Under the pieces are notes generated by a model. That model worked only from the letters and a program-made list of their open reading frames with translations, searched no databases and was not told the origin of the DNA. Below are positions 1 to 64,000 of a stretch of DNA of 64,000 nucleotides, piece after piece; the first letter of the stretch is position 1; each line of letters begins with the position of its first letter. A program made the translations under genes and the position numbers. This DNA is from Sulfuricurvum sp. (GTDB lineage: Bacteria; Campylobacterota; Campylobacteria; Campylobacterales; Sulfurimonadaceae), in assembly GCA_024637295.1 (NCBI GenBank), contig JAGXFL010000011.1, positions 62,001 through 126,000 on the forward strand, given 5' to 3'.

Positions 1-115
1 AATTAGTGACGATAAGATCTCCTAGGAGAAAACCGCTTCCGCTACCATAGGGAGTCGAGACTTGGATAATATTTTCCATGGTGTGGTCAAGTATTTTTTG
101 GGTGGTTAGACTCAT
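1..115 (-). CDS. Trypsin-like serine protease, N-terminal fragment
   Basis: Reading the minus strand from an ATG at 113-115 gives 38 codons that run off the window edge. The visible part ends in a motif of the form STPYGSGSGFLLGDLIVTN, the typical first beta-strands of a trypsin/DegP-fold protease, where a Gly-x-Gly-x-Gly-Phe loop precedes the strand leading to the catalytic His. The His, Asp and Ser of the triad lie outside the window. There is no signal peptide, since the protease fold begins by about residue 18, so a cytoplasmic location is inferred. The ATG lies one base after the stop codon of the upstream 439-residue gene, so the two are almost certainly co-transcribed. The substrate cannot be named. 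Confidence 0.75.
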   Translation of the reverse strand, partial: MSLTTQKILDHTMENIIQVSTPYGSGSGFLLGDLIVTN

Positions 116-116
116 C

Positions 117-1436
117 TCATACTTCCGTAAAATCTAAATTTTTAATTTGTTGATAAAAGCTTTGACTGAAACTGTCCAAATCGGTGTAGTTAAGCAGATG
201 GCTGAAGTTTTGAAGTCCTTTATACCGTTTTTGATAGGGGACGATAGCTGATTGGATGTATTCGTGAATGTGTGTCTTGTCAAAATGATTGGTTGACGGG
301 GTATAAAAAGATCCTTCGCCCATATCTTCAAAAAAATCGGATGCATAGACTTGGACATGCAAATGCATCAGTGAACGCAATGTTGGATGAAGCCCGTAAT
401 TGTATAAAATGTACAATGCAACGTATCGATAAATGGCTCTGATCACATAGTGAGAATGATTGCTTTTATACCATTTTACTTTTACAAGTGATTCATCAAT
501 AAAGGAAACAATATCTTCGTGCATCGCTTGATCAAAGGGTGAAAAGGTATATTCCCCACGATATATTTGTGTTGCAAACTCTTCAACGCTCATCATCTCT
601 AACTTGGATAAATAATCTTGTAAGTCGGTGTTCTTGTCTTCTGTCGATTTTTCATCATCCATAAAATAACCACCCACTTTTTCTGCGATTTCTTTGGCCA
701 TTTTTTTGCGGGGGATGAGGAGATAATCGATTTGCAGAAGCAGTGCCAGATAGCTAAAGGAAACCATCCCTGTATTGTCATTGGACAAAAGCCCTTGCAA
801 ACTTTTTTTGATTTGATCGATCCATCGCAGCATCCATTTGTGAAGCCGTTGGTATTGATCATGGGATAGATAGCGCAGATGATCATTCTCAAGTAAAGCT
901 ATCTCTTTAAACTCTCCTGCAATCATCTCTTTTTCAAAATCAGCATTAAGGGCAATTTCGCGAAGGGGAAAAAAGATTTTGTGGGGAGTGATCGTGGCAT
1001 TATCCAAATGAAGCTTGAGTGTTACCATCCCTTCATTGTCACAAAATCGGGCATAGGTCAGCTGAAAATTTCTTTCTAAAAAACGTCTCTTAATTGAGAC
1101 ATGAAGTTCGGATATTTTAGCAATAAGGGCAGTTGCTTTGAGTGAGTCTTCAGTAACGATACCACGAATTACGGCATATCCTTGCAATAGCTCAAAGGTT
1201 ATTTTATCTTCATAAACGGTATAAGAAAGATGTTTTGTATTGCCTATGTGGGTCAAGGACGAGAGAAAATAATCGTACCCTTTTAGGCGATTACCTTGAA
1301 TAAATGCATCGGAAGCTTTTTCAAAGAGTTCATGTTCCTGGGGATTGGGAAGCGAATGAACTCCTCGGCCATAATGAGGTACATTAGGAACAGCTGGCGG
1401 GTATATCCAATCGTGCACTAGCGAGAAAAAATCCAC
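117..1436 (-). CDS. Hypothetical protein, 439 residues, upstream of the trypsin-like protease
   Basis: I do not recognise this family. The start is a GTG at 1434-1436 with an AAGGAAG ribosome-binding site just upstream and a TATAAT box at 1455-1460. The protein is soluble-looking: no signal peptide and no clear membrane span. The N-terminal part (about 1-190) is a mixed alpha/beta region, and the C-terminal half (about 200-430) is rich in aromatic residues and predicted helices. It is divergent from pyrH and sits one base before the start of a trypsin-like protease gene, so it may be a partner, substrate or regulator of that protease. That is inference from adjacency only. Confidence 0.7.
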   Translation of the reverse strand: MDFFSLVHDWIYPPAVPNVPHYGRGVHSLPNPQEHELFEKASDAFIQGNRLKGYDYFLSSLTHIGNTKHLSYTVYEDKITFELLQGYAVIRGIVTEDSLKATALIAKISELHVSIKRRFLERNFQLTYARFCDNEGMVTLKLHLDNATITPHKIFFPLREIALNADFEKEMIAGEFKEIALLENDHLRYLSHDQYQRLHKWMLRWIDQIKKSLQGLLSNDNTGMVSFSYLALLLQIDYLLIPRKKMAKEIAEKVGGYFMDDEKSTEDKNTDLQDYLSKLEMMSVEEFATQIYRGEYTFSPFDQAMHEDIVSFIDESLVKVKWYKSNHSHYVIRAIYRYVALYILYNYGLHPTLRSLMHLHVQVYASDFFEDMGEGSFYTPSTNHFDKTHIHEYIQSAIVPYQKRYKGLQNFSHLLNYTDLDSFSQSFYQQIKNLDFTEV

Positions 1437-1454
1437 ACTCTTCCTTTTGCAAAA

Positions 1455-1460
1455 ATTATA
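1455..1460 (-). promoter_or_regulatory. Probable -10 box for the 439-residue gene and protease
   Basis: The minus strand reads TATAAT here, about 19 bases before the GTG start at 1436. The surrounding bases also read TATAAT on the plus strand, so direction is assigned from the adjacent gene. Confidence 0.45.
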
Positions 1461-1503
1461 ATGGATTAAGTGTAATCAAAGCAACCTTAAAGCGACAATA
1501 AAG

Positions 1504-1509
1504 TATAAT
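1504..1509 (+). promoter_or_regulatory. Probable -10 box for the pyrH operon
   Basis: A perfect TATAAT lies 25 bases before the pyrH ATG, followed by a GAGGGGG ribosome-binding site. No clear -35 hexamer is visible, which is usual for housekeeping promoters in Campylobacterota. Confidence 0.6.
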
Positions 1510-1525
1510 ACGCGCAATATCATGA

Positions 1526-2245
<720 letters not shown>

Positions 2246-2266
2246 CCATACCAAAAAGGAAAACCT

Positions 2267-2482
2267 ATGAGACTCGAAAAATTAACTGCAAAAGCACTTG
2301 AAACTGCCAACATCGATCGTTATCAATTGGCACTCGCTGTCGCTAAGCGTTCAGAGCAGCTCCAAAATGGTGCAACAACAAAACTAAATGTTGATTCAAA
2401 AAAAATGAAATCGGCTGATATCGCTTTGATGGAGATTGCTGAGGGGCATATCACTATCAAAGGTTTTACAGATAACGCGTAA
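2267..2482 (+). CDS. rpoZ: RNA polymerase omega subunit
   Basis: Omega is the small RNA polymerase subunit that helps fold and hold the beta-prime subunit. In many bacteria it forms part of a ppGpp-binding site. The protein is 71 residues, normal for the family, beginning MRLEKLTAKALE with the conserved helix continuing as RYQLALAVAKRSEQL. A good AAAGGA site precedes the ATG. It lies 21 bases after pyrH and 21 bases before spoT, so the gene for a polymerase subunit linked to the stringent response is adjacent to the ppGpp synthetase/hydrolase gene. Confidence 0.96.
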   Translation: MRLEKLTAKALETANIDRYQLALAVAKRSEQLQNGATTKLNVDSKKMKSADIALMEIAEGHITIKGFTDNA

Positions 2483-2503
2483 TTTTCTACTAAAGCTACG
2501 TCG

Positions 2504-4666
2504 TTGAATCAAATCGATATTGAAAAAATCCAACAGATTAATGATGTAGAAGATGCCATTGCGCATTTACGTACATTTATAAACACCAGCTCAGTTGAGC
2601 GTGCATACGTACTCGCAAGCACTGCCCATGAAGGGCAACTGCGTAAAAGCGGTGAGTCTTATATTGTCCATCCCGTATTGGTAGCATCGCTTGTTGCTGA
2701 ACTCACCGGTGATGAAGCGATGGTTATTGCGGCACTATTGCACGATGTTGTTGAAGACACCCAGACAACGATCGAATCCATTGAAGCAGAGTATGGCAGT
2801 GATGTCGCTCACCTCGTCGAAGGATTGACGAAGATCGATACGATTCGTGATGCGGAACTTATCCCTTCTCGCTCAGACCAGAAACTGGTAGTATCCGCAT
2901 TAACTTTCCGTAAAATGTTATTGGCTTCGATTGAAGATGTCCGTGTATTGGTCGTCAAGCTCTGTGACCGATTGCATAATATGCTGACTCTTGATGCTCT
3001 TTCAGAAGTAAAGCAGCATCGAATAGCGGAAGAGACATTGGTCGTTTATGCTCCAATCGCACACAGATTGGGAATATCCTTCTTAAAAAACCTCCTTGAA
3101 GATTTAAGTTTTACGTACCTTTTTCGAGAAGATAAAGCTGCTATTGATCGTTATCTAGAGGAAAACTATCGTTCAATCCAAGGACGTCTGAATCAGTTTT
3201 GCAACAGGCTCACGCAGATCATGCTTTCAGAAGGTCTGTGTAATGATGACTTCGAAATACTGAGTCGTGTCAAGCACAACTACTCTATTTATTTGAAAAT
3301 GCAGCGAAAAGGGATAGGTATCGATGAGATACTAGATCTCTTAGCTGTTCGTATATTGGTGAATAAACCTATTGACTGTTATCGTGTTTTGGGCATGGTA
3401 CATTTACATTTTCAGCCTCTTAACGCTCGTTTTAAGGACTATATCGCTATCCCAAAAGAGAACGGGTATCAAACGATTCACACGACCGTATTTGATGAGA
3501 GTACTATTTTTGAGATACAAATTCGTACGTATGAGATGCATGAAACCGCTGAACTTGGTGTTGCTGCACATTGGAAATATAAAAATGGCGGCAATAATAC
3601 GATCAGTTTAGATTGGTTGCATAATCTTCAGTATCAAAATGAATCGGTTGAAGCTTTTTATGAATTGATCAAAAATGATCTTTACAGCGAAGATATCAGT
3701 GTCTTTTCACCCAAGGGTAAAGCGTTTACATTGCCTCGCGGAGCGGTAGCCCTTGATTTTGCCTATGCGGTGCACACAGCAGTGGGTGATGGTGCGGAAG
3801 GGTGCTTGATCAATAAAGAAAAAGCAAGTTTGCTAAGTGAGTTGCACAATGGTGATATTGTACGAATCATCACTTCAACAAGTCAAAAAAAGATAACACG
3901 ATGCAGCTGGATCGATGCAGTTAAAACATCACGGGCAAAGTCAAGTATACGTGCTAACTGTAATCAGCGCATTCGTGCTGTAGATGCACAAAGCGGGATC
4001 AATATCCTTAGTTTTATTTTTCGTTTAAATCCTGAAAAAATCGTGGAAGTCTTGCACATTGAAGACTTGGAAGAACAATGCTACCGAATCCCAAGAGAGT
4101 TGGATTTTTTAAAAGAGGTGATACACCGTATCGAAGAAGATTTACAAGAATCCAGCCGTTTTGGGACGTTCTGGAATCGAAAACGTTTTAAATTAAAGTC
4201 TTCCGTATATGCATCCATTGAAGTGTTGTCCAATCAAAGTGTTTCGGATGCGGTCTTTGATTATTGCTGTCATCCAAAATCGGGAGATGAGATTTTGGGT
4301 GTAATGGTGGACAGCAAAGCCCATATTCATCATAAGATGTGTAAGCATGCGGCGGTAATGATCGAAAAAAATGAGCCGATGGTGTTTGTGCGGTGGGTAC
4401 AGCAGCAGTTTAACCGTTATCACCTCATTATCAGTATGCAAAATGCGCAAGGTTCTCTTGCAGAGCTGTTAACGTACATGGCGAAAATGGGTGCTGACAT
4501 CAACAGTATTGAACTGGGAAAAGAAAAGTCAGAACATACACAGTATTGTGAAATGGAATTTCAAACATTGGAAAATGATTTGAACCGATTAAAATCAAAA
4601 CTGGAAAAAAAGGGAAAAATAATACAATTTTTTCGGACCGATGATGCGTACCGAAGCCAAGGATAA
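2504..4666 (+). CDS. spoT: Bifunctional (p)ppGpp synthetase/hydrolase (RelA/SpoT homologue)
   Basis: This long-form Rsh enzyme makes and degrades the alarmone (p)ppGpp. Domains in order are: an HD hydrolase (about 30-190, with the HD pair at residues 80-81 in HDVVEDT); a synthetase domain (about 240-355, with the GYQTIHT motif near 325); a TGS domain (about 390-450, SVFSPKGKAF); and a C-terminal ACT domain (about 645-715). Both active sites look intact. Campylobacterota normally carry a single Rsh, so this is likely the only long one. The start is a TTG at 2504 with a weak ribosome-binding site; an in-frame stop lies upstream and no better start is seen. It is in the rpoZ operon, 3 bases before tyrS. 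Confidence 0.95.
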   Translation: MNQIDIEKIQQINDVEDAIAHLRTFINTSSVERAYVLASTAHEGQLRKSGESYIVHPVLVASLVAELTGDEAMVIAALLHDVVEDTQTTIESIEAEYGSDVAHLVEGLTKIDTIRDAELIPSRSDQKLVVSALTFRKMLLASIEDVRVLVVKLCDRLHNMLTLDALSEVKQHRIAEETLVVYAPIAHRLGISFLKNLLEDLSFTYLFREDKAAIDRYLEENYRSIQGRLNQFCNRLTQIMLSEGLCNDDFEILSRVKHNYSIYLKMQRKGIGIDEILDLLAVRILVNKPIDCYRVLGMVHLHFQPLNARFKDYIAIPKENGYQTIHTTVFDESTIFEIQIRTYEMHETAELGVAAHWKYKNGGNNTISLDWLHNLQYQNESVEAFYELIKNDLYSEDISVFSPKGKAFTLPRGAVALDFAYAVHTAVGDGAEGCLINKEKASLLSELHNGDIVRIITSTSQKKITRCSWIDAVKTSRAKSSIRANCNQRIRAVDAQSGINILSFIFRLNPEKIVEVLHIEDLEEQCYRIPRELDFLKEVIHRIEEDLQESSRFGTFWNRKRFKLKSSVYASIEVLSNQSVSDAVFDYCCHPKSGDEILGVMVDSKAHIHHKMCKHAAVMIEKNEPMVFVRWVQQQFNRYHLIISMQNAQGSLAELLTYMAKMGADINSIELGKEKSEHTQYCEMEFQTLENDLNRLKSKLEKKGKIIQFFRTDDAYRSQG

Positions 4667-4669
4667 ACC

Positions 4670-5878
4670 ATGATAGAAAAAATAAATGAAGCATTACGCG
4701 AGATCAAACGAGGAACGGCAGAGATCATTGATGATGCCCGTATTGAGGTATTGTTAAAAGCCTATTTTGACAAAGGGACAACCTATACGGTCAAAGCAGG
4801 GTTTGATCCAACCGCACCTGATTTGCATTTGGGGCACACGGTGTTGCTTCAAAAATTGGCAATCTTTCAAAAATATGGCGGACATATACAATTCTTGATC
4901 GGTGATTTTACCGCACAAATCGGTGACCCTACCGGTAAAAGTGAAACACGTAAGAAACTTCTGCCTGCACAGATTCAGGAAAATGCACAAAGTTATAAAA
5001 CACAAGTATTTAAGATTTTAGATCCTGAGAAGACAACGGTTGTCTTTAATGCGGATTGGATCAATCCTTTGGGCGCGGCAGGATTGTTAGAATTGACAAC
5101 AACGTTTAATGTTGCCCGTATGCTTGAGCGTGACGATTTTGACAAGCGCTATAAAGGGGGAATCTCGATTTCCATCAGTGAGTTTTTGTATCCACTGCTG
5201 CAGGGGTATGACAGCGTACATCTGAAAAGCGATATTGAAATCGGGGGGACAGATCAAAAATTCAATCTACTGATGGGACGTCATTTACAGCGTGCTTATG
5301 AAGTTGGCAAAGAACAAGCGGTCTTGATGATGCCAATCCTAGAGGGGCTTGACGGCGTGCAAAAGATGTCGAAAAGTCTGGGGAATTACATCGCTGTTGC
5401 CGATGAGCCCAACGATATGTACGGAAAAATTTTGAGTATCAGCGATACGTTGATGTGGCGTTACTATGAGCTGTTAAGTACCAAAACATTGCTTGAAATT
5501 GAAGCTCTTCGCACAGGTGTCGAAGAGGGAACGCTTCATCCTAAAAAGGTAAAAGAAGCACTGGCTATAGAGATCACAGCTCGGTTTCATACCCTAGATG
5601 AAGCGCAAAATGCTGCAGAAGAATTTCAACGTGTTCATGCACAAAGTGAGATCCCAACTGAAATGGATGAGTACAGTTTTGAAGGGCCCATTTGGATCGC
5701 AAAACTATTAGTGGATGCAAAATTAAGTCCATCTACTTCACAAGCGCGTAGGGATATTAAGCAAGGCTCTGTTAAAATTGATCAAAGTAAACTGAGCGAT
5801 GAGCAGTTACAATTAGAGGCAGGCGAGTATGTCTTGCAAATCGGTAAACGAAAATTTGCCAGAATAAAGGTATCCTAA
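4670..5878 (+). CDS. tyrS: Tyrosyl-tRNA synthetase
   Basis: This class I synthetase charges tRNA-Tyr. The protein has 402 residues. The HIGH-type signature reads HLGH at residues 53-56, and the KMSKS loop is intact at about 232-236 (KMSKSLGN). A C-terminal S4 RNA-binding domain covers about 340-400. It starts 3 bases after spoT and its stop overlaps the ATG of the next gene by one base, so translation is probably coupled. The spoT-tyrS order matches H. pylori. Confidence 0.97.
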   Translation: MIEKINEALREIKRGTAEIIDDARIEVLLKAYFDKGTTYTVKAGFDPTAPDLHLGHTVLLQKLAIFQKYGGHIQFLIGDFTAQIGDPTGKSETRKKLLPAQIQENAQSYKTQVFKILDPEKTTVVFNADWINPLGAAGLLELTTTFNVARMLERDDFDKRYKGGISISISEFLYPLLQGYDSVHLKSDIEIGGTDQKFNLLMGRHLQRAYEVGKEQAVLMMPILEGLDGVQKMSKSLGNYIAVADEPNDMYGKILSISDTLMWRYYELLSTKTLLEIEALRTGVEEGTLHPKKVKEALAIEITARFHTLDEAQNAAEEFQRVHAQSEIPTEMDEYSFEGPIWIAKLLVDAKLSPSTSQARRDIKQGSVKIDQSKLSDEQLQLEAGEYVLQIGKRKFARIKVS

Positions 5879-6969
5879 TGAGTTTTAAGCCACTTAAAAT
5901 CGGTAAATTTACTATCCCTGTTCCTATTGTTCAAGGTGGAATGGGTGTTGGTATCAGTTGGGATCAGCTTGCAGGAAATGTTTCCAAAGAGGGCGGACTT
6001 GGAGTCATAAGTTCAGTAGGAACAGGTAATTACGACAACAAGTCGTATTCAGATAGATTGGTTGCTAACCGACCGTTGGAGGTAGAAAATTTCTATTCCA
6101 AAAAAGGGTTGGTCGCTATTTTTGAAAATGCCCGTAAGATATGCGGTGATGCTCCATTGGCGTGTAATGTTTTGTACGCAATCAACGATTATGGCAGAGT
6201 AGTCCGTGATGCATGTGAAGCAGGCGCTAATATTATTATCACCGGTGCGGGATTGCCGACCAATATGCCTGAGTTTACGGCTGACTATCCGGATGTTGCA
6301 TTGGTCCCGATCGTATCGTCTCCAAAAGCACTCTCGATCATTTGTAAGCGTTGGCAAAAACGCTATAACCGTCTTCCGGACGCTGTTATTTTAGAAGGAC
6401 CTAAAAGCGGCGGGCATCAAGGGTTTACGTACGAGCAATGCATGATGGATGAGTATCAGCTTGAAAATTTGGTTAAACCGGTTGTGGAAGAAGCAGCATT
6501 GTGGGGCGGTATGCCTGTTATTGCTGCAGGCGGTGTTTGGGATAAAAAAGATATTGATGACATGATGGCATTAGGTGCCGCGGGTGTTCAAATGGGAACC
6601 CGTTTTATCGGAACATTTGAATGTGACGCGCACCAAAATTTTAAGCAAGTATTGTTGGATGCAGGTGAAAATGACATTACCTTGATGAAATCACCTGTTG
6701 GTTATCCTGCACGTGGCGTACGTACAAACTTACACGGGCTTATCGATACCCGTACCGGTCCTGCTATTAAATGTATCTCTAACTGTGTTGCTCCTTGTAA
6801 CCGTGGTGTAGAAGCTAAAGAAGTCGGCTTCTGTATTGCCGACCGCCTTAGCGATGCGTACTTTGGCGATTTAGAACTGGGACTTTTCTTCTCGGGAAGC
6901 AATGGCTATCGAATTGATAAGATTATCTCCGTCAAAGAGTTGATGGAGAAATTGACACAAGGCGAATAA
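5878..6969 (+). CDS. Nitronate monooxygenase family flavoprotein
   Basis: This is a TIM-barrel FMN enzyme of the nitronate monooxygenase (2-nitropropane dioxygenase) family, 363 residues. Family features seen are the N-terminal PIVQGGMGVGIS segment, the GPKSGGHQG motif near residue 175 that carries the conserved active-site His region, and the phosphate-binding stretches AAGGVWD and GAAGVQMGTRF near 215-245. The cysteine-rich tail near residue 300 (CISNCVAPCN) is typical of the version found beside tyrS in Campylobacterota. Members oxidise nitronates or act as uncharacterised flavin oxidoreductases; the true substrate here is unknown. Confidence 0.88.
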   Translation: MSFKPLKIGKFTIPVPIVQGGMGVGISWDQLAGNVSKEGGLGVISSVGTGNYDNKSYSDRLVANRPLEVENFYSKKGLVAIFENARKICGDAPLACNVLYAINDYGRVVRDACEAGANIIITGAGLPTNMPEFTADYPDVALVPIVSSPKALSIICKRWQKRYNRLPDAVILEGPKSGGHQGFTYEQCMMDEYQLENLVKPVVEEAALWGGMPVIAAGGVWDKKDIDDMMALGAAGVQMGTRFIGTFECDAHQNFKQVLLDAGENDITLMKSPVGYPARGVRTNLHGLIDTRTGPAIKCISNCVAPCNRGVEAKEVGFCIADRLSDAYFGDLELGLFFSGSNGYRIDKIISVKELMEKLTQGE

Positions 6970-6972
6970 GTT

Positions 6973-8592
6973 TTGAAATTTGCTCAGATTCTTTTTCTTG
7001 TATTAGTAGTATTGTCTCTTAACATCAGTGCGGCAGATGATGTTTCACGCCTAGAAGCTGCTAAAAAAGCGCTTGAAAGTCACGATGAAATCGAGCAATT
7101 TCGCGGTTATAATGAATGTAAGACGATCTATCTGCGTGCAAATTTGAATAAAAATACGGATTTGGCACGCGATGCACTGAGCGGGATTGTCAAAGGCGGA
7201 GAAACGCTTGGTATTGATGTCGCAAAATATAGATCAGAATTAGCAAAATTACAGCCTCAGATAGCCACACCTTCACCTGTTACGACAGCATCTTCCATTG
7301 TGGCCAAAGCTTATGAATCACCCCAAAAAATCCTTGTATTTCCAAAAGAGTATTTGAAAGCGCCAACTGCACCGGCAAAAGATGGTTTCTTAACGCCAAG
7401 CAGTACAGAATTATTTAAACAAGCCGAGCTTATCAAAACACCCACAGAGAAAGAGCCCTCAAAGCCTCATCGATTAGTTGATACCAAATGGAAAGAGACA
7501 GGATTAGAGTTGCTCTTTGATACCCCTGTTGATGCAAAAGATGTACATCTCTCTAAAATAATCGAATCGGATAAACAGCGTTTTCGCTATATTGTCGATA
7601 TTGATTCGGGAAAATTATCTCAAGACAAAGTACTCGAACATAAAAGCATCAATAAACTACGTTTAGGTCAATACGATGCTAAAACTTTGCGTTTGGTTAT
7701 TGAGCATTCACAAGCTATTAGTGTTAAAACAACAGCCAAAGGTTCATCGGTCTTAATTGATTTTTCTTTGCCGACAACTGCAAAAGAGCTTTTGACCAAG
7801 CCAGCGACTATTTCTTCGGAAATTGATTTGCCTCCATTACCGCCATTATTAGGCCCACCCCCGATACTAAGTACTAGTCCTGCGTTAGAAAGTGTCACAC
7901 CGAGAGATCGAAGTAAAAAAGTGATTGTAATCGACCCTGGACATGGCGGAAAAGACAGCGGTGCAATCGGTAATGGTTATATGGAAAAGGAAATTGTCCT
8001 GCAAATAGGGCTTGAACTCAATAATCAGCTCAAAGCTATGGGATATACGGTGTATATGACACGTTCGACAGATGTATTTATAGAACTCAAAGACCGTACC
8101 AAGTTTGCGAATGACAAGTCGGCGGATCTTTTCTTATCGGTGCATGCCAATGCGATTCCAAAAGGTGCTGATGCCAATGCCGCTTATGGTATAGAGACCT
8201 ATTTTCTCTCCCCTGGACGAAGTGAACGCGCGATGCGTGTTGCTGCACTGGAAAACTCTGAAGATATGGGAGAGATGGGTGCATTTGGGAAGCTAAGCTT
8301 CTTAAATGTATTAAATACGGAAAAAATTATTGCTTCCAACAAATTGGCGATTGACATACAAAAAGGTGTATTAAATAATTTACGAAAACAATTTCCGAAT
8401 GTGAAAGATAACAGTGTAAGAGAAGCTCCGTTCTGGGTCTTAGTAGGGGCACAGATGCCGGCAATTTTGTTGGAAACAGGTTATATCAGTAATCCGGACG
8501 AGTCTGCTCGTATCGCAGATTCGAAGTATCAAAAATGGATGGTTGAGGGGATGATTGACGGTGTCAAACATTACTTTGCCAATAATCCGTAA
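6973..8592 (+). CDS. amiA: N-acetylmuramoyl-L-alanine amidase (AmiA type)
   Basis: This is a periplasmic zinc amidase that cuts the amide bond between muramic acid and the stem peptide to separate daughter cells. The 539-residue protein has an N-terminal signal peptide (about 1-20), a proline-rich linker, an AMIN-like domain (about 160-265) that targets peptidoglycan, and an Amidase_3 catalytic domain (about 315-535). Zinc-site motifs are visible: DPGHGGKDSG near 320, the EKEIVL glutamate, SVHANA, and LLETGYISNPDE near the end. The start is TTG at 6973, three bases after the preceding stop, placed directly ahead of the signal peptide. It closes the pyrH-amiA block conserved with H. pylori. 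Confidence 0.93.
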   Translation: MKFAQILFLVLVVLSLNISAADDVSRLEAAKKALESHDEIEQFRGYNECKTIYLRANLNKNTDLARDALSGIVKGGETLGIDVAKYRSELAKLQPQIATPSPVTTASSIVAKAYESPQKILVFPKEYLKAPTAPAKDGFLTPSSTELFKQAELIKTPTEKEPSKPHRLVDTKWKETGLELLFDTPVDAKDVHLSKIIESDKQRFRYIVDIDSGKLSQDKVLEHKSINKLRLGQYDAKTLRLVIEHSQAISVKTTAKGSSVLIDFSLPTTAKELLTKPATISSEIDLPPLPPLLGPPPILSTSPALESVTPRDRSKKVIVIDPGHGGKDSGAIGNGYMEKEIVLQIGLELNNQLKAMGYTVYMTRSTDVFIELKDRTKFANDKSADLFLSVHANAIPKGADANAAYGIETYFLSPGRSERAMRVAALENSEDMGEMGAFGKLSFLNVLNTEKIIASNKLAIDIQKGVLNNLRKQFPNVKDNSVREAPFWVLVGAQMPAILLETGYISNPDESARIADSKYQKWMVEGMIDGVKHYFANNP

Positions 8593-8665
8593 TTCATAAA
8601 GTATTGCAGTAATTAGTTAGGGATCATTCTATCATTTCTTTTAGATGTGAACCCTTTTTTTGCAG

Positions 8666-11665
8666 TTATTTTATAGCACCAATAGTAAAATCAACTCCAT
8701 ACATACTGCTCTGAGGTATCTGTCTATAGCCCCATTTTTTTTCTGTTCTGTCTGGCAGGGTTTCTTCTACATAATCATTTAACCCGTTGATAGTAATCGT
8801 GTTGTCTTGATTATAGCCCATCCCTTTAAGTGCTTCGATTAACGTATAGGTAAATACTCCATGACCTTCGTAGCCTTCAAGTGCTACTTGGCTTTTACTA
8901 CTTGCACTTATAGTTGCTCTTCCTGTCGCGCGAGCTAGTTTATTGGTCGTAGTCTTTTGCATATTGGCTTCTACGAATGAACCTGAGTTACAAGTATCTA
9001 GAAGCACTAATGATTTTAGTGCTGTAACTCTTGAAAGTCCTAACATTAAATCTTTTTGACCTACTCCTTGAACCTGAACTGCTGAAGTATTGTCTTTGTC
9101 TTCAAAGTTATAGGGGATATAGTAATAGTTTCCATTATATTCATCCGTTATACCATGACCTGCGATATAGAGGAGAAATACATCTTCACGAGTTGAGTTT
9201 ATATCTTTGAAGGCTTGTATGATATTTTCTTTGGTTACTTCTTTATCAAAAAGTTTATAGGTATGTACTTTCTTAAAAAGAGGTTTTGCTACATCTTGAA
9301 TAGTCTTTAACATCTCTTTGGCATCGTTTATAGAGTATTTTAGTGTTAGGTCTTTATCTTTGTATTCATTTACAGCTATGGCTAATATATGTAAATCATT
9401 TACATTCTGAGAGCCTGATATTTGCTCAAGTTTACTTCTGACTTTCTTTTTAAGATTTGTATCATCAAAGGTTACTTCTAGAAAGTCTGGTTTAGATTCT
9501 ATATTTCCTGCTTTGTTTGTCGCACGAAAACCTATTGTATTTTTACCACCTGCTAAAGAGATAGTCTGGTCATAATTGAAACAGTCATCTCTTTCAGATT
9601 TCTTTTTGAGTTTTAATGCACGAGAAGTATCTATAACTGATACTGGCATATCGTTTATAAGTAGGGTAAGATTGTCATATCCACCATTTGCTTTTGGACA
9701 TACTTCTACTTTTAAAGCTAGATCTTGCATATCAGTATTTGTGGTACTTGTGAGAATATGCACTTCTGGTGCTAAACCATCTTCAAGCAACTTGTCTATA
9801 TTTATATTTTTAGCATATTTTTCTAGACTTTCCCCTGCTAATGCTTTTTGGATAAGGTCTGGTCTGTAAAAGGTAGAGTAAAGTGCGTCTACGGTTACAT
9901 ATTCTGCCTCTTTATACGGTCCCTGATTTATATGATAGCCAATGTACTGGCCACCATTTTTTGAAGCGGTAAAGAAACCTTCGTCTGTATAGACTACATA
10001 TTCGTTATCATGTGAGATAAAAAGAGTTATAGTAGGATAGATTTTTTGTTTTAAATATATTTCAGTATCATTTAGCTTTCTAGCTTGCGCTAAAACATTC
10101 TCTCTTGATATTTTATAACTATCCATGATAGAAGATACATACTCTTCATTAATTTCCAAGGGTTTGTTAGCATCATTTAGCACAGATAAATCCCAAACCT
10201 TTATAGTCTGGTCACTGCTCCCGCTAACGAGCCTATCTCCATCAATGGCAATGCTCTCAATTTCCCCCGTATGACCAACTAACGATGCTATTTCTTCGCC
10301 TTTTTTGTTATATATTTTCAGAAATCCAGTCATTCCACCGCTGATGATAAAATCTTTGTACCAGCCATAACAGTTATGTCTATATCCGGTGTTAGGGTCT
10401 TTTTCAATATTGTTTTTTACAACACCATCCTTTTTTATCTCTAGCACTGCATCATATCCATACTCTCCACCTTGTTTATGCTCTAAAGACCAGTCGCCAT
10501 TTGTTGTAGGAATGCTACGGAACAAAGAATCTATTCGAGGTTTAATTTGAAAATCTTTTAGATTGATTGATTTTTTAAGGTTTTGACAATTTACATCGTC
10601 GCAGTACTCATTCCCCCACGCAATCTCATCTCCCTTTATCCCGACACTCCAAAGACACTCTCCGACACCAATGACCTTTTTTATCTTTATGGCATTTTTT
10701 TTATCCCAGATGTAGATTTCATTATTCTCTCCACCACCACTCACAACGGTGTCATTATCTATGAAATTAACTGCCATTGTTAGATTTGTATGTTCTATAA
10801 ATGTTGCTGTTGTTTTGTAACTGTTTGTTTCGTAGATGTTTAGATCATAGGGAGGCTCACTCGTACCAGCAGCTAAACTCTCACCATCAGGGCTATAAGC
10901 TAAACCTGTAGGCACAGTTGTACTCTTGATAGTCTGTTTGAGATTCAGCTTATTATCAAATATTAAAATTTCGTGTCCATATCCACAGGTAGCTACATCT
11001 GTGCCATTCGTTGCTAAATAGGCAAGTTTATCATTTGAAGTGTAGCTGTTGATATATCGTACATTGTTGTTATAAAATTGGTGAAGCACTATTTTGTTGT
11101 CATACCCTGCTGAATAGATGTCATAAGAGTGCTCTCTTTTTATCATCTTAACTGCATATACAAAATCTGTGTGATAATTAATAGTATTCTCAAGCGTCCA
11201 GTTTGAAGTTTGCCAGATTTTTACTGTCTTGTCTCCTGAACCAGAAATGAGGTATTTGTCATCGCTGCTAAAACTTAAATCATATACCGTGTTGGTATGT
11301 GATTCGAGAACTTTTAGAAGTTTTCCTGTTTTGTAATTGTAGATCCTAATAGCATCATTGGGATCCGCAAAAAGCCCCCCAACAGCCAAATACTTATTAT
11401 CCCCACTCAAAGCTATTGCGTATATCATTCCCTCAGGACCAGTACCGATGGAACCGAGTATCTTTTTCTTTTCTTTGCCTGTTTGTATGTCCCAAACCCG
11501 TATGGTTTTATCATCACTAGCACTAATGATTTCACTTTTATCTTTTGAGACTAATAGATCATTAATTATCCCTGTATGCCCTTGCGTATCAAGCTTTAAA
11601 ATCGCTTCACTGTTTGCAAATACAGTTGTACTTAGGAGTAGAAAGAAGAGGAATATCTTTTTCAT
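8666..11665 (-). CDS. Exported WD40-repeat protein with C-terminal caspase-like protease domain
   Basis: A 999-residue protein with a clear signal peptide (about 1-17, ending VFANS). Residues about 25-490 form a WD40 beta-propeller with repeats ending in forms such as DKTIRVWD, DKTVKIWQ and DQTIKVWD. A middle region (about 500-740) of beta-rich linker follows. A caspase (peptidase C14) domain covers about 745-995. The His of the catalytic dyad is His837 in AGHG and the Cys is Cys892 in LLDTCNSG; both are intact, so the domain should be active. An Asp two residues before the Cys resembles metacaspases. The gene is AT-rich compared with neighbours. It lies 51 bases after a DUF4139 gene on the same strand and converges with amiA. 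Substrate and role are unknown. Confidence 0.9.
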   Translation of the reverse strand: MKKIFLFFLLLSTTVFANSEAILKLDTQGHTGIINDLLVSKDKSEIISASDDKTIRVWDIQTGKEKKKILGSIGTGPEGMIYAIALSGDNKYLAVGGLFADPNDAIRIYNYKTGKLLKVLESHTNTVYDLSFSSDDKYLISGSGDKTVKIWQTSNWTLENTINYHTDFVYAVKMIKREHSYDIYSAGYDNKIVLHQFYNNNVRYINSYTSNDKLAYLATNGTDVATCGYGHEILIFDNKLNLKQTIKSTTVPTGLAYSPDGESLAAGTSEPPYDLNIYETNSYKTTATFIEHTNLTMAVNFIDNDTVVSGGGENNEIYIWDKKNAIKIKKVIGVGECLWSVGIKGDEIAWGNEYCDDVNCQNLKKSINLKDFQIKPRIDSLFRSIPTTNGDWSLEHKQGGEYGYDAVLEIKKDGVVKNNIEKDPNTGYRHNCYGWYKDFIISGGMTGFLKIYNKKGEEIASLVGHTGEIESIAIDGDRLVSGSSDQTIKVWDLSVLNDANKPLEINEEYVSSIMDSYKISRENVLAQARKLNDTEIYLKQKIYPTITLFISHDNEYVVYTDEGFFTASKNGGQYIGYHINQGPYKEAEYVTVDALYSTFYRPDLIQKALAGESLEKYAKNINIDKLLEDGLAPEVHILTSTTNTDMQDLALKVEVCPKANGGYDNLTLLINDMPVSVIDTSRALKLKKKSERDDCFNYDQTISLAGGKNTIGFRATNKAGNIESKPDFLEVTFDDTNLKKKVRSKLEQISGSQNVNDLHILAIAVNEYKDKDLTLKYSINDAKEMLKTIQDVAKPLFKKVHTYKLFDKEVTKENIIQAFKDINSTREDVFLLYIAGHGITDEYNGNYYYIPYNFEDKDNTSAVQVQGVGQKDLMLGLSRVTALKSLVLLDTCNSGSFVEANMQKTTTNKLARATGRATISASSKSQVALEGYEGHGVFTYTLIEALKGMGYNQDNTITINGLNDYVEETLPDRTEKKWGYRQIPQSSMYGVDFTIGAIK

Positions 11666-11716
11666 GAGGATTTTTCTTTGATTGTTTTTTTCGTATATGA
11701 ATAATATTGCTTCAAT

Positions 11717-13327
11717 CTAATCAAGTCCTTCTATCTCAATTTTTTTAGGATAAGAAACCGTAAACTGCATTGGCAAAATTTTCTTTTCATGGGCATTCAA
11801 GGCTACGTCCCATGTGATGATTCCATCTTCAGATACTTTTGCATCCTCTTTTTGAGGTGCGTCAAGAACAACTTTGATCTGTTCGTTTCGAGAAACCGGA
11901 AAATGATCTTCTACTGTGATTTGAATCGGTTTATTTTTTCCATTTGTAATTTCGTGAGTATAGCTATATTGTACATGGGTATCATTAGAGATAAATCGAT
12001 CCTCTTTACTGTATTTTTTTTGTTGGTTGTATTCAATTTTAATACTTTCATCAGCACCCAGTGAGAGCTGGACCTTTTCTTCTGGAAAGATTGTTTTTGA
12101 GATATTGTTTATGCCTACAACTCTTCCATCCAATAGCAAAGTCATTTCACCCGCTAGAAGGGGGAAAGAGAACGGATTGTCTAAATCTGCAGTCATATAT
12201 GCAAACGATGAAACACTTGGAGTAGCTCGGTAATGAAAGTTTGCTTCTTTTTCAGCAGATGATATGAAAACTTTATGAGGCTGATTATCAGACGGAATCG
12301 TATTCTTACCAGGGAGAATAAAACTAAATGAGGTTGACTCTTGTTGGATATCAGGTGCCATATACGTATCAGAAGGGATGGATGCAGCTACTGGTGCGCG
12401 GTCCATCATCTCAAATTGAGCATAGGCCGATTTAGAATAAGTTCTTTGACTTGAATGATAAATATCAATATACCATCCTTTTAGTGGATCTGGCGCTTTT
12501 GCACTAAAAGGTTTAGCCGTTGAGATTTCAATCGATGCGTTTGTCCAATCTTCACCGCTTGATTGGGAAATGGAGGCAAAATTAGACCACTCGATTTTTC
12601 CGGAAACAGAATCAGCACGGATGATATAAAGGGGATTCCAATGGGCGTTGTTCACCATATAAGAAATTTCAACTTTTTGATCTTTTAAATCAGCTGTAGA
12701 AAATAATTCGATATGGATACTTTTACTTTGTTCCGGAGTTTTATACGTATCGAGCTCTTTTTCTAACAGAGTTTTTTCTTTTTGAAGTTCCTTGGTGTGA
12801 ACTTCAATTTTTGCAATGCGATTATAATTTTCAGCAAGAGTTTTTTCGAAAAACTTTGTGTAAGTTTCTATTTCAGAAGGAAGCACTTTTTGATTTTGTG
12901 AAAATGGTGTTGTTCTTTTTAAAAAATCATTTGAACTCGTGACAATCGCTATTTCGTCCATCTCAGTTTTGAGAAGAGCAGATGTTTGATCTAACTTGGA
13001 TTGAAGCTTTTCAATATTTTCGTGTTGCAACTTTTGAAGATAAGTCTGTTCCACTTTTACATCGGAAATTTTAATCGTGGAAGCTCCAGCTATCTTCACT
13101 TGGAGAGAATTGTCAATTAAGTTCGGAGTCAAATCGGGTATGATAATCGAGTTTCCCCCTTTTTTTAGGGAAACTTTTCCCTCTTTATTAAGCAGGGCAT
13201 TGTTGGCAAAAACAGTAACACGAGTGATTTTAGGATTCATCACGACCATTGCAGTTGAAGCCGATAATTCCGAAACAGACAAAAAGAAGATAATTGATAT
13301 AACAAAACGCACAGAATATTTAAACAT
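11717..13327 (-). CDS. DUF4139 (MuiA-like) exported protein
   Basis: A 536-residue protein with a signal peptide or N-terminal membrane anchor (about 7-24). The N-terminal part (about 30-130) resembles DUF4140, a long coiled coil rich in Lys and Glu covers about 95-210, and the C-terminal part (about 215-525) is a beta-rich DUF4139 domain. The family includes the so-called mucoidy inhibitor A proteins, whose biochemical function is not established. It is followed by the WD40-caspase gene after 51 bases on the same strand, suggesting one transcript. The promoter would lie in 13328-13489, next to tRNA-Gly. Confidence 0.82.
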   Translation of the reverse strand: MFKYSVRFVISIIFFLSVSELSASTAMVVMNPKITRVTVFANNALLNKEGKVSLKKGGNSIIIPDLTPNLIDNSLQVKIAGASTIKISDVKVEQTYLQKLQHENIEKLQSKLDQTSALLKTEMDEIAIVTSSNDFLKRTTPFSQNQKVLPSEIETYTKFFEKTLAENYNRIAKIEVHTKELQKEKTLLEKELDTYKTPEQSKSIHIELFSTADLKDQKVEISYMVNNAHWNPLYIIRADSVSGKIEWSNFASISQSSGEDWTNASIEISTAKPFSAKAPDPLKGWYIDIYHSSQRTYSKSAYAQFEMMDRAPVAASIPSDTYMAPDIQQESTSFSFILPGKNTIPSDNQPHKVFISSAEKEANFHYRATPSVSSFAYMTADLDNPFSFPLLAGEMTLLLDGRVVGINNISKTIFPEEKVQLSLGADESIKIEYNQQKKYSKEDRFISNDTHVQYSYTHEITNGKNKPIQITVEDHFPVSRNEQIKVVLDAPQKEDAKVSEDGIITWDVALNAHEKKILPMQFTVSYPKKIEIEGLD

Positions 13328-13489
13328 GAAGAACCACCCGCTATTATTAGGTTAAATACAGTAAACAGTATCTTCCTTTAATAATAAAATACTACTTAAA
13401 ATAAGTTTCATTGTATTGCTAAAATATACATCAGTTTAGGTAAGTATAAAAGGCAGGATATGATTATTGTTTGAATGAAAGTGAAAAGG

Positions 13490-13566
<77 letters not shown>

Positions 13567-13590
13567 GTAAAAAACAAAAAAAATGTTGGG

Positions 13591-13680
13591 TGGCGGACGA
13601 GGAGAGATTCGAACTCTCGGTACCGTTGCCAGTACGTCTCCTTAGCAGGGAGGTGGATTCAGCCGCTTTCCTACTCGTCC
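13591..13680 (-). tRNA. tRNA-Ser (anticodon GCT)
   Basis: A 90-nucleotide class II tRNA on the minus strand: acceptor stem GGACGAG paired with CTCGTCC, an anticodon loop CTGCTAA giving GCT, a long variable arm (GTACTGGCAACGGTAC), a T loop TTCGAAT, discriminator G and an encoded CCA. It reads AGC and AGU serine codons. It lies 24 bases upstream of tRNA-Gly and is probably on the same transcript. Confidence 0.97.
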
Positions 13681-13697
13681 ATTTGTAGTAGGTCGAA

Positions 13698-13703
13698 ATT
13701 ATA
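13698..13703 (-). promoter_or_regulatory. Probable -10 box for the tRNA-Ser/tRNA-Gly transcript
   Basis: The minus strand reads TATAAT, ending 18 bases before the first base of tRNA-Ser, which leaves room for a short leader. Confidence 0.55.
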
Positions 13704-13719
13704 CTGACGTATAAATAAT

Positions 13720-13744
13720 AAGCACCTTAAGTAAGGGCTTTTTT
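13720..13744 (-). terminator. Possible terminator after pyrF
   Basis: An imperfect stem AAGC/CCTT pairs with AAGG/GCTT around a four-base loop directly at the pyrF stop. The U-tract on the pyrF side is weak (TTATTATTTAT), whereas the plus-strand side has six Ts, so it could act in either direction. Confidence 0.35.
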
Positions 13745-14426
13745 AAAGTATTTGCAGGATTCTTTCGACTACAGAGGCAGGATCGGGTGCTTTATAGATA
13801 GGGCGTCCTACGACGATAAAATCCACTTTTTCTTCATGAGCCGTTGCGATGGTAGCAACGCGTTGCTGATCGCCTGCATCTTCGCCAAAGGGTCGTATTC
13901 CTGGAGTCAGGGTGATAAAGTTAGATGCAGTAAGAGATTTAATAGAGTTACTTTCATAAGCACTGCACACTACGCCATCAAGCCCTGCATTGTGAGCATC
14001 CTGGGCGAATTGATCGGCTTTGGCAGCTATGTCTTTTTCATAGATATGGGTAAACTCATTGTCTTCAAACGAGGTGAGGGCGGTAACTGCAAGGACAAGA
14101 GGACGCTTTTCATACGGCTCTAAGCGTTTCATCACTTCACGCATTGCTTTTGGTCCAGCAGATGCGTGAACATTGAACATATCGACACCAAGTCCCATGA
14201 TCGATTCCGCAGCATCTGCCATGGTATTGGGGATGTCGTAAAGCTTAAGATCTAAAAATATCTTGAAGTCAGGATTAATGGTTTTGATCGCATCTAGAAA
14301 TGGTTTACCATCGCGTATATAAGAACGAAGCCCTACTTTTAACCAGATGGGGTATTCTTTTATTTTGTCAATCAAAGCTAAATTTTCTTCCATAGATGGC
14401 AGATCCAGAGCGACGCAAAGTTCCAT
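13743..14426 (-). CDS. pyrF: Orotidine 5'-phosphate decarboxylase
   Basis: PyrF removes CO2 from OMP to give UMP, the last step of de novo pyrimidine synthesis and the substrate-former for PyrH in this window. The 227-residue length is normal. The catalytic signature D-x-K-x-x-D is intact as Asp59, Lys61 and Asp64 in DLKLYDIPNT. The phosphate-binding end is seen near residue 200 as VVGRPIYKAPDP. It is a single gene, divergent from the YceI gene and followed by a possible terminator and two tRNAs. Confidence 0.97.
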   Translation of the reverse strand: MELCVALDLPSMEENLALIDKIKEYPIWLKVGLRSYIRDGKPFLDAIKTINPDFKIFLDLKLYDIPNTMADAAESIMGLGVDMFNVHASAGPKAMREVMKRLEPYEKRPLVLAVTALTSFEDNEFTHIYEKDIAAKADQFAQDAHNAGLDGVVCSAYESNSIKSLTASNFITLTPGIRPFGEDAGDQQRVATIATAHEEKVDFIVVGRPIYKAPDPASVVERILQIL

Positions 14427-14531
14427 ACTTTCCCTTTTTAAGTGAGTATAAAAGTATATCAGAGTGCCTGTTAAGGAATCATTGTGAAAAATATATTACA
14501 ATAGAATACTAGTTTGTAGTGAGGATGTTGG

Positions 14532-15098
14532 ATGAAAAACCGTTTTATTACTCTTGTTGTGTCTGGTATGTTGCTGAGTTGTGTTTCTCTTTTTGGAACA
14601 GGTTACAGTGTTGATGCAACTCATTCAAGCGTCGGATTTAAAGTCAAACATATGATGATCAGTACTGTCAGTGGAAATTTCGGCATTTTTAGCGGATCGT
14701 ATGAGCTTGAAAGGGGTATTTTCAAATCATTGAGCGCTACGATGAAAGCAGATACTATTAATACAGGGATTGTAAAACGTGATGAGCATTTACGAAGTGA
14801 AGATTTTTTTGATGTAGCAAAATTTCCGGAGATTACGTTTGCAATGACTTCGCAAAAAGGGAAAAAAATAACAGGTGATCTTTCGATTCATGGGATCACT
14901 AAAGAAGTGGTGCTTACTCTTGACATGGGAGGGGAAGTCATCGATCCATGGGGCAATAAACGGTCAGGTTTTATTTTAACGGGTAAGATAAATCGCAAAG
15001 ACTATGGACTCAATTGGAATAAAGCGATTGAGACGGGAGGTTTCGTTGTGGGTGACGACGTTAAAGTAATCGTTGAGATAGAAGGGGTTGCTAACTGA
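14532..15098 (+). CDS. YceI-family periplasmic lipid-binding-type protein
   Basis: A 188-residue protein with a signal peptide (about 1-24). The body is a YceI lipocalin-like beta-barrel: it begins YSVDATHSSVGFKVKHMM, has the RDEHLRSEDFFDVAKFPEITF block in the middle, and ends with the typical GDDVKVIVEIEG strand. Related proteins bind polyisoprenoids in the periplasm; the ligand here is unknown. A TACAAT box lies 30 bases upstream at 14497-14502, so it probably has its own promoter. It converges with the GNAT-like gene, leaving only nine bases between stops. Confidence 0.9.
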   Translation: MKNRFITLVVSGMLLSCVSLFGTGYSVDATHSSVGFKVKHMMISTVSGNFGIFSGSYELERGIFKSLSATMKADTINTGIVKRDEHLRSEDFFDVAKFPEITFAMTSQKGKKITGDLSIHGITKEVVLTLDMGGEVIDPWGNKRSGFILTGKINRKDYGLNWNKAIETGGFVVGDDVKVIVEIEGVAN

Positions 15099-15107
15099 TT
15101 TTTGCTT

Positions 15108-15509
15108 TTAAAGTATTTTAATAAATCCATCCCGTTTGGGGCGGAACTCTTTTAAATCTTCCAGTTGTAATCCTCTTTGTTTTCCCCATAATAGTACGAA
15201 TCTACATTTATGTATTTTTGCATAATCGGCTAAATAATCAATCATTTCACGAATATGATGGTGATTGTTTTCTGCGGCTGCCAAATCATCGATCAGTAAA
15301 TATCGCCCAAGCTCCAAGTTTTCATGAATACTGACTCCAGCATACACTGCGAGTTCTCCTCGTTGATACGCGCCGATTGGTCGATAGGTTTGTGGGTGCT
15401 GTGCGGCGATGTAGGTTAGAAAGTCATCTTCGGTCAAATCGATCCGAAGAGTTACTAGGAGGCGATAGCCCTCTTCTAGTTCACCAGAGGAGAGTTCTCG
15501 AAATTGCAT
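15108..15509 (-). CDS. GNAT-like acetyltransferase family protein
   Basis: A 133-residue protein with the layout of a small GNAT N-acetyltransferase: an N-terminal helix pair, strands around residues 60-78 (GELAVYAGV, LGRYLLIDDLAA), and a helix starting near 85 in place of the acetyl-CoA pyrophosphate loop. The canonical Q/RxxGxG/A loop is degenerate (AAENNHHHI), so catalysis is uncertain. Its ATG abuts the valS stop with no gap, so it is co-transcribed with valS. The substrate is unknown. Confidence 0.6.
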   Translation of the reverse strand: MQFRELSSGELEEGYRLLVTLRIDLTEDDFLTYIAAQHPQTYRPIGAYQRGELAVYAGVSIHENLELGRYLLIDDLAAAENNHHHIREMIDYLADYAKIHKCRFVLLWGKQRGLQLEDLKEFRPKRDGFIKIL

Positions 15510-18128
15510 TTATTTTTCCAATGAGGAGAGTTGAACGGTTATTTTTTCAATTTTATCTTGAGCATCGGCTAAACCATTGCGATTTTCGGTGATAACTGAC
15601 TCAGGAGCATTAGCAACAAAACGTTCATTTGAGAGCATGCCGCTTAACTTATCCGCTTCTTTTTGTAGCTTTTCCCGTTGTTTGGTCAAACGATCGATGA
15701 TTGGACTCAGATCAATAGCGTCGGTAGGTAAGTATACTTCGACACACTCACCGATATCACTGATCGCATTGTCAACTTTCGTATCGGTAAATTTGAGGGC
15801 TTCTACTTTTCCAAGTCGCGCAATAAATGGTTCCATCATAGTGTGGTTGCCATTACATTTGACGTAGGCAAGAGGAATTTTCTGGTTTCCTAGATCAACA
15901 AGTGTCTTCGCACGACGAATAGTGATGATGGCATCCATGATGATGGAAAATTCAGCCTCAATTTGGGCATCTGAAGTGATGTTTTCAGGATATTGCATCA
16001 CCATGATAGAATCACCGTTTTCTAGGGTTGTACCAGAGAGTTCATGGTAAAGATACTCAGTAATAAATGGCATAAACGGATGCAAGAGCTTCATGGACTC
16101 TTTAAAGATGCTTCCAAGCTCTTCTACGCTCTCTTTACTGGCTTTGGCAAGTTCGATACCCCAATCACAAAACTCATTCCACAAGAAGCGGTAGAGGACG
16201 GTTGCGGCATCATTAAATCGGTACTCGTCTAAGAAGGCGCGAGTTTCTGCTGTCGCTGCATGAAAACGGCTGAGCATATAGCGACCTAACGGTGTCGTGA
16301 TCTCTTGATCGCTGAGGTCTTTGAATGTAGGGTTGTTCATCTGCAAAAATTTGCTGGCATTGAACAGTTTATTGGTGAAATTGCGACTTTGTTCCAAACG
16401 ATCGTTACTTAGACGGATGTCTCTTCCTTGTGCAGCAAGGACAGCGAGGGTAAAGCGTAATGCATCGGCACTGTATTTTTCCACCATATCAAGCGGATCG
16501 ATGACATTGCCTTTGGATTTGGACATCTTCTGCCCATTCTCATCCCGTACAAGCGCATGAAGATAGATATGCTTGAATGGAAGTTCTCCTGTAAAGGTCT
16601 CTCCCATCATCATCATACGAGCAACCCAGAAGAAGAGGATGTCAAAACCGGTTATCAACAGGCTGTTAGGATAAAACTTCGCCATGTCTTCGCTTTGGAA
16701 AAGAGTATCTGCGCTAACATCCCCATTTCCCCATCCCAGTGTTGAGAACGGCCATAGTGCGGAACTAAACCATGTGTCCAAAACATCAGGATCTTGAGTA
16801 AATGAAGTACTTGAACAATGCGGGCAAGATGCAGGGGTCTCTTCAAGACTTGCCCATTCGTGGTCGCAATCAGTACAATAAAAAACAGGGATACGATGTC
16901 CCCACCACAATTGGCGAGAGATACACCAGTCACGTAGTTCTCCCATCCATGAGTTGTAGCTGTTGATCCAATGAGGAGGGAAAAACTGTGCTAAACCATC
17001 ATTGGTCTTGTCAATAGAGCCACGTGCAATCTCGTTTCGGACAAACCATTGTTTTGAGATGTACGGTTCGACAATATTTTTACAGCGGTAACAGTGTCCT
17101 ACTTGGTGGATATGATTTTCGATTTTCTCGATAAACCCTGTTTCATTCAGACGTTTGACAATGACATCACGTGCTGCTAGACGCTCTAATCCCTCAAACT
17201 CTCCCGCATGGTGATTGAGAATCCCTTTTTCATCGAATACCGTGATAAACTCTAAGTCGTGACGTTTTCCCACTTCATAGTCGTTGGTGTCGTGTGCCGG
17301 AGTGACTTTTACTACACCGGTACCGAACTCTTTGTCAACATGGGTGTCTGCGATGATCTTGATCTCTCGATTGATAAGCGGAAGCGTTACACTTTTGCCG
17401 ATGAGGTGTGTATATCGTTCATCATCAGGGTGAACCATGATCGCTGTATCCCCAAAATAAGTTTCAGGACGAGTCGTAGCAACGATAATATGACCACTAC
17501 CGTCACTGAATGCATAGCGTATATGGTAAAAGTGCCCTTGATGCTCTTCGTGTTCGACTTCGATGTCACTAAGTGCACCATCATGAGTACACCAGTTGAC
17601 CATATAGTTTCCACGTATGATGAGGTTTTTATTGTAAAGATGGACAAATGCTTCTTTGACAGAAGACTTAAGTCCCTCATCCATGGTAAAACGTTCACGG
17701 CTCCATGCAGGAGAAACCCCGAGTTTACGTAGCTGAGAGACCATGATCCCACCGCTTTCTTCCTTCCATTCCCAGACACGTTTCAAAAACGCATCACGTC
17801 CGAGTTCTTCTTTGGTCGTCCCCTCTGCTAGAAGCTGTTTTTCGACGACGTTTTGTGTAGCGATACCCGCATGGTCGGTTCCGGGTTGCCAAAGAGTAGC
17901 ATAACCGTCCATACGCTTGTAGCGCACGATGATATCTTGAAGGGTGAAGGTAAGACCATGCCCGATGTGTAAGCGTCCAGTGACATTAGGAGGAGGCATC
18001 ATGATGGCAAAATGTTTGTTGGGTTTGACAATAGCACGATTGCCATCCACTTCAAAATAGCCCCGATTCTCCCAAAGTGGGTAAAAAGTTTCTTCGATAT
18101 TCTTGGGATCGTAATGGGTAGATGACAT
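15510..18128 (-). CDS. valS: Valyl-tRNA synthetase
   Basis: This class I synthetase charges tRNA-Val and edits mischarged Thr. The 872-residue protein has the HIGH motif at residues 54-57 (HIGHGLTF), an inserted editing domain (about 190-340), a KMSKS loop near 530 (KMSKSKGN), a helical anticodon-binding domain (about 610-760) and a C-terminal coiled-coil arm (about 810-872). A zinc-binding CxxC pair is visible near residues 420-445. Length is normal. It is divergent from fliW, as in H. pylori. Confidence 0.97.
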   Translation of the reverse strand: MSSTHYDPKNIEETFYPLWENRGYFEVDGNRAIVKPNKHFAIMMPPPNVTGRLHIGHGLTFTLQDIIVRYKRMDGYATLWQPGTDHAGIATQNVVEKQLLAEGTTKEELGRDAFLKRVWEWKEESGGIMVSQLRKLGVSPAWSRERFTMDEGLKSSVKEAFVHLYNKNLIIRGNYMVNWCTHDGALSDIEVEHEEHQGHFYHIRYAFSDGSGHIIVATTRPETYFGDTAIMVHPDDERYTHLIGKSVTLPLINREIKIIADTHVDKEFGTGVVKVTPAHDTNDYEVGKRHDLEFITVFDEKGILNHHAGEFEGLERLAARDVIVKRLNETGFIEKIENHIHQVGHCYRCKNIVEPYISKQWFVRNEIARGSIDKTNDGLAQFFPPHWINSYNSWMGELRDWCISRQLWWGHRIPVFYCTDCDHEWASLEETPASCPHCSSTSFTQDPDVLDTWFSSALWPFSTLGWGNGDVSADTLFQSEDMAKFYPNSLLITGFDILFFWVARMMMMGETFTGELPFKHIYLHALVRDENGQKMSKSKGNVIDPLDMVEKYSADALRFTLAVLAAQGRDIRLSNDRLEQSRNFTNKLFNASKFLQMNNPTFKDLSDQEITTPLGRYMLSRFHAATAETRAFLDEYRFNDAATVLYRFLWNEFCDWGIELAKASKESVEELGSIFKESMKLLHPFMPFITEYLYHELSGTTLENGDSIMVMQYPENITSDAQIEAEFSIIMDAIITIRRAKTLVDLGNQKIPLAYVKCNGNHTMMEPFIARLGKVEALKFTDTKVDNAISDIGECVEVYLPTDAIDLSPIIDRLTKQREKLQKEADKLSGMLSNERFVANAPESVITENRNGLADAQDKIEKITVQLSSLEK

Positions 18129-18157
18129 AAAGGAGCCTTGTGCAAAAGTATTCGCGA

Positions 18158-18163
18158 ATTATA
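18158..18163 (-). promoter_or_regulatory. Probable -10 box for valS
   Basis: The minus strand reads GGTATAAT thirty bases before the valS ATG, with AAAGGAG-like sequence not needed between because an AAGGCTCCTTTATG stretch supplies the start region. Confidence 0.5.
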
Positions 18164-18223
18164 CCAAAATTTGGAGGAATAGAATTTGCTTAGTATGATG
18201 TAATTCAGGTAAAGGATACCACC

Positions 18224-18607
18224 ATGCAATACAATGTAAAATCCACAATCTTAGGTTTTGACAATATTTCAAAAGTTGAGTTGAATGAAATAGACGATCT
18301 TTTTTCGACACTTAAAAGTTGTGATGAAGCCAACACGAGTTTTACAGTCGTAAACCCGTACATGCTTCGTGAATATTCTTTTGATGTACCTAAAGATATT
18401 CAAGAGTTGCTGGAAATCAACGAGGATTCAAAAGTGGTTGTATATAATATGGTTATTGTTCAAGATCCTCTTGATGAATCTCGTATTAATTTTTTGGCTC
18501 CATTGATCTTTAATCAAGGTAATGGTTCGATGGCACAGGCTGTATTGGATTCAAATGTACATTCTGAATTCGGTGTTGCTGTATCGTTAAAGACATTTCG
18601 CCCATAA
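18224..18607 (+). CDS. fliW: Flagellar assembly factor FliW
   Basis: FliW binds flagellin and the translational regulator CsrA, coupling flagellin secretion to flagellin mRNA translation. The 127-residue protein matches family length and pattern: ILGFDNI near residue 10, NPYMLREYSFDVP near 45-57, a central VVYNMVIVQDP strand, and NFLAPLIFN near 90. It has an AAAGGA ribosome-binding site. It is divergent from valS and is followed by the helicase gene after 30 bases. CsrA is not in the window. Confidence 0.94.
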   Translation: MQYNVKSTILGFDNISKVELNEIDDLFSTLKSCDEANTSFTVVNPYMLREYSFDVPKDIQELLEINEDSKVVVYNMVIVQDPLDESRINFLAPLIFNQGNGSMAQAVLDSNVHSEFGVAVSLKTFRP

Positions 18608-18637
18608 TATCGCCTCTAAAGAGGTATAAGGAACCCT

Positions 18638-20707
18638 TTGCCTCTCTCACGCCTTAACCCGCAGCAATATACGGCTGCAACTGCCCCTTACGGTCATAAT
18701 CTCATCATCGCTTCAGCAGGTACCGGGAAAACATCTACTATTGTGGGGCGTATCGGGTACCTTCTTTCACAAAACGTAAAACCTGAAGAGATCATGTTGT
18801 TAACGTTTACCAATAAAGCAGCTGCTGAAATGGTCGAACGTGTGGCGGCATTTTTTGGTAAAGAGATCGCGTCTAAGATCGATGCCGGGACGTTTCATGC
18901 TATTAGCTACCGTTGGCTAAAACGCAAAGAGGGAAAAGTCGTACTCAAACAGCCCAGAGAGCTTAAGACCCTTTTTCGAAGTGTGTATGAAAAACGGACG
19001 TTTACCCATATCGATTGTGCAACGCCTGCATATGGGGCTAATTACCTCTATGATGTCTACTCTTTTTATCAAAATACGGAGATAACTGTTCAATTTGAAG
19101 AGTGGATACTCACCCGTCAAGATGAGCATGCCGTATATGCCGCTATTTACGCAGACATCGTGGATGAGTTCGAAGCACTCAAAAAAGAATACGGTTTTGT
19201 CAATTTTAACGATCTTCTTTTACTTATGCGTACATTAGCTTCACAGCATGATTTGGGATATAAAGAAGTTTTGATCGATGAGTATCAAGATACGAATGCT
19301 CTTCAAGGGACACTTGTTGAGGCGATGAAACCTCCATCTTTGTTTTGTGTCGGTGACTATGATCAAAGCATCTATGCTTTTAACGGTGCGGATATTTCGA
19401 TCATCGGCTCTTTTAGCACTAAACATCCTGATGCACAAGTGTACACCCTCAATAAAAACTACCGTTCTACGATTCCCATCCTCTCTTTGGCTAATACGGT
19501 CATTGCCTATAATGAGCGGATATATCCCAAAGCATTGGAAGTAACGAGAACGCAAGAAGCTCAAAGTCCTGCATTGCTTATCTATGAAGAACTGTTTGAT
19601 CAATATCACGGTATTGCGCGTGCCATTGGCGATTCATCGACCAATCGCGAAGAAATAGCGGTAATTTTTCGTAATAATGCCTCTGCGGATGGAATCGAAG
19701 CGACGCTTCGGGAATTAGGGATTGCATGCCGACGTCGTGGCGGAGTGAGTTTTTTTGATTCCAAAGAGATCAAAGCATTATTGGATATTTTTACCCTTAT
19801 TGTTAATGAATCAGACATGATGGCGTTTATCCATCTCTTTGATTATGCCAAAGGGGTTGGAAGCGCTATAGCTAAAGAACTTTTTGTTGCGTTGCAAAAA
19901 TTGGGACATGGCTCATTTTTACGAGGACTTTACAATCCGGACACCACCATTTCTAATCCGTTTGAAAAACGGAAGTTAAATCATCAGTTAGGGTTATTTG
20001 ATGACTTCGCAGAACTGGGAAGTGCAGGGCGATTTGCTAAGCTTGGAATGGACCCGAATTTTATGGGTAATCCGATTTTAAAACACGCAAAACTAACCAA
20101 AGAATCGGCTTCGTTTTTACACGATCTATTTATCCTTTTTCGCAAATTACGAGAGGTTAAAGAGCCTAAAGAGGCAGTGCAAAAGATTGCAGTTTCTTCG
20201 TTATACGGGCATGTGATCGAATCTTTGTCTCATCGACGTGCGATGACTGAAAACGGTTCTGTAGATGAAAAGGTAAAAGAAGAATCCAAAGAGCGTATTC
20301 GTCGTAAATGTACCCTTTTATTTGAACTTTCCCGCCCCTATAAAGAGCTCGAACGATTTTTGAATGCGATGGTATTAGGCTCTCAAGATCTAACCCAAGG
20401 GGAGGGGGTTCACCTCTTAAGTATCCATGCTTCAAAAGGGTTGGAATATCAAGAGGTATATGTGATTGATCTCATGGATGGACGTTTTCCCAACCGAAAG
20501 CTTATGAGTCGAAGCGGCAGTATTGAAGAGGAGAGACGATTGTTTTACGTAGCAGTGACCAGAGCAAAAGACAGGTTGTTTTTAAGTTATGCCAAATACG
20601 ATAAGATCAAGCAAACCAGCTTTGTCCCATCACAGTTTATCTATGAAGCGGGTCTTGTTCCAAAAGATGAAACGTATACTAAGATGGTCGAAAAGGAGGC
20701 TGATTAA
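18638..20707 (+). CDS. uvrD: UvrD/Rep-family ATP-dependent DNA helicase
   Basis: A superfamily 1A 3'-to-5' helicase for repair and replication restart. The 689-residue protein shows all motifs: Walker A ASAGTGKT near residue 27, LTFTNKAA (motif Ia), DEYQDTN near 213 (motif II), GDYDQSIYAFNGA (motif III), HASKGLEYQEV near 595 (motif V) and VAVTRAKDRL near 640 (motif VI). The start is TTG at 18638 with an AAGGA site five bases upstream and no alternative ATG. It follows fliW closely. UvrD and Rep/PcrA assignments cannot be separated from motifs alone. Confidence 0.9.
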   Translation: MPLSRLNPQQYTAATAPYGHNLIIASAGTGKTSTIVGRIGYLLSQNVKPEEIMLLTFTNKAAAEMVERVAAFFGKEIASKIDAGTFHAISYRWLKRKEGKVVLKQPRELKTLFRSVYEKRTFTHIDCATPAYGANYLYDVYSFYQNTEITVQFEEWILTRQDEHAVYAAIYADIVDEFEALKKEYGFVNFNDLLLLMRTLASQHDLGYKEVLIDEYQDTNALQGTLVEAMKPPSLFCVGDYDQSIYAFNGADISIIGSFSTKHPDAQVYTLNKNYRSTIPILSLANTVIAYNERIYPKALEVTRTQEAQSPALLIYEELFDQYHGIARAIGDSSTNREEIAVIFRNNASADGIEATLRELGIACRRRGGVSFFDSKEIKALLDIFTLIVNESDMMAFIHLFDYAKGVGSAIAKELFVALQKLGHGSFLRGLYNPDTTISNPFEKRKLNHQLGLFDDFAELGSAGRFAKLGMDPNFMGNPILKHAKLTKESASFLHDLFILFRKLREVKEPKEAVQKIAVSSLYGHVIESLSHRRAMTENGSVDEKVKEESKERIRRKCTLLFELSRPYKELERFLNAMVLGSQDLTQGEGVHLLSIHASKGLEYQEVYVIDLMDGRFPNRKLMSRSGSIEEERRLFYVAVTRAKDRLFLSYAKYDKIKQTSFVPSQFIYEAGLVPKDETYTKMVEKEAD

Positions 20708-20719
20708 GCCTCTTTTTTT
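20696..20719. terminator. Bidirectional intrinsic terminator between the helicase and pilus operons
   Basis: GAGGCT pairs with AGCCTC around a five-base loop, followed by seven Ts on the plus strand. The stem contains the helicase stop codon. On the minus strand the stem is followed by CTTTTC, so it may also serve the convergent pilus operon that ends at 20718. Confidence 0.7.
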
Positions 20720-21965
20720 AATGCCGTCCTTGAACAGCATCTCCCATAGACCACATTGGTAAGAAAATACCCAATGCTAACAAAATCACCATACCTGCAA
20801 TCATGAAGAGCATGATGGGCTCAATCGCTTCTGAAAGACCATCAATAATGGCGTCAAAACGCATCTTGTAATATTCCATGACTTTCCCAAGCATCGCATC
20901 AAGTTGACCACTTGACTCACCCGCTGATATCATTTGGATAATCATATTTTCAAAGAGATCCGTATCTTTAAGCCCGGAATGTAATGATCCACCTTTTTCA
21001 ACGGTAGAACGTACGATTAAGAGACGTTCGCGCAAAGGGAGATTATCAATCATCGCAACGGAAGTTTCCAGTGCTTCTGCGATTGGAATTCCTGCACGTA
21101 CCAGCTCCGAAAAGACAAGGGTAAAACGGCTGAGGGTAGAAAACATGATAATATTTTTGATCAAATAGAGTTTGAGTAGAACTTGGTGCCATTTAAATCT
21201 AAAATCCCGATTGTGATCCAAGGTGTAGCGAAATCCCATAATAAAAAGAAACAATCCGGCTAATACATATAAACCGTAGGTATTAAATAAGTGTTCCAAA
21301 AAGAGCAGGATTAATGTCGGCATTGGAAGTTCCGCACCTAACTGTTCAAAAATAGTCTTAAATTGCGGAACGACATATGAGATCAGAATCGTAAACGCAA
21401 CGGCCATGGCAATCATAACGTTTCGAGGATACGCCATCGCTTTTTTAAATTTGATGATATTACGTCGGATTTCTTCGAGCATATCGGCAAGTTTATGAAG
21501 CGCTTCCGCCATATTTCCGGTTTTTTCGCCTAGCTCAATCATAGCCAGGGATAGTGTCCCAAGCTCAAAGCTGTATTTTGCTGCGGTATGTGAAAGGCTG
21601 TGTCCGGAATTGATATCCTCTGCCATACCGCTTAAAACTGTTTTAAGTGTTTCATCGCTGGTCGCATCCGCTATCTCATGCATCGAATCATGAATGGAGA
21701 TACCGGCATTGGTCATTACTGCCAATTGACGTATGGCCGCAATCAAGTTGTTCGGATTTAATTTGCGCTTTTTGAAATTAGTAAGCAGATTGTCTTTAAA
21801 AGCTTTGAATTGATCCTCGAGGGGGGGAGCCGTTTCAACCGCTTTTAAAATCATTCCGGAGTACTTGATCTTGGCTAAATATTGAGCCTCTTTTTTATGT
21901 TCGGCATAAACACCGTGATCGGTTTTTTTCCCTTTTGTCAGGACTGTTACGATAAAGTACTTCAT
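20718..21965 (-). CDS. Inner-membrane platform protein (GspF/PilC/MshG type)
   Basis: This polytopic protein forms the inner-membrane platform that turns with the assembly ATPase in type IV pili and type II secretion systems. The 415-residue protein has two GspF-type helical domains (about 70-190 and 275-395) and hydrophobic spans near 190-210, 235-255 and 385-408. The first domain contains the typical AVMTNAGISIHDSM and GHSLSHTAAKYS stretches and an ELGEKTGNM motif. It is the last gene of the nine-gene minus-strand cluster, overlapping the ATPase gene by four bases. It corresponds to MshG by position and probably to CtsF of Campylobacter. Confidence 0.92.
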   Translation of the reverse strand: MKYFIVTVLTKGKKTDHGVYAEHKKEAQYLAKIKYSGMILKAVETAPPLEDQFKAFKDNLLTNFKKRKLNPNNLIAAIRQLAVMTNAGISIHDSMHEIADATSDETLKTVLSGMAEDINSGHSLSHTAAKYSFELGTLSLAMIELGEKTGNMAEALHKLADMLEEIRRNIIKFKKAMAYPRNVMIAMAVAFTILISYVVPQFKTIFEQLGAELPMPTLILLFLEHLFNTYGLYVLAGLFLFIMGFRYTLDHNRDFRFKWHQVLLKLYLIKNIIMFSTLSRFTLVFSELVRAGIPIAEALETSVAMIDNLPLRERLLIVRSTVEKGGSLHSGLKDTDLFENMIIQMISAGESSGQLDAMLGKVMEYYKMRFDAIIDGLSEAIEPIMLFMIAGMVILLALGIFLPMWSMGDAVQGRH

Positions 21966-23716
21966 ACTTTGGCCACCTTTAATATCTCATCTATTGTTGT
22001 GATCCCTTGTATTGCTTTATTCATTCCATTTTCAAACATCCCCATAAAACCTTCATCTTTGGCTTGTTTAAAAATATCATCTTTTGAGCTTCCGCGAGCA
22101 ATCATGCTGGATATCTCTTCAGAAATTACTAAAACTTCACAAATCATTTCACGTCCCATATATCCAGAACCATTACACTCTTTACACCCATCTCCTGCAT
22201 AAAATACGGTACCTTCAGGGATATATGCGCTGTACTCTTCTCTCAATGATGTTGGAACATCGGCTTCTCTTTTACACGAATGACAAATCTTACGTACCAA
22301 CCGTTGTGCTTGTATGGCTACGACGGCTCCGCTAATGAGATAGGGCTGTATGCCCATGTCTGACATACGAGTAATGGCGCTGATAGCATCGTTGGTGTGA
22401 AGTGTTGATATAACCATATGCCCTGTAAGCGCTGCTTTAATCGCAATTTCCAGTGTTTCATGATCACGAATTTCCCCAATCATGATTTTATCAGGGTCCT
22501 GACGTAGAATTGAACGTAATGCATCCGCAAAAGAGAGACCGACTTTGGGATTGACTTGTACTTGTTGGATCAGATTCATCCGATACTCAACCGGATCTTC
22601 GACGGTAATGACTTTGTCCTCAACGTTTCTAAGCTCATTAAGCGCACCGTATAGGGTGGTTGTCTTACCACTTCCTGTAGGTCCGGTAACAAGGATGATA
22701 CCAAAAGGAGCTTCCAATGATTTAATCAGTTTTTTGTAGCTTGCTTGATCCATTCCTGACTCTTCAAGTTTTACCAATGCTTTTGTCTTATCAAGAATAC
22801 GCATAACGATAGATTCGCCATAAAGAATAGGCAGCGTTGAAATACGAAAGTCAAATTCGGCTTCCATAACCAAAGCAGAGAATCGCCCATCTTGCGGTTT
22901 ACGACGCTCTGCAATGTCAAGATTTGCCAATAGTTTAATACGGGATGCGAGAGGTGGATAAATGTCACGGTCAAAGATGAAAACTTCAGTCAATTTCCCG
23001 TCAATTCGACCGCGGACAACGCAGTTTTTCTCAGTTGGTTCAATGTGTATATCACTGGCACGGGCTTTGATACAAGCCTTTAAGATAACATCAATAAGTT
23101 GTAAAATCGAAGAAGCTTCTTGTTGCTCTTCAACACTGCCAATGCTGCGTAATTCATTGCGAATATTGGTTACCAGTTCTTTAACGCTGTCTTTAAGCTC
23201 GATTTTAAATAGATATGCTTGAATTTGCTTTTCCGTTGAAATAGCGATTTGAAGTGATTTACGAGGGAAAAGACGTTGGATAGATTCTTGTGCTTCAATA
23301 TTCAGCGGGTCAGAAAAAGCAACGGTAACGTACATGTCATCTTGTGAAATGGGTAATGCATTGAAACGTTTTAGTTGCGCTGTTGGAATTTTTTCAACTA
23401 AACGGTAATCCATATCAATGGAATCCAGGTCAATATAAGCTAATTCAAGCCCTTCAGCAAGAAGGTGCAAAATCGATGACTCATCAATAAAATGGTAATT
23501 TTTAATTATGGAGAGTTCATACTCACCGGTTCGAATGTGCTCTACGATAAATCGTTTGACAAAATTGAGAGAAATTGCCCCAACTTTGGTCAGTGTTTCT
23601 AATATAGTATCATTTTGGACACCTCTCGAAATCAATCGATCGATTTGTTGTTGAGAGATATGGTTTTTATTTAGTAAATCATGCGTAATGCGATCCATAT
23701 CAACCTTCTTTATCAA
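21962..23716 (-). CDS. Assembly ATPase (GspE/PilB/MshE type)
   Basis: This hexameric cytoplasmic ATPase powers pilus or pseudopilus extension. The 584-residue protein has an N-terminal MshEN/T2SSE_N region (about 1-170) and a catalytic domain (about 190-560). Walker A is GPTGSGKTTT near 340, a Walker B region includes KIMIGEIRDHETLEIA near 405, and two CxxC pairs (CHSCKRE and CKECNGSG) near 480-520 form the zinc element of extension-type rather than retraction-type ATPases. Starts and stops overlap both neighbours by four bases. It corresponds to MshE by position and probably to CtsE of Campylobacter. No PilT-type retraction ATPase is in this cluster. Confidence 0.93.
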   Translation of the reverse strand: MIKKVDMDRITHDLLNKNHISQQQIDRLISRGVQNDTILETLTKVGAISLNFVKRFIVEHIRTGEYELSIIKNYHFIDESSILHLLAEGLELAYIDLDSIDMDYRLVEKIPTAQLKRFNALPISQDDMYVTVAFSDPLNIEAQESIQRLFPRKSLQIAISTEKQIQAYLFKIELKDSVKELVTNIRNELRSIGSVEEQQEASSILQLIDVILKACIKARASDIHIEPTEKNCVVRGRIDGKLTEVFIFDRDIYPPLASRIKLLANLDIAERRKPQDGRFSALVMEAEFDFRISTLPILYGESIVMRILDKTKALVKLEESGMDQASYKKLIKSLEAPFGIILVTGPTGSGKTTTLYGALNELRNVEDKVITVEDPVEYRMNLIQQVQVNPKVGLSFADALRSILRQDPDKIMIGEIRDHETLEIAIKAALTGHMVISTLHTNDAISAITRMSDMGIQPYLISGAVVAIQAQRLVRKICHSCKREADVPTSLREEYSAYIPEGTVFYAGDGCKECNGSGYMGREMICEVLVISEEISSMIARGSSKDDIFKQAKDEGFMGMFENGMNKAIQGITTIDEILKVAKV

Positions 23717-24255
23717 TATACATGGTGTTTGGTCAATATTTTATCATAGTATTCGTCAATGGCAAATGTTTTAGTCGTATCGACGTCAACGGTATACAGC
23801 TTATAGGTTTGTCTTGGATCACTTCTATCAGTATATTCTTTGATGGGACTATTGGTTTGCGGATTTTTGCAATAGAGATCGAAGACCTTAGAAAGTAAAT
23901 GTAGACTTGTTGGTAGCTTGAGTTGTTTTAGAGGATAATTGTCGTATAACGATTGAATAAGAAGTCTTTTTTGCATTACTAAAAGGGAAAAATAGGAGGC
24001 ATTGGCACGTGCTTCAGCGCTTTGCATCAATGTTTTTATGGGGGTGTTCAAGCGATCGATCTGATCTGCGTTTAAACAGGAGAAAGCATAGAGGGAGACG
24101 TACGCCTCATTTTGTTGATTTAGTTTAAAGTTTTTAGCTCCAAATGTACATGCTTCAGTGTAGGCCCCTTTTTGATAAAGCTGAAGCATTTGGTTGGAAG
24201 GATTGGCATGAAGGGTAAAAATAAGAAATACGATTGTTAAAATGAATTTTATCAT
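23713..24255 (-). CDS. Hypothetical exported protein in the pilus cluster
   Basis: An unrecognised 180-residue protein with a signal peptide (about 1-17, ending LHANP). The mature part begins with a short TPR-like helical repeat (LYQKGAYTEACTFGAKNF) that includes one of three cysteines, and ends in a beta-rich region. It overlaps both the TPR gene upstream and the ATPase gene downstream by four bases, so it belongs to the operon. In the MSHA gene order there is no gene at this point, making it the one insert. A role in assembly is inferred from its place only. Confidence 0.75.
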   Translation of the reverse strand: MIKFILTIVFLIFTLHANPSNQMLQLYQKGAYTEACTFGAKNFKLNQQNEAYVSLYAFSCLNADQIDRLNTPIKTLMQSAEARANASYFSLLVMQKRLLIQSLYDNYPLKQLKLPTSLHLLSKVFDLYCKNPQTNSPIKEYTDRSDPRQTYKLYTVDVDTTKTFAIDEYYDKILTKHHVY

Positions 24256-25016
24256 TTGGAAGTCTCTTTTGTTAATGTCTCTAAATAATTTTTGGCATTT
24301 TGGGAATTGGAATTAGAGATATACAGCTGCAACGTTTTTTTGGCTTGATCTTCTTTTCCTAATTTAACCAATGATTTTGCAAAAATCAGCCAACTGTCAT
24401 CCATACTGCTGTTGATTGCATTTGTTTTCAAAGCATAGTTGTAGGCTTCTGCATAGTTACCATGATCGTAATGGTAGTGTGCGATGTACAGCCCAAGATT
24501 TGGATTAGAATTATTTTTAAAACGATCTTCTATCTCATGGATATCAAAGGCGACATCATCACGTTTAATTGAAGTCAGTTTTCCTTTTACAAGTGGCAAT
24601 GGCGCTTTTATTGTAGGTGCAATCGGAACTTTTACATTTTGTGATTGAGAAGATGATGCTTCAACAGGAGGCAATTTGACGGTATTGGAAGTTACTGAAT
24701 TCTTCGATGATCCAAGAAGAGTGGTATCAGGAACGGTTGTATCTGTTTCAGGCACGGCACCCATAGATTGAATAAATTGCATGGATGGCTGTAATATCAT
24801 GCTACTTTCTTCATTTGTGGTTTCTACAGGGGTCGAAATAGCTGTCTTAATACTATTTTTGGGAAGAGAATCAATAGGTGCAGGAGAGCCTTTTGAGAAT
24901 ATCAACGGTATACTAAGCCCTAACACGAGTATTAAAGTTACAAGCAAGCCGTAGGGAAAAATACGTTTGAGTTTGTACTTAAACCAGCGGCGTTCTAGGT
25001 TAGTAATATCAAGCAC
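24252..25016 (-). CDS. Single-pass TPR protein of the pilus cluster (MshN position)
   Basis: A 254-residue protein with a short cytoplasmic N-terminus, one membrane span (about 20-40, LLVTLILVLGLSIPLIF), a long low-complexity Ser/Thr/Pro linker (about 45-150) and a C-terminal tetratricopeptide region (about 170-250, with HYHYDHGNYAEAYNYALK and the following repeat). This is the architecture of MshN, which lies at the same point in MSHA clusters. It overlaps the AAA ATPase gene by eight bases. The TPR part would face the periplasm. Confidence 0.75.
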   Translation of the reverse strand: MLDITNLERRWFKYKLKRIFPYGLLVTLILVLGLSIPLIFSKGSPAPIDSLPKNSIKTAISTPVETTNEESSMILQPSMQFIQSMGAVPETDTTVPDTTLLGSSKNSVTSNTVKLPPVEASSSQSQNVKVPIAPTIKAPLPLVKGKLTSIKRDDVAFDIHEIEDRFKNNSNPNLGLYIAHYHYDHGNYAEAYNYALKTNAINSSMDDSWLIFAKSLVKLGKEDQAKKTLQLYISNSNSQNAKNYLETLTKETSK

Positions 25017-25818
25017 GGATTAGTCCTGTATGGATTGCAGCCATCTCTATGTATTTTTTACTCAGGGCGTTGTATTTTATTTTGTGGGGGTTATGCTCTT
25101 CGTACCAGGTATAAAGAGTGAAGAGAGCAAACATCAGTTTATTGGCATCTCGATAGTTCCCACGGGTAAGTTTATTGATAAGTTTAATATTGTTATCATT
25201 GATCATGTTGGCAACATCAAAACAATTGGCCTTAAGCAGTTTCTTTTGGATATATATCTTGAGTTCTTCGTAAGAAGCGTTATGTAATTCGATACTTTCC
25301 CAAATACGGGTTTGAAAATGTTCTTTTGCAATAATCTCTTCATTATCGGTTTTATGCAGAGTAATGACAAATTTAAGGGCACGTGCATCGGATATTAGAC
25401 GTATTTTTTCCATCAAAGCAGAGCTATAAAGTTGCGCTTCATCCAGTAAAACAATCGGAATAATCGGGAAATTTACGGCAGCAGAAAGTTCTAAAAATTT
25501 AGTCAGTGAAAGTGGTTCACGACTTGCATAGGAGTATGTTTTTTGCGCTAAAACTCGTAAAAAATCATCTTCATCAATAATGGGAATATCGATCATGTAT
25601 ACTTTTTGATGTTTTGATAGGTCATGATGGAGCTTATGCAGTAGCATACTTTTACCCGTACCTGGACGTCCATACAGTAATATCATTTTGAGGGGTTTTT
25701 GAACGGAGTTTTTTAAACTTTGGTATATGTGCGATACGCTGTCAATTTGAACGTAGTCCTTTGGATTGACTACGTCTACAAAAAGGTCGCGAGGTTTTGA
25801 AAAAAGGGAAGGCTCCAT
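25009..25818 (-). CDS. AAA ATPase of the MshM/ExeA type
   Basis: A 269-residue AAA+ ATPase with Walker A GRPGTGKS at residues 50-57 and Walker B IVLLDEAQ near 120. ExeA/MshM-type ATPases are thought to help place the secretin in the cell wall; this copy lacks the C-terminal membrane span and peptidoglycan-binding domain of ExeA. It lies three bases after the secretin gene. The nucleotide-binding protein CtsP of Campylobacter transformation is the likely counterpart, by gene neighbourhood. Confidence 0.85.
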   Translation of the reverse strand: MEPSLFSKPRDLFVDVVNPKDYVQIDSVSHIYQSLKNSVQKPLKMILLYGRPGTGKSMLLHKLHHDLSKHQKVYMIDIPIIDEDDFLRVLAQKTYSYASREPLSLTKFLELSAAVNFPIIPIVLLDEAQLYSSALMEKIRLISDARALKFVITLHKTDNEEIIAKEHFQTRIWESIELHNASYEELKIYIQKKLLKANCFDVANMINDNNIKLINKLTRGNYRDANKLMFALFTLYTWYEEHNPHKIKYNALSKKYIEMAAIHTGLIRA

Positions 25819-25821
25819 TGG

Positions 25822-27501
25822 TTATTTACTATTCTTGGTCAATTCTTCTAATTGTTTTACTTCATCATCAGCTTGTTTCACCATTGCCTTACGTGCAATA
25901 TCGTCTTTTGCTATGGATGAACCCATACGACTGTATCCAAGATCTGACAAATTCATATTGGATCCATCTTTTTTGACAATATGTGGTTGGATGATAATAA
26001 CCATCTCTTCTGTTTTCTTAGTAACCTTTTCAGATTTAAAAAGCCAGCCTACACCAGGAATGTCACCTAGAAGGGGAACCTTATTACCGCTCATATCATT
26101 TTTGGTTCCAATCAATCCACCCATGATAATCGTATTACCGTCTTGAACGGTAACAACCGATGACATCTGACGACGGCTCAAATCTGGCGGCATGGAACGA
26201 GTCGCATTGTCTGTGGCTAACTGGCTTGCTACATCGGAGATGGAAGGGTTAATACGTAGTGTAATACTGCCATCACTGGATATCTCTGGAGTTATATCCA
26301 ATAAGACACCTGCAAATACAGAACTAACAACTTCATCTTGAGTTGTTGTCCCTGTACTTCCACCTGCTAAAGTGGATGAATTTTTAGTCTTATAAAATAA
26401 TTCTGTCCCAGATGTGATAAGAGCAGGCTGATTGTTGAGTGTTAAAATCTTTGGATTGGAAACAGCCTGAACATCTCCTTGAGTTTTTAGAAATTTGATA
26501 ATTTCCTTGATACTTCCTTTTGCGCCAAGTCTGAAGATACTTCCAACATTGTTTCCATCACTAAGCGGGAATGTACTAAAGGCTGTTCCTGTATTGAGGG
26601 CTGTAGAAGTGTAGGTAGTGACTTTATTCGTATTTTGGTAGTCAAATGTTAAATCAATATTTTGTAGAGCATAAAGCTGTGACCAATCGATACCGGTAGA
26701 GCTTCCATCTTCAAAAGTGACACTGTATATTTTGACATCGATCATGACTTGGGTCTGCATTTTTTTCTGGAGATCCGCAATGTATTTATCTAAACGTTGA
26801 AGCTGTTTGCTAGTAGCAGAGACGGTGACTAAGCCTGCACTTTGATTGATGTAGATGTGATGGACATCACTGCTGTTTTGGTCTAAAGCATTATTTTGTC
26901 GGTAGCTGTCTTCAGGACGATTTAGGATACTTTTGATTTCATTGTCTAAATCAGACCAAAATTTAACTTCATCTTTGGAAGATATATTAGTCCCCGATTC
27001 AGATGATGCACTGGCAGTTGCTCCACTTTGTGTGCCAGTCCCCCCAGTAGCTGCACCACCTGTACCACCGGCAGATGTCCCGGTATTAGAGCTTAGACGG
27101 ATATTGGTGCTTCCTTCGCCTTTGCGCTCGCCATTGATATAATCAATCTGATACGTTTTCGTTGTTAAATAGGCAATTTTTAAAACATTGTTTTGAAGGG
27201 TATATTGAAGATTGTTCTCTTTGATAATCAGATCCAGTACTTCATTGATCGTTAAATTTTTGAGGTAGGTTTTATTCATCTGTTTTTTGAGAATGTTTTC
27301 GGCTTCTTCATCTGTCACAATAACGCTCATACCGCATTCGTCACTGATTTGATCAATGAAATCGCCTACACTTGTCCCTTTGACAGAGGCTATGTTAAAT
27401 AACTCATAGGTGCAGTCTGCATATGATGATGTAGTTAGTAATGTAGCTGCCGCAACTGATAATAAGAATGCTCGTGCATTAGTTGTAAATACTGGTCTCA
27501 T
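25822..27501 (-). CDS. mshL: Secretin (MshL/PilQ/GspD type)
   Basis: This outer-membrane channel lets a pilus, pseudopilus or DNA pass. The 559-residue protein has a signal peptide (about 1-28), an STN-like N0 domain (about 45-115), a Gly/Ser/Thr-rich linker (about 135-175), an N1-like domain (about 205-250, YINQSAGLVTVSA) and the secretin core (about 255-535). The core contains the VSNPKILTLNNQPA strand, a glycine-rich gate region and the conserved VPLLGDIPGVGWLF motif near 500. Domain order is that of MSHA-type secretins. It corresponds to CtsD of Campylobacter by neighbourhood. Confidence 0.93.
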   Translation of the reverse strand: MRPVFTTNARAFLLSVAAATLLTTSSYADCTYELFNIASVKGTSVGDFIDQISDECGMSVIVTDEEAENILKKQMNKTYLKNLTINEVLDLIIKENNLQYTLQNNVLKIAYLTTKTYQIDYINGERKGEGSTNIRLSSNTGTSAGGTGGAATGGTGTQSGATASASSESGTNISSKDEVKFWSDLDNEIKSILNRPEDSYRQNNALDQNSSDVHHIYINQSAGLVTVSATSKQLQRLDKYIADLQKKMQTQVMIDVKIYSVTFEDGSSTGIDWSQLYALQNIDLTFDYQNTNKVTTYTSTALNTGTAFSTFPLSDGNNVGSIFRLGAKGSIKEIIKFLKTQGDVQAVSNPKILTLNNQPALITSGTELFYKTKNSSTLAGGSTGTTTQDEVVSSVFAGVLLDITPEISSDGSITLRINPSISDVASQLATDNATRSMPPDLSRRQMSSVVTVQDGNTIIMGGLIGTKNDMSGNKVPLLGDIPGVGWLFKSEKVTKKTEEMVIIIQPHIVKKDGSNMNLSDLGYSRMGSSIAKDDIARKAMVKQADDEVKQLEELTKNSK

Positions 27502-27510
27502 TGTGCTTCC

Positions 27511-28026
27511 CTATTTGGTATTGATTTTGATATTATTATTTTGCTTACTGATAAATAAGATCAGCTGTTGACCTTTGTTACCGGATAACAAAATGGAGCC
27601 TGGTTTGATTTCGGATAATGTGTACGCTCGAACGCTATCGTTTAGATGATACCATTTGCCATTGATGAGTGCCGATTTATTCATCAAACCTTGTAAACGT
27701 AACGGCTCTTCAACTACTCGTGGTATCAGTGGTAAATTAGGAAGCATTCCCAATTTTGGCGGTGCTAAAAGTTTTATACCACTTATCCCCGAAGATGCAT
27801 ATTTAATGGGATCATTTAAAGAATTGATGAATCCATCTGCAACACCTATTCTAGCGGGTAGAATCGCTTGAATTTGCTCATCTACCCATGCGAGTTCTTT
27901 GTCACTTTTGGATTGAAGAACACTTACATTAGCAGTTGATGGTGTAGACATCGGAGCATTTATAGCATTGGATGCTTGAAGCGCAAGGCTAAGTATGAAA
28001 CTTGAGGTTATGGCAAGTATTTTCAT
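27511..28026 (-). CDS. Small periplasmic pilus-cluster protein (MshK/PilP position)
   Basis: About 171 residues from the ATG at 28026, whose ATGA overlaps the stop of the upstream gene; a longer reading from 28044 adds six residues that break the signal peptide. The signal peptide covers about 1-18. The C-terminal 70 residues (GLMNKSALINGKWYHLNDSV onward) form a small beta domain of the PilP/MshK/GspC homology-region type, which links inner-membrane proteins to the secretin. Campylobacter CtsR may be the counterpart. Confidence 0.7.
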   Translation of the reverse strand: MKILAITSSFILSLALQASNAINAPMSTPSTANVSVLQSKSDKELAWVDEQIQAILPARIGVADGFINSLNDPIKYASSGISGIKLLAPPKLGMLPNLPLIPRVVEEPLRLQGLMNKSALINGKWYHLNDSVRAYTLSEIKPGSILLSGNKGQQLILFISKQNNNIKINTK

Positions 28027-28658
28027 TGTCGTACGATCCCCCATACTGAGATATTTAAATCACTGACGAGCTTTTTGTCTGCTGATAAGTGCATATCGTG
28101 TAGATCAACAACAAGGTAGCTTTGTTCCAAAGCATTAATAAATTTGAGCGTGTTTTTATAGGGCCCTTCAGCTTTAATACTGATATCTAATACATGTCCA
28201 AAGGAACTATTTCCCGTAGTGAGTGTATTTCCAAAGTTGATTAATTTAACATTATAGGCACGCGCATATTTGGACACAGAGTCCAAATAACCACCCCAAG
28301 CTTTTTCATCATAATAGAGTGATGAAATTTGCTCGATCTGATCTTTGATATAGCTATTGTATTGAATATAGTGCTGTTCTTCCATCTGTATCGCTACAGT
28401 TTCTTGTTCCAGTTGAGCAATTTTCTCAACGGGATTGGCTGCTAAATAGTTTTTGTCATTTGAAAGATCACTCTCCATTTTAATGGCTTTTTCATGGGAA
28501 GCTTTGAAAGATGCTTCGGAACTTTCCCATAAAAGAAGATAAGAAAATGCGGATAATGAAGCGAAAATCATCACAAACATCATCATTTTGTCGCGTTCAC
28601 TTTTTAAGGAGAGCGCCTGATCTAATGAATAGAGATAGTCCTCGATATTGAATTTCAT
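28023..28658 (-). CDS. PilO/MshJ-like inner-membrane protein
   Basis: A 211-residue bitopic protein: a cytoplasmic N-terminus, a membrane span near 25-45 (MMMFVMIFASLSAFSYLLLW), a coiled coil (about 50-110) and a ferredoxin-like C-terminal domain (about 115-205). This is the layout of PilO/GspM-type alignment-complex proteins. It overlaps both neighbours by four bases. MshJ occupies this position in MSHA clusters. Confidence 0.75.
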   Translation of the reverse strand: MKFNIEDYLYSLDQALSLKSERDKMMMFVMIFASLSAFSYLLLWESSEASFKASHEKAIKMESDLSNDKNYLAANPVEKIAQLEQETVAIQMEEQHYIQYNSYIKDQIEQISSLYYDEKAWGGYLDSVSKYARAYNVKLINFGNTLTTGNSSFGHVLDISIKAEGPYKNTLKFINALEQSYLVVDLHDMHLSADKKLVSDLNISVWGIVRQ

Positions 28659-30190
28659 TTTAGCACCGCCTTAAGTTCACTAAGATAAGAGGAAGTGTTA
28701 CCATCATAAGAGATCAACTGAAGATCAAAATCATATTGATCTCTTTTTATGTCGGTTAGATGTTTTAATAGTGCGGTAATATCTTGCGTCTTTGGAGCGG
28801 TGAGCATAAAGCTAAATGCTTTAACGGTTGAATTATTATCTTCTGTGTACCCCATAGATTGTAACTTAACGCGATATTGATTGAAACTACGAGTGAAATC
28901 TGCTGCAATTTTTGCTTTCATCGGATAATTGACTTTTTTCTCATGAACTTGTATCAAGGTATCTTGTTTCTGTTTATATGCAGTTTTTTGGTCATCTAAT
29001 AATACTTGAGCCGCATTTTTGTTGGCTGTTTTTAAATTGATGATCTGTTCTCGGGTTGTTTTCTCAATGTGTACTTTATCATACTCTTGACTCATGAGAG
29101 CATAGTGAAACTCTTCTACATAGGAAAGCCCCCAATACGTCCCGGGATATAGTAGTGCGGCCGCTAAAGAAGCCGCTGCAACTAAAATAAGTTTTCCACT
29201 GTCACGTTTGGCAAAAGGTGGAGGACGATGAAATAGGGTGAAATTACACTCGTAGCGCTCTTCAGATTCCAGTCGTGCATACAAATGCATTAGCTGGTGG
29301 ATTTGGTCAACATTGCTACCAGAAACTTTGAACCCATAATCAAAATCAAAAGGGTGAGCTTTTAAACCGAGGTATGTTTGAGCATATTCATCAAGTCCAC
29401 TGATACTACCAACGGCCGTACCGGTATAGATAGCATCAAATTGTTTGATTTCAAAAGCACGTTTAGCATAGGTGATAACATCATTAATGTGTAAAAACAC
29501 TTCTCCGAATAATTTAAAAAGAGATTTTTGATATTCAGGATTACTGGGGTTGAGCCCCTGCATTGATAAGATGTTTTCAAAACTTGTTAAATCGATTATT
29601 TCACCCAATAATTCACAAAAGCGTTCATGCATTTGTTTAAGAGAATATTTGAGGGATTTGGTATATACGAATTCCTGATCTTTGTAAATCGTTAAAAATG
29701 CATCATTTTCTTGAAAATAGATAAAACCGTGTGTTCCACTAAGATCTAGGATTTCTTTGACATAAAGTGATTTTAATAATAAAGGGACGGGTACGATTTG
29801 ATCAATGTATTTGATGGAATGAATGATAGGTGCAAACTCTTGCTCAAGGGTAAGTGGATCTACAATAAATACATGGTAGAAACGTTCACCTTCAGTAGAG
29901 TTATTGATTGCTTCAATGTATTGAAACTGGTATTCAACTGCCATATCAAGGGCAAGCTCTTCATAAACTTTATTTTCTAAAGCATCATAGATATCATCTT
30001 CAGGGACATTTTTACTGATACCGATTAAAGCGGAGATAAACCCTTTCGTATTTAAAAAAGAGACAGCATACTGCTCTTTTGAAAATGACGGTGAAGCAAT
30101 GCTTGAAATACTGTTTAGCGTACCAACATAAAAGTCTTTCCGATAAGGATTGGCTGATATGATAGTTGAAAACGTTTGCTGTTTGCTCAT
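28655..30190 (-). CDS. PilM-PilN-like membrane protein (MshI position; CtsX candidate)
   Basis: A 511-residue protein and probable first gene of the pilus operon. Residues about 1-310 look like a divergent actin-fold domain as in PilM, a single membrane span lies near 332-352 (LILVAAASLAAALLYPGTYW), then a coiled coil (about 360-420) and a small alpha/beta domain (about 430-511) as in PilN. The combination of PilM-like and PilN-like parts in one chain matches MshI/GspL-type organisation. Campylobacter transformation protein CtsX is a possible counterpart, which is inference. It starts ten bases after the stop of the Csd4-type gene upstream... on the same strand, so read-through from the cell-shape genes is not excluded. 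Confidence 0.72.
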   Translation of the reverse strand: MSKQQTFSTIISANPYRKDFYVGTLNSISSIASPSFSKEQYAVSFLNTKGFISALIGISKNVPEDDIYDALENKVYEELALDMAVEYQFQYIEAINNSTEGERFYHVFIVDPLTLEQEFAPIIHSIKYIDQIVPVPLLLKSLYVKEILDLSGTHGFIYFQENDAFLTIYKDQEFVYTKSLKYSLKQMHERFCELLGEIIDLTSFENILSMQGLNPSNPEYQKSLFKLFGEVFLHINDVITYAKRAFEIKQFDAIYTGTAVGSISGLDEYAQTYLGLKAHPFDFDYGFKVSGSNVDQIHQLMHLYARLESEERYECNFTLFHRPPPFAKRDSGKLILVAAASLAAALLYPGTYWGLSYVEEFHYALMSQEYDKVHIEKTTREQIINLKTANKNAAQVLLDDQKTAYKQKQDTLIQVHEKKVNYPMKAKIAADFTRSFNQYRVKLQSMGYTEDNNSTVKAFSFMLTAPKTQDITALLKHLTDIKRDQYDFDLQLISYDGNTSSYLSELKAVLK

Positions 30191-30199
30191 CCTATTTTC

Positions 30200-31486
30200 C
30201 TATTTAAAATGTATCAAAACCATGCCGCAAAAATCATTTTCCCGATACAACTCAATACGATAAGTTTTTGCCTCTTTATCGATTGAATATCTAGGATCAA
30301 AATCTTTTAACGTAACATGAATATTACTCTCATCTTTTTTGCCCTCACGGGTAAAACCGATGATATTCGTTCGTGTTAGCGATTTATTAATGATGCTAAC
30401 ATCGGCAGTTATAAAGTATTCTTTAGCAAAAACGAGTTTTTCTTCTTTTCCATCAATCTCAATAGTTATTTTATCCGAACATTGTCCTTCCTGATGAATA
30501 CTAGGAGATAGAGATGAAATTTTTTGATTCCCAACATAGAGGTTATATTTACCTCCATCTTGTAACATACCGCCAAGCGGATGAGTGAAATTAAAATCAT
30601 TGCGCTCCGATTTTAGCGGAACAAAACTTAAATCTGTTCTTAAGTTTTCTAAATTTAGATTAATATTGTTATTAATCGTAACATTTCCGTTGATTTTAAT
30701 CATCTCTTTTAAGTTTTTGGTAGTCAGTTCAAAAGGGCGCTGATAGTCAATCCCCATATACCGCATGTACCCTTCTATTGCTCGAAGTTGATAAAATACT
30801 TTTTCTTCTAATGTCGGCAGGTTTTTGGATGTTTCGATTGCAAATGCCGGTTTATTGTGATTGATGGCAAAGAAGGTCAAAGAGTGTTTCATTGCTTCGT
30901 CATCAAATCGAGTGTTGGTATTGCGTACATCAAAACAGTGGTGGTTTTCTATAAGACCGTTATTAAGTTCTTTACTAACGGTAGAGGCAATTTTATTCAT
31001 ATCTTTATAGATATGATCACTGTCCAAACAGACTTGGTCAATAACACATGTTTGTCCCCATGCCGATGGGTTAAAGATGGTGTTTTGGTATTCTTTACGG
31101 TAAAAACCGTGCCCGTCGTGTAAGTTTAGGATAAGGTCAATTTTCGGATCGGTAATGATTTTTTTCAGTTCATCGACAATTGGATAATCAGCGTCATGGG
31201 TATCAATATCCGCAAATTTTCGATTCATATCACCATTGACACCTCGACTGTTCATCATGATACTTTTATGATTTAAGTTTGGAATAACCCACAGATTACC
31301 CTTGGTAATGGTGTAATATTGAGCTAAGATAGATGCGGCAAAATAACTGCCAGGTTCATTTCCGTGAATTCCACCGATAACAAAAAGAGTTGGACCGGTT
31401 TGTGTAGGGGTCTCATGTTTGATAAGGGAAAAAGGAAGAGCAAACGATAGGGTGGTAAGTAAAAAAAAAACAATAACACTACGCAT
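30200..31486 (-). CDS. Peptidoglycan carboxypeptidase of the Csd4/Pgp1 type
   Basis: A periplasmic M14-family zinc carboxypeptidase that trims tripeptide stems to dipeptides and is needed for helical shape in Helicobacter (Csd4) and Campylobacter (Pgp1). The 428-residue length fits the family. It has a signal peptide (about 1-16), an M14 domain (about 30-250) and two C-terminal beta domains. Zinc ligands seen are His41 and Glu44 in GGIHGNEPGS and His123 in NLHDGHGF; the catalytic Glu is probably that in FAIETSKN. H. pylori Csd4 has a Gln at the first ligand, whereas this protein keeps the canonical His. It lies one base after the Csd6-type gene's region on the same strand, pairing two shape genes. 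Confidence 0.87.
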   Translation of the reverse strand: MRSVIVFFLLTTLSFALPFSLIKHETPTQTGPTLFVIGGIHGNEPGSYFAASILAQYYTITKGNLWVIPNLNHKSIMMNSRGVNGDMNRKFADIDTHDADYPIVDELKKIITDPKIDLILNLHDGHGFYRKEYQNTIFNPSAWGQTCVIDQVCLDSDHIYKDMNKIASTVSKELNNGLIENHHCFDVRNTNTRFDDEAMKHSLTFFAINHNKPAFAIETSKNLPTLEEKVFYQLRAIEGYMRYMGIDYQRPFELTTKNLKEMIKINGNVTINNNINLNLENLRTDLSFVPLKSERNDFNFTHPLGGMLQDGGKYNLYVGNQKISSLSPSIHQEGQCSDKITIEIDGKEEKLVFAKEYFITADVSIINKSLTRTNIIGFTREGKKDESNIHVTLKDFDPRYSIDKEAKTYRIELYRENDFCGMVLIHFK

Positions 31487-31487
31487 G

Positions 31488-32450
31488 TTATTGCTCAGAA
31501 AGAATAGATATGGAGTGGTCGTTATTGAGTAAAATCATCAAAGATTTTTGACCGGTGAAATTATGTTTTTCACTAGTGTACACTTCATCAAAGGTTACCA
31601 TGAACAAATTGGCACGTTCGCCCGGATAAGGGATAATATTGAGATTTGAAAAAAGGATCTCTTTGGATTCTTTTTTATCAAAGATTCGTTGTTTATAGTT
31701 TTTGAAATCATAATACTCCATACCGTCATAACGGACAAACGTTGTATCATAAAAGGAGAGGTAGTTTTGAAAATCATTGTATTTCCAAGTGTACCGCCAT
31801 TGGTATAGTTGAGAAATAATCGTTGCGTATGGGGAAGCAGGGTGCTCTCTTAGTTTTGAATCGATCAGCAAGAGAGTGTTTTTGTAATCAATGGATTTGT
31901 CCAAGCCGGTAAGCTCATTGTTGTTGATGGCGATACATCCTTTAGTAAAACTGTCTCGATCGCCATTTTCTGGAACACCATGTATCCAAATACCTGAACC
32001 GTTTTTACCGCGAATACGATCATAAAGATTAGGGTATGAGGTAACAAATGCCATTGGACCGTAAAACGGATCTACGGTATTGAGTTTTTGAGTGATAGTA
32101 TAAACACCAATAGGGGTTCTACGATCTCCTTCGTTGACTTTATCACCGTCATATTTACCTGTAAATGCGGGAATGCTCTTCAGAAGTGTAAAGCGGTCGT
32201 TTTTGTCTTTTTGATAAAGATTGAGACTGGAGTGATCTTTTCCACAAATCAAGAGGGTATTAGTTCCCTCATAGTATCCAAAACGCAAATCTTTTTGTGC
32301 CAGTTTGGATTGCCAATATGCGGGGTCTGTAATGCCTCTGTCAATTTCTTTTTGAATTGCACGCATTCCACCACTGCGGTAAAGTTCCATCACATCTGCA
32401 GAAAATAGTGAGGTAATGAAGAGGGGGAGTAATAAGAGTTTTTTTACCAT
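31488..32450 (-). CDS. L,D-transpeptidase-fold peptidoglycan carboxypeptidase (Csd6/Pgp2 type)
   Basis: A 320-residue periplasmic protein with a signal peptide (about 1-18), a YkuD catalytic domain (about 60-195) and a C-terminal NTF2-like domain (about 205-320), the architecture of H. pylori Csd6 (HP0518) and Campylobacter Pgp2, which trim tetrapeptides to tripeptides. Active-site His157 and Cys172 are intact (IWIHGVP and TKGCIAI). The usual SHGC before the Cys is TKGC here. Its product would feed the Csd4-type enzyme encoded just downstream. It overlaps era by seven bases; era-csd6 adjacency is also found in H. pylori. Confidence 0.88.
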   Translation of the reverse strand: MVKKLLLLPLFITSLFSADVMELYRSGGMRAIQKEIDRGITDPAYWQSKLAQKDLRFGYYEGTNTLLICGKDHSSLNLYQKDKNDRFTLLKSIPAFTGKYDGDKVNEGDRRTPIGVYTITQKLNTVDPFYGPMAFVTSYPNLYDRIRGKNGSGIWIHGVPENGDRDSFTKGCIAINNNELTGLDKSIDYKNTLLLIDSKLREHPASPYATIISQLYQWRYTWKYNDFQNYLSFYDTTFVRYDGMEYYDFKNYKQRIFDKKESKEILFSNLNIIPYPGERANLFMVTFDEVYTSEKHNFTGQKSLMILLNNDHSISILSEQ

Positions 32451-33322
32451 TCGTATCCTAGATCGCTTAAGAACTTTTTATCGGTGCTCCACCCTTTTTT
32501 AACGGAAACAAAAAGTTCCAGATAAACAGGTTTAGAAGCAAGCCGTTCGATTTTTTCACGCGCACTTTTTCCAATGCGTTTAATGGCTACGCCACCTTTA
32601 CCGATAATAATCCCTTTTTGAGACTCTTTTTCGACAATGATGGTAGCGCGAATATGCTCTGTTGGAGAGTCTTCTTCAATTTTATCAATTAAGACATCTG
32701 ATTCATAAGGAATCTCATCACTGATGTTGTCAAAGATCGCTTCTCGAATAAATTCTTTGTAGATGGTTCTGATCATCTCGGTTGTGATGTTTTCAGGATC
32801 ATAAAGATAGGGAGACTCATTGAGATGTTTGACAATGGTATTGAGCAAATCCTCTTTACCCACATTTTTGGTAACTGACATCGGGATAAGGGCTTCAAAC
32901 TTATCGCTGTATTGATTGTATTCACCGATTTTTTTGAGCAGATCACTTTGAGAAATTTGATCGATTTTACTCAAAACGATAATGTGTTTACGTTTATCGC
33001 CGTTTATCTCTAAAAATTTTTCATAAAAGCTTGTTTTATCGGACGCAGGTGCCAGATAGACAACGATGTCACAATCACCAATCGCTTTTAGGGCTTCTTC
33101 CAGCATATATTGATTGAGCATTTTTTCAGCTTGGTGAAGTCCTGGTGTGTCTACAAAGATGATCTGATCGTCATTATGCATGACGATGGCATTGGACCGT
33201 TTACGTGTTGCATTGGCTTTTTGACTGACGAGGGCGATTTTTTCACCCAAGATCCAGTTCATCATGGTGCTCTTTCCAGCATTCGGACGCCCGATTAGAG
33301 CTACGAATCCGGCCTTATTCAC
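32444..33322 (-). CDS. era: GTPase Era
   Basis: Era is a GTPase that binds 16S rRNA and helps 30S subunit assembly. The 292-residue protein has an N-terminal GTPase domain with G1 GRPNAGKST at 11-19, a G3 DTPGLH near 57 and a G4 NKxD-type element (LSKID) near 120, and a C-terminal KH domain with [11 protein letters not shown] near 240. The start is GTG at 33322, overlapping the end of rplI by eight bases. The gene order rplI-hslV-hslU-era of related bacteria is here reduced to rplI-era. Confidence 0.96.
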
Positions 33323-33761
33323 CTTTGATCTCTATATGTAAAGTTGCGTGAATACCGTGACCAAGCTTAAGATCAAGATCGTGCATGCCGACTGTTTTGA
33401 TACCGTGTTTGGCATCGAGTTCTTTTTTATCGATTTCAATGCCGTGCTGCGTTTGGAGTGCATGGGTGATTTCATCTTTGGTGACTGAACCAAAGAGATG
33501 CCCTGTATCTCCAAGCTTTTTAGTTATGACAACTTTGATGTTGGTTAAAGTAGCCTTGATGGCATTAAGACGCTCAATTTCAGCAGCTTCATTAGCTGAT
33601 TTTTTGCGTTGATCCGACTCATATTTTTTTAAAACTTCATGCGTTGCGGCAAGTGCTAACCCTTTTCCGATTAAGAAGTTTTTGCCGTAACCATCGGCTA
33701 CGTCTTTGATTTCGCCGGCTTTCCCGACACCTTTGACGTCTTTGGTTAATAATACTTTCAT
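33315..33761 (-). CDS. rplI: Ribosomal protein bL9
   Basis: Protein L9 of the 50S subunit, 148 residues, normal length. The N-terminal domain shows the signature [20 protein letters not shown] and NFLIGKGLA, followed by a long connecting helix (about 45-75) and a C-terminal domain ([10 protein letters not shown]). It lies in the argG-era block of Campylobacterota. Its stop overlaps the GTG of era, so translation is probably coupled. Confidence 0.97.
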
Positions 33762-33775
33762 TCTTTTCCTTTGAG

Positions 33776-34507
33776 TTATCCGCGTAAAACTTCACCATGG
33801 TAGGTGACGATTCCACCCATTAAATTAGATACTTTTTTATATCCCATATCGGTTAAGATACGTTGACAGTGAGCACTGCGGCTTCCAACATGGCAATAAA
33901 CAATAATATGCTCATCCATACTCAGTGCAGACTCGGTTAACGTTTGGAAGAAGTTACTTGTTGGTACCAATACATCAACACCGGCGATTCGTCCTGATTT
34001 CCACTCCATCCATTCACGTACATCTACAACTTTGAAATTAACCATCCCAAGGCTGCGTGCTTCAAAGAGTGAGGCAAGTTCATCGGTATCAATATCTTTC
34101 TTTTGAAGTAAAAACTCACACTCTTCAGTTGAGAGACCGCGGGAGTGATTATGCGTCACTGCTTGTAGCTCTTCTGTTTTCGTCTGTGCTGCTGCAAATT
34201 CCGGTGTACAGAAAATTTGACAGTGACATACGCCATCTTCCGGAATTTCATGCTCTAACGCCGGCTTACATGGGCAGATACGATCTTCTTCTTTGTTCCC
34301 TGTGATAAAGAAACAAGGGCAGAATCGCTTGCCATGCATTAGTTTATTGCGTGTCAAACCAAACTGTATCCCCTGATTGATTTCAAGGTCAGGATTGTAA
34401 ACAAAGCCGAATTGGCTACACACTTTATCCGTAAATTTGATGGTTTTTTCCAGTTCTGTTTTAAACTCAGCAGACTCAGGATCGATTTTAGTAATAGTAG
34501 AGCTCAT
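33776..34507 (-). CDS. Ferredoxin-thioredoxin-reductase-like/rhodanese fusion protein
   Basis: A 243-residue cytoplasmic protein of two parts. Residues about 15-100 match the catalytic subunit of ferredoxin:thioredoxin reductase, with cysteines Cys63/Cys65 (CPC), Cys78/Cys80 (CPC), Cys94/Cys96 (CHC) and Cys100, enough for a 4Fe-4S cluster next to a redox disulfide. Residues about 135-240 are a rhodanese domain with active-site Cys205 in VYCHVGSRS. The fusion suggests transfer of electrons or sulfane sulfur between the domains; the partner is unknown. It sits between argG and rplI, nine bases after argG. Confidence 0.85.
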
Positions 34508-34516
34508 AATATTTCC

Positions 34517-35734
34517 TTATTTGTTTTTACGTGCTTTGCCAGCGATAATAAAGCGAAGTGCATTAAGTTTGATAAAGCCGCCGGCATCTTTTTGATCGTA
34601 AACGGAATCTTCTTCAAAAGTACAGTACTCTGGATTGAACAATGAAAGGTCAGAAGTTCTTCCAACAACGTAAACACCTCCTTTGTAGAGCTTCAAACGA
34701 ACGCTGCCGCGAACATTTTGTTGCGTTTTATCGATGGCGGCTTGGAGCATTTCACGCTCAGGTGCAAACCAAAATCCATTATAGATGAGTTTTGCATAGC
34801 GCGGCATCAACTCATCTTTGAGATGGGCTTCTTCACGGTCCAATGTCAATGATTCAATGGCACGGTGAGCTTTGAGCATCAACGTCCCGCCCGGTGTTTC
34901 ATAACATCCGCGGCTTTTCATACCGACAAAACGGTTCTCAACAATATCAGCACGTCCAATACCATGACGGCCTGCAATAATATTAAGTTGTTCGAGCATG
35001 TTAGCCGGTGAAAGAGCTTTGCCGTTTAGAGTGACGGGGTCGCCTTTTTCGTAACCGATTTCAATGTATTCAGCTTTATCCGGGGCATTTTCTGGTGATG
35101 TCGTCCAGCGCCACATACTCTCTTCAGGCTCACTTGCAGGGTCTTCAAGGATACCGCCCTCATAGGAGATATGCAACAAATTGGCATCCATGGAGTAGGG
35201 AGACTTTTTTCCGCTCATTTCGATCTTGATCCCATGCTCTGCTGCATAGGCAAGAAGCTTTTCTCTTGAATTAAGATCCCATTCACGCCATGGAGCGATG
35301 ATAGTAAGAGAACTGTCTTGTCCCAAGTATCCCATCTCAAAACGGACTTGGTCGTTTCCTTTTCCAGTAGCTCCGTGACTTACGGCATCAGCACCGGTAA
35401 TACGGGCAATTTCCGCTTGTCGTTTTGCGATCAATGGACGTGCGATAGAAGTCCCAAGGAGGTATTCACCCTCATAAATAGCATTGGCACGAAACATTGG
35501 GAAAACATAGTCACGGACAAACTCTTCACGTAGATCCTCGATGTAAATATTTTCTGGTTTGATCCCAAGGCTGATCGCTTTTGCACGTGCGGGCTCAACT
35601 TCTTCACCCTGACCGATATCTGCTGTGAAGGTAACGACTTCACATTTGTATTCGTCTTGAAGCCATTTAAGGATAACACTGGTGTCAAGACCGCCAGAAT
35701 AGGCTAAAACTACTTTTTTAACTTCTTTTTTCAT
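34517..35734 (-). CDS. argG: Argininosuccinate synthase
   Basis: ArgG joins citrulline and aspartate with ATP in arginine synthesis. The preferred start is the ATG at 35734 ([19 protein letters not shown]), with an AGGA site eight bases upstream; a reading from 35764 adds ten unconserved residues. This gives 405 residues. Motifs include the PP-loop AYSGGLDTS at about 10-18, the [15 protein letters not shown] segment near 125 and [17 protein letters not shown] near 270. It leads the argG-fusion-rplI-era run. Confidence 0.97.
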
Positions 35735-35812
35735 TAAACTATTCCTATGAGTATATTTCCACACAAGTGGAGTAAATAGCGCGATTTTAGCAAAATATAG
35801 ATGAGTGTACGG

Positions 35813-36067
35813 TTAAAGTTTGAAGTTGATGGAAGATGTAGGGGTATTTTCAGTTGCCTTTAAAAAATCAATGGTATTTTTGATTTGCTGAAGAGAGGAA
35901 AGGGTGGTCGTTTGTTCTGCTTCTAAAAGATTTTTAGCATGATGCAGTAAATATGCAGCCTCTTCCATCTGTGCCAGAGAATCCATAGTAGGCATCTCAT
36001 CAATCAGACGGTTAAGTGTTTCGAATTCTTTGAGCAGTATTGCTTTTTTAAAGTTGTTCAGCCACAT
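35813..36067 (-). CDS. Small FliT-like protein after fliS
   Basis: Eighty-four residues if read from the ATG at 36067 (MWLNNFKKAI), which lies inside the end of fliS; a reading from 36091 adds eight residues. The chain is almost wholly helical with heptad-like Leu/Met positions (EFETLNRLIDEMP, EEAAYLLHHAKNLLE), as in FliT-type export chaperones. In H. pylori fliT follows fliS, so position supports the call, but sequence alone does not prove it. Confidence 0.55.
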   Translation of the reverse strand: MWLNNFKKAILLKEFETLNRLIDEMPTMDSLAQMEEAAYLLHHAKNLLEAEQTTTLSSLQQIKNTIDFLKATENTPTSSINFKL

Positions 36068-36431
36068 TAGTGCTCTCTCTCCATGCCTCAAGAAGCCCTT
36101 TCATAACTTGATTGACTTCATCAAGCTTGGTACTGTCATTATGAATATTGGCTTCTAACAAAAGGTGCAATTGATGTTGATAAAGTCCTGCGAGATATTG
36201 GGAAATGTCACCTTGATTGTAATCGAGAATGTTAATAAGTTCACTAATGACTGCATTGGAACGATTGATCCAATAGGTACGTCGTTCGATATCTCCGTCG
36301 TTTATAGAACGCTTTGCCTGCATGTTAAAGCGCAAGACCCCTTCATACATCATCTGGATAAGTTTTTCTGGGGATTCGACCCCAATATTGTTTTGAGCAT
36401 AGGCGTTATACGCAAGATTGTTGTTATACAT
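36048..36431 (-). CDS. fliS: Flagellin export chaperone FliS
   Basis: FliS binds the C-terminus of flagellin in the cytoplasm and prevents early polymerisation. The 127-residue protein matches the family: an N-terminal AYAQNNIGVESPEKLIQMMY segment with the typical helix entry, then a four-helix bundle with a NRSNAVISELINILDY helix. An AAGGA site precedes the ATG. It lies 48 bases after flaG and overlaps the small FliT-like gene. Confidence 0.94.
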   Translation of the reverse strand: MYNNNLAYNAYAQNNIGVESPEKLIQMMYEGVLRFNMQAKRSINDGDIERRTYWINRSNAVISELINILDYNQGDISQYLAGLYQHQLHLLLEANIHNDSTKLDEVNQVMKGLLEAWRESTNVAEQL

Positions 36432-36479
36432 AAAAATATCCTTGGATGAACTTTATCAGAAATTGTTAAATGGTTGGCA

Positions 36480-36869
36480 TTAGCCTTTTATATCGAAAAG
36501 TATCCCGGTCACTTCTTTCATCTTCGGTAGCAATTTTTCAGCTTGCTCCATTGGAAAACGTCTAAGAACAGCATTACGTTGTGTGTCGATGACAGAAACG
36601 TAAAAATCTTTTGAGGTATTATCAAAGCCAAATCGTAAAGTGGTACTAAACGGATCAAGTGATTTATTAAGCTGATCTACGAGATGTTCCATATCCTTTT
36701 GAGAACTTGCTTGATTGGTTTTGCTCTGAGTATCTGCTTGCGAGATTTTATCTTGAGCAATTTGCGCTTTTTGCAACTCCTGAACACTTTGCTGCGCTGG
36801 TGCCTCTGCTGATTTTGATGTTCCCATCTGAGCTTGTTGCAATTTTGCCGTTGACTGTAGAATTTCCAT
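36480..36869 (-). CDS. flaG: FlaG-family flagellar protein
   Basis: A 129-residue protein with a Gln/Ala-rich unstructured first half (about 1-65) and a conserved FlaG domain (about 68-129: LRFGFDNTSKDFYVSVIDT, then VLRRFPMEQAEKL). FlaG proteins influence flagellar filament length. It has a strong AAGGAG site and a sigma-28-type promoter at 36917-36943. In related bacteria fliD follows flaG; here fliS follows instead. Confidence 0.9.
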   Translation of the reverse strand: MEILQSTAKLQQAQMGTSKSAEAPAQQSVQELQKAQIAQDKISQADTQSKTNQASSQKDMEHLVDQLNKSLDPFSTTLRFGFDNTSKDFYVSVIDTQRNAVLRRFPMEQAEKLLPKMKEVTGILFDIKG

Positions 36870-36916
36870 GATGCTTCTCCTTGGACGCTAAAGTGCGTAT
36901 TCGTTTAAGTAAGACT

Positions 36917-36943
36917 AAATCGACCGGTATAATGAAAACTTTA
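36917..36943 (-). promoter_or_regulatory. Sigma-28 (FliA) promoter for flaG-fliS
   Basis: On the minus strand TAAAGTTT, an exact match to the FliA -35 element, is followed after exactly 11 bases by GTCGATTT, close to the -10 element GCCGATAA. The promoter ends about 47 bases before the flaG ATG. The spacing, perfect -35 box and late-flagellar gene downstream agree. Confidence 0.82.
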
Positions 36944-36979
36944 ATGCCAAATCGATTTTAGTATGCTACGCTTCCATTT

Positions 36980-38185
36980 ATGAAACGTTATTGGAATCTT
37001 TTACGCAGTGAACCATTGTTGGCAAAACTCTCGTTAATCCAGCTGATTGCTTATTTTGGAGCATGGTTTAGCAATGTGGCTATTTATACTTTATTGATCA
37101 CTTTACAAGTAGATGCCTCAATCATTGCTTTTGTGGCTGCACTGCATTTTTTTGCCGGCGTATTGCAGGCACCTTTGAGCGGTGTAATTATTGATCGCTT
37201 TTCTCCGAAAAAATTGATGATTACATTGACTGTCATTGAAATTTGCTGCACTTTGCTATTACTGAGTATTGACGAAGTGTCGAAATTGCCATTGTTATAT
37301 CTCTTGGTATTTGCCCGAATGGCAGCGGCAAGTTTTCAATTCACCGTAGAGATGTCGCTTTTGCCACGAATTTTGAGTGGGAAGTCATTGCAAAGTGCTA
37401 ATGAAATTCATTCCATAATTTGGTCGTTATCGTATACGCTTGGTATGGCACTAAGTGGTCTTTTGGTCTACACCGTTGGGGTAAAATTTGCCTTTTTATT
37501 GGATGCATGTATATTTATGATTGTTTTAGTACTTCAATTTAATTTACATTTTTCTGTTGAAAAAATGGAACCAACATCCCGCTTTTTGACTATGATGGGC
37601 AATGCATTACGTTATATAAAAAAGGAACGGATCGTATGGCATTTGATGCTGTTGCATTCGGTAGTGGCATTTACCGCATTTGATGCGCTTGTTGTGTTAA
37701 GTGCACAAAAATATTATATGAATGTTATTGCGGTTTCACTAGGCATAGGATTGGTACATGCCGCACGCGCGGTTGGACTTGCGATCGGGCCACTGTTTTT
37801 GGGAGAATGGATCACGATTAAACGATTGGAATTGTTACTGTTTGCAGAAGCGGCGGCGATTGGATTGTGGGCGTGGGCAATGAATGATTTTTATACTTCT
37901 ATGGCAGCATCGGTGTTGGTTGGATTTATGACAACGACGTTGTGGTCCTATACCTATACCCTGATACAAAAACATACGCATCATGACTATTACGGACGGG
38001 TAGTCGCGTATAATGATATGATTTTTTTAACCGTAGGGGGACTGGTTTCATTGTTAATCGGATTTTTGGTAAAACTGGGATGGACATTGGAATCGATAAC
38101 CTTAGTATTGGCCGGAGCGTTTTTGATTGCGGCATTTTACTATCGATGGTTGCGTCAACATTATGAACTTCAGGAGATTGGATAA
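36980..38185 (+). CDS. Major facilitator superfamily transporter
   Basis: A 401-residue polytopic inner-membrane protein with about 12 hydrophobic segments in two halves. The first loop has the MFS signature-like PLSGVIIDRFSPKKLM near residues 68-83. The layout resembles the enterobactin-exporter/MFS_3 group of drug or siderophore exporters; the substrate is unknown. It is divergent from flaG. Its stop codon overlaps the ATG of the next small gene by one base. Confidence 0.85.
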   Translation: MKRYWNLLRSEPLLAKLSLIQLIAYFGAWFSNVAIYTLLITLQVDASIIAFVAALHFFAGVLQAPLSGVIIDRFSPKKLMITLTVIEICCTLLLLSIDEVSKLPLLYLLVFARMAAASFQFTVEMSLLPRILSGKSLQSANEIHSIIWSLSYTLGMALSGLLVYTVGVKFAFLLDACIFMIVLVLQFNLHFSVEKMEPTSRFLTMMGNALRYIKKERIVWHLMLLHSVVAFTAFDALVVLSAQKYYMNVIAVSLGIGLVHAARAVGLAIGPLFLGEWITIKRLELLLFAEAAAIGLWAWAMNDFYTSMAASVLVGFMTTTLWSYTYTLIQKHTHHDYYGRVVAYNDMIFLTVGGLVSLLIGFLVKLGWTLESITLVLAGAFLIAAFYYRWLRQHYELQEIG

Positions 38186-38466
38186 TGACACAAACACTAT
38201 ATACCTATGATGGAGGGGAAATCGATTTATCCCTCGTGACCCGTTTATATCCTGCTGCACTCATCAGCGCTGGGGGAGAGAGTGCATCGGTATCGCTGGA
38301 GTGGGCTGAGATGAAAAAAGAGCAGATCACACTTGAATCCTATGTTCTGATCTGTGATTTTGATCCTGTTGGTGAAGTACCAGTGAATCGTGTTGAGATA
38401 CGGTATGAAACGAAAGAAGCACTTTTTGCCGCAATGAATGATATCGCCTCTCTTATAAAATCTTGA
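38185..38466 (+). CDS. Hypothetical small protein between two transporter genes
   Basis: An unrecognised 93-residue acidic soluble protein with alternating beta-strands and a C-terminal helix, no signal peptide and no membrane span. Overlaps of one base with the MFS gene and four bases with the MATE gene indicate translational coupling, so it is likely a real gene. Function cannot be given. Confidence 0.7.
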   Translation: MTQTLYTYDGGEIDLSLVTRLYPAALISAGGESASVSLEWAEMKKEQITLESYVLICDFDPVGEVPVNRVEIRYETKEALFAAMNDIASLIKS

Positions 38467-39779
38467 ATACTCTTTCTCTTAAACGCCGTGTCATTTCCTT
38501 GGCCATTCCAGCCGCACTCAAACAACTTTTGGACATTGTACAACTGCTTATCGATATGTTGATGGTGGGAACTCTGGGCATTGCTGCATTGGCAGCAGTG
38601 GGTTTGAGTATGCAGTTTATGATGCTTATACAAACTCTCATGGGCCTTTATGTCGTTGGTGGTAGTGCGGTGATTGCTCGCTACATCGGAAGTGGCCGAT
38701 TAAAACGGGCCGGTAGTGTTGCCTATATCATAGCCATTATGGCATTTATCCTTTCGCTTATTATTATGACTGTCGGCTATTATGGTTCCGAGAGTTTTTT
38801 TCGTTTGATGGGTTCAGATGCTGAGGTTGTCGAGCTGGGAACTGTTTATTTTGGTACGTTATCTCTTGGGATGATTTTGATTTTCATGGATACGTTGGCA
38901 TTTACGGTTCTCAGTGCTGCAGGGGATACCAAAAGTTCTCTCTATATCAAGATCTTTTCGGCCACATTACATGCGGGCTTAAACTACATGTTTATCTTCG
39001 GTCATGGTGGATTTGAAGCGATGGGGATTGTGGGGGCGGCATATGCGACCTTGTGTGCTTATGGTTTTAGTCTATTGATATATGGATGGTTGTTTTATCG
39101 AGCCAAAAAGATACGGGTGGTTCCTATTTTTCATTGGAGTGATGTTAAGCGCATCGTCACCATCGGGTTTCCGGCAGTGGCGGAGCGTTTTATCGGAATC
39201 AGTGCTTTTTTAATCTTTGTGTGGCTAATCGCTTCGTATGGAACTCAGGCCCTTGCGGGGTATCAAGTAGGAGCTCGTATCGAGGCTTTTGCGTTTATGC
39301 CAGGCTATGGATTTTCCGTTGCAGCGATGGTACTCAGTGGGCAGTATCTTGGAGCGAAGCAAAAAGAGAATGCGTATGCAGCGGGGTTGCTTAGTGTGAA
39401 AATTGCAGCTATTTTTATGGGAAGTGTCGGAATTGTCTTAGTTGTTTTTCCCCATTATCTAGCGCAATTTTTTACCTACGATCCCCAAACAATCGAATCG
39501 GCGGCACTTTATCTACGTCTTGTTGGGGTGACTCAAATTCCGCTTGCGGTTACGTTTGTACTCAGTGGAGCACTACGTGGTGCGGGTGCTACACGATTGA
39601 CACTGCGTATCAGTACTACATCTATGTGGTGTTTTCGAATTTTGCCTGCATGGTTGGTTGTGCACTATGGAATGAGTATTATGGGGGTCTATCTGGCGAT
39701 GGCCGTTGAAACGTTTATCAAAGGGATATGGTTTTACAGCGTGTACCGTCAGCGAAAATGGTTGGACGAGAAGATTTAA
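38463..39779 (+). CDS. MATE-family efflux transporter
   Basis: A 438-residue inner-membrane protein with about 12 spans in two MatE repeats (about 10-170 and 235-395). Family features are the SLAIPAALKQLLDIVQLLID first helix and the TLGIAALAAVGLS following loop, and a repeat of the same pattern near residue 235. MATE proteins exchange Na+ or H+ for cationic drugs. The start is TTG at 38463, overlapping the preceding gene. The stop overlaps that of the convergent PAS gene by four bases. Confidence 0.93.
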   Translation: MNTLSLKRRVISLAIPAALKQLLDIVQLLIDMLMVGTLGIAALAAVGLSMQFMMLIQTLMGLYVVGGSAVIARYIGSGRLKRAGSVAYIIAIMAFILSLIIMTVGYYGSESFFRLMGSDAEVVELGTVYFGTLSLGMILIFMDTLAFTVLSAAGDTKSSLYIKIFSATLHAGLNYMFIFGHGGFEAMGIVGAAYATLCAYGFSLLIYGWLFYRAKKIRVVPIFHWSDVKRIVTIGFPAVAERFIGISAFLIFVWLIASYGTQALAGYQVGARIEAFAFMPGYGFSVAAMVLSGQYLGAKQKENAYAAGLLSVKIAAIFMGSVGIVLVVFPHYLAQFFTYDPQTIESAALYLRLVGVTQIPLAVTFVLSGALRGAGATRLTLRISTTSMWCFRILPAWLVVHYGMSIMGVYLAMAVETFIKGIWFYSVYRQRKWLDEKI

Positions 39780-40189
39780 TGCTCATCTTCCCTCATCTGC
39801 AGGTATTGTTTCTCGATACTTTGTATTTGGACGCGTTGGGGAACTTTGCGCGATGCGATGTATCCTATAATTTCTCCTGAAGCATCTTTTTTGGGAACAA
39901 TATTGACGATAACCCAGTAGAATTTGCCGTCTTTTCGCAGGTTTTTAACATAACCTTCCCAAACTTTTCCTTCTTGAATGATTTTCCACATTCCTTCAAA
40001 AGCGGCTTTTGGCATATCAGGATGACGCAGGACACTATGGGGCTGGCCGATGACCTCTTCTTTGGAATAGCCGCTCATCTCACTAAATTTGCGATTTACA
40101 AAAGTAATGATTCCTTTGGTATCGGTTTCAGAAATAAGACTTCGCCCATCAAAAAATATTTCTTCATTTAAAGGAGTAGGATGTTTCAT
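39776..40189 (-). CDS. Stand-alone PAS-domain protein (Aer/CetB-like)
   Basis: A 137-residue cytoplasmic protein that is a single PAS domain (about 18-125). The pattern SETDTKGIITFVNRKFSEMSGYS, HSVLRHPDMP and WEGYVKNLRKDGKFYWV is that of Aer-type redox/energy-taxis PAS domains that bind FAD. In Campylobacter jejuni such free PAS proteins (CetB, CetC) signal to the separate transducer CetA. No membrane anchor or transducer gene is adjacent here, so the partner must lie elsewhere. An FAD-dependent energy-taxis role is inference. Confidence 0.85.
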   Translation of the reverse strand: MKHPTPLNEEIFFDGRSLISETDTKGIITFVNRKFSEMSGYSKEEVIGQPHSVLRHPDMPKAAFEGMWKIIQEGKVWEGYVKNLRKDGKFYWVIVNIVPKKDASGEIIGYIASRKVPQRVQIQSIEKQYLQMREDEH

Positions 40190-40301
40190 GGTATGCTTCC
40201 TAAGCTAATTTTTTTATTTGCTTTGATTATTGTATCAAAAGTATTAAAAAAACAAAAGATTATTATAAAATAATATTAAAATAAAAACACAATGATTCCT
40301 G

Positions 40302-42176
40302 ATGGAGAAGAGATTAATGGACCATTATTTGATGACTAATCCGCTGTGCGGTCTTTATATCACTGAAGATAGCGATGGAATTTGTGCAGGTTTTGCAACA
40401 ATAGGGGCATTGGGGATGAGCGGTTGGGTGTGTGAAATCGCATCGGATGCGACACACCCTTATGCCTCTATCGATAAGATTTTGCATTTGCTGTTTGTCG
40501 CATCGGCGCAAAAAATAATCATCGGTGCTTCTTCTCCTGCTTTGTATGAAACAATAAAGCATCATTTTGAATCATTCGAGGTTATTTTTGAATCAGCATC
40601 AATAGCTGTCGGTGAACAAAATGATCTTTTTGAAGCAGTTTTTTCACTTCGTTCACTTTTAAGCCCTATTGATCATCTGAGTTTAGAAGACTCTGCTTAT
40701 GCTGCTATGGCATTGAGCTATGTTTCCATACATGTACGTGACTCTTATTTTCTTCCGTTTGCCGCTCCGACTGTTTTACGGATGAATGGATTGCTTCAAA
40801 TGGGGAACAATCCGCTTGAACAGCTGGAAATGGTATCGCATGATGAACGAGAACCAAGTATTGCCAAACTATTTTTGAAGATGCGTACGGATGTCGGGAA
40901 AGCATTGGGTCGATTTCGTTTCGGTTTGCCGATTGTGAATATCGATGAACTCAACATCAGGTACGATCGCATCGAAAAGCTGCGATCACATTGTGATTTT
41001 TTGGATCAGGAATTGGCACAATTGCCAAATTTATCGCAAGCATGGGCAGTTGTCCGTTTACAATCGTTGTGGGATGAAAATTCACAACAGTTATGTGCGG
41101 GATTGGAGAAATTGGCAGCGGTTAATGAGTATTTGGAAAAACACAAAGTGGATATACCGCTCATTGCATCATCAGAAATACGAGATTGGTATTTTGAGTT
41201 CAAAAATAATTATTACAGAACGCAATGGCTAAAAGGGCAGAATGCATTTATCCATTCCTTATTAGTGTTTGTAGCGCAGTTGGATGTCACGGTTACTTCG
41301 GCATTGGTGGCTGCAAGACACGGTTTGTGTCGTCCAACTCTGGTTAAGACTGTGAGCAATGAATCGTTTATGCAGGTGATGGGATTGCGTCATTTGCTTG
41401 TCGAGGCACAAGGTAATGAATACGTTCCCAATGATATCGTGATGGGAAATCGTGATTATTTGGATATTCCCTATCCCCAAACGGTGATGCTCGATCCCAG
41501 ATTACACGATGGGGCTGAGATTAATGGAGTTTTGCTGTATGGAATCAATTCCAGTGGAAAATCGTCACTCATGAAAGCGATTGGTATTGCGGTTGTCTTG
41601 GCACAAGGAGGTTTTTTTGTTCCTGCGAAAGTGATGAAATTTTCCCCCTTTGAAGCACTGTTTACCCGAATACTTTCTCGTGACAATGTGGTCAAATCAC
41701 TCTCGACTTTTGGAGTTGAGATGCTTGAACTTAACAGCATCTTTTACAAAGTGACTCCTAAGACATTGGTTTTGGGAGATGAGATCAGCCACGGGACTGA
41801 AACTCTCTCTGCGGTAGCGATTGTCGCGAGTACTATCTTGGAACTTTCACGTAAAAATCCACTTTTTATTTTGACGACCCATTTGCATCAACTTTCAATG
41901 GTTGGAGATTTGACTCGACTGCGCAATGTGGTTAATTTGCATCTGAGCGTTCATTATGATGAGCAAAGTGACCGTTTGATATATGATCGTGTTTTACGTG
42001 CAGGACGAGGAAGCAGTGTTTACGGGCTTGAATTTGCTGAATCTCTTCACATGCATGAAGGGTTTTTGGCCAATGCAAAACGGATCAGGGAGAGTTTGGC
42101 AGAAGAATATGACGGACTTGAACTCAGACGTCAGTTGAAATCTCCGAAGGCAAAATCAATGTACGTGAGATTATAA
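40302..42176 (+). CDS. MutS-family ATPase lacking the mismatch-recognition domain
   Basis: A 624-residue ABC-type ATPase of the MutS superfamily. The C-terminal ATPase has Walker A GINSSGKSS near 414-422, Walker B VLGDEISHGTE near 490 and a TTHLHQL switch near 525. A lever/core helical domain covers about 150-400. Residues 1-110 resemble the MutS connector domain, and the mismatch-sensing domain I with its Phe-x-Glu motif is missing. It is longer than nothing like MutS2's Smr tail: no Smr or HNH domain follows. The ATPase motifs recall the MutS7 group reported from Campylobacterota, giant viruses and octocoral mitochondria. An ATG at 40317 with a GGAG site is an alternative start. Confidence 0.82.
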   Translation: MEKRLMDHYLMTNPLCGLYITEDSDGICAGFATIGALGMSGWVCEIASDATHPYASIDKILHLLFVASAQKIIIGASSPALYETIKHHFESFEVIFESASIAVGEQNDLFEAVFSLRSLLSPIDHLSLEDSAYAAMALSYVSIHVRDSYFLPFAAPTVLRMNGLLQMGNNPLEQLEMVSHDEREPSIAKLFLKMRTDVGKALGRFRFGLPIVNIDELNIRYDRIEKLRSHCDFLDQELAQLPNLSQAWAVVRLQSLWDENSQQLCAGLEKLAAVNEYLEKHKVDIPLIASSEIRDWYFEFKNNYYRTQWLKGQNAFIHSLLVFVAQLDVTVTSALVAARHGLCRPTLVKTVSNESFMQVMGLRHLLVEAQGNEYVPNDIVMGNRDYLDIPYPQTVMLDPRLHDGAEINGVLLYGINSSGKSSLMKAIGIAVVLAQGGFFVPAKVMKFSPFEALFTRILSRDNVVKSLSTFGVEMLELNSIFYKVTPKTLVLGDEISHGTETLSAVAIVASTILELSRKNPLFILTTHLHQLSMVGDLTRLRNVVNLHLSVHYDEQSDRLIYDRVLRAGRGSSVYGLEFAESLHMHEGFLANAKRIRESLAEEYDGLELRRQLKSPKAKSMYVRL

Positions 42177-42208
42177 TTAGGATTAGTGATGGAAATAGAG
42201 GATATGCA

Positions 42209-43303
42209 TTGAACGTTATTGAACTTTTTAAAAAATTTATCGAATCCAAAAGCCAAACTCCCGATGATGGTGGGATGCTTGAATTTATTGAACATTATCT
42301 GGTCGGCTTTACGACTATTCGTGTTGATACACAAGGGGTGAAAAACCTTTTTGCCTATCGCCGTTTTGGCGAAGGTCCGCATCTGTGTTTCGCAGGGCAT
42401 GTCGATGTTGTTCCCGCCGGAGATGGATGGACAACTGACCCTTATACGGCGACAGAGATTGACGGATACATTTACGGACGCGGTGCACAGGATATGAAAA
42501 GTGGCGTGAGTGCCTTTACCCAAGCGCTCAAAGATGCTGAGCATTTTAACGGGACACTTTCCATTTTACTCACCTCAGATGAAGAGGGGCCTGCGAAGTA
42601 TGGAACGGCGGAAGTTTTGGCGTATCTCAAAGAACATGATCTATTACCTGATGCCGTTGTGGTAGCCGAACCTACGTGCGAGACTATATTTGGAGATGCG
42701 ATCAAAGTAGGGCGACGTGGTTCTATTAATGGTGTGTTGGAATTGCATGGTAAACAAGGTCATGCTGCGTACCCTGAAAAAGCGATCAATCCAATCCATC
42801 AAATTGCACGGGTTTTACCAACGGTAGCGGGTGCGTTTTTGGATGGGGGGGATGAGTATTTTGCCCCAAGTCAATTGGTCGTGACGGATATACGCTCCGG
42901 GATAGAGACGACCAATGTCTCTCCAGGGAAGCTGAAGATGATGTTTAATGTCCGTAATTCGACTAAGACCGATAAAGCGGCTATAGAACTCTTTATCGCA
43001 CAGCACTTTACAGGGCTTGATTACACACTCACTTTGGATCAGTCAGCAATCCCTTTTGTAACGGATGCAAGTACGAGGATTGTCCAAGTGCTCAGCGACT
43101 CGATTCGTGAAGTGTGTGATATTACTCCCAAGCACTCAACGGCAGGGGGGACATCGGATGCCCGTTTTGTTGCGACGTATGGGATTGATGTGATCGAATT
43201 TGGGGTGATCAACGATACGATTCACGCGCCAAATGAACGAACATCCATTCGTGAAGTAGAACAACTGCACCGTATTTTCAGCCGTCTTATTGCGCAATTT
43301 TGA
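42209..43303 (+). CDS. dapE: Succinyl-diaminopimelate desuccinylase
   Basis: DapE hydrolyses N-succinyl-LL-diaminopimelate in the pathway to lysine and meso-DAP for peptidoglycan. The 364-residue M20 metallopeptidase keeps its metal ligands: HVDVVPAGDGW near 68-78, GRGAQDMKSG near 93-102, SDEEGPA near 128-134 and a late His in NDTIHAPNE near 342-350. A lid domain occupies about 175-290. The start is TTG at 42209; no ATG is near. It follows the MutS-type gene by 32 bases. Confidence 0.94.
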   Translation: MNVIELFKKFIESKSQTPDDGGMLEFIEHYLVGFTTIRVDTQGVKNLFAYRRFGEGPHLCFAGHVDVVPAGDGWTTDPYTATEIDGYIYGRGAQDMKSGVSAFTQALKDAEHFNGTLSILLTSDEEGPAKYGTAEVLAYLKEHDLLPDAVVVAEPTCETIFGDAIKVGRRGSINGVLELHGKQGHAAYPEKAINPIHQIARVLPTVAGAFLDGGDEYFAPSQLVVTDIRSGIETTNVSPGKLKMMFNVRNSTKTDKAAIELFIAQHFTGLDYTLTLDQSAIPFVTDASTRIVQVLSDSIREVCDITPKHSTAGGTSDARFVATYGIDVIEFGVINDTIHAPNERTSIREVEQLHRIFSRLIAQF

Positions 43304-43330
43304 TAAAATGGAAAATACAGAGGTGATGTC

Positions 43331-43729
43331 ATGAAAAAGATATTTTTGCTGATGATGCTTTGCGTCGGTGTGTTTGGTGTGGAAGTTACATGGAACAAAT
43401 CTTATGATGAAGCGCTCGCAAAAGCTAAAAAAGAGTCTAAGCCTTTGATGGTTCTCATTACAAGTGAACAGTGCCGATGGTGCCGAAAGCTTGAGAGTAC
43501 CACCTTGCAAGACGAAGAGATTATTGCACGAATAAATACTAAATTTCAAGCAGTTAATGTGACTAAAGACAAGAGTACTTATCCGAAGAGTTTAACGGCC
43601 AAAATGGTCCCGATGAGTTATTTTATCGATCCCTCGAACGGCAAAGTACTTTACTCTATCCCAGGTTATTGGGGAAGTGAAGATTATAACTCGATTCTCG
43701 ATGATGCTTTGCGCAAATACAAAAAATAA
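43331..43729 (+). CDS. Exported thioredoxin-fold protein
   Basis: A 132-residue protein with a signal peptide (about 1-17) and a thioredoxin-like domain containing a Cys-Arg-Trp-Cys active site (SEQCRWCRKLE, about 50-60) and a cis-Pro region (MVPMSYFID). The DUF255/SoxW-like pattern suggests a periplasmic thiol reductase or a heme/sulfur-protein redox partner. It follows dapE and precedes RidA by nine bases. A similar protein is encoded at 50861-51280. Confidence 0.8.
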   Translation: MKKIFLLMMLCVGVFGVEVTWNKSYDEALAKAKKESKPLMVLITSEQCRWCRKLESTTLQDEEIIARINTKFQAVNVTKDKSTYPKSLTAKMVPMSYFIDPSNGKVLYSIPGYWGSEDYNSILDDALRKYKK

Positions 43730-43738
43730 AGGATTCTC

Positions 43739-44113
43739 ATGATGAAAATAGTACAAACTCCCGATGCACCTGCGGCAATAGGACCATATTCTCAAGCGAT
43801 GATCGCAAACGGTATGGTTTTTACCTCAGGTCAGATCGCACTTACCCCTGCGGGTGTGATGCTAAGCGGTGATGTTAAAGAGCAATGCGCGCAAGTGTTG
43901 TCCAATCTCAAAGCGGTTTTAGAAGCGGCAGGAAGTTCTATGAATAAAGTAGTCAAAACGACTATTTTCCTCGATAATATGGATGATTTTGTGGCGGTAA
44001 ATGAACTGTATGCAGCGGCTTTTGGTGATCACAAGCCGGCTCGTTCTACGGTTGCAGTCAAGACATTGCCTAAAAACGCATTGGTAGAGATCGACGCGAT
44101 AGCATTGGTTTAA
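43739..44113 (+). CDS. ridA: RidA-family enamine/imine deaminase
   Basis: RidA hydrolyses reactive 2-aminoacrylate and related imines made by PLP enzymes. The 124-residue protein has the family pattern [14 protein letters not shown] at the N-terminus, GQIALTP near 30, the conserved Arg in [12 protein letters not shown] near 103 and a terminal EIDAIALV. The first codon at 43739 is followed by a second ATG, either of which could be used. It converges with the efflux operon, leaving 19 bases. Confidence 0.93.
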
Positions 44114-44132
44114 TGCTTCTTGCGCGTAGTCG

Positions 44133-45530
44133 TTAGTTTTCCCACCCGCCACCAAGCGCTTTATAAAGGCTGATCGTGGTGGTGAGAACGTTTTGTTTTG
44201 AAATTATTGCTTGCTGTTGCGCTGCAATCCAATTTTGTTGTACCACTAGAAGATCAGTATACGAATAGGTTCCTACTTTGTAGCGAAGCTGTGCTTGTTC
44301 AAATGCTTTTTTGAGGGCGTCAGCTCTTTTTTGATTATAGGTGACTTGTTCTTTGGCTTTGGTGTTTTGTGCCAATGCATTGTCGGTATCATTGAGAGCC
44401 GAGAGAACTGTTTTATGGTAAAGAGCAACACTTTGGTTGTAATCAGCACGGGCTACATTCATCTGTGCATCAATCAGTCCGGCAGTGAAGATGGGGATGG
44501 ATGCAACCGGAGTGATTTGCCACAGTTTGGTTGGATTGGAAAAGAGGTTGGATAATGTATCGCTTTGCACCCCCATCATGGCTGTCAGGCTAAGATTTGG
44601 AAAATAAGCAGCTTTAGTGATTCCGATTTTAGCATTGGCAGCGATCAAGTTCTGCTCTGCAATAGCAACATCGGGTCGGCGTGTCAGAAGCTGGCTTGGA
44701 AGCCCCATAGGAACTTCTGGAACGGTGATAGAATCCATTGAATTAACATCAAGATTTTTGTTGGTATCGCCCAATAGAGTGTTCAGAGTACTTTCCTCAG
44801 TTGCACGTGCTGCTTCGAGTTGTGAGAGGACAGCACGTGATGCTTCTACCGCGGCAGAGGCACTGAGCCATTCTGTTTGGGCAATAGCGCCGAGTTTGTA
44901 TTTTAGAAGGGTATTTTTTTCGATATCCTGAGTTGCAGTGATATTGTCATGTGCCAGATGTATTTGATCATTGAGAGATGAAAGGCGCACGTATGATGCA
45001 CATACGGCGGCAGAAACGGTGAGTTGGACATTGCGACGGTTGTATTCACTGGCTAGCAGTTGTGAACGTGCAGCTTCAGTCGTGCGTTTGACTCGGCCAT
45101 AAAAATCGATCTCATAGCTCGCCATACTCAGTGATCCGGCATACGTAGAAGTGATTCCATCTCGAAGATTCCGGTTAGGAATCGAATTTTCGGTACTTTT
45201 GCGATCAAATGATGCTGAAGCATTTATTTGAGGGTAGAGATACGACTCAGTTTGCTCAAATTGACCCAGATAAGCATCCATCTGCGCTTGTGAAATAGCG
45301 ATGTCATAGTTCGAAGCAAGCGCTTTATCCACGAGCTTGGTAAGGATAGGGTCGTGAAACGATTCCCACCAATTTTTATCAATCGTCCCTTTTTGTACGG
45401 GACTTTGGCTTGCATCACTGTTGTGAAAGTTAGCCGGAACTACAGAGACCGGTTTGAGATAATCAGGCCCGATACTGCATCCGCTTAGCAGCAGGAGTGA
45501 TGAAAGGAGCAGGGAGAATTTAGTGTTCAT
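44133..45530 (-). CDS. Outer-membrane efflux lipoprotein (OprM/NodT type)
   Basis: This TolC-like trimer forms the outer-membrane exit duct of the RND pump encoded upstream. The 465-residue protein starts with a lipoprotein signal peptide with lipobox LLSGC (Cys18). Two outer-membrane efflux repeats cover about 60-250 and 275-455, containing typical lines such as NYDIAISQAQMDAYLGQ and SLSMASYEIDFYGRVKR. The start overlaps the end of the RND gene by 11 bases, so translation is coupled. Confidence 0.93.
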   Translation of the reverse strand: MNTKFSLLLSSLLLLSGCSIGPDYLKPVSVVPANFHNSDASQSPVQKGTIDKNWWESFHDPILTKLVDKALASNYDIAISQAQMDAYLGQFEQTESYLYPQINASASFDRKSTENSIPNRNLRDGITSTYAGSLSMASYEIDFYGRVKRTTEAARSQLLASEYNRRNVQLTVSAAVCASYVRLSSLNDQIHLAHDNITATQDIEKNTLLKYKLGAIAQTEWLSASAAVEASRAVLSQLEAARATEESTLNTLLGDTNKNLDVNSMDSITVPEVPMGLPSQLLTRRPDVAIAEQNLIAANAKIGITKAAYFPNLSLTAMMGVQSDTLSNLFSNPTKLWQITPVASIPIFTAGLIDAQMNVARADYNQSVALYHKTVLSALNDTDNALAQNTKAKEQVTYNQKRADALKKAFEQAQLRYKVGTYSYTDLLVVQQNWIAAQQQAIISKQNVLTTTISLYKALGGGWEN

Positions 45531-48500
45531 CGGATTCCCCTTTTTTTGGTGTGAATTTTTCTTGGGCAGTCGCTACCCAATAGTAGAGATAGGGGATGAA
45601 ATAACGCTCGATAAACGTAGCGGATAACATTCCGCCAAACATCGCAATACCGATAGAAAAACGTCCGCCCGCTCCGGCTCCTGAGCTAAAAATAAGCGGT
45701 ATCATCCCTGCTAAAAATGCGAAGGAGGTCATCATCATAGGACGGTAACGCAAACGTGCCGCTTCCATTGCCGCGTCATAGATGTTTTTTCCTTCATGGC
45801 GCTGTTCTTCGGCAAATTCAACCACCAAAATCGCATTTTTTGCGGAGAGCGCGATGAGAGTCAGCAGCCCAATTTGGAAAAAGACATTGTTGTTCAACCA
45901 AGGAATAACCCATACAACGGCATACGCTCCCATAATACCATATGGAACTGCGAGCATGATGGAAATCGGCAGTGTCCATCGTTCATATAATGCAGCCAAA
46001 ATGAGATAGACTAAAATCAAAGCAAATCCCATGATGATAAGCGCTTTGGAACCAATAAGCTTCTCTTGCAGATAAAGCCCATCCCAGTCATAGCTTGCCC
46101 ATGCAGGTAAAATCGTATTGCCTTTACTCTCAATGATTTTAATGATATCACCCGAACTGTATCCCGGTGCAGGTGAGCCCATGATCGTCGTACTTAAAAC
46201 ACCGTTAAAATGTTCGATGGACGATGGTGCACTGGACATCGTCACTTTGATGACACTGGACAGTGGGATCATCTGCCCAGTAGAGGATCGCACCCATGCT
46301 CTGCCGATATCTTCAGGAGTAGCTCTATAGGGAGCATCGGATTGCATCTGCACCCAGTAGACCTTACCGTTTTTATCAAACTGGTTGATGTACATCGTAC
46401 CGATAGATCCTTGGAGTGTTTGATAAATATCGGCTATGGAGAGTCCGAGCATTTTTGCTTTTTCACGATTGACTTCTACCGCCAGCGTTGGTGTTGTGAC
46501 ATTCATTGTGCTAAAAGGATTTTTGATGCTGGGTTCACTGCGTAATGCACCTACAAAGTCGTTCGTTGTTTGAGCATGTTGTGCGACATTATTATCACCC
46601 GGTTGCAGCAGACGAAGGCTAAACATATCCGAAGGTCCCATTCCCCGTATCGGAGGTGGAGGCATTGCAAATACTTTGGCTTCTTTAATACTGCCCAGTT
46701 TCGGTCCAAGCGAGCCTAAAATACCGAAAATTTTCAAATCTTTGGTTGTACGTTCATCCCATGGTTTAAGACGGGTAAAAATAACAGCGGCATTGGGCTC
46801 TTGAGAAAACGTCAAAATATTAAGACCTGTAATAGCCGTATATTTAGAAACCCCTTCTTGTTTAGCCAGGATTGCTTCGACCTCTTTGACTACTTCAATA
46901 GTACGGTTTGCGGTCGCACCATCGGGTAAAACGATTGCGGTGATAAAGTACCCCTGATCTTCCATCGGTAAAAAAGCAGTAGGAAGCGTTTTATGGAAAA
47001 AAGCGATAAAGCCATAGGTTGAGAGGTAAATCACTAGGAAGATGAGTGGTTTACGAATCATAAATCCTGAACGGCGAACATAATTTTCGGTCATCTTTCC
47101 AAAAACACGATTAAACCATCGGAAAAAACGGGCAGGCTCTTTGTCGTGGTGTTTGAGGATCAGTGCACCGATTGAGGGGGCAAATGTCAGTGCCATAAAC
47201 CCAGAAAATACAACTGAGATCGCGATAGTTGCCGCAAATTGTTTATACAGCTGTCCTGTCATTCCCCCCATAAACGTTGCGGGGATAAAAACGGCACACA
47301 TGACCAAAACGATAGCGATAACGGGACCGGATATTTGTCCCATCGCTTTGATCGCTGCAGCACGTGGAGAGAGTTTTTCACTTTGGAGGATGCGTTCCAT
47401 ATTTTCAATAACGACGATGGCATCATCTACGACGATTCCGATTGCAAGTACCAGCCCAAAAAGGGTAAGGGTATTGATGGAGTAGCCCAAGAGGTACATA
47501 CCGATAAACGCACCTGTGAGAGAAATCGGAATAGAGAGAACAGGAATAAGTGCGGCACGGGTACTTTGCAAGAAGAGAAAGATGACCAAGCTGACCAAAA
47601 CGATAGAGGCGAAGAGGGTAAAGATAACCTCTTCAATGGATATTTTAACAAAGTCCGTCGTATCGTAAGGTATATTGAAAGCCAACCCTTTTGGAAATTT
47701 GTGTGAGAGCTGTTCCATTTTGGCGGCAACAGCAGCAGAAGTATCGAGTGCATTGGCATTAGTATCGGCAAAAATTCCGATGATTGCAGCAGCTTTACCA
47801 TTGACACGTCCGAAATACTCGTAGTTCTGACTTCCCAATTCTACACGTGCAACGTCTTTGAGTCGCAATGTCGAGCCATCATTTTTGGCACGTATGATGA
47901 TATTTTGAAACTCTTCTGGGGTTGAAAATCGCCCTTGTGACGTGAGCTGCATGGTCCACATTTGATCATTGTCCGTAGGCCCTTGCCCTAAACGCCCGGG
48001 GGAAACTTGAAGATTTTGATCTTTGATAGCAGCAGCTATTTCAGAAGTACTGACGCCTAAAGAAGCCATCTTATCAGGATTGAGCCAAACACGCATCGCG
48101 TAATCGCGTTGACCAAAGATCTGTGCACGTCCGGCACCTGGGATCTTTTTGACTTCATCAAGTAAGTTGGTAGAGATGTAGTTGCTGATCTGCGTTGAAT
48201 CATAGCTTCCATCGGGTGAGGTGATAGCTACAATGAGGAGGATGTCTGAAGTCTTTTTCTGAACATTGACTCCAAGATCGCGGGTGCTTTGCGGCAGTTG
48301 TGCGATGACCGAATTGATTCTGTTTTGGACATCAACAGCAGCGAGATCTTGATTCACACCGATGTTAAAAGTACAGGTTATCGTAGCACTTCCCGGTAAT
48401 GCGGCAGCTTTGGAACTCATATACATAAGCCCATCCGCACCGGATATCTGAGATTCCAGAGGGGTTAGAATGGTATTAGCAATAGTCTGTGCATCCGCAC

Positions 48501-48654
48501 CAGGATATTGCGCACTCACCACAACGGTTGGAGGAGTGATGTTTGGCAGCTGAGAGATTGGCAAGCCCTTGATAGCGGTAAAGCCCAAGAGCATGATAAT
48601 CATGGCAATAACTGCTGATAAAACAGGACGATGAATAAAATATTTGCTAAACAT
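45520..48654 (-). CDS. RND multidrug efflux pump, inner-membrane transporter (AcrB/MexB type)
   Basis: A 1044-residue HAE1-type RND transporter that uses the proton gradient to expel hydrophobic compounds. It has 12 membrane spans, two large periplasmic loops and the proton-relay Asp pair in span 4 (GIVVDDAIVVIENMER near 403-418). It begins MFSKYFIHRPVLSAVIAM, the standard opening of the family. Length is normal. It is the third gene of a marR-adaptor-pump-duct operon. The real substrates are unknown. Confidence 0.96.
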   Translation of the reverse strand: MFSKYFIHRPVLSAVIAMIIMLLGFTAIKGLPISQLPNITPPTVVVSAQYPGADAQTIANTILTPLESQISGADGLMYMSSKAAALPGSATITCTFNIGVNQDLAAVDVQNRINSVIAQLPQSTRDLGVNVQKKTSDILLIVAITSPDGSYDSTQISNYISTNLLDEVKKIPGAGRAQIFGQRDYAMRVWLNPDKMASLGVSTSEIAAAIKDQNLQVSPGRLGQGPTDNDQMWTMQLTSQGRFSTPEEFQNIIIRAKNDGSTLRLKDVARVELGSQNYEYFGRVNGKAAAIIGIFADTNANALDTSAAVAAKMEQLSHKFPKGLAFNIPYDTTDFVKISIEEVIFTLFASIVLVSLVIFLFLQSTRAALIPVLSIPISLTGAFIGMYLLGYSINTLTLFGLVLAIGIVVDDAIVVIENMERILQSEKLSPRAAAIKAMGQISGPVIAIVLVMCAVFIPATFMGGMTGQLYKQFAATIAISVVFSGFMALTFAPSIGALILKHHDKEPARFFRWFNRVFGKMTENYVRRSGFMIRKPLIFLVIYLSTYGFIAFFHKTLPTAFLPMEDQGYFITAIVLPDGATANRTIEVVKEVEAILAKQEGVSKYTAITGLNILTFSQEPNAAVIFTRLKPWDERTTKDLKIFGILGSLGPKLGSIKEAKVFAMPPPPIRGMGPSDMFSLRLLQPGDNNVAQHAQTTNDFVGALRSEPSIKNPFSTMNVTTPTLAVEVNREKAKMLGLSIADIYQTLQGSIGTMYINQFDKNGKVYWVQMQSDAPYRATPEDIGRAWVRSSTGQMIPLSSVIKVTMSSAPSSIEHFNGVLSTTIMGSPAPGYSSGDIIKIIESKGNTILPAWASYDWDGLYLQEKLIGSKALIIMGFALILVYLILAALYERWTLPISIMLAVPYGIMGAYAVVWVIPWLNNNVFFQIGLLTLIALSAKNAILVVEFAEEQRHEGKNIYDAAMEAARLRYRPMMMTSFAFLAGMIPLIFSSGAGAGGRFSIGIAMFGGMLSATFIERYFIPYLYYWVATAQEKFTPKKGESDEH

Positions 48655-48656
48655 GA

Positions 48657-49787
48657 TTATTTCTCATTCACGATGATGTCAGAACCAGGATGCAGTTTCG
48701 CTAAACCGTCTGCTGCAATTTTCTCTCCCATCTCGACACCGCTTTCGATCAAGACATTATCACCGATCCACTGTGTCGCGACAACGGGTTTGGCAGAAAC
48801 GGTGTTATTGGCTTCAATGGCGTACACAAATTTCCCTTTATCACCTGTCATAACTGTTTTTTGAGGGAGATACAGAGCATTTTTCCACTCCATCCCTTTG
48901 ACTTTGACATGGACAAATTGCCCTGGAAGCAATAAATTGTCACTATTGTTGATCATAGCACGATAGCTGATCGTGCCCGTTGTAGGATCGATAAAGGGAG
49001 CTATAAAATTGATGTGCCCTTTTTTATTGACAACGGTTCCATCACCTAATGTTAGCTCAACGTCATATTGCCCATCTTTTGGAGCGATGAGTTTACCGCT
49101 TGCTAGAGCGTTTTGACGCGCTATTTTTTGATTCTCACTAAAGGTAAAATTGACATACATAGGATCACTTTGATACATCGTGGTCAAAAGTCCGTTTGCT
49201 CCAGAGGCAATATAGGTTCCTACATCCATCTTCGATTTATCCACATATCCGCTCATCGGTGCTTTGATCGTTGTGTAGCTTAGATTGAGTTTGGCTTGTT
49301 CCAATGAAGCTTTAGCCCCTGATAGTGCCGCCGCCGTATTACGTTCATTAGCGGTTGCAGTATCGAGATCTTGAGCACTTGCAGCATTTGCTGCAGCCAG
49401 TGGTTTGATACGATTCAAAACGGCAAGAGCATTCGTATGATTAGCACTTGCTAATTCAAAAGAGGCCTTGGCGCTTTCAAAAGCATTCTTTAGATCAGAA
49501 GGATCAATGATAAATAAAACATCGCCTTTGTTGACTTTTTGCCCTTCGGTGTAGACTCTTTTTTGTAAATAGCCGTTGACACGAGCATAGATTTGAACTG
49601 TATTAAATGCCATGGTTTGACCGGTTGCTTCTAAAACAGCAGGAAAATTAGCGGATTTTACTTCAACAGGGGTCACGGGGACAGGCCCCTCGGGTGGTTT
49701 TTCCATGCCGGCAGCTTTAGGACGTTCACATCCTGTGAGTGCAAGTAATAATACAGAAGAGAAGGCGATAGTAGTGAAACGGTTCAT
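48657..49787 (-). CDS. RND efflux periplasmic adaptor (AcrA/MexA type)
   Basis: A 376-residue membrane-fusion protein linking the RND pump and the outer-membrane duct. It has a lipoprotein signal peptide with lipobox LTGC (Cys19), a biotinyl-lipoyl domain split around an alpha-helical hairpin (about 65-185), a beta-barrel and a membrane-proximal domain. Typical lines are YARVNGYLQKRVYTEGQKV and LSYTTIKAPMSGYV. The start overlaps the marR stop by four bases. Confidence 0.95.
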   Translation of the reverse strand: MNRFTTIAFSSVLLLALTGCERPKAAGMEKPPEGPVPVTPVEVKSANFPAVLEATGQTMAFNTVQIYARVNGYLQKRVYTEGQKVNKGDVLFIIDPSDLKNAFESAKASFELASANHTNALAVLNRIKPLAAANAASAQDLDTATANERNTAAALSGAKASLEQAKLNLSYTTIKAPMSGYVDKSKMDVGTYIASGANGLLTTMYQSDPMYVNFTFSENQKIARQNALASGKLIAPKDGQYDVELTLGDGTVVNKKGHINFIAPFIDPTTGTISYRAMINNSDNLLLPGQFVHVKVKGMEWKNALYLPQKTVMTGDKGKFVYAIEANNTVSAKPVVATQWIGDNVLIESGVEMGEKIAADGLAKLHPGSDIIVNEK

Positions 49788-50254
49788 AAAAGTTCCTTGG
49801 ATGAGTTAGGGAGAGAGTTGAGGGTTTGGCACATAGTTTGTAAAACACGTAGAGTGATCTCAAGTTCTTTAGGATCGATGTTTTGATGGACGAAGGCACT
49901 GGCTTCATTTAGAACAGCCATAGTCGAAGTTTCCAGTGCAATTCCTTGCGGAGTCAGTGTGACAAGATTACACCGTTTATCCGTTTTATCGGTACAGCGC
50001 TGGATTAGAGAGCGTTTTTCCAAGCCTGCGATGAGACGTGTGACGCTGGTCTTATCTTTGCCGACAAAATCGGCGATGTTTTGCTGCGTTGAACTTTTTT
50101 CTTTCCACAGTACGACCATCACTTTGAATTGTTCGATGGTCATATCGATTCCATTCTCATCTAATCGACGGGATAAAAATGCCCGTGCACTTAGTGCCGC
50201 TTGTGTAGTGATACATCCCAACGTGAGGTCTGTTGGGCATTCGCAACGATTCAT
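49784..50254 (-). CDS. MarR-family transcriptional regulator of the efflux operon
   Basis: A 156-residue winged-helix repressor with the MarR DNA-binding segment at about 55-100 (QQNIADFVGKDKTSVTRLIAGLE, read in parts, then the wing DKRCNLVTLTPQG). It has five cysteines, two of them close together at the N-terminus (RCECP), so redox or thiol-reactive sensing is possible. It is the first gene of the efflux operon and lies just after an inverted repeat at 50268-50283, so it probably represses itself and the pump. Confidence 0.9.
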   Translation of the reverse strand: MNRCECPTDLTLGCITTQAALSARAFLSRRLDENGIDMTIEQFKVMVVLWKEKSSTQQNIADFVGKDKTSVTRLIAGLEKRSLIQRCTDKTDKRCNLVTLTPQGIALETSTMAVLNEASAFVHQNIDPKELEITLRVLQTMCQTLNSLPNSSKELL

Positions 50255-50267
50255 TCAAAACTCCTAT

Positions 50268-50283
50268 AGTTGACTATGCAACT
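50268..50283. promoter_or_regulatory. Inverted repeat, probable MarR operator
   Basis: AGTTG-ACTATG-CAACT is a perfect inverted repeat with a six-base centre (six-base arms if the flanking T and A are counted). It lies 14 bases before the marR ATG, directly upstream of the AGGAG ribosome-binding site, the usual place for a MarR autoregulatory site. Confidence 0.65.
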
Positions 50284-50355
50284 AATTGTAAGAATTGTAT
50301 CCGTGTATATGAAAAATGTCAATAGGAACTTAGGGATGTAAAGTGTAACTCCTGC

Positions 50356-50361
50356 TATAAT
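50356..50361 (+). promoter_or_regulatory. Probable -10 box for slyD
   Basis: TATAAT lies 32 bases before the slyD start region at 50388, followed by an AAAGGA ribosome-binding site. It is divergent from marR. Confidence 0.5.
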
Positions 50362-50387
50362 TTCGCTAAAAGCGCTAAAGGAAAACC

Positions 50388-50864
50388 ATGAAAGCTACTA
50401 AAAACTGTATCGTTACGATTGATTATCATATAAATGACACCCAGGGGAATCTCCTTTATGAAGAGGCAGAATCTCTCTCATATTTACACGGTGATTACGG
50501 TCAGCTTTTCAAAGCAGTAGAAGATGCTTTAGAAGGAAAAAAGGTCGGTGATACATTCAAAGTAGCGCTATGTGCGGCAGAGGCATTTGGCGATTATGAT
50601 GAAGAACTGGTTGTGACTGAAAATGTGAGTGAGCTTCCAGATGGGTTGTGCGTTGGTATGGAAATCGATGGGTATATGGAAGATGACAGTGAAGATGTGA
50701 TCATCTATACGGTCAAAGAGATTAATGGGAAAAAAGCGACATTAGATGGAAACCATCCCTTAGCGGGAATGGACCTTATTTTTGAGGGTACGGTTTTAGA
50801 TATCCATACAGCGGATGAAAAGACGATCAAAGACGTTCTAGCGAACGACCTTTACGAGGTTTAA
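50388..50864 (+). CDS. slyD: SlyD-type FKBP peptidyl-prolyl isomerase
   Basis: A cytoplasmic folding chaperone and prolyl isomerase, 158 residues. It has a split FKBP domain (about 1-70 and 125-145) with an inserted flap (IF) chaperone domain (about 73-122), with the typical VEDALEGKKVGDTF and NHPLAGMDLIFEGTVLDI lines. The His/Cys-rich metal-binding tail of E. coli SlyD is absent, so a nickel-delivery role is less likely. Its stop overlaps that of the convergent thioredoxin-fold gene by four bases. Confidence 0.92.
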   Translation: MKATKNCIVTIDYHINDTQGNLLYEEAESLSYLHGDYGQLFKAVEDALEGKKVGDTFKVALCAAEAFGDYDEELVVTENVSELPDGLCVGMEIDGYMEDDSEDVIIYTVKEINGKKATLDGNHPLAGMDLIFEGTVLDIHTADEKTIKDVLANDLYEV

Positions 50865-51280
50865 CGTGTAGAGTCAGGTTTACTGTTCGTAAATTTGACT
50901 TCCACTTCTTGCAATATTTTGAGGAAAGATTTAGCATTTTTTCCTCCATACAGTGTCTCTTCAATGAATTTCCCTTTTGCATCCACAAAATGAAACACCG
51001 GACTCATCTTTACGATGAGGTGCTTGGGTGCATCTGATTTACTGACATTTAGCAGTACAGGAACAAAGTGTTCATTGGTATAAGCGGTTAAGTTCTCATC
51101 TTGAAAAACTTTTTGTTCAAGAAAATCACACGATTCACAACCGGGACGATGCATGTAGACAACCATCGGTTTGTTCTCTTTGGCTGCCACAGCAGAGCCT
51201 TCTTTATAAGTATAAAGCCAGTTGATCTGTGCTGCATTCAATGCCAAAGCCAACAATAAAATGAACAATATATTTCTCAC
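50861..51280 (-). CDS. Exported thioredoxin-fold protein (CESC active site)
   Basis: A 139-residue protein with a signal peptide (about 1-17) and a thioredoxin-like domain with Cys-Glu-Ser-Cys in the active-site position (HRPGCESCDFLEQKVF). The MSPVFHFVD stretch supplies the cis-Pro loop. It is similar in length and plan to the protein at 43331-43729 and would be a second periplasmic thiol-redox protein. It is divergent from the ArsM-like gene. Confidence 0.78.
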   Translation of the reverse strand: MRNILFILLLALALNAAQINWLYTYKEGSAVAAKENKPMVVYMHRPGCESCDFLEQKVFQDENLTAYTNEHFVPVLLNVSKSDAPKHLIVKMSPVFHFVDAKGKFIEETLYGGKNAKSFLKILQEVEVKFTNSKPDSTR

Positions 51281-51387
51281 GATTACTCCTATTTAAGTAT
51301 TTAGCATAGTTACTAATTATTAAGAATTAAAATTATATCATTGCTACCTAATAATTGAATAAACAGTGCGATATTAAAGGACCATTA

Positions 51388-52122
51388 TTGAGTACAACAG
51401 CATGTGCAGCGCAGCAAATCATTACGTTATACAGCGATTTAGCCCTAAATCCGCATAAAGATTTCGGCTGGGACAAGGGAATTGAAAATGCTCGTAATCA
51501 AGGGTACAAAGAGGAATGGATAAAACAGCTTCCAGCCGGAGTGTGGGATTATTGTGCCGCAGTAGGCAATCCCTTTTCATTAGGTGAAATCCCTACAGGT
51601 TCAACAGTTCTTGATCTTGGGTGTGGGGCAGGGGTCGATGTATGTGTTGCTGCATTGCTTGTAGGTGAAAGTGGAAAAGTAATCGGGGTGGATATCACAC
51701 CTCTCATGGTAGAAACGGCAAAGCGTCATGCTGCAGAAGCCAATTTACATAACGTGCAAGTCGTTGAAGCAACGTTGGAATCTCTGCCGTTTGAGGATGA
51801 GAGTGTTGATATTATCATCTCCAACGGAGCCATTAATCTGACATCGTCCAAGGAAAAAGTATTTGCCGAAGCATTTCGTGTACTTCGCCCGAAGGGAAAA
51901 CTCTATTTCGCTGATATGATCAAACGCTCTGATATTCAGGCATCTGCATGTTGTAGCCAAGATTCATGGGCAGATTGTGTAGCCGGAACACTTGAAAAAG
52001 CTTGCTTACTTGCGCAAATTTCTGGCGCAGGCTTCAGTGATGCACAATGTATGGGACACACCCACTACACAACCTCGGCTTCAACTATCGGTGCCACATT
52101 TCGTGCTGTAAAAAAAGGATAA
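51388..52122 (+). CDS. ArsM-like SAM-dependent methyltransferase
   Basis: A 244-residue class I methyltransferase with the SAM-binding motif VLDLGCGAGVDVCVAA (about 70-85) and a VDITPLMVETAK acidic loop. Sequence and plan match the arsenite-methyltransferase-like group. Conserved cysteines include the CC pair near 195 (ASACCSQDSW) and a later Cys, as used for As(III) binding in ArsM; the early Cys position is not certain. The chosen start is TTG at 51388, with AAAGGA six bases upstream; a TTG at 51355 has no such site. The substrate, arsenic or another metalloid or small molecule, is unproved. It is followed two bases later by another methyltransferase gene. Confidence 0.78.
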   Translation: MSTTACAAQQIITLYSDLALNPHKDFGWDKGIENARNQGYKEEWIKQLPAGVWDYCAAVGNPFSLGEIPTGSTVLDLGCGAGVDVCVAALLVGESGKVIGVDITPLMVETAKRHAAEANLHNVQVVEATLESLPFEDESVDIIISNGAINLTSSKEKVFAEAFRVLRPKGKLYFADMIKRSDIQASACCSQDSWADCVAGTLEKACLLAQISGAGFSDAQCMGHTHYTTSASTIGATFRAVKKG

Positions 52123-52124
52123 GC

Positions 52125-52736
52125 GTGGGAAGACAAGAACATTGGGAAACGGTTTATAAAACCAAAGATCATACCAAAGTAGGCTGGTATCAGCCTTCTT
52201 GTGATAGCTCATTAGCACTAATAGAACAAATAGGGATCACCAATAAAGCGTCGGTTATCGACATCGGTGCCGGTGCTTCTACCTTTGCGGATGGACTCTT
52301 AGGAGGAGGGTTTAGTGATATTACGTTACTGGACATCTCAAAAGAGGCTCTTGATATTACGAGAAGTCGTTTAGGAGAAATGAGTCTAATCCCTCATTAT
52401 TTGGTAGAAGACATTACGACAGTATCTTTGCCAAATCGCTATGATCTGTGGCATGATCGAGCAGCATTTCATTTTTTACTCAATGAGAGTGAGCAAAAGG
52501 CTTATATTAAAACGATGTATGAAGCTTTAAGCCCTGAAGGATACGCCATTATCGCAACATTCGCGCTTGATGGTCCCGATAGTTGCAGTGCACTTAGTGT
52601 ACAGCAATATAATCGTGAAAAAATGGAAGAAGTTTTGGCAAATAAGATGAAAATTGTAGATGTTTTAGAAAGAATACACATCACTCCAGGCGGAGGAGAA
52701 CAAAAATTTTCGTTTTTTATCCTAAAACCTATTTAA
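52125..52736 (+). CDS. Class I SAM-dependent methyltransferase
   Basis: A 203-residue methyltransferase starting at GTG 52125 with an AAGGA site five bases upstream; a longer reading from 52047 would overlap the previous gene heavily and is unlikely. It starts GRQEHWETVYKTKDHTKVGW and has the SAM motif VIDIGAGASTFADGLL near 45-60 and a DLWHDRAAFHFLL strand-helix near 105. This plan resembles the thiopurine/chalcogen methyltransferase-like group; the substrate is not known. It is co-transcribed with the ArsM-like gene and converges with the ArsR gene (stops overlap by eight bases). Confidence 0.8.
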   Translation: MGRQEHWETVYKTKDHTKVGWYQPSCDSSLALIEQIGITNKASVIDIGAGASTFADGLLGGGFSDITLLDISKEALDITRSRLGEMSLIPHYLVEDITTVSLPNRYDLWHDRAAFHFLLNESEQKAYIKTMYEALSPEGYAIIATFALDGPDSCSALSVQQYNREKMEEVLANKMKIVDVLERIHITPGGGEQKFSFFILKPI

Positions 52737-53106
52737 CCGACAGAGTATCACCAAAGAACAGCTCTCTGTTGTTGTCAAAATTAGTGACCAATGTCCCAAA
52801 GCATTCAGCAAGCTCTCGGATCGTCTCAATATTGGGTTCGATGTAGACTTTATTCCCTTTTTTCTCAACAGTTATGATTTTCGCTTCTTTGAGCTCTTTG
52901 ATATGCGCAGAGATTGTTGGAAGCGAAAAGTTAAAATGTTCCGCAACAGTGCTAACGCATGTAGCAATAGGGTTTACTTTAACACCAGGCTGTACTTTAT
53001 CCAAAGAGCACGTATACCCTCCGGTAAAAACATTTTTGAAAATCATAAAACGGGTTTGATTACTGAGTGCTTTAAAAATTTTTAATTTTTGTTCCATATC
53101 GAGCAT
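52729..53106 (-). CDS. ArsR-family transcriptional regulator
   Basis: A 125-residue winged-helix regulator. The DNA-binding helix-turn-helix is at about 50-75 (VAEHFNFSLPTISAHIKELKEA read in parts), followed by a wing (VEKKGNKVYIEPN). Cysteines occur at Cys33, Cys49 and near Cys105, in a different arrangement from the classical ELCVCDL arsenite site, so an arsenite-type or sulfur-type sensing site is possible but not shown. It is divergent from the rhodanese gene, with two inverted repeats in the shared upstream region. Confidence 0.85.
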   Translation of the reverse strand: MLDMEQKLKIFKALSNQTRFMIFKNVFTGGYTCSLDKVQPGVKVNPIATCVSTVAEHFNFSLPTISAHIKELKEAKIITVEKKGNKVYIEPNIETIRELAECFGTLVTNFDNNRELFFGDTLSVK

Positions 53107-53146
53107 AAATATCCTTGATTGTTTTTAAGGTTTGCTATTGTACCAT

Positions 53147-53156
53147 ACTTATAAGT
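53147..53156. promoter_or_regulatory. Palindrome ACTTATAAGT, possible ArsR operator
   Basis: A perfect 10-base palindrome in the intergenic region between the ArsR and rhodanese genes. Confidence 0.45.
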
Positions 53157-53167
53157 TAGTCAATTAG

Positions 53168-53183
53168 CTAATAAACTTATTAG
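53168..53183. promoter_or_regulatory. Inverted repeat CTAATAA-AC-TTATTAG, possible ArsR operator
   Basis: Two perfect seven-base arms around a two-base centre, overlapping the TTAGGAG ribosome-binding site of the rhodanese gene. ArsR-type repressors use AT-rich imperfect 12-2-12 or similar sites. The half CTAATAA also occurs at 51348-51354, upstream of the ArsM-like gene. Confidence 0.5.
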
Positions 53184-53192
53184 GAGCATGAA

Positions 53193-53654
53193 ATGAATGT
53201 GAAAGTTCTATTAATAGTTGCGAGTTTGATGATAGGTTCATCACTCATGGCAGGTCAAGCAGAAGCAGAAAAATTGGTTTCTGCAGCGAAGCAAGAAGCA
53301 GGAGAAATGACTCCTAAAGAGTTAAAAGGGTTGATTGATGGTCAAAAGAGTGTGATTGTCATGGACGTACGCGAAGAAAACCAGCGCGCAGAGGGTGAGA
53401 TCTATACAACGACTACTGTGGCAATCACGCGCGGAAATTTAGAGTTTGAAGTACTCAACAAAATCAAAGATAAAAACGCAGTCATCGTGACTTATTGCCG
53501 TAGTGGCGGTCGAGGAGCATTAGCTGCCCAGACGCTCAAAAAATTAGGTTATGTTAATGCAACAAATCTAAAAGGTGGCCTTAAAGGATGGGCTAAAGAG
53601 GGATACCCGATTGAAACAGGTTTAGGGGTAACTTTACTCACCAAAGAAGAATAA
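53193..53654 (+). CDS. Periplasmic rhodanese
   Basis: A 153-residue protein with a signal peptide (about 1-21, ending SLMAG) and a single rhodanese domain (about 40-145). The active-site loop has Cys103 or nearby in VTYCRSGGRGALAA. Rhodaneses move sulfane sulfur. It is the first gene of a three-gene operon with a DUF302 and a DsrE gene and is divergent from an ArsR-type regulator that probably controls it. Confidence 0.88.
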   Translation: MNVKVLLIVASLMIGSSLMAGQAEAEKLVSAAKQEAGEMTPKELKGLIDGQKSVIVMDVREENQRAEGEIYTTTTVAITRGNLEFEVLNKIKDKNAVIVTYCRSGGRGALAAQTLKKLGYVNATNLKGGLKGWAKEGYPIETGLGVTLLTKEE

Positions 53655-54097
53655 TGATGTTAGCAAAGTTACTGATAGCATTAATGCCAAAAAAACAGAT
53701 GCTTAAAATATTTACGATTGCATTTAAAAGCAAACGGAGTATTCAATCAATTGTTGACGACGTTGAGGAAGCGTGTGCAGAATATGGATTTGCATTGCTG
53801 AATCAGTATAACTATCATGAAGTCGTTGCCAACAAAGGGTTCCCGATTGATCGGAAGGTCTATATCTATGAAGTATGTCAAGCCAAAGTCGCTTCGATGA
53901 TGTTAACCTCAAACCCACATTTTGCCCCTTTTATGCCATGCCGTATTGCAGTGTATGAAGAGGGTGATGTGACGATCATTTCTACGCAAAACATGCAAAT
54001 GATGATTGATATGATTCAAACACAAGTACAGTTGCATACAGAAGCAATAGCACTTTTTACAGCTTTGCAAAACATGATGAAAAAACTAAAAGGATAA
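53654..54097 (+). CDS. DUF302 domain protein
   Basis: A 147-residue protein whose second half is the DUF302 fold (about 35-130: a YGFALLNQYNYHEV beta-strand and FAPFMPCRIAVYEEGDVT). The family is often next to sulfur-metabolism genes; its function is not established. The first residues (MLAKLLIALMPKK) could be a membrane anchor or a weak signal. The ATG overlaps the rhodanese stop by one base, with a second ATG three bases later. Confidence 0.78.
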   Translation: MMLAKLLIALMPKKQMLKIFTIAFKSKRSIQSIVDDVEEACAEYGFALLNQYNYHEVVANKGFPIDRKVYIYEVCQAKVASMMLTSNPHFAPFMPCRIAVYEEGDVTIISTQNMQMMIDMIQTQVQLHTEAIALFTALQNMMKKLKG

Positions 54098-54100
54098 GTG

Positions 54101-54454
54101 ATGATTACCTTCATTTTAAACCATGAGCCTTATGATGGAAGTGATGTTACCTATAATGCACTGCGATTGGCAAAAAATTTACGCAACAATGGCGAAGAGG
54201 TTAACCTCTTTTTGATGAATGATGCCGTTGATTTGGCACGCAGTATTTGTGTAAAGCCCGAGATATACGATTTTGACTTGCATCATATGGTCAAAGAGCT
54301 GTATGAGCATGGTGTGAGTGTTCGTGCATGCGGTACGTGTAGCGCTCGTTGTGGAATTTACAAGAATACCCCCTATTTCAGTGAAGAGATTTTTTCGACA
54401 ATGGATCAGTTGACACAATGGGTCATTGCAAGCGATAAAGTGCTAACTTTTTAA
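54101..54454 (+). CDS. DsrE-family sulfur-relay protein
   Basis: A 117-residue DsrE/TusD-like protein. It starts ITFILNHEPYDGSDVTYNALRLA, with the typical LFLMNDAVDLA strand-helix, and has cysteines in the position where DsrE-type proteins carry their persulfide (VRACGTCSARCG, near 78-89). The start is ATG at 54101, with AGGA six bases upstream; a GTG at 54098 is too close. A sulfur-carrier role together with the upstream rhodanese is inferred. Confidence 0.85.
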   Translation: MITFILNHEPYDGSDVTYNALRLAKNLRNNGEEVNLFLMNDAVDLARSICVKPEIYDFDLHHMVKELYEHGVSVRACGTCSARCGIYKNTPYFSEEIFSTMDQLTQWVIASDKVLTF

Positions 54455-54504
54455 ATTAATGTAGATTGTAGTATAATCACGTAGCTAGATTATAGGTCAA
54501 ATTG

Positions 54505-54520
54505 ACGTATATCGATACGT
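54505..54520. repeat. Inverted repeat in the DsrE-rplU intergenic region
   Basis: ACGTAT and ATACGT flank ATCG. It lies between the DsrE gene and rplU, 105 bases before the rplU start, and may be a minor regulatory site or a chance palindrome. The rest of this 170-base gap is AT-rich, with a TATAAT at 54473-54478 on the plus strand. Confidence 0.3.
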
Positions 54521-54580
54521 AAAATTGTGGATTGATGTAACAAGTACTCCATTTTAATTTAAGCTTAAATATTATTTCGC

Positions 54581-54586
54581 TACAAT
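54581..54586 (+). promoter_or_regulatory. Probable -10 box for rplU-rpmA
   Basis: TACAAT lies 39 bases before the rplU ATG, with an AAGGAA ribosome-binding site just before the start. Confidence 0.45.
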
Positions 54587-54624
54587 TCGCAACTTTTTGT
54601 AGACTTGTAAAGTAAGGAACAGTA

Positions 54625-54933
54625 ATGTACGCAATTATCAAAAACGGCGGGAAACAGTACAAAGTTCAAGAGGGTGATATCCTTTTGTTCGATAAAATGA
54701 GTCTTGATCCGAAGACTACCGTCGAAATCAAAGAAGTTCTTGCCGTTAATAACGGTGAACTTAAAACTGGTACTCCATTCGTAGAGGGTGCAGTCGTCAC
54801 TATGGAAGTTATTAATGAAGGTCGTGACCGCAAAGTCGTAACTTTCAAAAAACGTCGTCGTAAAGACAGTAAAGTTAAGCGTGGTTTCCGTAGAGATCAC
54901 ACACGCGTTCGCATCATCAAGATCGCTGCGTAA
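54625..54933 (+). CDS. rplU: Ribosomal protein bL21
   Basis: Protein L21 of the 50S subunit, 102 residues, normal length. It begins [18 protein letters not shown] and ends with the basic [18 protein letters not shown] segment that contacts 23S rRNA. It is followed after 20 bases by rpmA, the usual pair. Confidence 0.98.
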
Positions 54934-54953
54934 TTATAAAGTAGGAGGACAGC

Positions 54954-55211
54954 ATGGCTCATAAGAAAGGTCAAGGTAGTACACAGAATAACCGCGACTC
55001 AGCGGGACGTAGACTCGGTGTCAAAAAATATGGTGGTGAAGTAGTACGTGCGGGTAATATCATTATCCGTCAACGTGGAACAAAAGTTCACCCTGGTAAA
55101 AATATCGGTATGGGTAAAGACCACACTTTGTATGCATTGGTTGACGGTGTTGTTTTATTTCACCGTAAAGACAAAAAACGCAAACAAGTTTCTGTCGTTC
55201 CTGCCGCATAA
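54954..55211 (+). CDS. rpmA: Ribosomal protein bL27
   Basis: Protein L27 of the 50S subunit, 85 residues. It begins [20 protein letters not shown], close to the peptidyl-transferase centre in the ribosome, and has the [15 protein letters not shown] core. There is no N-terminal cleavage extension as in Firmicutes. A terminator follows. Confidence 0.98.
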
Positions 55212-55219
55212 TTTTCCTC

Positions 55220-55252
55220 ATCGGGCATCTGCGCCCGATCTCTTTAATTTTT
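55220..55252 (+). terminator. Intrinsic terminator after rpmA
   Basis: ATCGGGC pairs with GCCCGAT around a six-base loop, followed by a T-rich stretch. It separates rplU-rpmA from obgE. Confidence 0.65.
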
Positions 55253-55334
55253 CCAACTAATGTATTTTCTTAATAGTGTACTTTTCGATAATTTAGAAGT
55301 TCAAGTATAGTTTTAAGCCAGATAAGGATGATAA

Positions 55335-56429
55335 ATGTTTAGCGATAGCGTAGAAATAACTGTTTCTTCAGGTAAAGGTGGAGCAGGATGTGTCGCATTT
55401 AGACGGGAAAAATATGTCCTTCAAGGTGGTCCAAACGGTGGTGACGGCGGTAAAGGTGGTGATGTTTATTTTAAAGTAGATAACAATACACATACGCTTG
55501 CGCACTTTCAGGGAAATAAAAACCTTAAAGCAGACAAAGGTCAACCGGGTGCCGGATCGAATATGGCGGGTAAAGCGGGTAAACGACTTGTTGTTGTTGT
55601 CCCTCCGGGAACACAAGTGGTTGATGTCGAAACGGGTGAAGTTCTTCTTGATTTGTTAACCAATGGTCAAGAAGTGCTGTTTCTGACAGGCGGTCGCGGT
55701 GGTCTTGGAAACGTTCACTTTAAATCCTCAATAAATCAAAAGCCGATGTATGCACAACCAGGTGAACCTGAAACAACGCGTGTTGTACGCCTTGATCTAA
55801 AACTTATCGCGGATGTAGGCCTTGTAGGATTTCCAAATGTTGGAAAGTCGACCCTTATTTCTACGGTTTCCAATGCTCGTCCTGAAGTAGCCAACTATGA
55901 GTTTACGACATTGACACCAAAACTAGGTCAGATCAACATTGGCGAGTTTGATTCGTATATTATGGCGGATATACCGGGTATTATTGGTGGAGCGCATGAG
56001 GGAAAAGGTCTTGGTCTTAAGTTTTTGCGTCACATCGAGCGTACTAAGACATTGCTTTTTATGATTGATTTGGCATCGTATCATGAGCTTGAACATCAGT
56101 ATGAAACCCTCAAAGAAGAGCTTGCTAAATTTTCGCCACTTTTGGCGGAGCGTAATTACGCAATTGCATTGACACGCTGTGATGCGATGCTTCCAGAAGA
56201 AGCAGTTGAGAAGAGCAATGCGTTTTTAAAGCTCCTGAACCTTAAACCGGTTGCAAAAAGCCGTTTCGGGTTTAGTGAAGAGTATCCGGCATTTGAACAA
56301 GAAAATTTCGATGAAGGATTTCGCGACAGTTCTTTGCCGTTTTTTGTGGCACCGATCTCTTCTGCGATCAATCTAAACATCAAACCGCTTACCTATGCTC
56401 TTTACCATATGGTTCAAATCGAGCGTTAA
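55335..56429 (+). CDS. obgE: GTPase Obg
   Basis: An essential GTPase in late 50S assembly and growth control. The 364-residue protein has a glycine-rich Obg fold (about 1-158, with [16 protein letters not shown]) and a GTPase domain (about 159-335) with G1 GFPNVGKST near 166-174 and [16 protein letters not shown] as G3. The C-terminal extension is short. It starts after the rpmA terminator and its stop codon overlaps the ATG of proB. Confidence 0.96.
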
Positions 56430-57196
56430 TGAAACGGCTGGTAGTCAAAGTTGGAAGCGCAGTCTTAAGTGAGCAAAACCGCATAGCAAAAGACAGGATG
56501 CATAATTTGGTCGATTTTATTGCTGAGTTAAAATCCCGTTATGAAGTCATTTTGGTCTCTTCTGGCGCAGTGGCTGCTGGTTATACCGAGCTTAAACTCG
56601 ATAAAAAAATCCTCGCAAACAAGCAGGCATTAGCCTCGATCGGTCAGCCGATCTTGATGAACAAATACAAAAAGATGTTTGAACATCACAATATCCTCCC
56701 TTCTCAGATTTTGGTCACCGCCGCTAACTTCAATACTCAAGAAGAGTCTCAAAAAGTCAAAGATACCATTGAGACACTTCTCGCCCATAATGTAGTCCCG
56801 ATTATCAATGAAAACGATGCTACTGCTACGGAAGAACTTGTAGTAGGGGATAATGATCAGCTTTCTGCGTATGCTGCGTATCATTTTGGTGCGGATATGC
56901 TGATAATCCTTTCGGATATCGATGCTTATTATGACAAGGATCCTCGTGTACATGAGGATGCAAAAGTACGCTCACATATTATGGTGATTGATTCGGAAGA
57001 ACTTTCACGTGAGGTGACACCAAATCATAGTTTTGCAACCGGTGGGATTGTGACGAAGCTCAAAGCGGCAGACTTTTTACTTAAGCGCGGCAAAGCGATG
57101 TTCTTAGCCAGCGGTTTTGATCTCTCCGACGCAAAATCATTTCTTTTGGATGATGTTCATGCAGGCGGTAGCCTCTTTCAAGCGAAAGAATCTTAA
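56429..57196 (+). CDS. proB: Glutamate 5-kinase
   Basis: ProB phosphorylates glutamate in the first step of proline synthesis. The 255-residue protein consists of the amino-acid-kinase domain only, with VVKVGSAVL at the start, SSGAVAAG near 50 and FATGGIVTKLKAA near 205. The C-terminal PUA domain of the E. coli enzyme (367 residues) is absent, as is usual in this group. It overlaps obgE and fmt by one base each. Confidence 0.95.
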   Translation: MKRLVVKVGSAVLSEQNRIAKDRMHNLVDFIAELKSRYEVILVSSGAVAAGYTELKLDKKILANKQALASIGQPILMNKYKKMFEHHNILPSQILVTAANFNTQEESQKVKDTIETLLAHNVVPIINENDATATEELVVGDNDQLSAYAAYHFGADMLIILSDIDAYYDKDPRVHEDAKVRSHIMVIDSEELSREVTPNHSFATGGIVTKLKAADFLLKRGKAMFLASGFDLSDAKSFLLDDVHAGGSLFQAKES

Positions 57197-58107
57197 TGAC
57201 CCGTATTATCTTTATGGGGACGCCCGATTATGCGGCGGATATCTTAAAAACACTTATCGGTTCTGATGATATTGAGATTGTTGCGGTTTATACACAGCCT
57301 GATAAGCCTGTAGGGAGAAAGGGAGTTTTGACGCCTCCTTCTGTAAAAGTATTAGCACAAGAAGCTAATATCCCCGTTTTTCAACCCTCACGATTACGAG
57401 ACGAAAGTATTGTTGCCCAGTTATTAAAAATACAATGCGATATGATTATTGTTGCGGCATACGGTCAGATTTTACCAAAAGCTATTTTGGATTATGCGCC
57501 ATGCGTGAATCTGCATGCATCTATCTTACCGCAATACCGTGGCGCAAGCCCCATCCAGCAAAGCTTGTTGAATAATGATCGACAAAGCGGTGTAACGGCA
57601 ATGTGGATGGATGAAGGTCTTGATACCGGAGCGATTATCAAGATCGCTACGGTAGATATTTCTCCTGATGAGATGGTAGAAAGTTTGTACGATGCTTTAA
57701 CTAATATCGCGTGTGATCTTACAGTGGATGTTATTCGTCATTGGGATCGAAAAACGGTACTACCACAAAATGAGACCTTAGCGACTCATTGTACGAAGAT
57801 ATCAAAATCAGATGGATTGATTGCATTTGAAGATGCTGTCGCTATTTACAATAAATATCGTGCATTTACTCCATGGCCTGGGATATACTTGGAATCAGGG
57901 CTAAAGATCAAAAAAATGGCCCTTGTTGATGAGATCAGTGAAGGAGTTGCAGGGGAAATCATTGCAATTGATTCAGATAGTATCATTGTTCAATGTGACA
58001 AAGGTTCTTTGCGTTTGTTTAAAGTGCAGGCTCCATCGAAACAAGAAACAGACGCTGTAGCGTATTTAAACGGAAAGCGGCTTGTTTATGGAAATATTCT
58101 GGCTTAG
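57196..58107 (+). CDS. fmt: Methionyl-tRNA formyltransferase
   Basis: Fmt formylates the initiator Met-tRNA with 10-formyl-tetrahydrofolate. The 303-residue protein starts TRIIFMGTPDYAADIL, has the active-site motif HASILPQYRGASPIQ near 110-124 and a C-terminal beta-barrel (about 210-303). It overlaps the start of birA. Confidence 0.96.
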   Translation: MTRIIFMGTPDYAADILKTLIGSDDIEIVAVYTQPDKPVGRKGVLTPPSVKVLAQEANIPVFQPSRLRDESIVAQLLKIQCDMIIVAAYGQILPKAILDYAPCVNLHASILPQYRGASPIQQSLLNNDRQSGVTAMWMDEGLDTGAIIKIATVDISPDEMVESLYDALTNIACDLTVDVIRHWDRKTVLPQNETLATHCTKISKSDGLIAFEDAVAIYNKYRAFTPWPGIYLESGLKIKKMALVDEISEGVAGEIIAIDSDSIIVQCDKGSLRLFKVQAPSKQETDAVAYLNGKRLVYGNILA

Positions 58108-58723
58108 TGAAGTTGATTCGACGCAAGCGTATTTACTTGATGCGTTGAAGAATAAAGAACTATCCGTACCAGTGTGTGTCGGCGCAACGTTGCAGACACA
58201 TGGTAGGGGCAGTCGAGGTAATAATTGGATTGGAGAGCAGGGCAATCTATTCATATCCATTGCAATACATCGATCACAACTGCCCGATGATTTGAAACTT
58301 GAATCCTCTTCGATCTATTTTGCATTTATACTGAAAGAACTTTTAACAAAATTAGGTTCGCAAGTGTGGTTGAAATGGCCAAATGATTTTTATCTGGATC
58401 AGGAAAAAATGGGTGGAGTGATTACCAATTTAGTAGGGGATTGTCTTGTGTGCGGGATTGGAATGAACCTCTTCACGGCACCGCTAGATTTTGCAAAAAT
58501 GGATATTGAGATAAGTGCACAAGAATTAACAAATAGTTATGTTACAGAACTGAAAAAGTTTCCTTCATGGAAGCAGATATTTAGTAAATACAAGTTAGAA
58601 TTCAACAGAAGTAAATCTTTCACCACACATATGGATGAAACGATTTTTAGATTAGAAGATGCCATCTTATTAGAAGATGGTTCCCTTGAATGCAACGGGC
58701 AAAGGATATTTAGTTTACGATGA
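58088..58723 (+). CDS. birA: Biotin-[acetyl-CoA-carboxylase] ligase
   Basis: BirA attaches biotin to the carrier protein of acetyl-CoA carboxylase. The preferred start is ATG 58088 ([16 protein letters not shown]), within the end of fmt; a TTG at 58082 would add two residues. The 211-residue protein has the biotin/ATP-binding segment [14 protein letters not shown] near 38-51 and WPNDFYL near 97. It lacks the N-terminal helix-turn-helix of the E. coli bifunctional repressor, so it is a ligase only. Confidence 0.93.
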
Positions 58724-59502
58724 GCGAAGTAATAGTTATTGCAAACCAGAAGGGCGGTGTTGGTAAAACCACGACTGCTGTCAATTTAGCAGCATCTCTG
58801 GCAGTTGCTGAGAAAAAAGTACTTCTCATCGATGCTGATCCGCAGGCAAATGCGACGACTTCATTGGGATATCATCGAAATAACTATGAGTTTAATATTT
58901 ATCATGTCCTTATCGGTGCCAAGAAACTGCGTGAAATCATTTTAAAAACCGAATTGCCAAAACTTTTTATTGCACCTTCAAATATTGGTTTAGTAGGAGT
59001 TGAAAAAGAGTATTACGATGCGGCAAATGCTAAAGGGAGAGAATTAATCCTCAAGCGTGCAATTGCGCAAGTCAAAGATGAATACGATTATATTATCATC
59101 GATTCTCCACCAGCCCTTGGACCGATGACGATTAATGCTTTAAGTGCCTCCAATTCAGTAATCATACCGATTCAATGTGAGTTTTTTGCACTTGAAGGGT
59201 TGGCACAATTGCTTAATACCGTTAAATTGGTACGTAAAACCATCAACCCAAAATTGAGTATTAAAGGCTTTTTGCCAACAATGTACAGTGCTCAAAACAA
59301 TCTTTCCCGTCAAGTATTTGCAGATTTAAGTCAGCATTTTCAGACAAAATTGTTTAAGTCGCATAAGGATGAATACATTGTTATACCGCGCAACGTGAAA
59401 TTAGCTGAGTCTCCGAGTTTCGGAAAACCGGCAATTTTATATGATGTAAAATCGAGTGGATCTTTAGCTTATCAAGATCTTGCTCACGCAATCATCGCAT
59501 AA
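58720..59502 (+). CDS. parA: Chromosome-partitioning ATPase ParA/Soj
   Basis: ParA is the DNA-binding Walker ATPase of the chromosome segregation system. The 260-residue protein has the deviant Walker A KGGVGKTT at 11-18, a DADPQAN motif near 40 and an [10 protein letters not shown] segment near 125. It overlaps birA by four bases and precedes parB by nine. The birA-parA-parB-atp order is conserved with H. pylori. Confidence 0.97.
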
Positions 59503-59511
59503 GGATCATTA

Positions 59512-60360
59512 ATGGCAAAAGCATCAGCTCTTGGACGAGGTTTAGGCGCATTACTGAGTGAAATAGAAGAAGCGTACGATAACGAACTTCCTAAGCGAAA
59601 TGGATTTGAAGAGATTTCGATCACAGAAGTCCGTCCAAACCCTTATCAGCCACGTAAACATTTTGATCCTGCATCACTCGCGGAACTTAGTGAATCCATT
59701 AAGACTCATGGTTTGTTGCAGCCGATCGTTGTCAAAGAAACCCTTGACGGATATGTGCTCATAGCAGGTGAGCGACGTCTACGTGCCAGTAAATTAGCAA
59801 AATTTAAAAACATCAAAGCCATTATAGTGACAGTAAGTGATGAGCAAATGCGTCAGCATGCTTTGATTGAGAATATTCAGCGTGATGAACTTAATGCTAT
59901 TGATCTGGCACAAGCATATCAGGAATTGATTGAAATTCATGAACTAACGCACGATCAGCTTTCCTCAACAGTACATAAAAGCCGAACGCAAATCACGAAC
60001 ACACTTCGTTTATTGCAATTAAACGATAAAGCGCGTAAAGCATTGATCGAAGGTAAAATCACTGCCGGTCACGCAAAAGTAGTGGTCGGAATGGATGAAA
60101 AAGAACAATCAATGATGATTGATTCGATCATCGGTCAGAAGCTAAGCGTTCGTGACGTAGAGCAAATGGCCAAAAATATTAAAGCTCCTCGTGATCGTGA
60201 AGTAAATTCTGTTATTAAAACAAGTGATCTTAATTTTGATAGTCTACAAAGTTATTTTGCAAAGATGGGTATTAAAACATCTGCAAAAGGGTCAAAAATT
60301 ACCCTTGAGTTTGATAGTACTGCCCAAATTGATTCATTTTTAGCCACACTTTCATCATAA
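59512..60360 (+). CDS. parB: Chromosome-partitioning protein ParB/Spo0J
   Basis: ParB binds parS sites near the origin and uses CTP to slide along DNA. The 282-residue protein has an N-terminal ParA-activating segment (LGRGLGALLSEIEE), the CTPase domain with the GERRLRASKLA motif near 85-95, an HTH domain (about 140-200, KSRTQITNTLRLLQL) and a C-terminal dimer domain. No full parS site was seen in the window. Confidence 0.96.
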   Translation: MAKASALGRGLGALLSEIEEAYDNELPKRNGFEEISITEVRPNPYQPRKHFDPASLAELSESIKTHGLLQPIVVKETLDGYVLIAGERRLRASKLAKFKNIKAIIVTVSDEQMRQHALIENIQRDELNAIDLAQAYQELIEIHELTHDQLSSTVHKSRTQITNTLRLLQLNDKARKALIEGKITAGHAKVVVGMDEKEQSMMIDSIIGQKLSVRDVEQMAKNIKAPRDREVNSVIKTSDLNFDSLQSYFAKMGIKTSAKGSKITLEFDSTAQIDSFLATLSS

Positions 60361-60397
60361 TTTCCTTCGTTTAACTATCCCTTCAATTTACAAGTTG

Positions 60398-60403
60398 TAT
60401 AAT
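60398..60403 (+). promoter_or_regulatory. Probable -10 box for the ATP synthase operon
   Basis: TATAAT lies 23 bases before the atpF' ATG, followed by a strong AGGAGG ribosome-binding site at 60416-60421. Confidence 0.6.
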
Positions 60404-60425
60404 CACGCAACTTTTAGGAGGTGGT

Positions 60426-60848
60426 ATGTTAGATATAAGTCCGATGTTGCTAGGCAGCACACTGATTGTCTTCCTTGTCCTTATTGCCGCTCTTAATAGT
60501 TTACTTTACAAACCTCTTTTCAACTATATGGAAAAAAGAGATGCAGATCTTAAAAAAGATCTTGAGCAAGTTGGTAACAACGATGCCGAGATTGCTGCAT
60601 TTCATACACAAGCGGAAAAGATTATTAGTGATGCTAAACTAGAAGCGCATGTAATAAGAGAAAAAGTTGTTGCTGAGGCCAAGGCGTTGGTAAACAGCAA
60701 GATAGAGGCAAAACGTGCTGAACTGGCACTAGAATATTCTAAGTTTGAAGACGCAATGTCTGAAGAACGTTCACGATTGAAAGAGGCGCTTCGAGTTGAA
60801 GCTCCATCTTTCCAAGCTGCTGTGTCAGCTAAGCTAAATCAGATTTGA
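60426..60848 (+). CDS. atpF': ATP synthase F0 subunit b'
   Basis: One of two b-type stator subunits; Campylobacterota, like cyanobacteria, encode b and b' separately. The 140-residue protein has one N-terminal membrane span (about 6-28, LLGSTLIVFLVLIAALNSLL) and a long helical coiled coil to the end. It heads the ATP synthase operon after a strong ribosome-binding site. Confidence 0.92.
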   Translation: MLDISPMLLGSTLIVFLVLIAALNSLLYKPLFNYMEKRDADLKKDLEQVGNNDAEIAAFHTQAEKIISDAKLEAHVIREKVVAEAKALVNSKIEAKRAELALEYSKFEDAMSEERSRLKEALRVEAPSFQAAVSAKLNQI

Positions 60849-60857
60849 GGAGATAAT

Positions 60858-61373
60858 ATGGGTAAATTATTAGTTACAGTATTAATGCTCAGTGCTTATC
60901 TGTTTGGGGCTGATGCTGCGCATGAGGGTTCTACGGATATTGTTCAACGTACCGTTAACTTTCTTATATTTGCGGGGATACTTTATTATCTTTTGGCAGA
61001 GCCGCTGAAAAGTTATTTTGGTGGCAGAAGCGCAGGAATCGCATCTGAACTTGAAAAAGTTCAAGAGCGTTTGCGCGAGTCAAAACGGTTAAAAGATGCT
61101 GCAGAGCACAAGATAGATGATGCTAATCGTTTTGCAAATGATTTGAGTGAAACCACTAAAAAAGAGTGCAAGCTCCTTAGTGAAAAAATCATGGCACAGT
61201 ACGAAATTGATGTTGAAATTGCACAAAAACATAACAATTCACTAATGGATCTTGAAAAACGCAAGATGGTTCGTGAAGTAGTCGCTGAAGTTATGGGCGA
61301 TGTTATGACTGCAAGTGATGCGGCTATGGGCAAAGATGCTATGACAGACATTTTGAAAAAGAAGGTGGCCTAA
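60858..61373 (+). CDS. atpF: ATP synthase F0 subunit b
   Basis: The second stator subunit, 171 residues. It begins with a hydrophobic stretch that resembles a signal peptide (about 1-20, ending GADAAHEG), then a membrane span (about 32-50, TVNFLIFAGILYYLLAEPL) and a long coiled coil rich in Lys and Glu. Two hydrophobic N-terminal segments are usual for this subunit in Campylobacterota. It lies nine bases after atpF'. Confidence 0.92.
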   Translation: MGKLLVTVLMLSAYLFGADAAHEGSTDIVQRTVNFLIFAGILYYLLAEPLKSYFGGRSAGIASELEKVQERLRESKRLKDAAEHKIDDANRFANDLSETTKKECKLLSEKIMAQYEIDVEIAQKHNNSLMDLEKRKMVREVVAEVMGDVMTASDAAMGKDAMTDILKKKVA

Positions 61374-61910
61374 ATGCAGGAAGAACTGATTGCTAAACGT
61401 TATGTTCAATCGCTTATGGCTATCTTGGATGAATCATCATTGGATAATACGGCAGAACTGTTTACCGTTTTAGCTACTGCATTCAATGATAGTAAATTTC
61501 TTCAAGTGTTGCATAGTAATGATATCGCGGTTTCGGCTAAAACAAATTTGGTTCTTGGTATGGTAGAAAGTGCACAAAGCACTGAAATCAATAACTTGAT
61601 CAAATTGTTAGGCGAAAACGGAAGATTATTGTTGATCCCAGCAATTTCAAAAGATTTAAAGCGTCAAATAGCTTCTAAGAAACGTGTTTATAATGGCCGT
61701 ATCTACAGTATTTCTGAAATCAAGCAAGATTCGATTGATGCAATCGCGAATGATTTGGGGAATAAAATGGGAGCTAAAATCTCATTACAGTTTGTTCCAT
61801 CAAGCAGTGATGGCATACGGGTTATTGTAGATGATCTGAATGTTGAAATCGATTTCTCAAAAAGCCGCCTTAATGCTCAGGTCGTTGAGCACATTTTAAA
61901 AGCAATTTAA
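61374..61910 (+). CDS. atpH: ATP synthase F1 subunit delta
   Basis: The delta subunit (OSCP) joins the stator to the top of the alpha/beta hexamer. The 178-residue protein has an N-terminal six-helix domain (starts with [15 protein letters not shown]) and a C-terminal segment ([20 protein letters not shown]). Its ATG directly follows the atpF stop. Confidence 0.94.
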
Positions 61911-61930
61911 CCCTCGCGAAAGGAGATATA

Positions 61931-63448
61931 GTGGTAGCAAAAGTACAAGTAGATGAAGTCAGTTCAATCATCAAAGAAAGAATTGGTAATTTTGAGCTTA
62001 ATGTAGATATTAACGAAACCGGTAAAATCGTCTCATATGGAGATGGCGTTGCACAAGTTTATGGCCTTAACAATGTTATGGCTGGAGAAATGGTTGAGTT
62101 TGAAGACGGGACTCGCGGTCTTGTTATGAACCTCGAGGAGAGCAGCGTTGGTGTTGTTATTCTTGGTAAAGGTACTGAACTCCGTGAAGGGATGTCAGTA
62201 AAACGTCTTGGTCGTTTGTTGAAAGTTCCTGTCGGTAATGCTCTTCTTGGCCGTGTTGTCAATGCATTGGGTGAGCCAATCGACGGAAAAGGTCCAATTG
62301 AATCTACAGAATCACGTTTTGTAGAAGAGAAAGCACCTGGTATCATGGCACGTAAATCGGTTCATGAACCTATGGCAACCGGTATCAAATCCATTGATGC
62401 ACTTGTTCCAATCGGACGTGGTCAACGTGAGTTGATCATTGGTGACCGTCAGACAGGTAAAACAACCATTGCTCTTGATGCTATTATGAACCAAAAAGGT
62501 AACGGCGTAGTTTGTATCTATGTTGCTATCGGGCAAAAAGAATCAACAGTTGCAAACGTTATCCGTCGTCTTGAAGAGAGTGGCGCGATGGAATATACCA
62601 TCGTTGTCTCTTCTTCAGCTTCAGAAGCTGCTGCATTGCAATTCCTTGCTCCATATACGGGTGTTACAATGGCGGAGTATTTCCGTGATTCAGCTCGTCA
62701 CGGTTTGATCGTTTATGATGACCTTTCTAAGCATGCAGTTGCATACCGTGAGATGTCATTGATCCTTCGTCGTCCTCCGGGCCGTGAAGCGTATCCGGGT
62801 GACGTTTTCTATATCCACTCTCGTTTGTTAGAGCGTGCAGCAAAATTGAGTGATGAATTGGGCAACGGTTCTTTGACTGCTCTTCCAATTATCGAAACTC
62901 AAGCGGGTGACGTTGCGGCGTATATCCCTACAAACGTTATTTCGATCACTGATGGTCAAATTTTCTTGGAAACTGACTTGTTCAACGCAGGTGTTCGTCC
63001 TGCGATCAACGTTGGTCTTTCAGTTTCACGTGTTGGTGGTGCGGCTCAAATCAAAGCGACTAAACAAGTTGCTGGAACATTGCGTCTTGATCTTGCACAA
63101 TACCGTGAACTTCAAGCGTTTGCACAGTTTGCTTCTGATTTGGACGAAGTAAGCCGCAAACAGCTTGAACGTGGTCAGCGTATGGTCGAAGTATTGAAGC
63201 AACCTCCATATTCTCCACTTGCTGTTGAAAAGCAAGCATTGATTATCTTCGCGGGTAATGAAGGGTATCTTGATAGCCTTCCTGCATCAGCGGTTGTTAA
63301 ATTTGAAGCAGATTTGTATCCATTTATTGAAGCAAGTTATCCACAAATTTTTGAAAGTATCCGTACATCATCTAAAATTGATGATGACACTATGGCTACG
63401 ATGAAAAAAGCGCTCGAAGAGTTTAAAACTACTTTCGTTGCGCAATAA
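61931..63448 (+). CDS. atpA: ATP synthase F1 subunit alpha
   Basis: The non-catalytic nucleotide-binding subunit of F1, 505 residues, normal length. Walker A is GDRQTGKTT near 170-178, and the signature [14 protein letters not shown] lies near 360. The GTG start has a GGAGAT site. It follows atpH by 20 bases. Confidence 0.98.
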
Positions 63449-63457
63449 GGATCTTTA

Positions 63458-64000
63458 ATGGCTAACTTGAAAGAGATTCAAAGACAGATCAAGAGTGTTT
63501 CAAACACGCAAAAAACTACGCGTGCGATGAAACTCGTCTCTACGGCGAAACTTCGCCGTGCGGAAGAGTTAGCGAAACGTTCACGTCTGTTTGCACAAAA
63601 AACGAATCAAGTCATAGCTGAAATCGCAAGTCGTATTCATTGTAGTAAAATAGGCGGTATTGATAGCCGTTGTTTTGTTCAAAATGATGCGCCTAAAACG
63701 ATCGATATTATTTTTGTAACGGCTGATAAAGGTCTTTGTGGTGGTTTTAACCTCCAAACGATTAAAGCGGTAAAACGTTTGATCAGCGATTGCTCTGATA
63801 AGAATGTAAACTTCCGTTTACGCGGTATCGGTAAAAAAGGGATTGAATATTTTAATTTTAATCAAGTTGAAATGCTTGATGAAGTTAAAAATCTTAGTTC
63901 GTCTCCTGATATGCAGCGATCCAGTGAGTTTATGACTCGTTCGATTAAAGATTTCAAGGATGGTATTGTTGATGCTGTTTATCTTGTTTATAACGGCTAC
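63458..64000 (+). CDS. atpG: ATP synthase F1 subunit gamma, N-terminal part
   Basis: The rotor shaft of F1. ATG at 63458 with a GGAT ribosome-binding site; 181 codons are visible and the frame is open at the window end. It begins MANLKEIQRQIKSVSNTQK with the typical TRAMKLVSTAKLRRAEEL helix, and has the TADKGLCGGFN motif near 88. The last third lies outside the window. atpD and atpC should follow. Confidence 0.97.
   Translation, partial: MANLKEIQRQIKSVSNTQKTTRAMKLVSTAKLRRAEELAKRSRLFAQKTNQVIAEIASRIHCSKIGGIDSRCFVQNDAPKTIDIIFVTADKGLCGGFNLQTIKAVKRLISDCSDKNVNFRLRGIGKKGIEYFNFNQVEMLDEVKNLSSSPDMQRSSEFMTRSIKDFKDGIVDAVYLVYNGY

Follow-up and report, generated by a model that had tools for sequence, protein, structure and literature searches.

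The WD40–caspase gene at positions 8666–11665 on the reverse strand of a 64,000-nucleotide stretch of a Sulfuricurvum sp. contig (the window) is, by sequence and tree comparison, a mosaic whose WD40 and protease halves derive from different lineages. Its 999-residue product is probably, with a probability of about 0.6, a soluble periplasmic protease of the orthocaspase type that is scaffolded by a propeller. Recognition would fall to the WD40 propeller, and output to an interchangeable C-terminal module composed of an EGFF-type module, an Ig-like stretch and the caspase domain.

Domain Architecture of the Two Genes

The ORF, the Pfam matches and the motif positions confirm the original prediction of a 999-residue WD40–caspase that starts with a signal peptide and keeps the His837/Cys892 dyad intact. 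The propeller half is formed by residues ~25–498 (10172–11593), and WD40 matches (PF00400, 2.6e-38, 129 bits against a cut-off of 27) cover several stretches of residues 25–500. Residues 499–740 (9446–10171) comprise a linker, a module with the conserved sequence NEYVVYTDEGFFTASKNGGQYIGYH and an Ig-like stretch, the last being a reading without a Pfam match. The Peptidase_C14 caspase domain follows at residues 761–987 (8705–9385; Pfam 9e-18, 65.2 bits against a cut-off of 21.4). The catalytic His837 (9155–9157) lies in the motif YIAGHG, and the catalytic Cys892 (8990–8992) lies in LLDTCNSG, in which the DTC motif places Asp890 two residues before the cysteine. Both catalytic residues are kept in the module of every aligned relative.

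The size of the propeller and the Ig-like fold are predicted readings of ours; a single-sequence AlphaFold model of the WD40–caspase has a mean pLDDT of 33. A PDB sequence search returned generic WD40 matches only, with nothing above chance for the caspase part or the DUF4139 protein. The protein scores 84.7 bits against the EACC1-associated caspase profile (NF047832), under the curated cut-off of 140. The gene has no notable tandem repeats and thus gives no sign of the propeller type with high-identity repeats. Promoter and terminator scans gave results near chance level, and a degenerate-pattern search of genome contigs with the single WD40–caspase protein as the query found one distant match, in Cognataquiflexum.

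The neighbouring gene (11717–13327, reverse strand, 536 residues) lies 51 bp upstream on the same strand. Its ORF and profile matches bear out the predicted MuiA-like gene with an export signal: the product is a DUF4140–DUF4139 protein (Pfam DUF4139, 8e-57; DUF4140, 7e-16) of the NCBIfam 'mucoidy inhibitor MuiA family' (TIGR02231, 5e-97), with a score of 325.9 bits well above the cut-off of 112.6. No role in alginate production or mucoidy is indicated here, and the role of MuiA in Pseudomonas itself has been questioned (PMC10418997).

Predicted Export of the WD40–Caspase

The N termini of both proteins resemble Sec signals, MKKIFLFFLLLSTTVFA followed by NS in the caspase and MFKYSVRFVISIIFFLSVSELSA in the DUF4139 protein. 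The signal peptide of the caspase is predicted to span residues 1–17 (11615–11665), to be of the signal peptidase I type and to lack a lipobox, and the N terminus is similar to those of the relatives L150 and L169. These export calls were made with a home-made hydropathy and cleavage rule rather than SignalP, and the rule also flags 19 of the 48 ORFs in the window. By the same rule, the propeller family has a signal peptide or a lipobox at each of its 13 intact N termini, five of the proteins being lipoproteins. Since export signals are conserved in the propeller family, the predicted location of the WD40–caspase in the envelope is supported, and a soluble periplasmic location is the best reading of the N terminus by itself.

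The assumption that export would make a bacterial caspase exceptional is weak. Export-type N termini occur in most of the longer caspases across the phylum set and in both remaining caspases of the window genome. These two further caspase-domain proteins (L048, 8002–9048; L049, 7601–9115) are a predicted lipoprotein and a protein with a signal peptide. A 2012 survey already lists such groups, assigning 98 of 671 prokaryotic caspase homologues to a membrane group and 30 to an extracellular group; most members of the membrane group have a helix at the N terminus, possibly a signal peptide (PMC3501461).

Gene Turnover between amiA and the tRNA Genes

The two genes occupy a segment (8593–13489) between amiA (Amidase_3), which ends at 8592, and the genes for tRNA-Gly (13490–13566) and tRNA-Ser (13591–13680), followed by pyrF. 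The content of this interval varies among relatives in the genus (loci L051–L069), and the interval is a hotspot of gene turnover. Between amiA and the tRNA gene, G010 has only ~40 bp, G008 and G022 are empty at this site as well, and other cargo is found in G021, G031, G016, G025, G013 and further relatives. As read from translations rather than profile searches, the cargo consists of genes of a sensory or chemotaxis type in G021, a set that resembles an inovirus and includes a Zot-like protein in G025 (L067), an integrase-like gene and a DNA methyltransferase gene in G013 (L066) and an integrase-like gene in G029 (L068). No integrase gene or att-like direct repeats were found at the ends of the segment 8593–13489.

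These empty and otherwise filled sites, together with the trees of the caspase gene, support the view that the WD40–caspase and DUF4139 genes are cargo of a hypervariable interval and were inserted horizontally. Acquisition of the caspase gene had been proposed on account of its AT-richness. Its GC content of 0.356 is indeed the lowest among the 48 ORFs of the window, but the bias is mild (mean 0.406, sd 0.030, z −1.7), and acquisition is upheld by the sites in relatives and the trees rather than by composition. The GC content of the DUF4139 gene is 0.362.

Mosaic Origin of the WD40–Caspase Gene

L150 in G332 and L146a in G374, from another genus of the same family, are homologous to the window protein over its full length and share its architecture and export signal, but each is close to it in one half only. 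L150 is the nearest relative of the propeller, with identity falling from 64% over the propeller (dS 1.3) to 32% over the C-terminal half (dS 2.3). The step is reversed in L146a, in which identity rises from 46% over residues 19–498, where dS is saturated, to 92% over residues 540–997, where dS is 0.83 and dN/dS is 0.059. The DNA of L146a is 86% identical over residues ~499–999, and the protein is 92.6% identical over residues 741–997. The low dN/dS of 0.06 indicates that the C-terminal half is under strong purifying selection.

The change point lies at residues ~483–499 (10169–10219), at the end of the propeller, with a maximum chi-square of 268.5 compared with a maximum of 24.9 in 5000 permutations. 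In agreement with this, separate trees place the N-terminal half with L150 (100/99) and the C-terminal half with L146a (100/99). AU tests reject a group of the window protein (P1), L150 and L169 in the C tree (p = 8e-5) and a group of the window protein and L146a in the N tree (p = 4e-10); these p-values are optimistic, as the groups were picked after the identity step had been seen, and the effects are large (log-likelihoods 670 and 41 lower). The alignments and trees thus establish that the two halves were brought together by recombination where the propeller ends. That the identity step arose without recombination, in a single, vertically inherited gene whose caspase half is more strongly constrained, is hardly credible: within a class, caspase halves are better conserved than propellers in most comparisons, but synonymous divergence steps as well (dS 0.83 against saturation), so that a difference in constraint alone is insufficient, L150 shows the opposite step, and the AU tests reject a common placement of the halves.

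Proposed Exchange of Caspase Modules among Relatives

The relatives of the WD40–caspase occur mainly in g23, a genus of the same family. This propeller family bears caspase modules of at least four classes, namely class I in the window protein, L146a, L166 and L167, class II in L150, L169, L168 and L147, class III in L041 and class IV in L171 and L151. Mapping of the 11 classified propellers on the N tree gives six changes in the class of the C-terminal module; this tree is weakly resolved, with 2 of 12 branches well supported, and the number of module swaps is therefore uncertain beyond the window gene. A further class, V, comprises four proteins at four loci in G374, whose C-terminal modules are 79–94% identical (74–89% at the nucleotide level) and whose propellers are 29–32% identical.

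These observations lead to a tentative and rather less probable generalization that the exported WD40–caspases of the phylum are a modular sensor–protease family, in which recombination, both inside single genomes and across genomes, distributes a few caspase output modules over many propeller sensors. Such a family would be a periplasmic counterpart of the sensor–effector shuffling of intracellular immune receptors, and the window gene would be one of its products.

Several arrangements stand out among these proteins. G374 carries at least four WD40–caspases (L146, L148, L177 and L178) that combine nearly the same C-terminal module with very different propellers, in addition to L146a and L147. 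L043 (169–2106) and L045 (7651–10104) consist of a propeller and an EGFF module and lack a caspase domain, which may have been lost or may never have been there. Exported caspases of genus g23 at L193 (7489–9078), L196 (5458–6930) and L118 (922–2250) carry a fused Lcl_C, FGE-sulfatase or cyclophilin domain.

Mode of Action and Biological Role

The sequences themselves show the export signals, the intact catalytic residues, the purifying selection and the mosaic structure; trigger binding, activation and substrate are what we infer for the mode of action. By analogy, the propeller would bind an envelope or surface protein, and this binding may join protease domains or lift an inhibition. The enzyme would cut an envelope substrate, probably after Arg or Lys, because Asp sits two residues before the catalytic Cys (LLDTC), a feature of metacaspases and orthocaspases (PMC5756287). 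Module exchange would wire one proteolytic output to new inputs.

Two proposals on the role of this protein, in conflict or in the envelope together with a DUF4384-like protein, are statements about role, and neither excludes the reading of a propeller-scaffolded periplasmic protease, which concerns anatomy and mode of action. As an anti-phage or interbacterial conflict factor, the protein would sense an invader at the envelope and start defensive or suicidal proteolysis, with its sensor and effector reshuffled in an arms race. This role is possible but on the unlikely side. The sporadic distribution, the hotspot location, the swapping of modules and the presence of a conserved effector on highly divergent propellers are consistent with it, as is the fact that distant exported WD40–caspases on two alphaproteobacterial plasmids adjoin type VI secretion genes, but the caspase neighbours in relatives are mostly housekeeping genes and not defence islands. 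Likewise, a PADLOC search for a specific anti-phage system gave no named system beyond a generic 'caspase' (1.3e-11) and a match to HEAT-ARM_XIII via the repeat region. The defence caspases described so far are also mostly cytoplasmic.

The second proposal, to be held just as cautiously, is that the WD40–caspase is a housekeeping or stress protease of the envelope that works with an exported LPP20/DUF4384-like protein. Nine loci (L150, L157, L167, L169, L178, L175, L041, L193 and L196) encode, next to a caspase or close to one, an exported protein with weak matches to LPP20, FlgO and DUF4384. Within g23, this protein occurs in 9 of 15 genomes with this caspase family, compared with 4 of 120 others (Fisher 1e-7), an association somewhat inflated by ascertainment, as the query was built from caspase neighbours. 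Consistently, DUF4384 has been listed among the accessory domains that cyanobacterial orthocaspases carry (PMC7475262). At one conserved locus, however, the DUF4384-like gene often stands without an adjoining caspase (L192, L194, L195 and L197). In the window genome, the partner would be encoded elsewhere: the exported homologue there (L191, 3741–5117; G000:C9:3735–5099; DUF4384 3e-8) is only 30% identical and is unlinked to the caspase. The LPP20/DUF4384-like protein is nevertheless a better candidate for a partner than the DUF4139 protein.

The original prediction paired the caspase with the DUF4139 protein in a two-gene envelope module, in which the caspase would process, or be controlled by, its neighbour. 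The 51 bp gap, the shared strand, the export signals and AT-richness of both genes and their position within one inserted segment are compatible with such a module, and the two genes are perhaps co-transcribed, but a survey of 60 relatives, then 41 genus genomes and then 397 phylum genomes makes a functional pairing very improbable. DUF4139 of the window type is present in 3 of the 41 genus genomes, and the homologues in G379 (79% identical) and G020 (71% identical) are in genomes without this caspase. The WD40–caspase family is found in two of the 41 (the window genome and G007), with a caspase fragment in G032, and the window genome is the only one with both genes. Across the 397 phylum genomes, 28 encode Peptidase_C14, 86 encode DUF4139 and four encode both (Fisher p = 0.48); the two genes are adjacent nowhere but in the window, the other co-carriers having them on different contigs, and no DUF4139 gene lies within three genes of the other caspase loci examined. 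By the criterion that came with the original prediction, co-occurrence in further genomes, the claim of functional pairing is thus refuted, and the DUF4139 gene is an unrelated co-resident of the hotspot and not a conserved partner.

In G379 and G020, DUF4139 lies upstream of other genes for exported proteins, the first in G379 being a DUF4919 gene. Three genes downstream of DUF4139, G379 encodes a protein that is predicted to be exported and carries a Kunitz (BPTI) protease-inhibitor domain (L156, 6665–7519), which is unusual in a bacterium. The G007 copy of the WD40–caspase (L041, 7638–10230) looks decayed, its N-terminal part being interrupted by a TGA and a stretch of the propeller being absent.

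Relation to Known Caspase Homologues

Both WD40 repeats and signal peptides are already known from prokaryotic caspase homologues. WD40 is the commonest accessory domain, present in 10.9% of 671 homologues, and N-terminal signal peptides, a scattered distribution and horizontal transfer have been noted or proposed (Asplund-Samuelsson 2012, PMC3501461). The window protein shares Peptidase_C14 with a His–Cys dyad with these WD40-bearing orthocaspases and metacaspase-like proteins; it differs in having an N-terminal propeller, an EGFF-type module and an Ig-like stretch before a C-terminal caspase domain, and in its mosaic halves. WD40–caspases encoded on plasmids AZO_p3 of Azospirillum lipoferum and pL11-A of Pseudoroseomonas cervicalis also have a signal-peptide-like N terminus and a C-terminal caspase domain and match residues ~17–983, but at 25–27% identity and with different neighbours. 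On these plasmids (L189 and L190), the caspase genes lie beside a gene for a Gly-zipper protein and type VI secretion genes (VgrG and TagH; TssL and TssM). A search of the open-access literature found no account of WD40–caspases in Sulfurimonas or of recombination of half genes in such proteins, and half-gene exchange in WD40–caspases may therefore be new.

Near-identical protease modules on divergent propellers are natural domain-swap experiments, and so trigger and output can be tested separately. Proteins that share the conserved half should share a substrate, and those that differ in the divergent half should differ in their trigger. Attention turns to the LPP20/DUF4384-like protein, rather than DUF4139, as the partner. 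The WD40–caspase family thereby bears on the question of what bacterial caspase homologues do.
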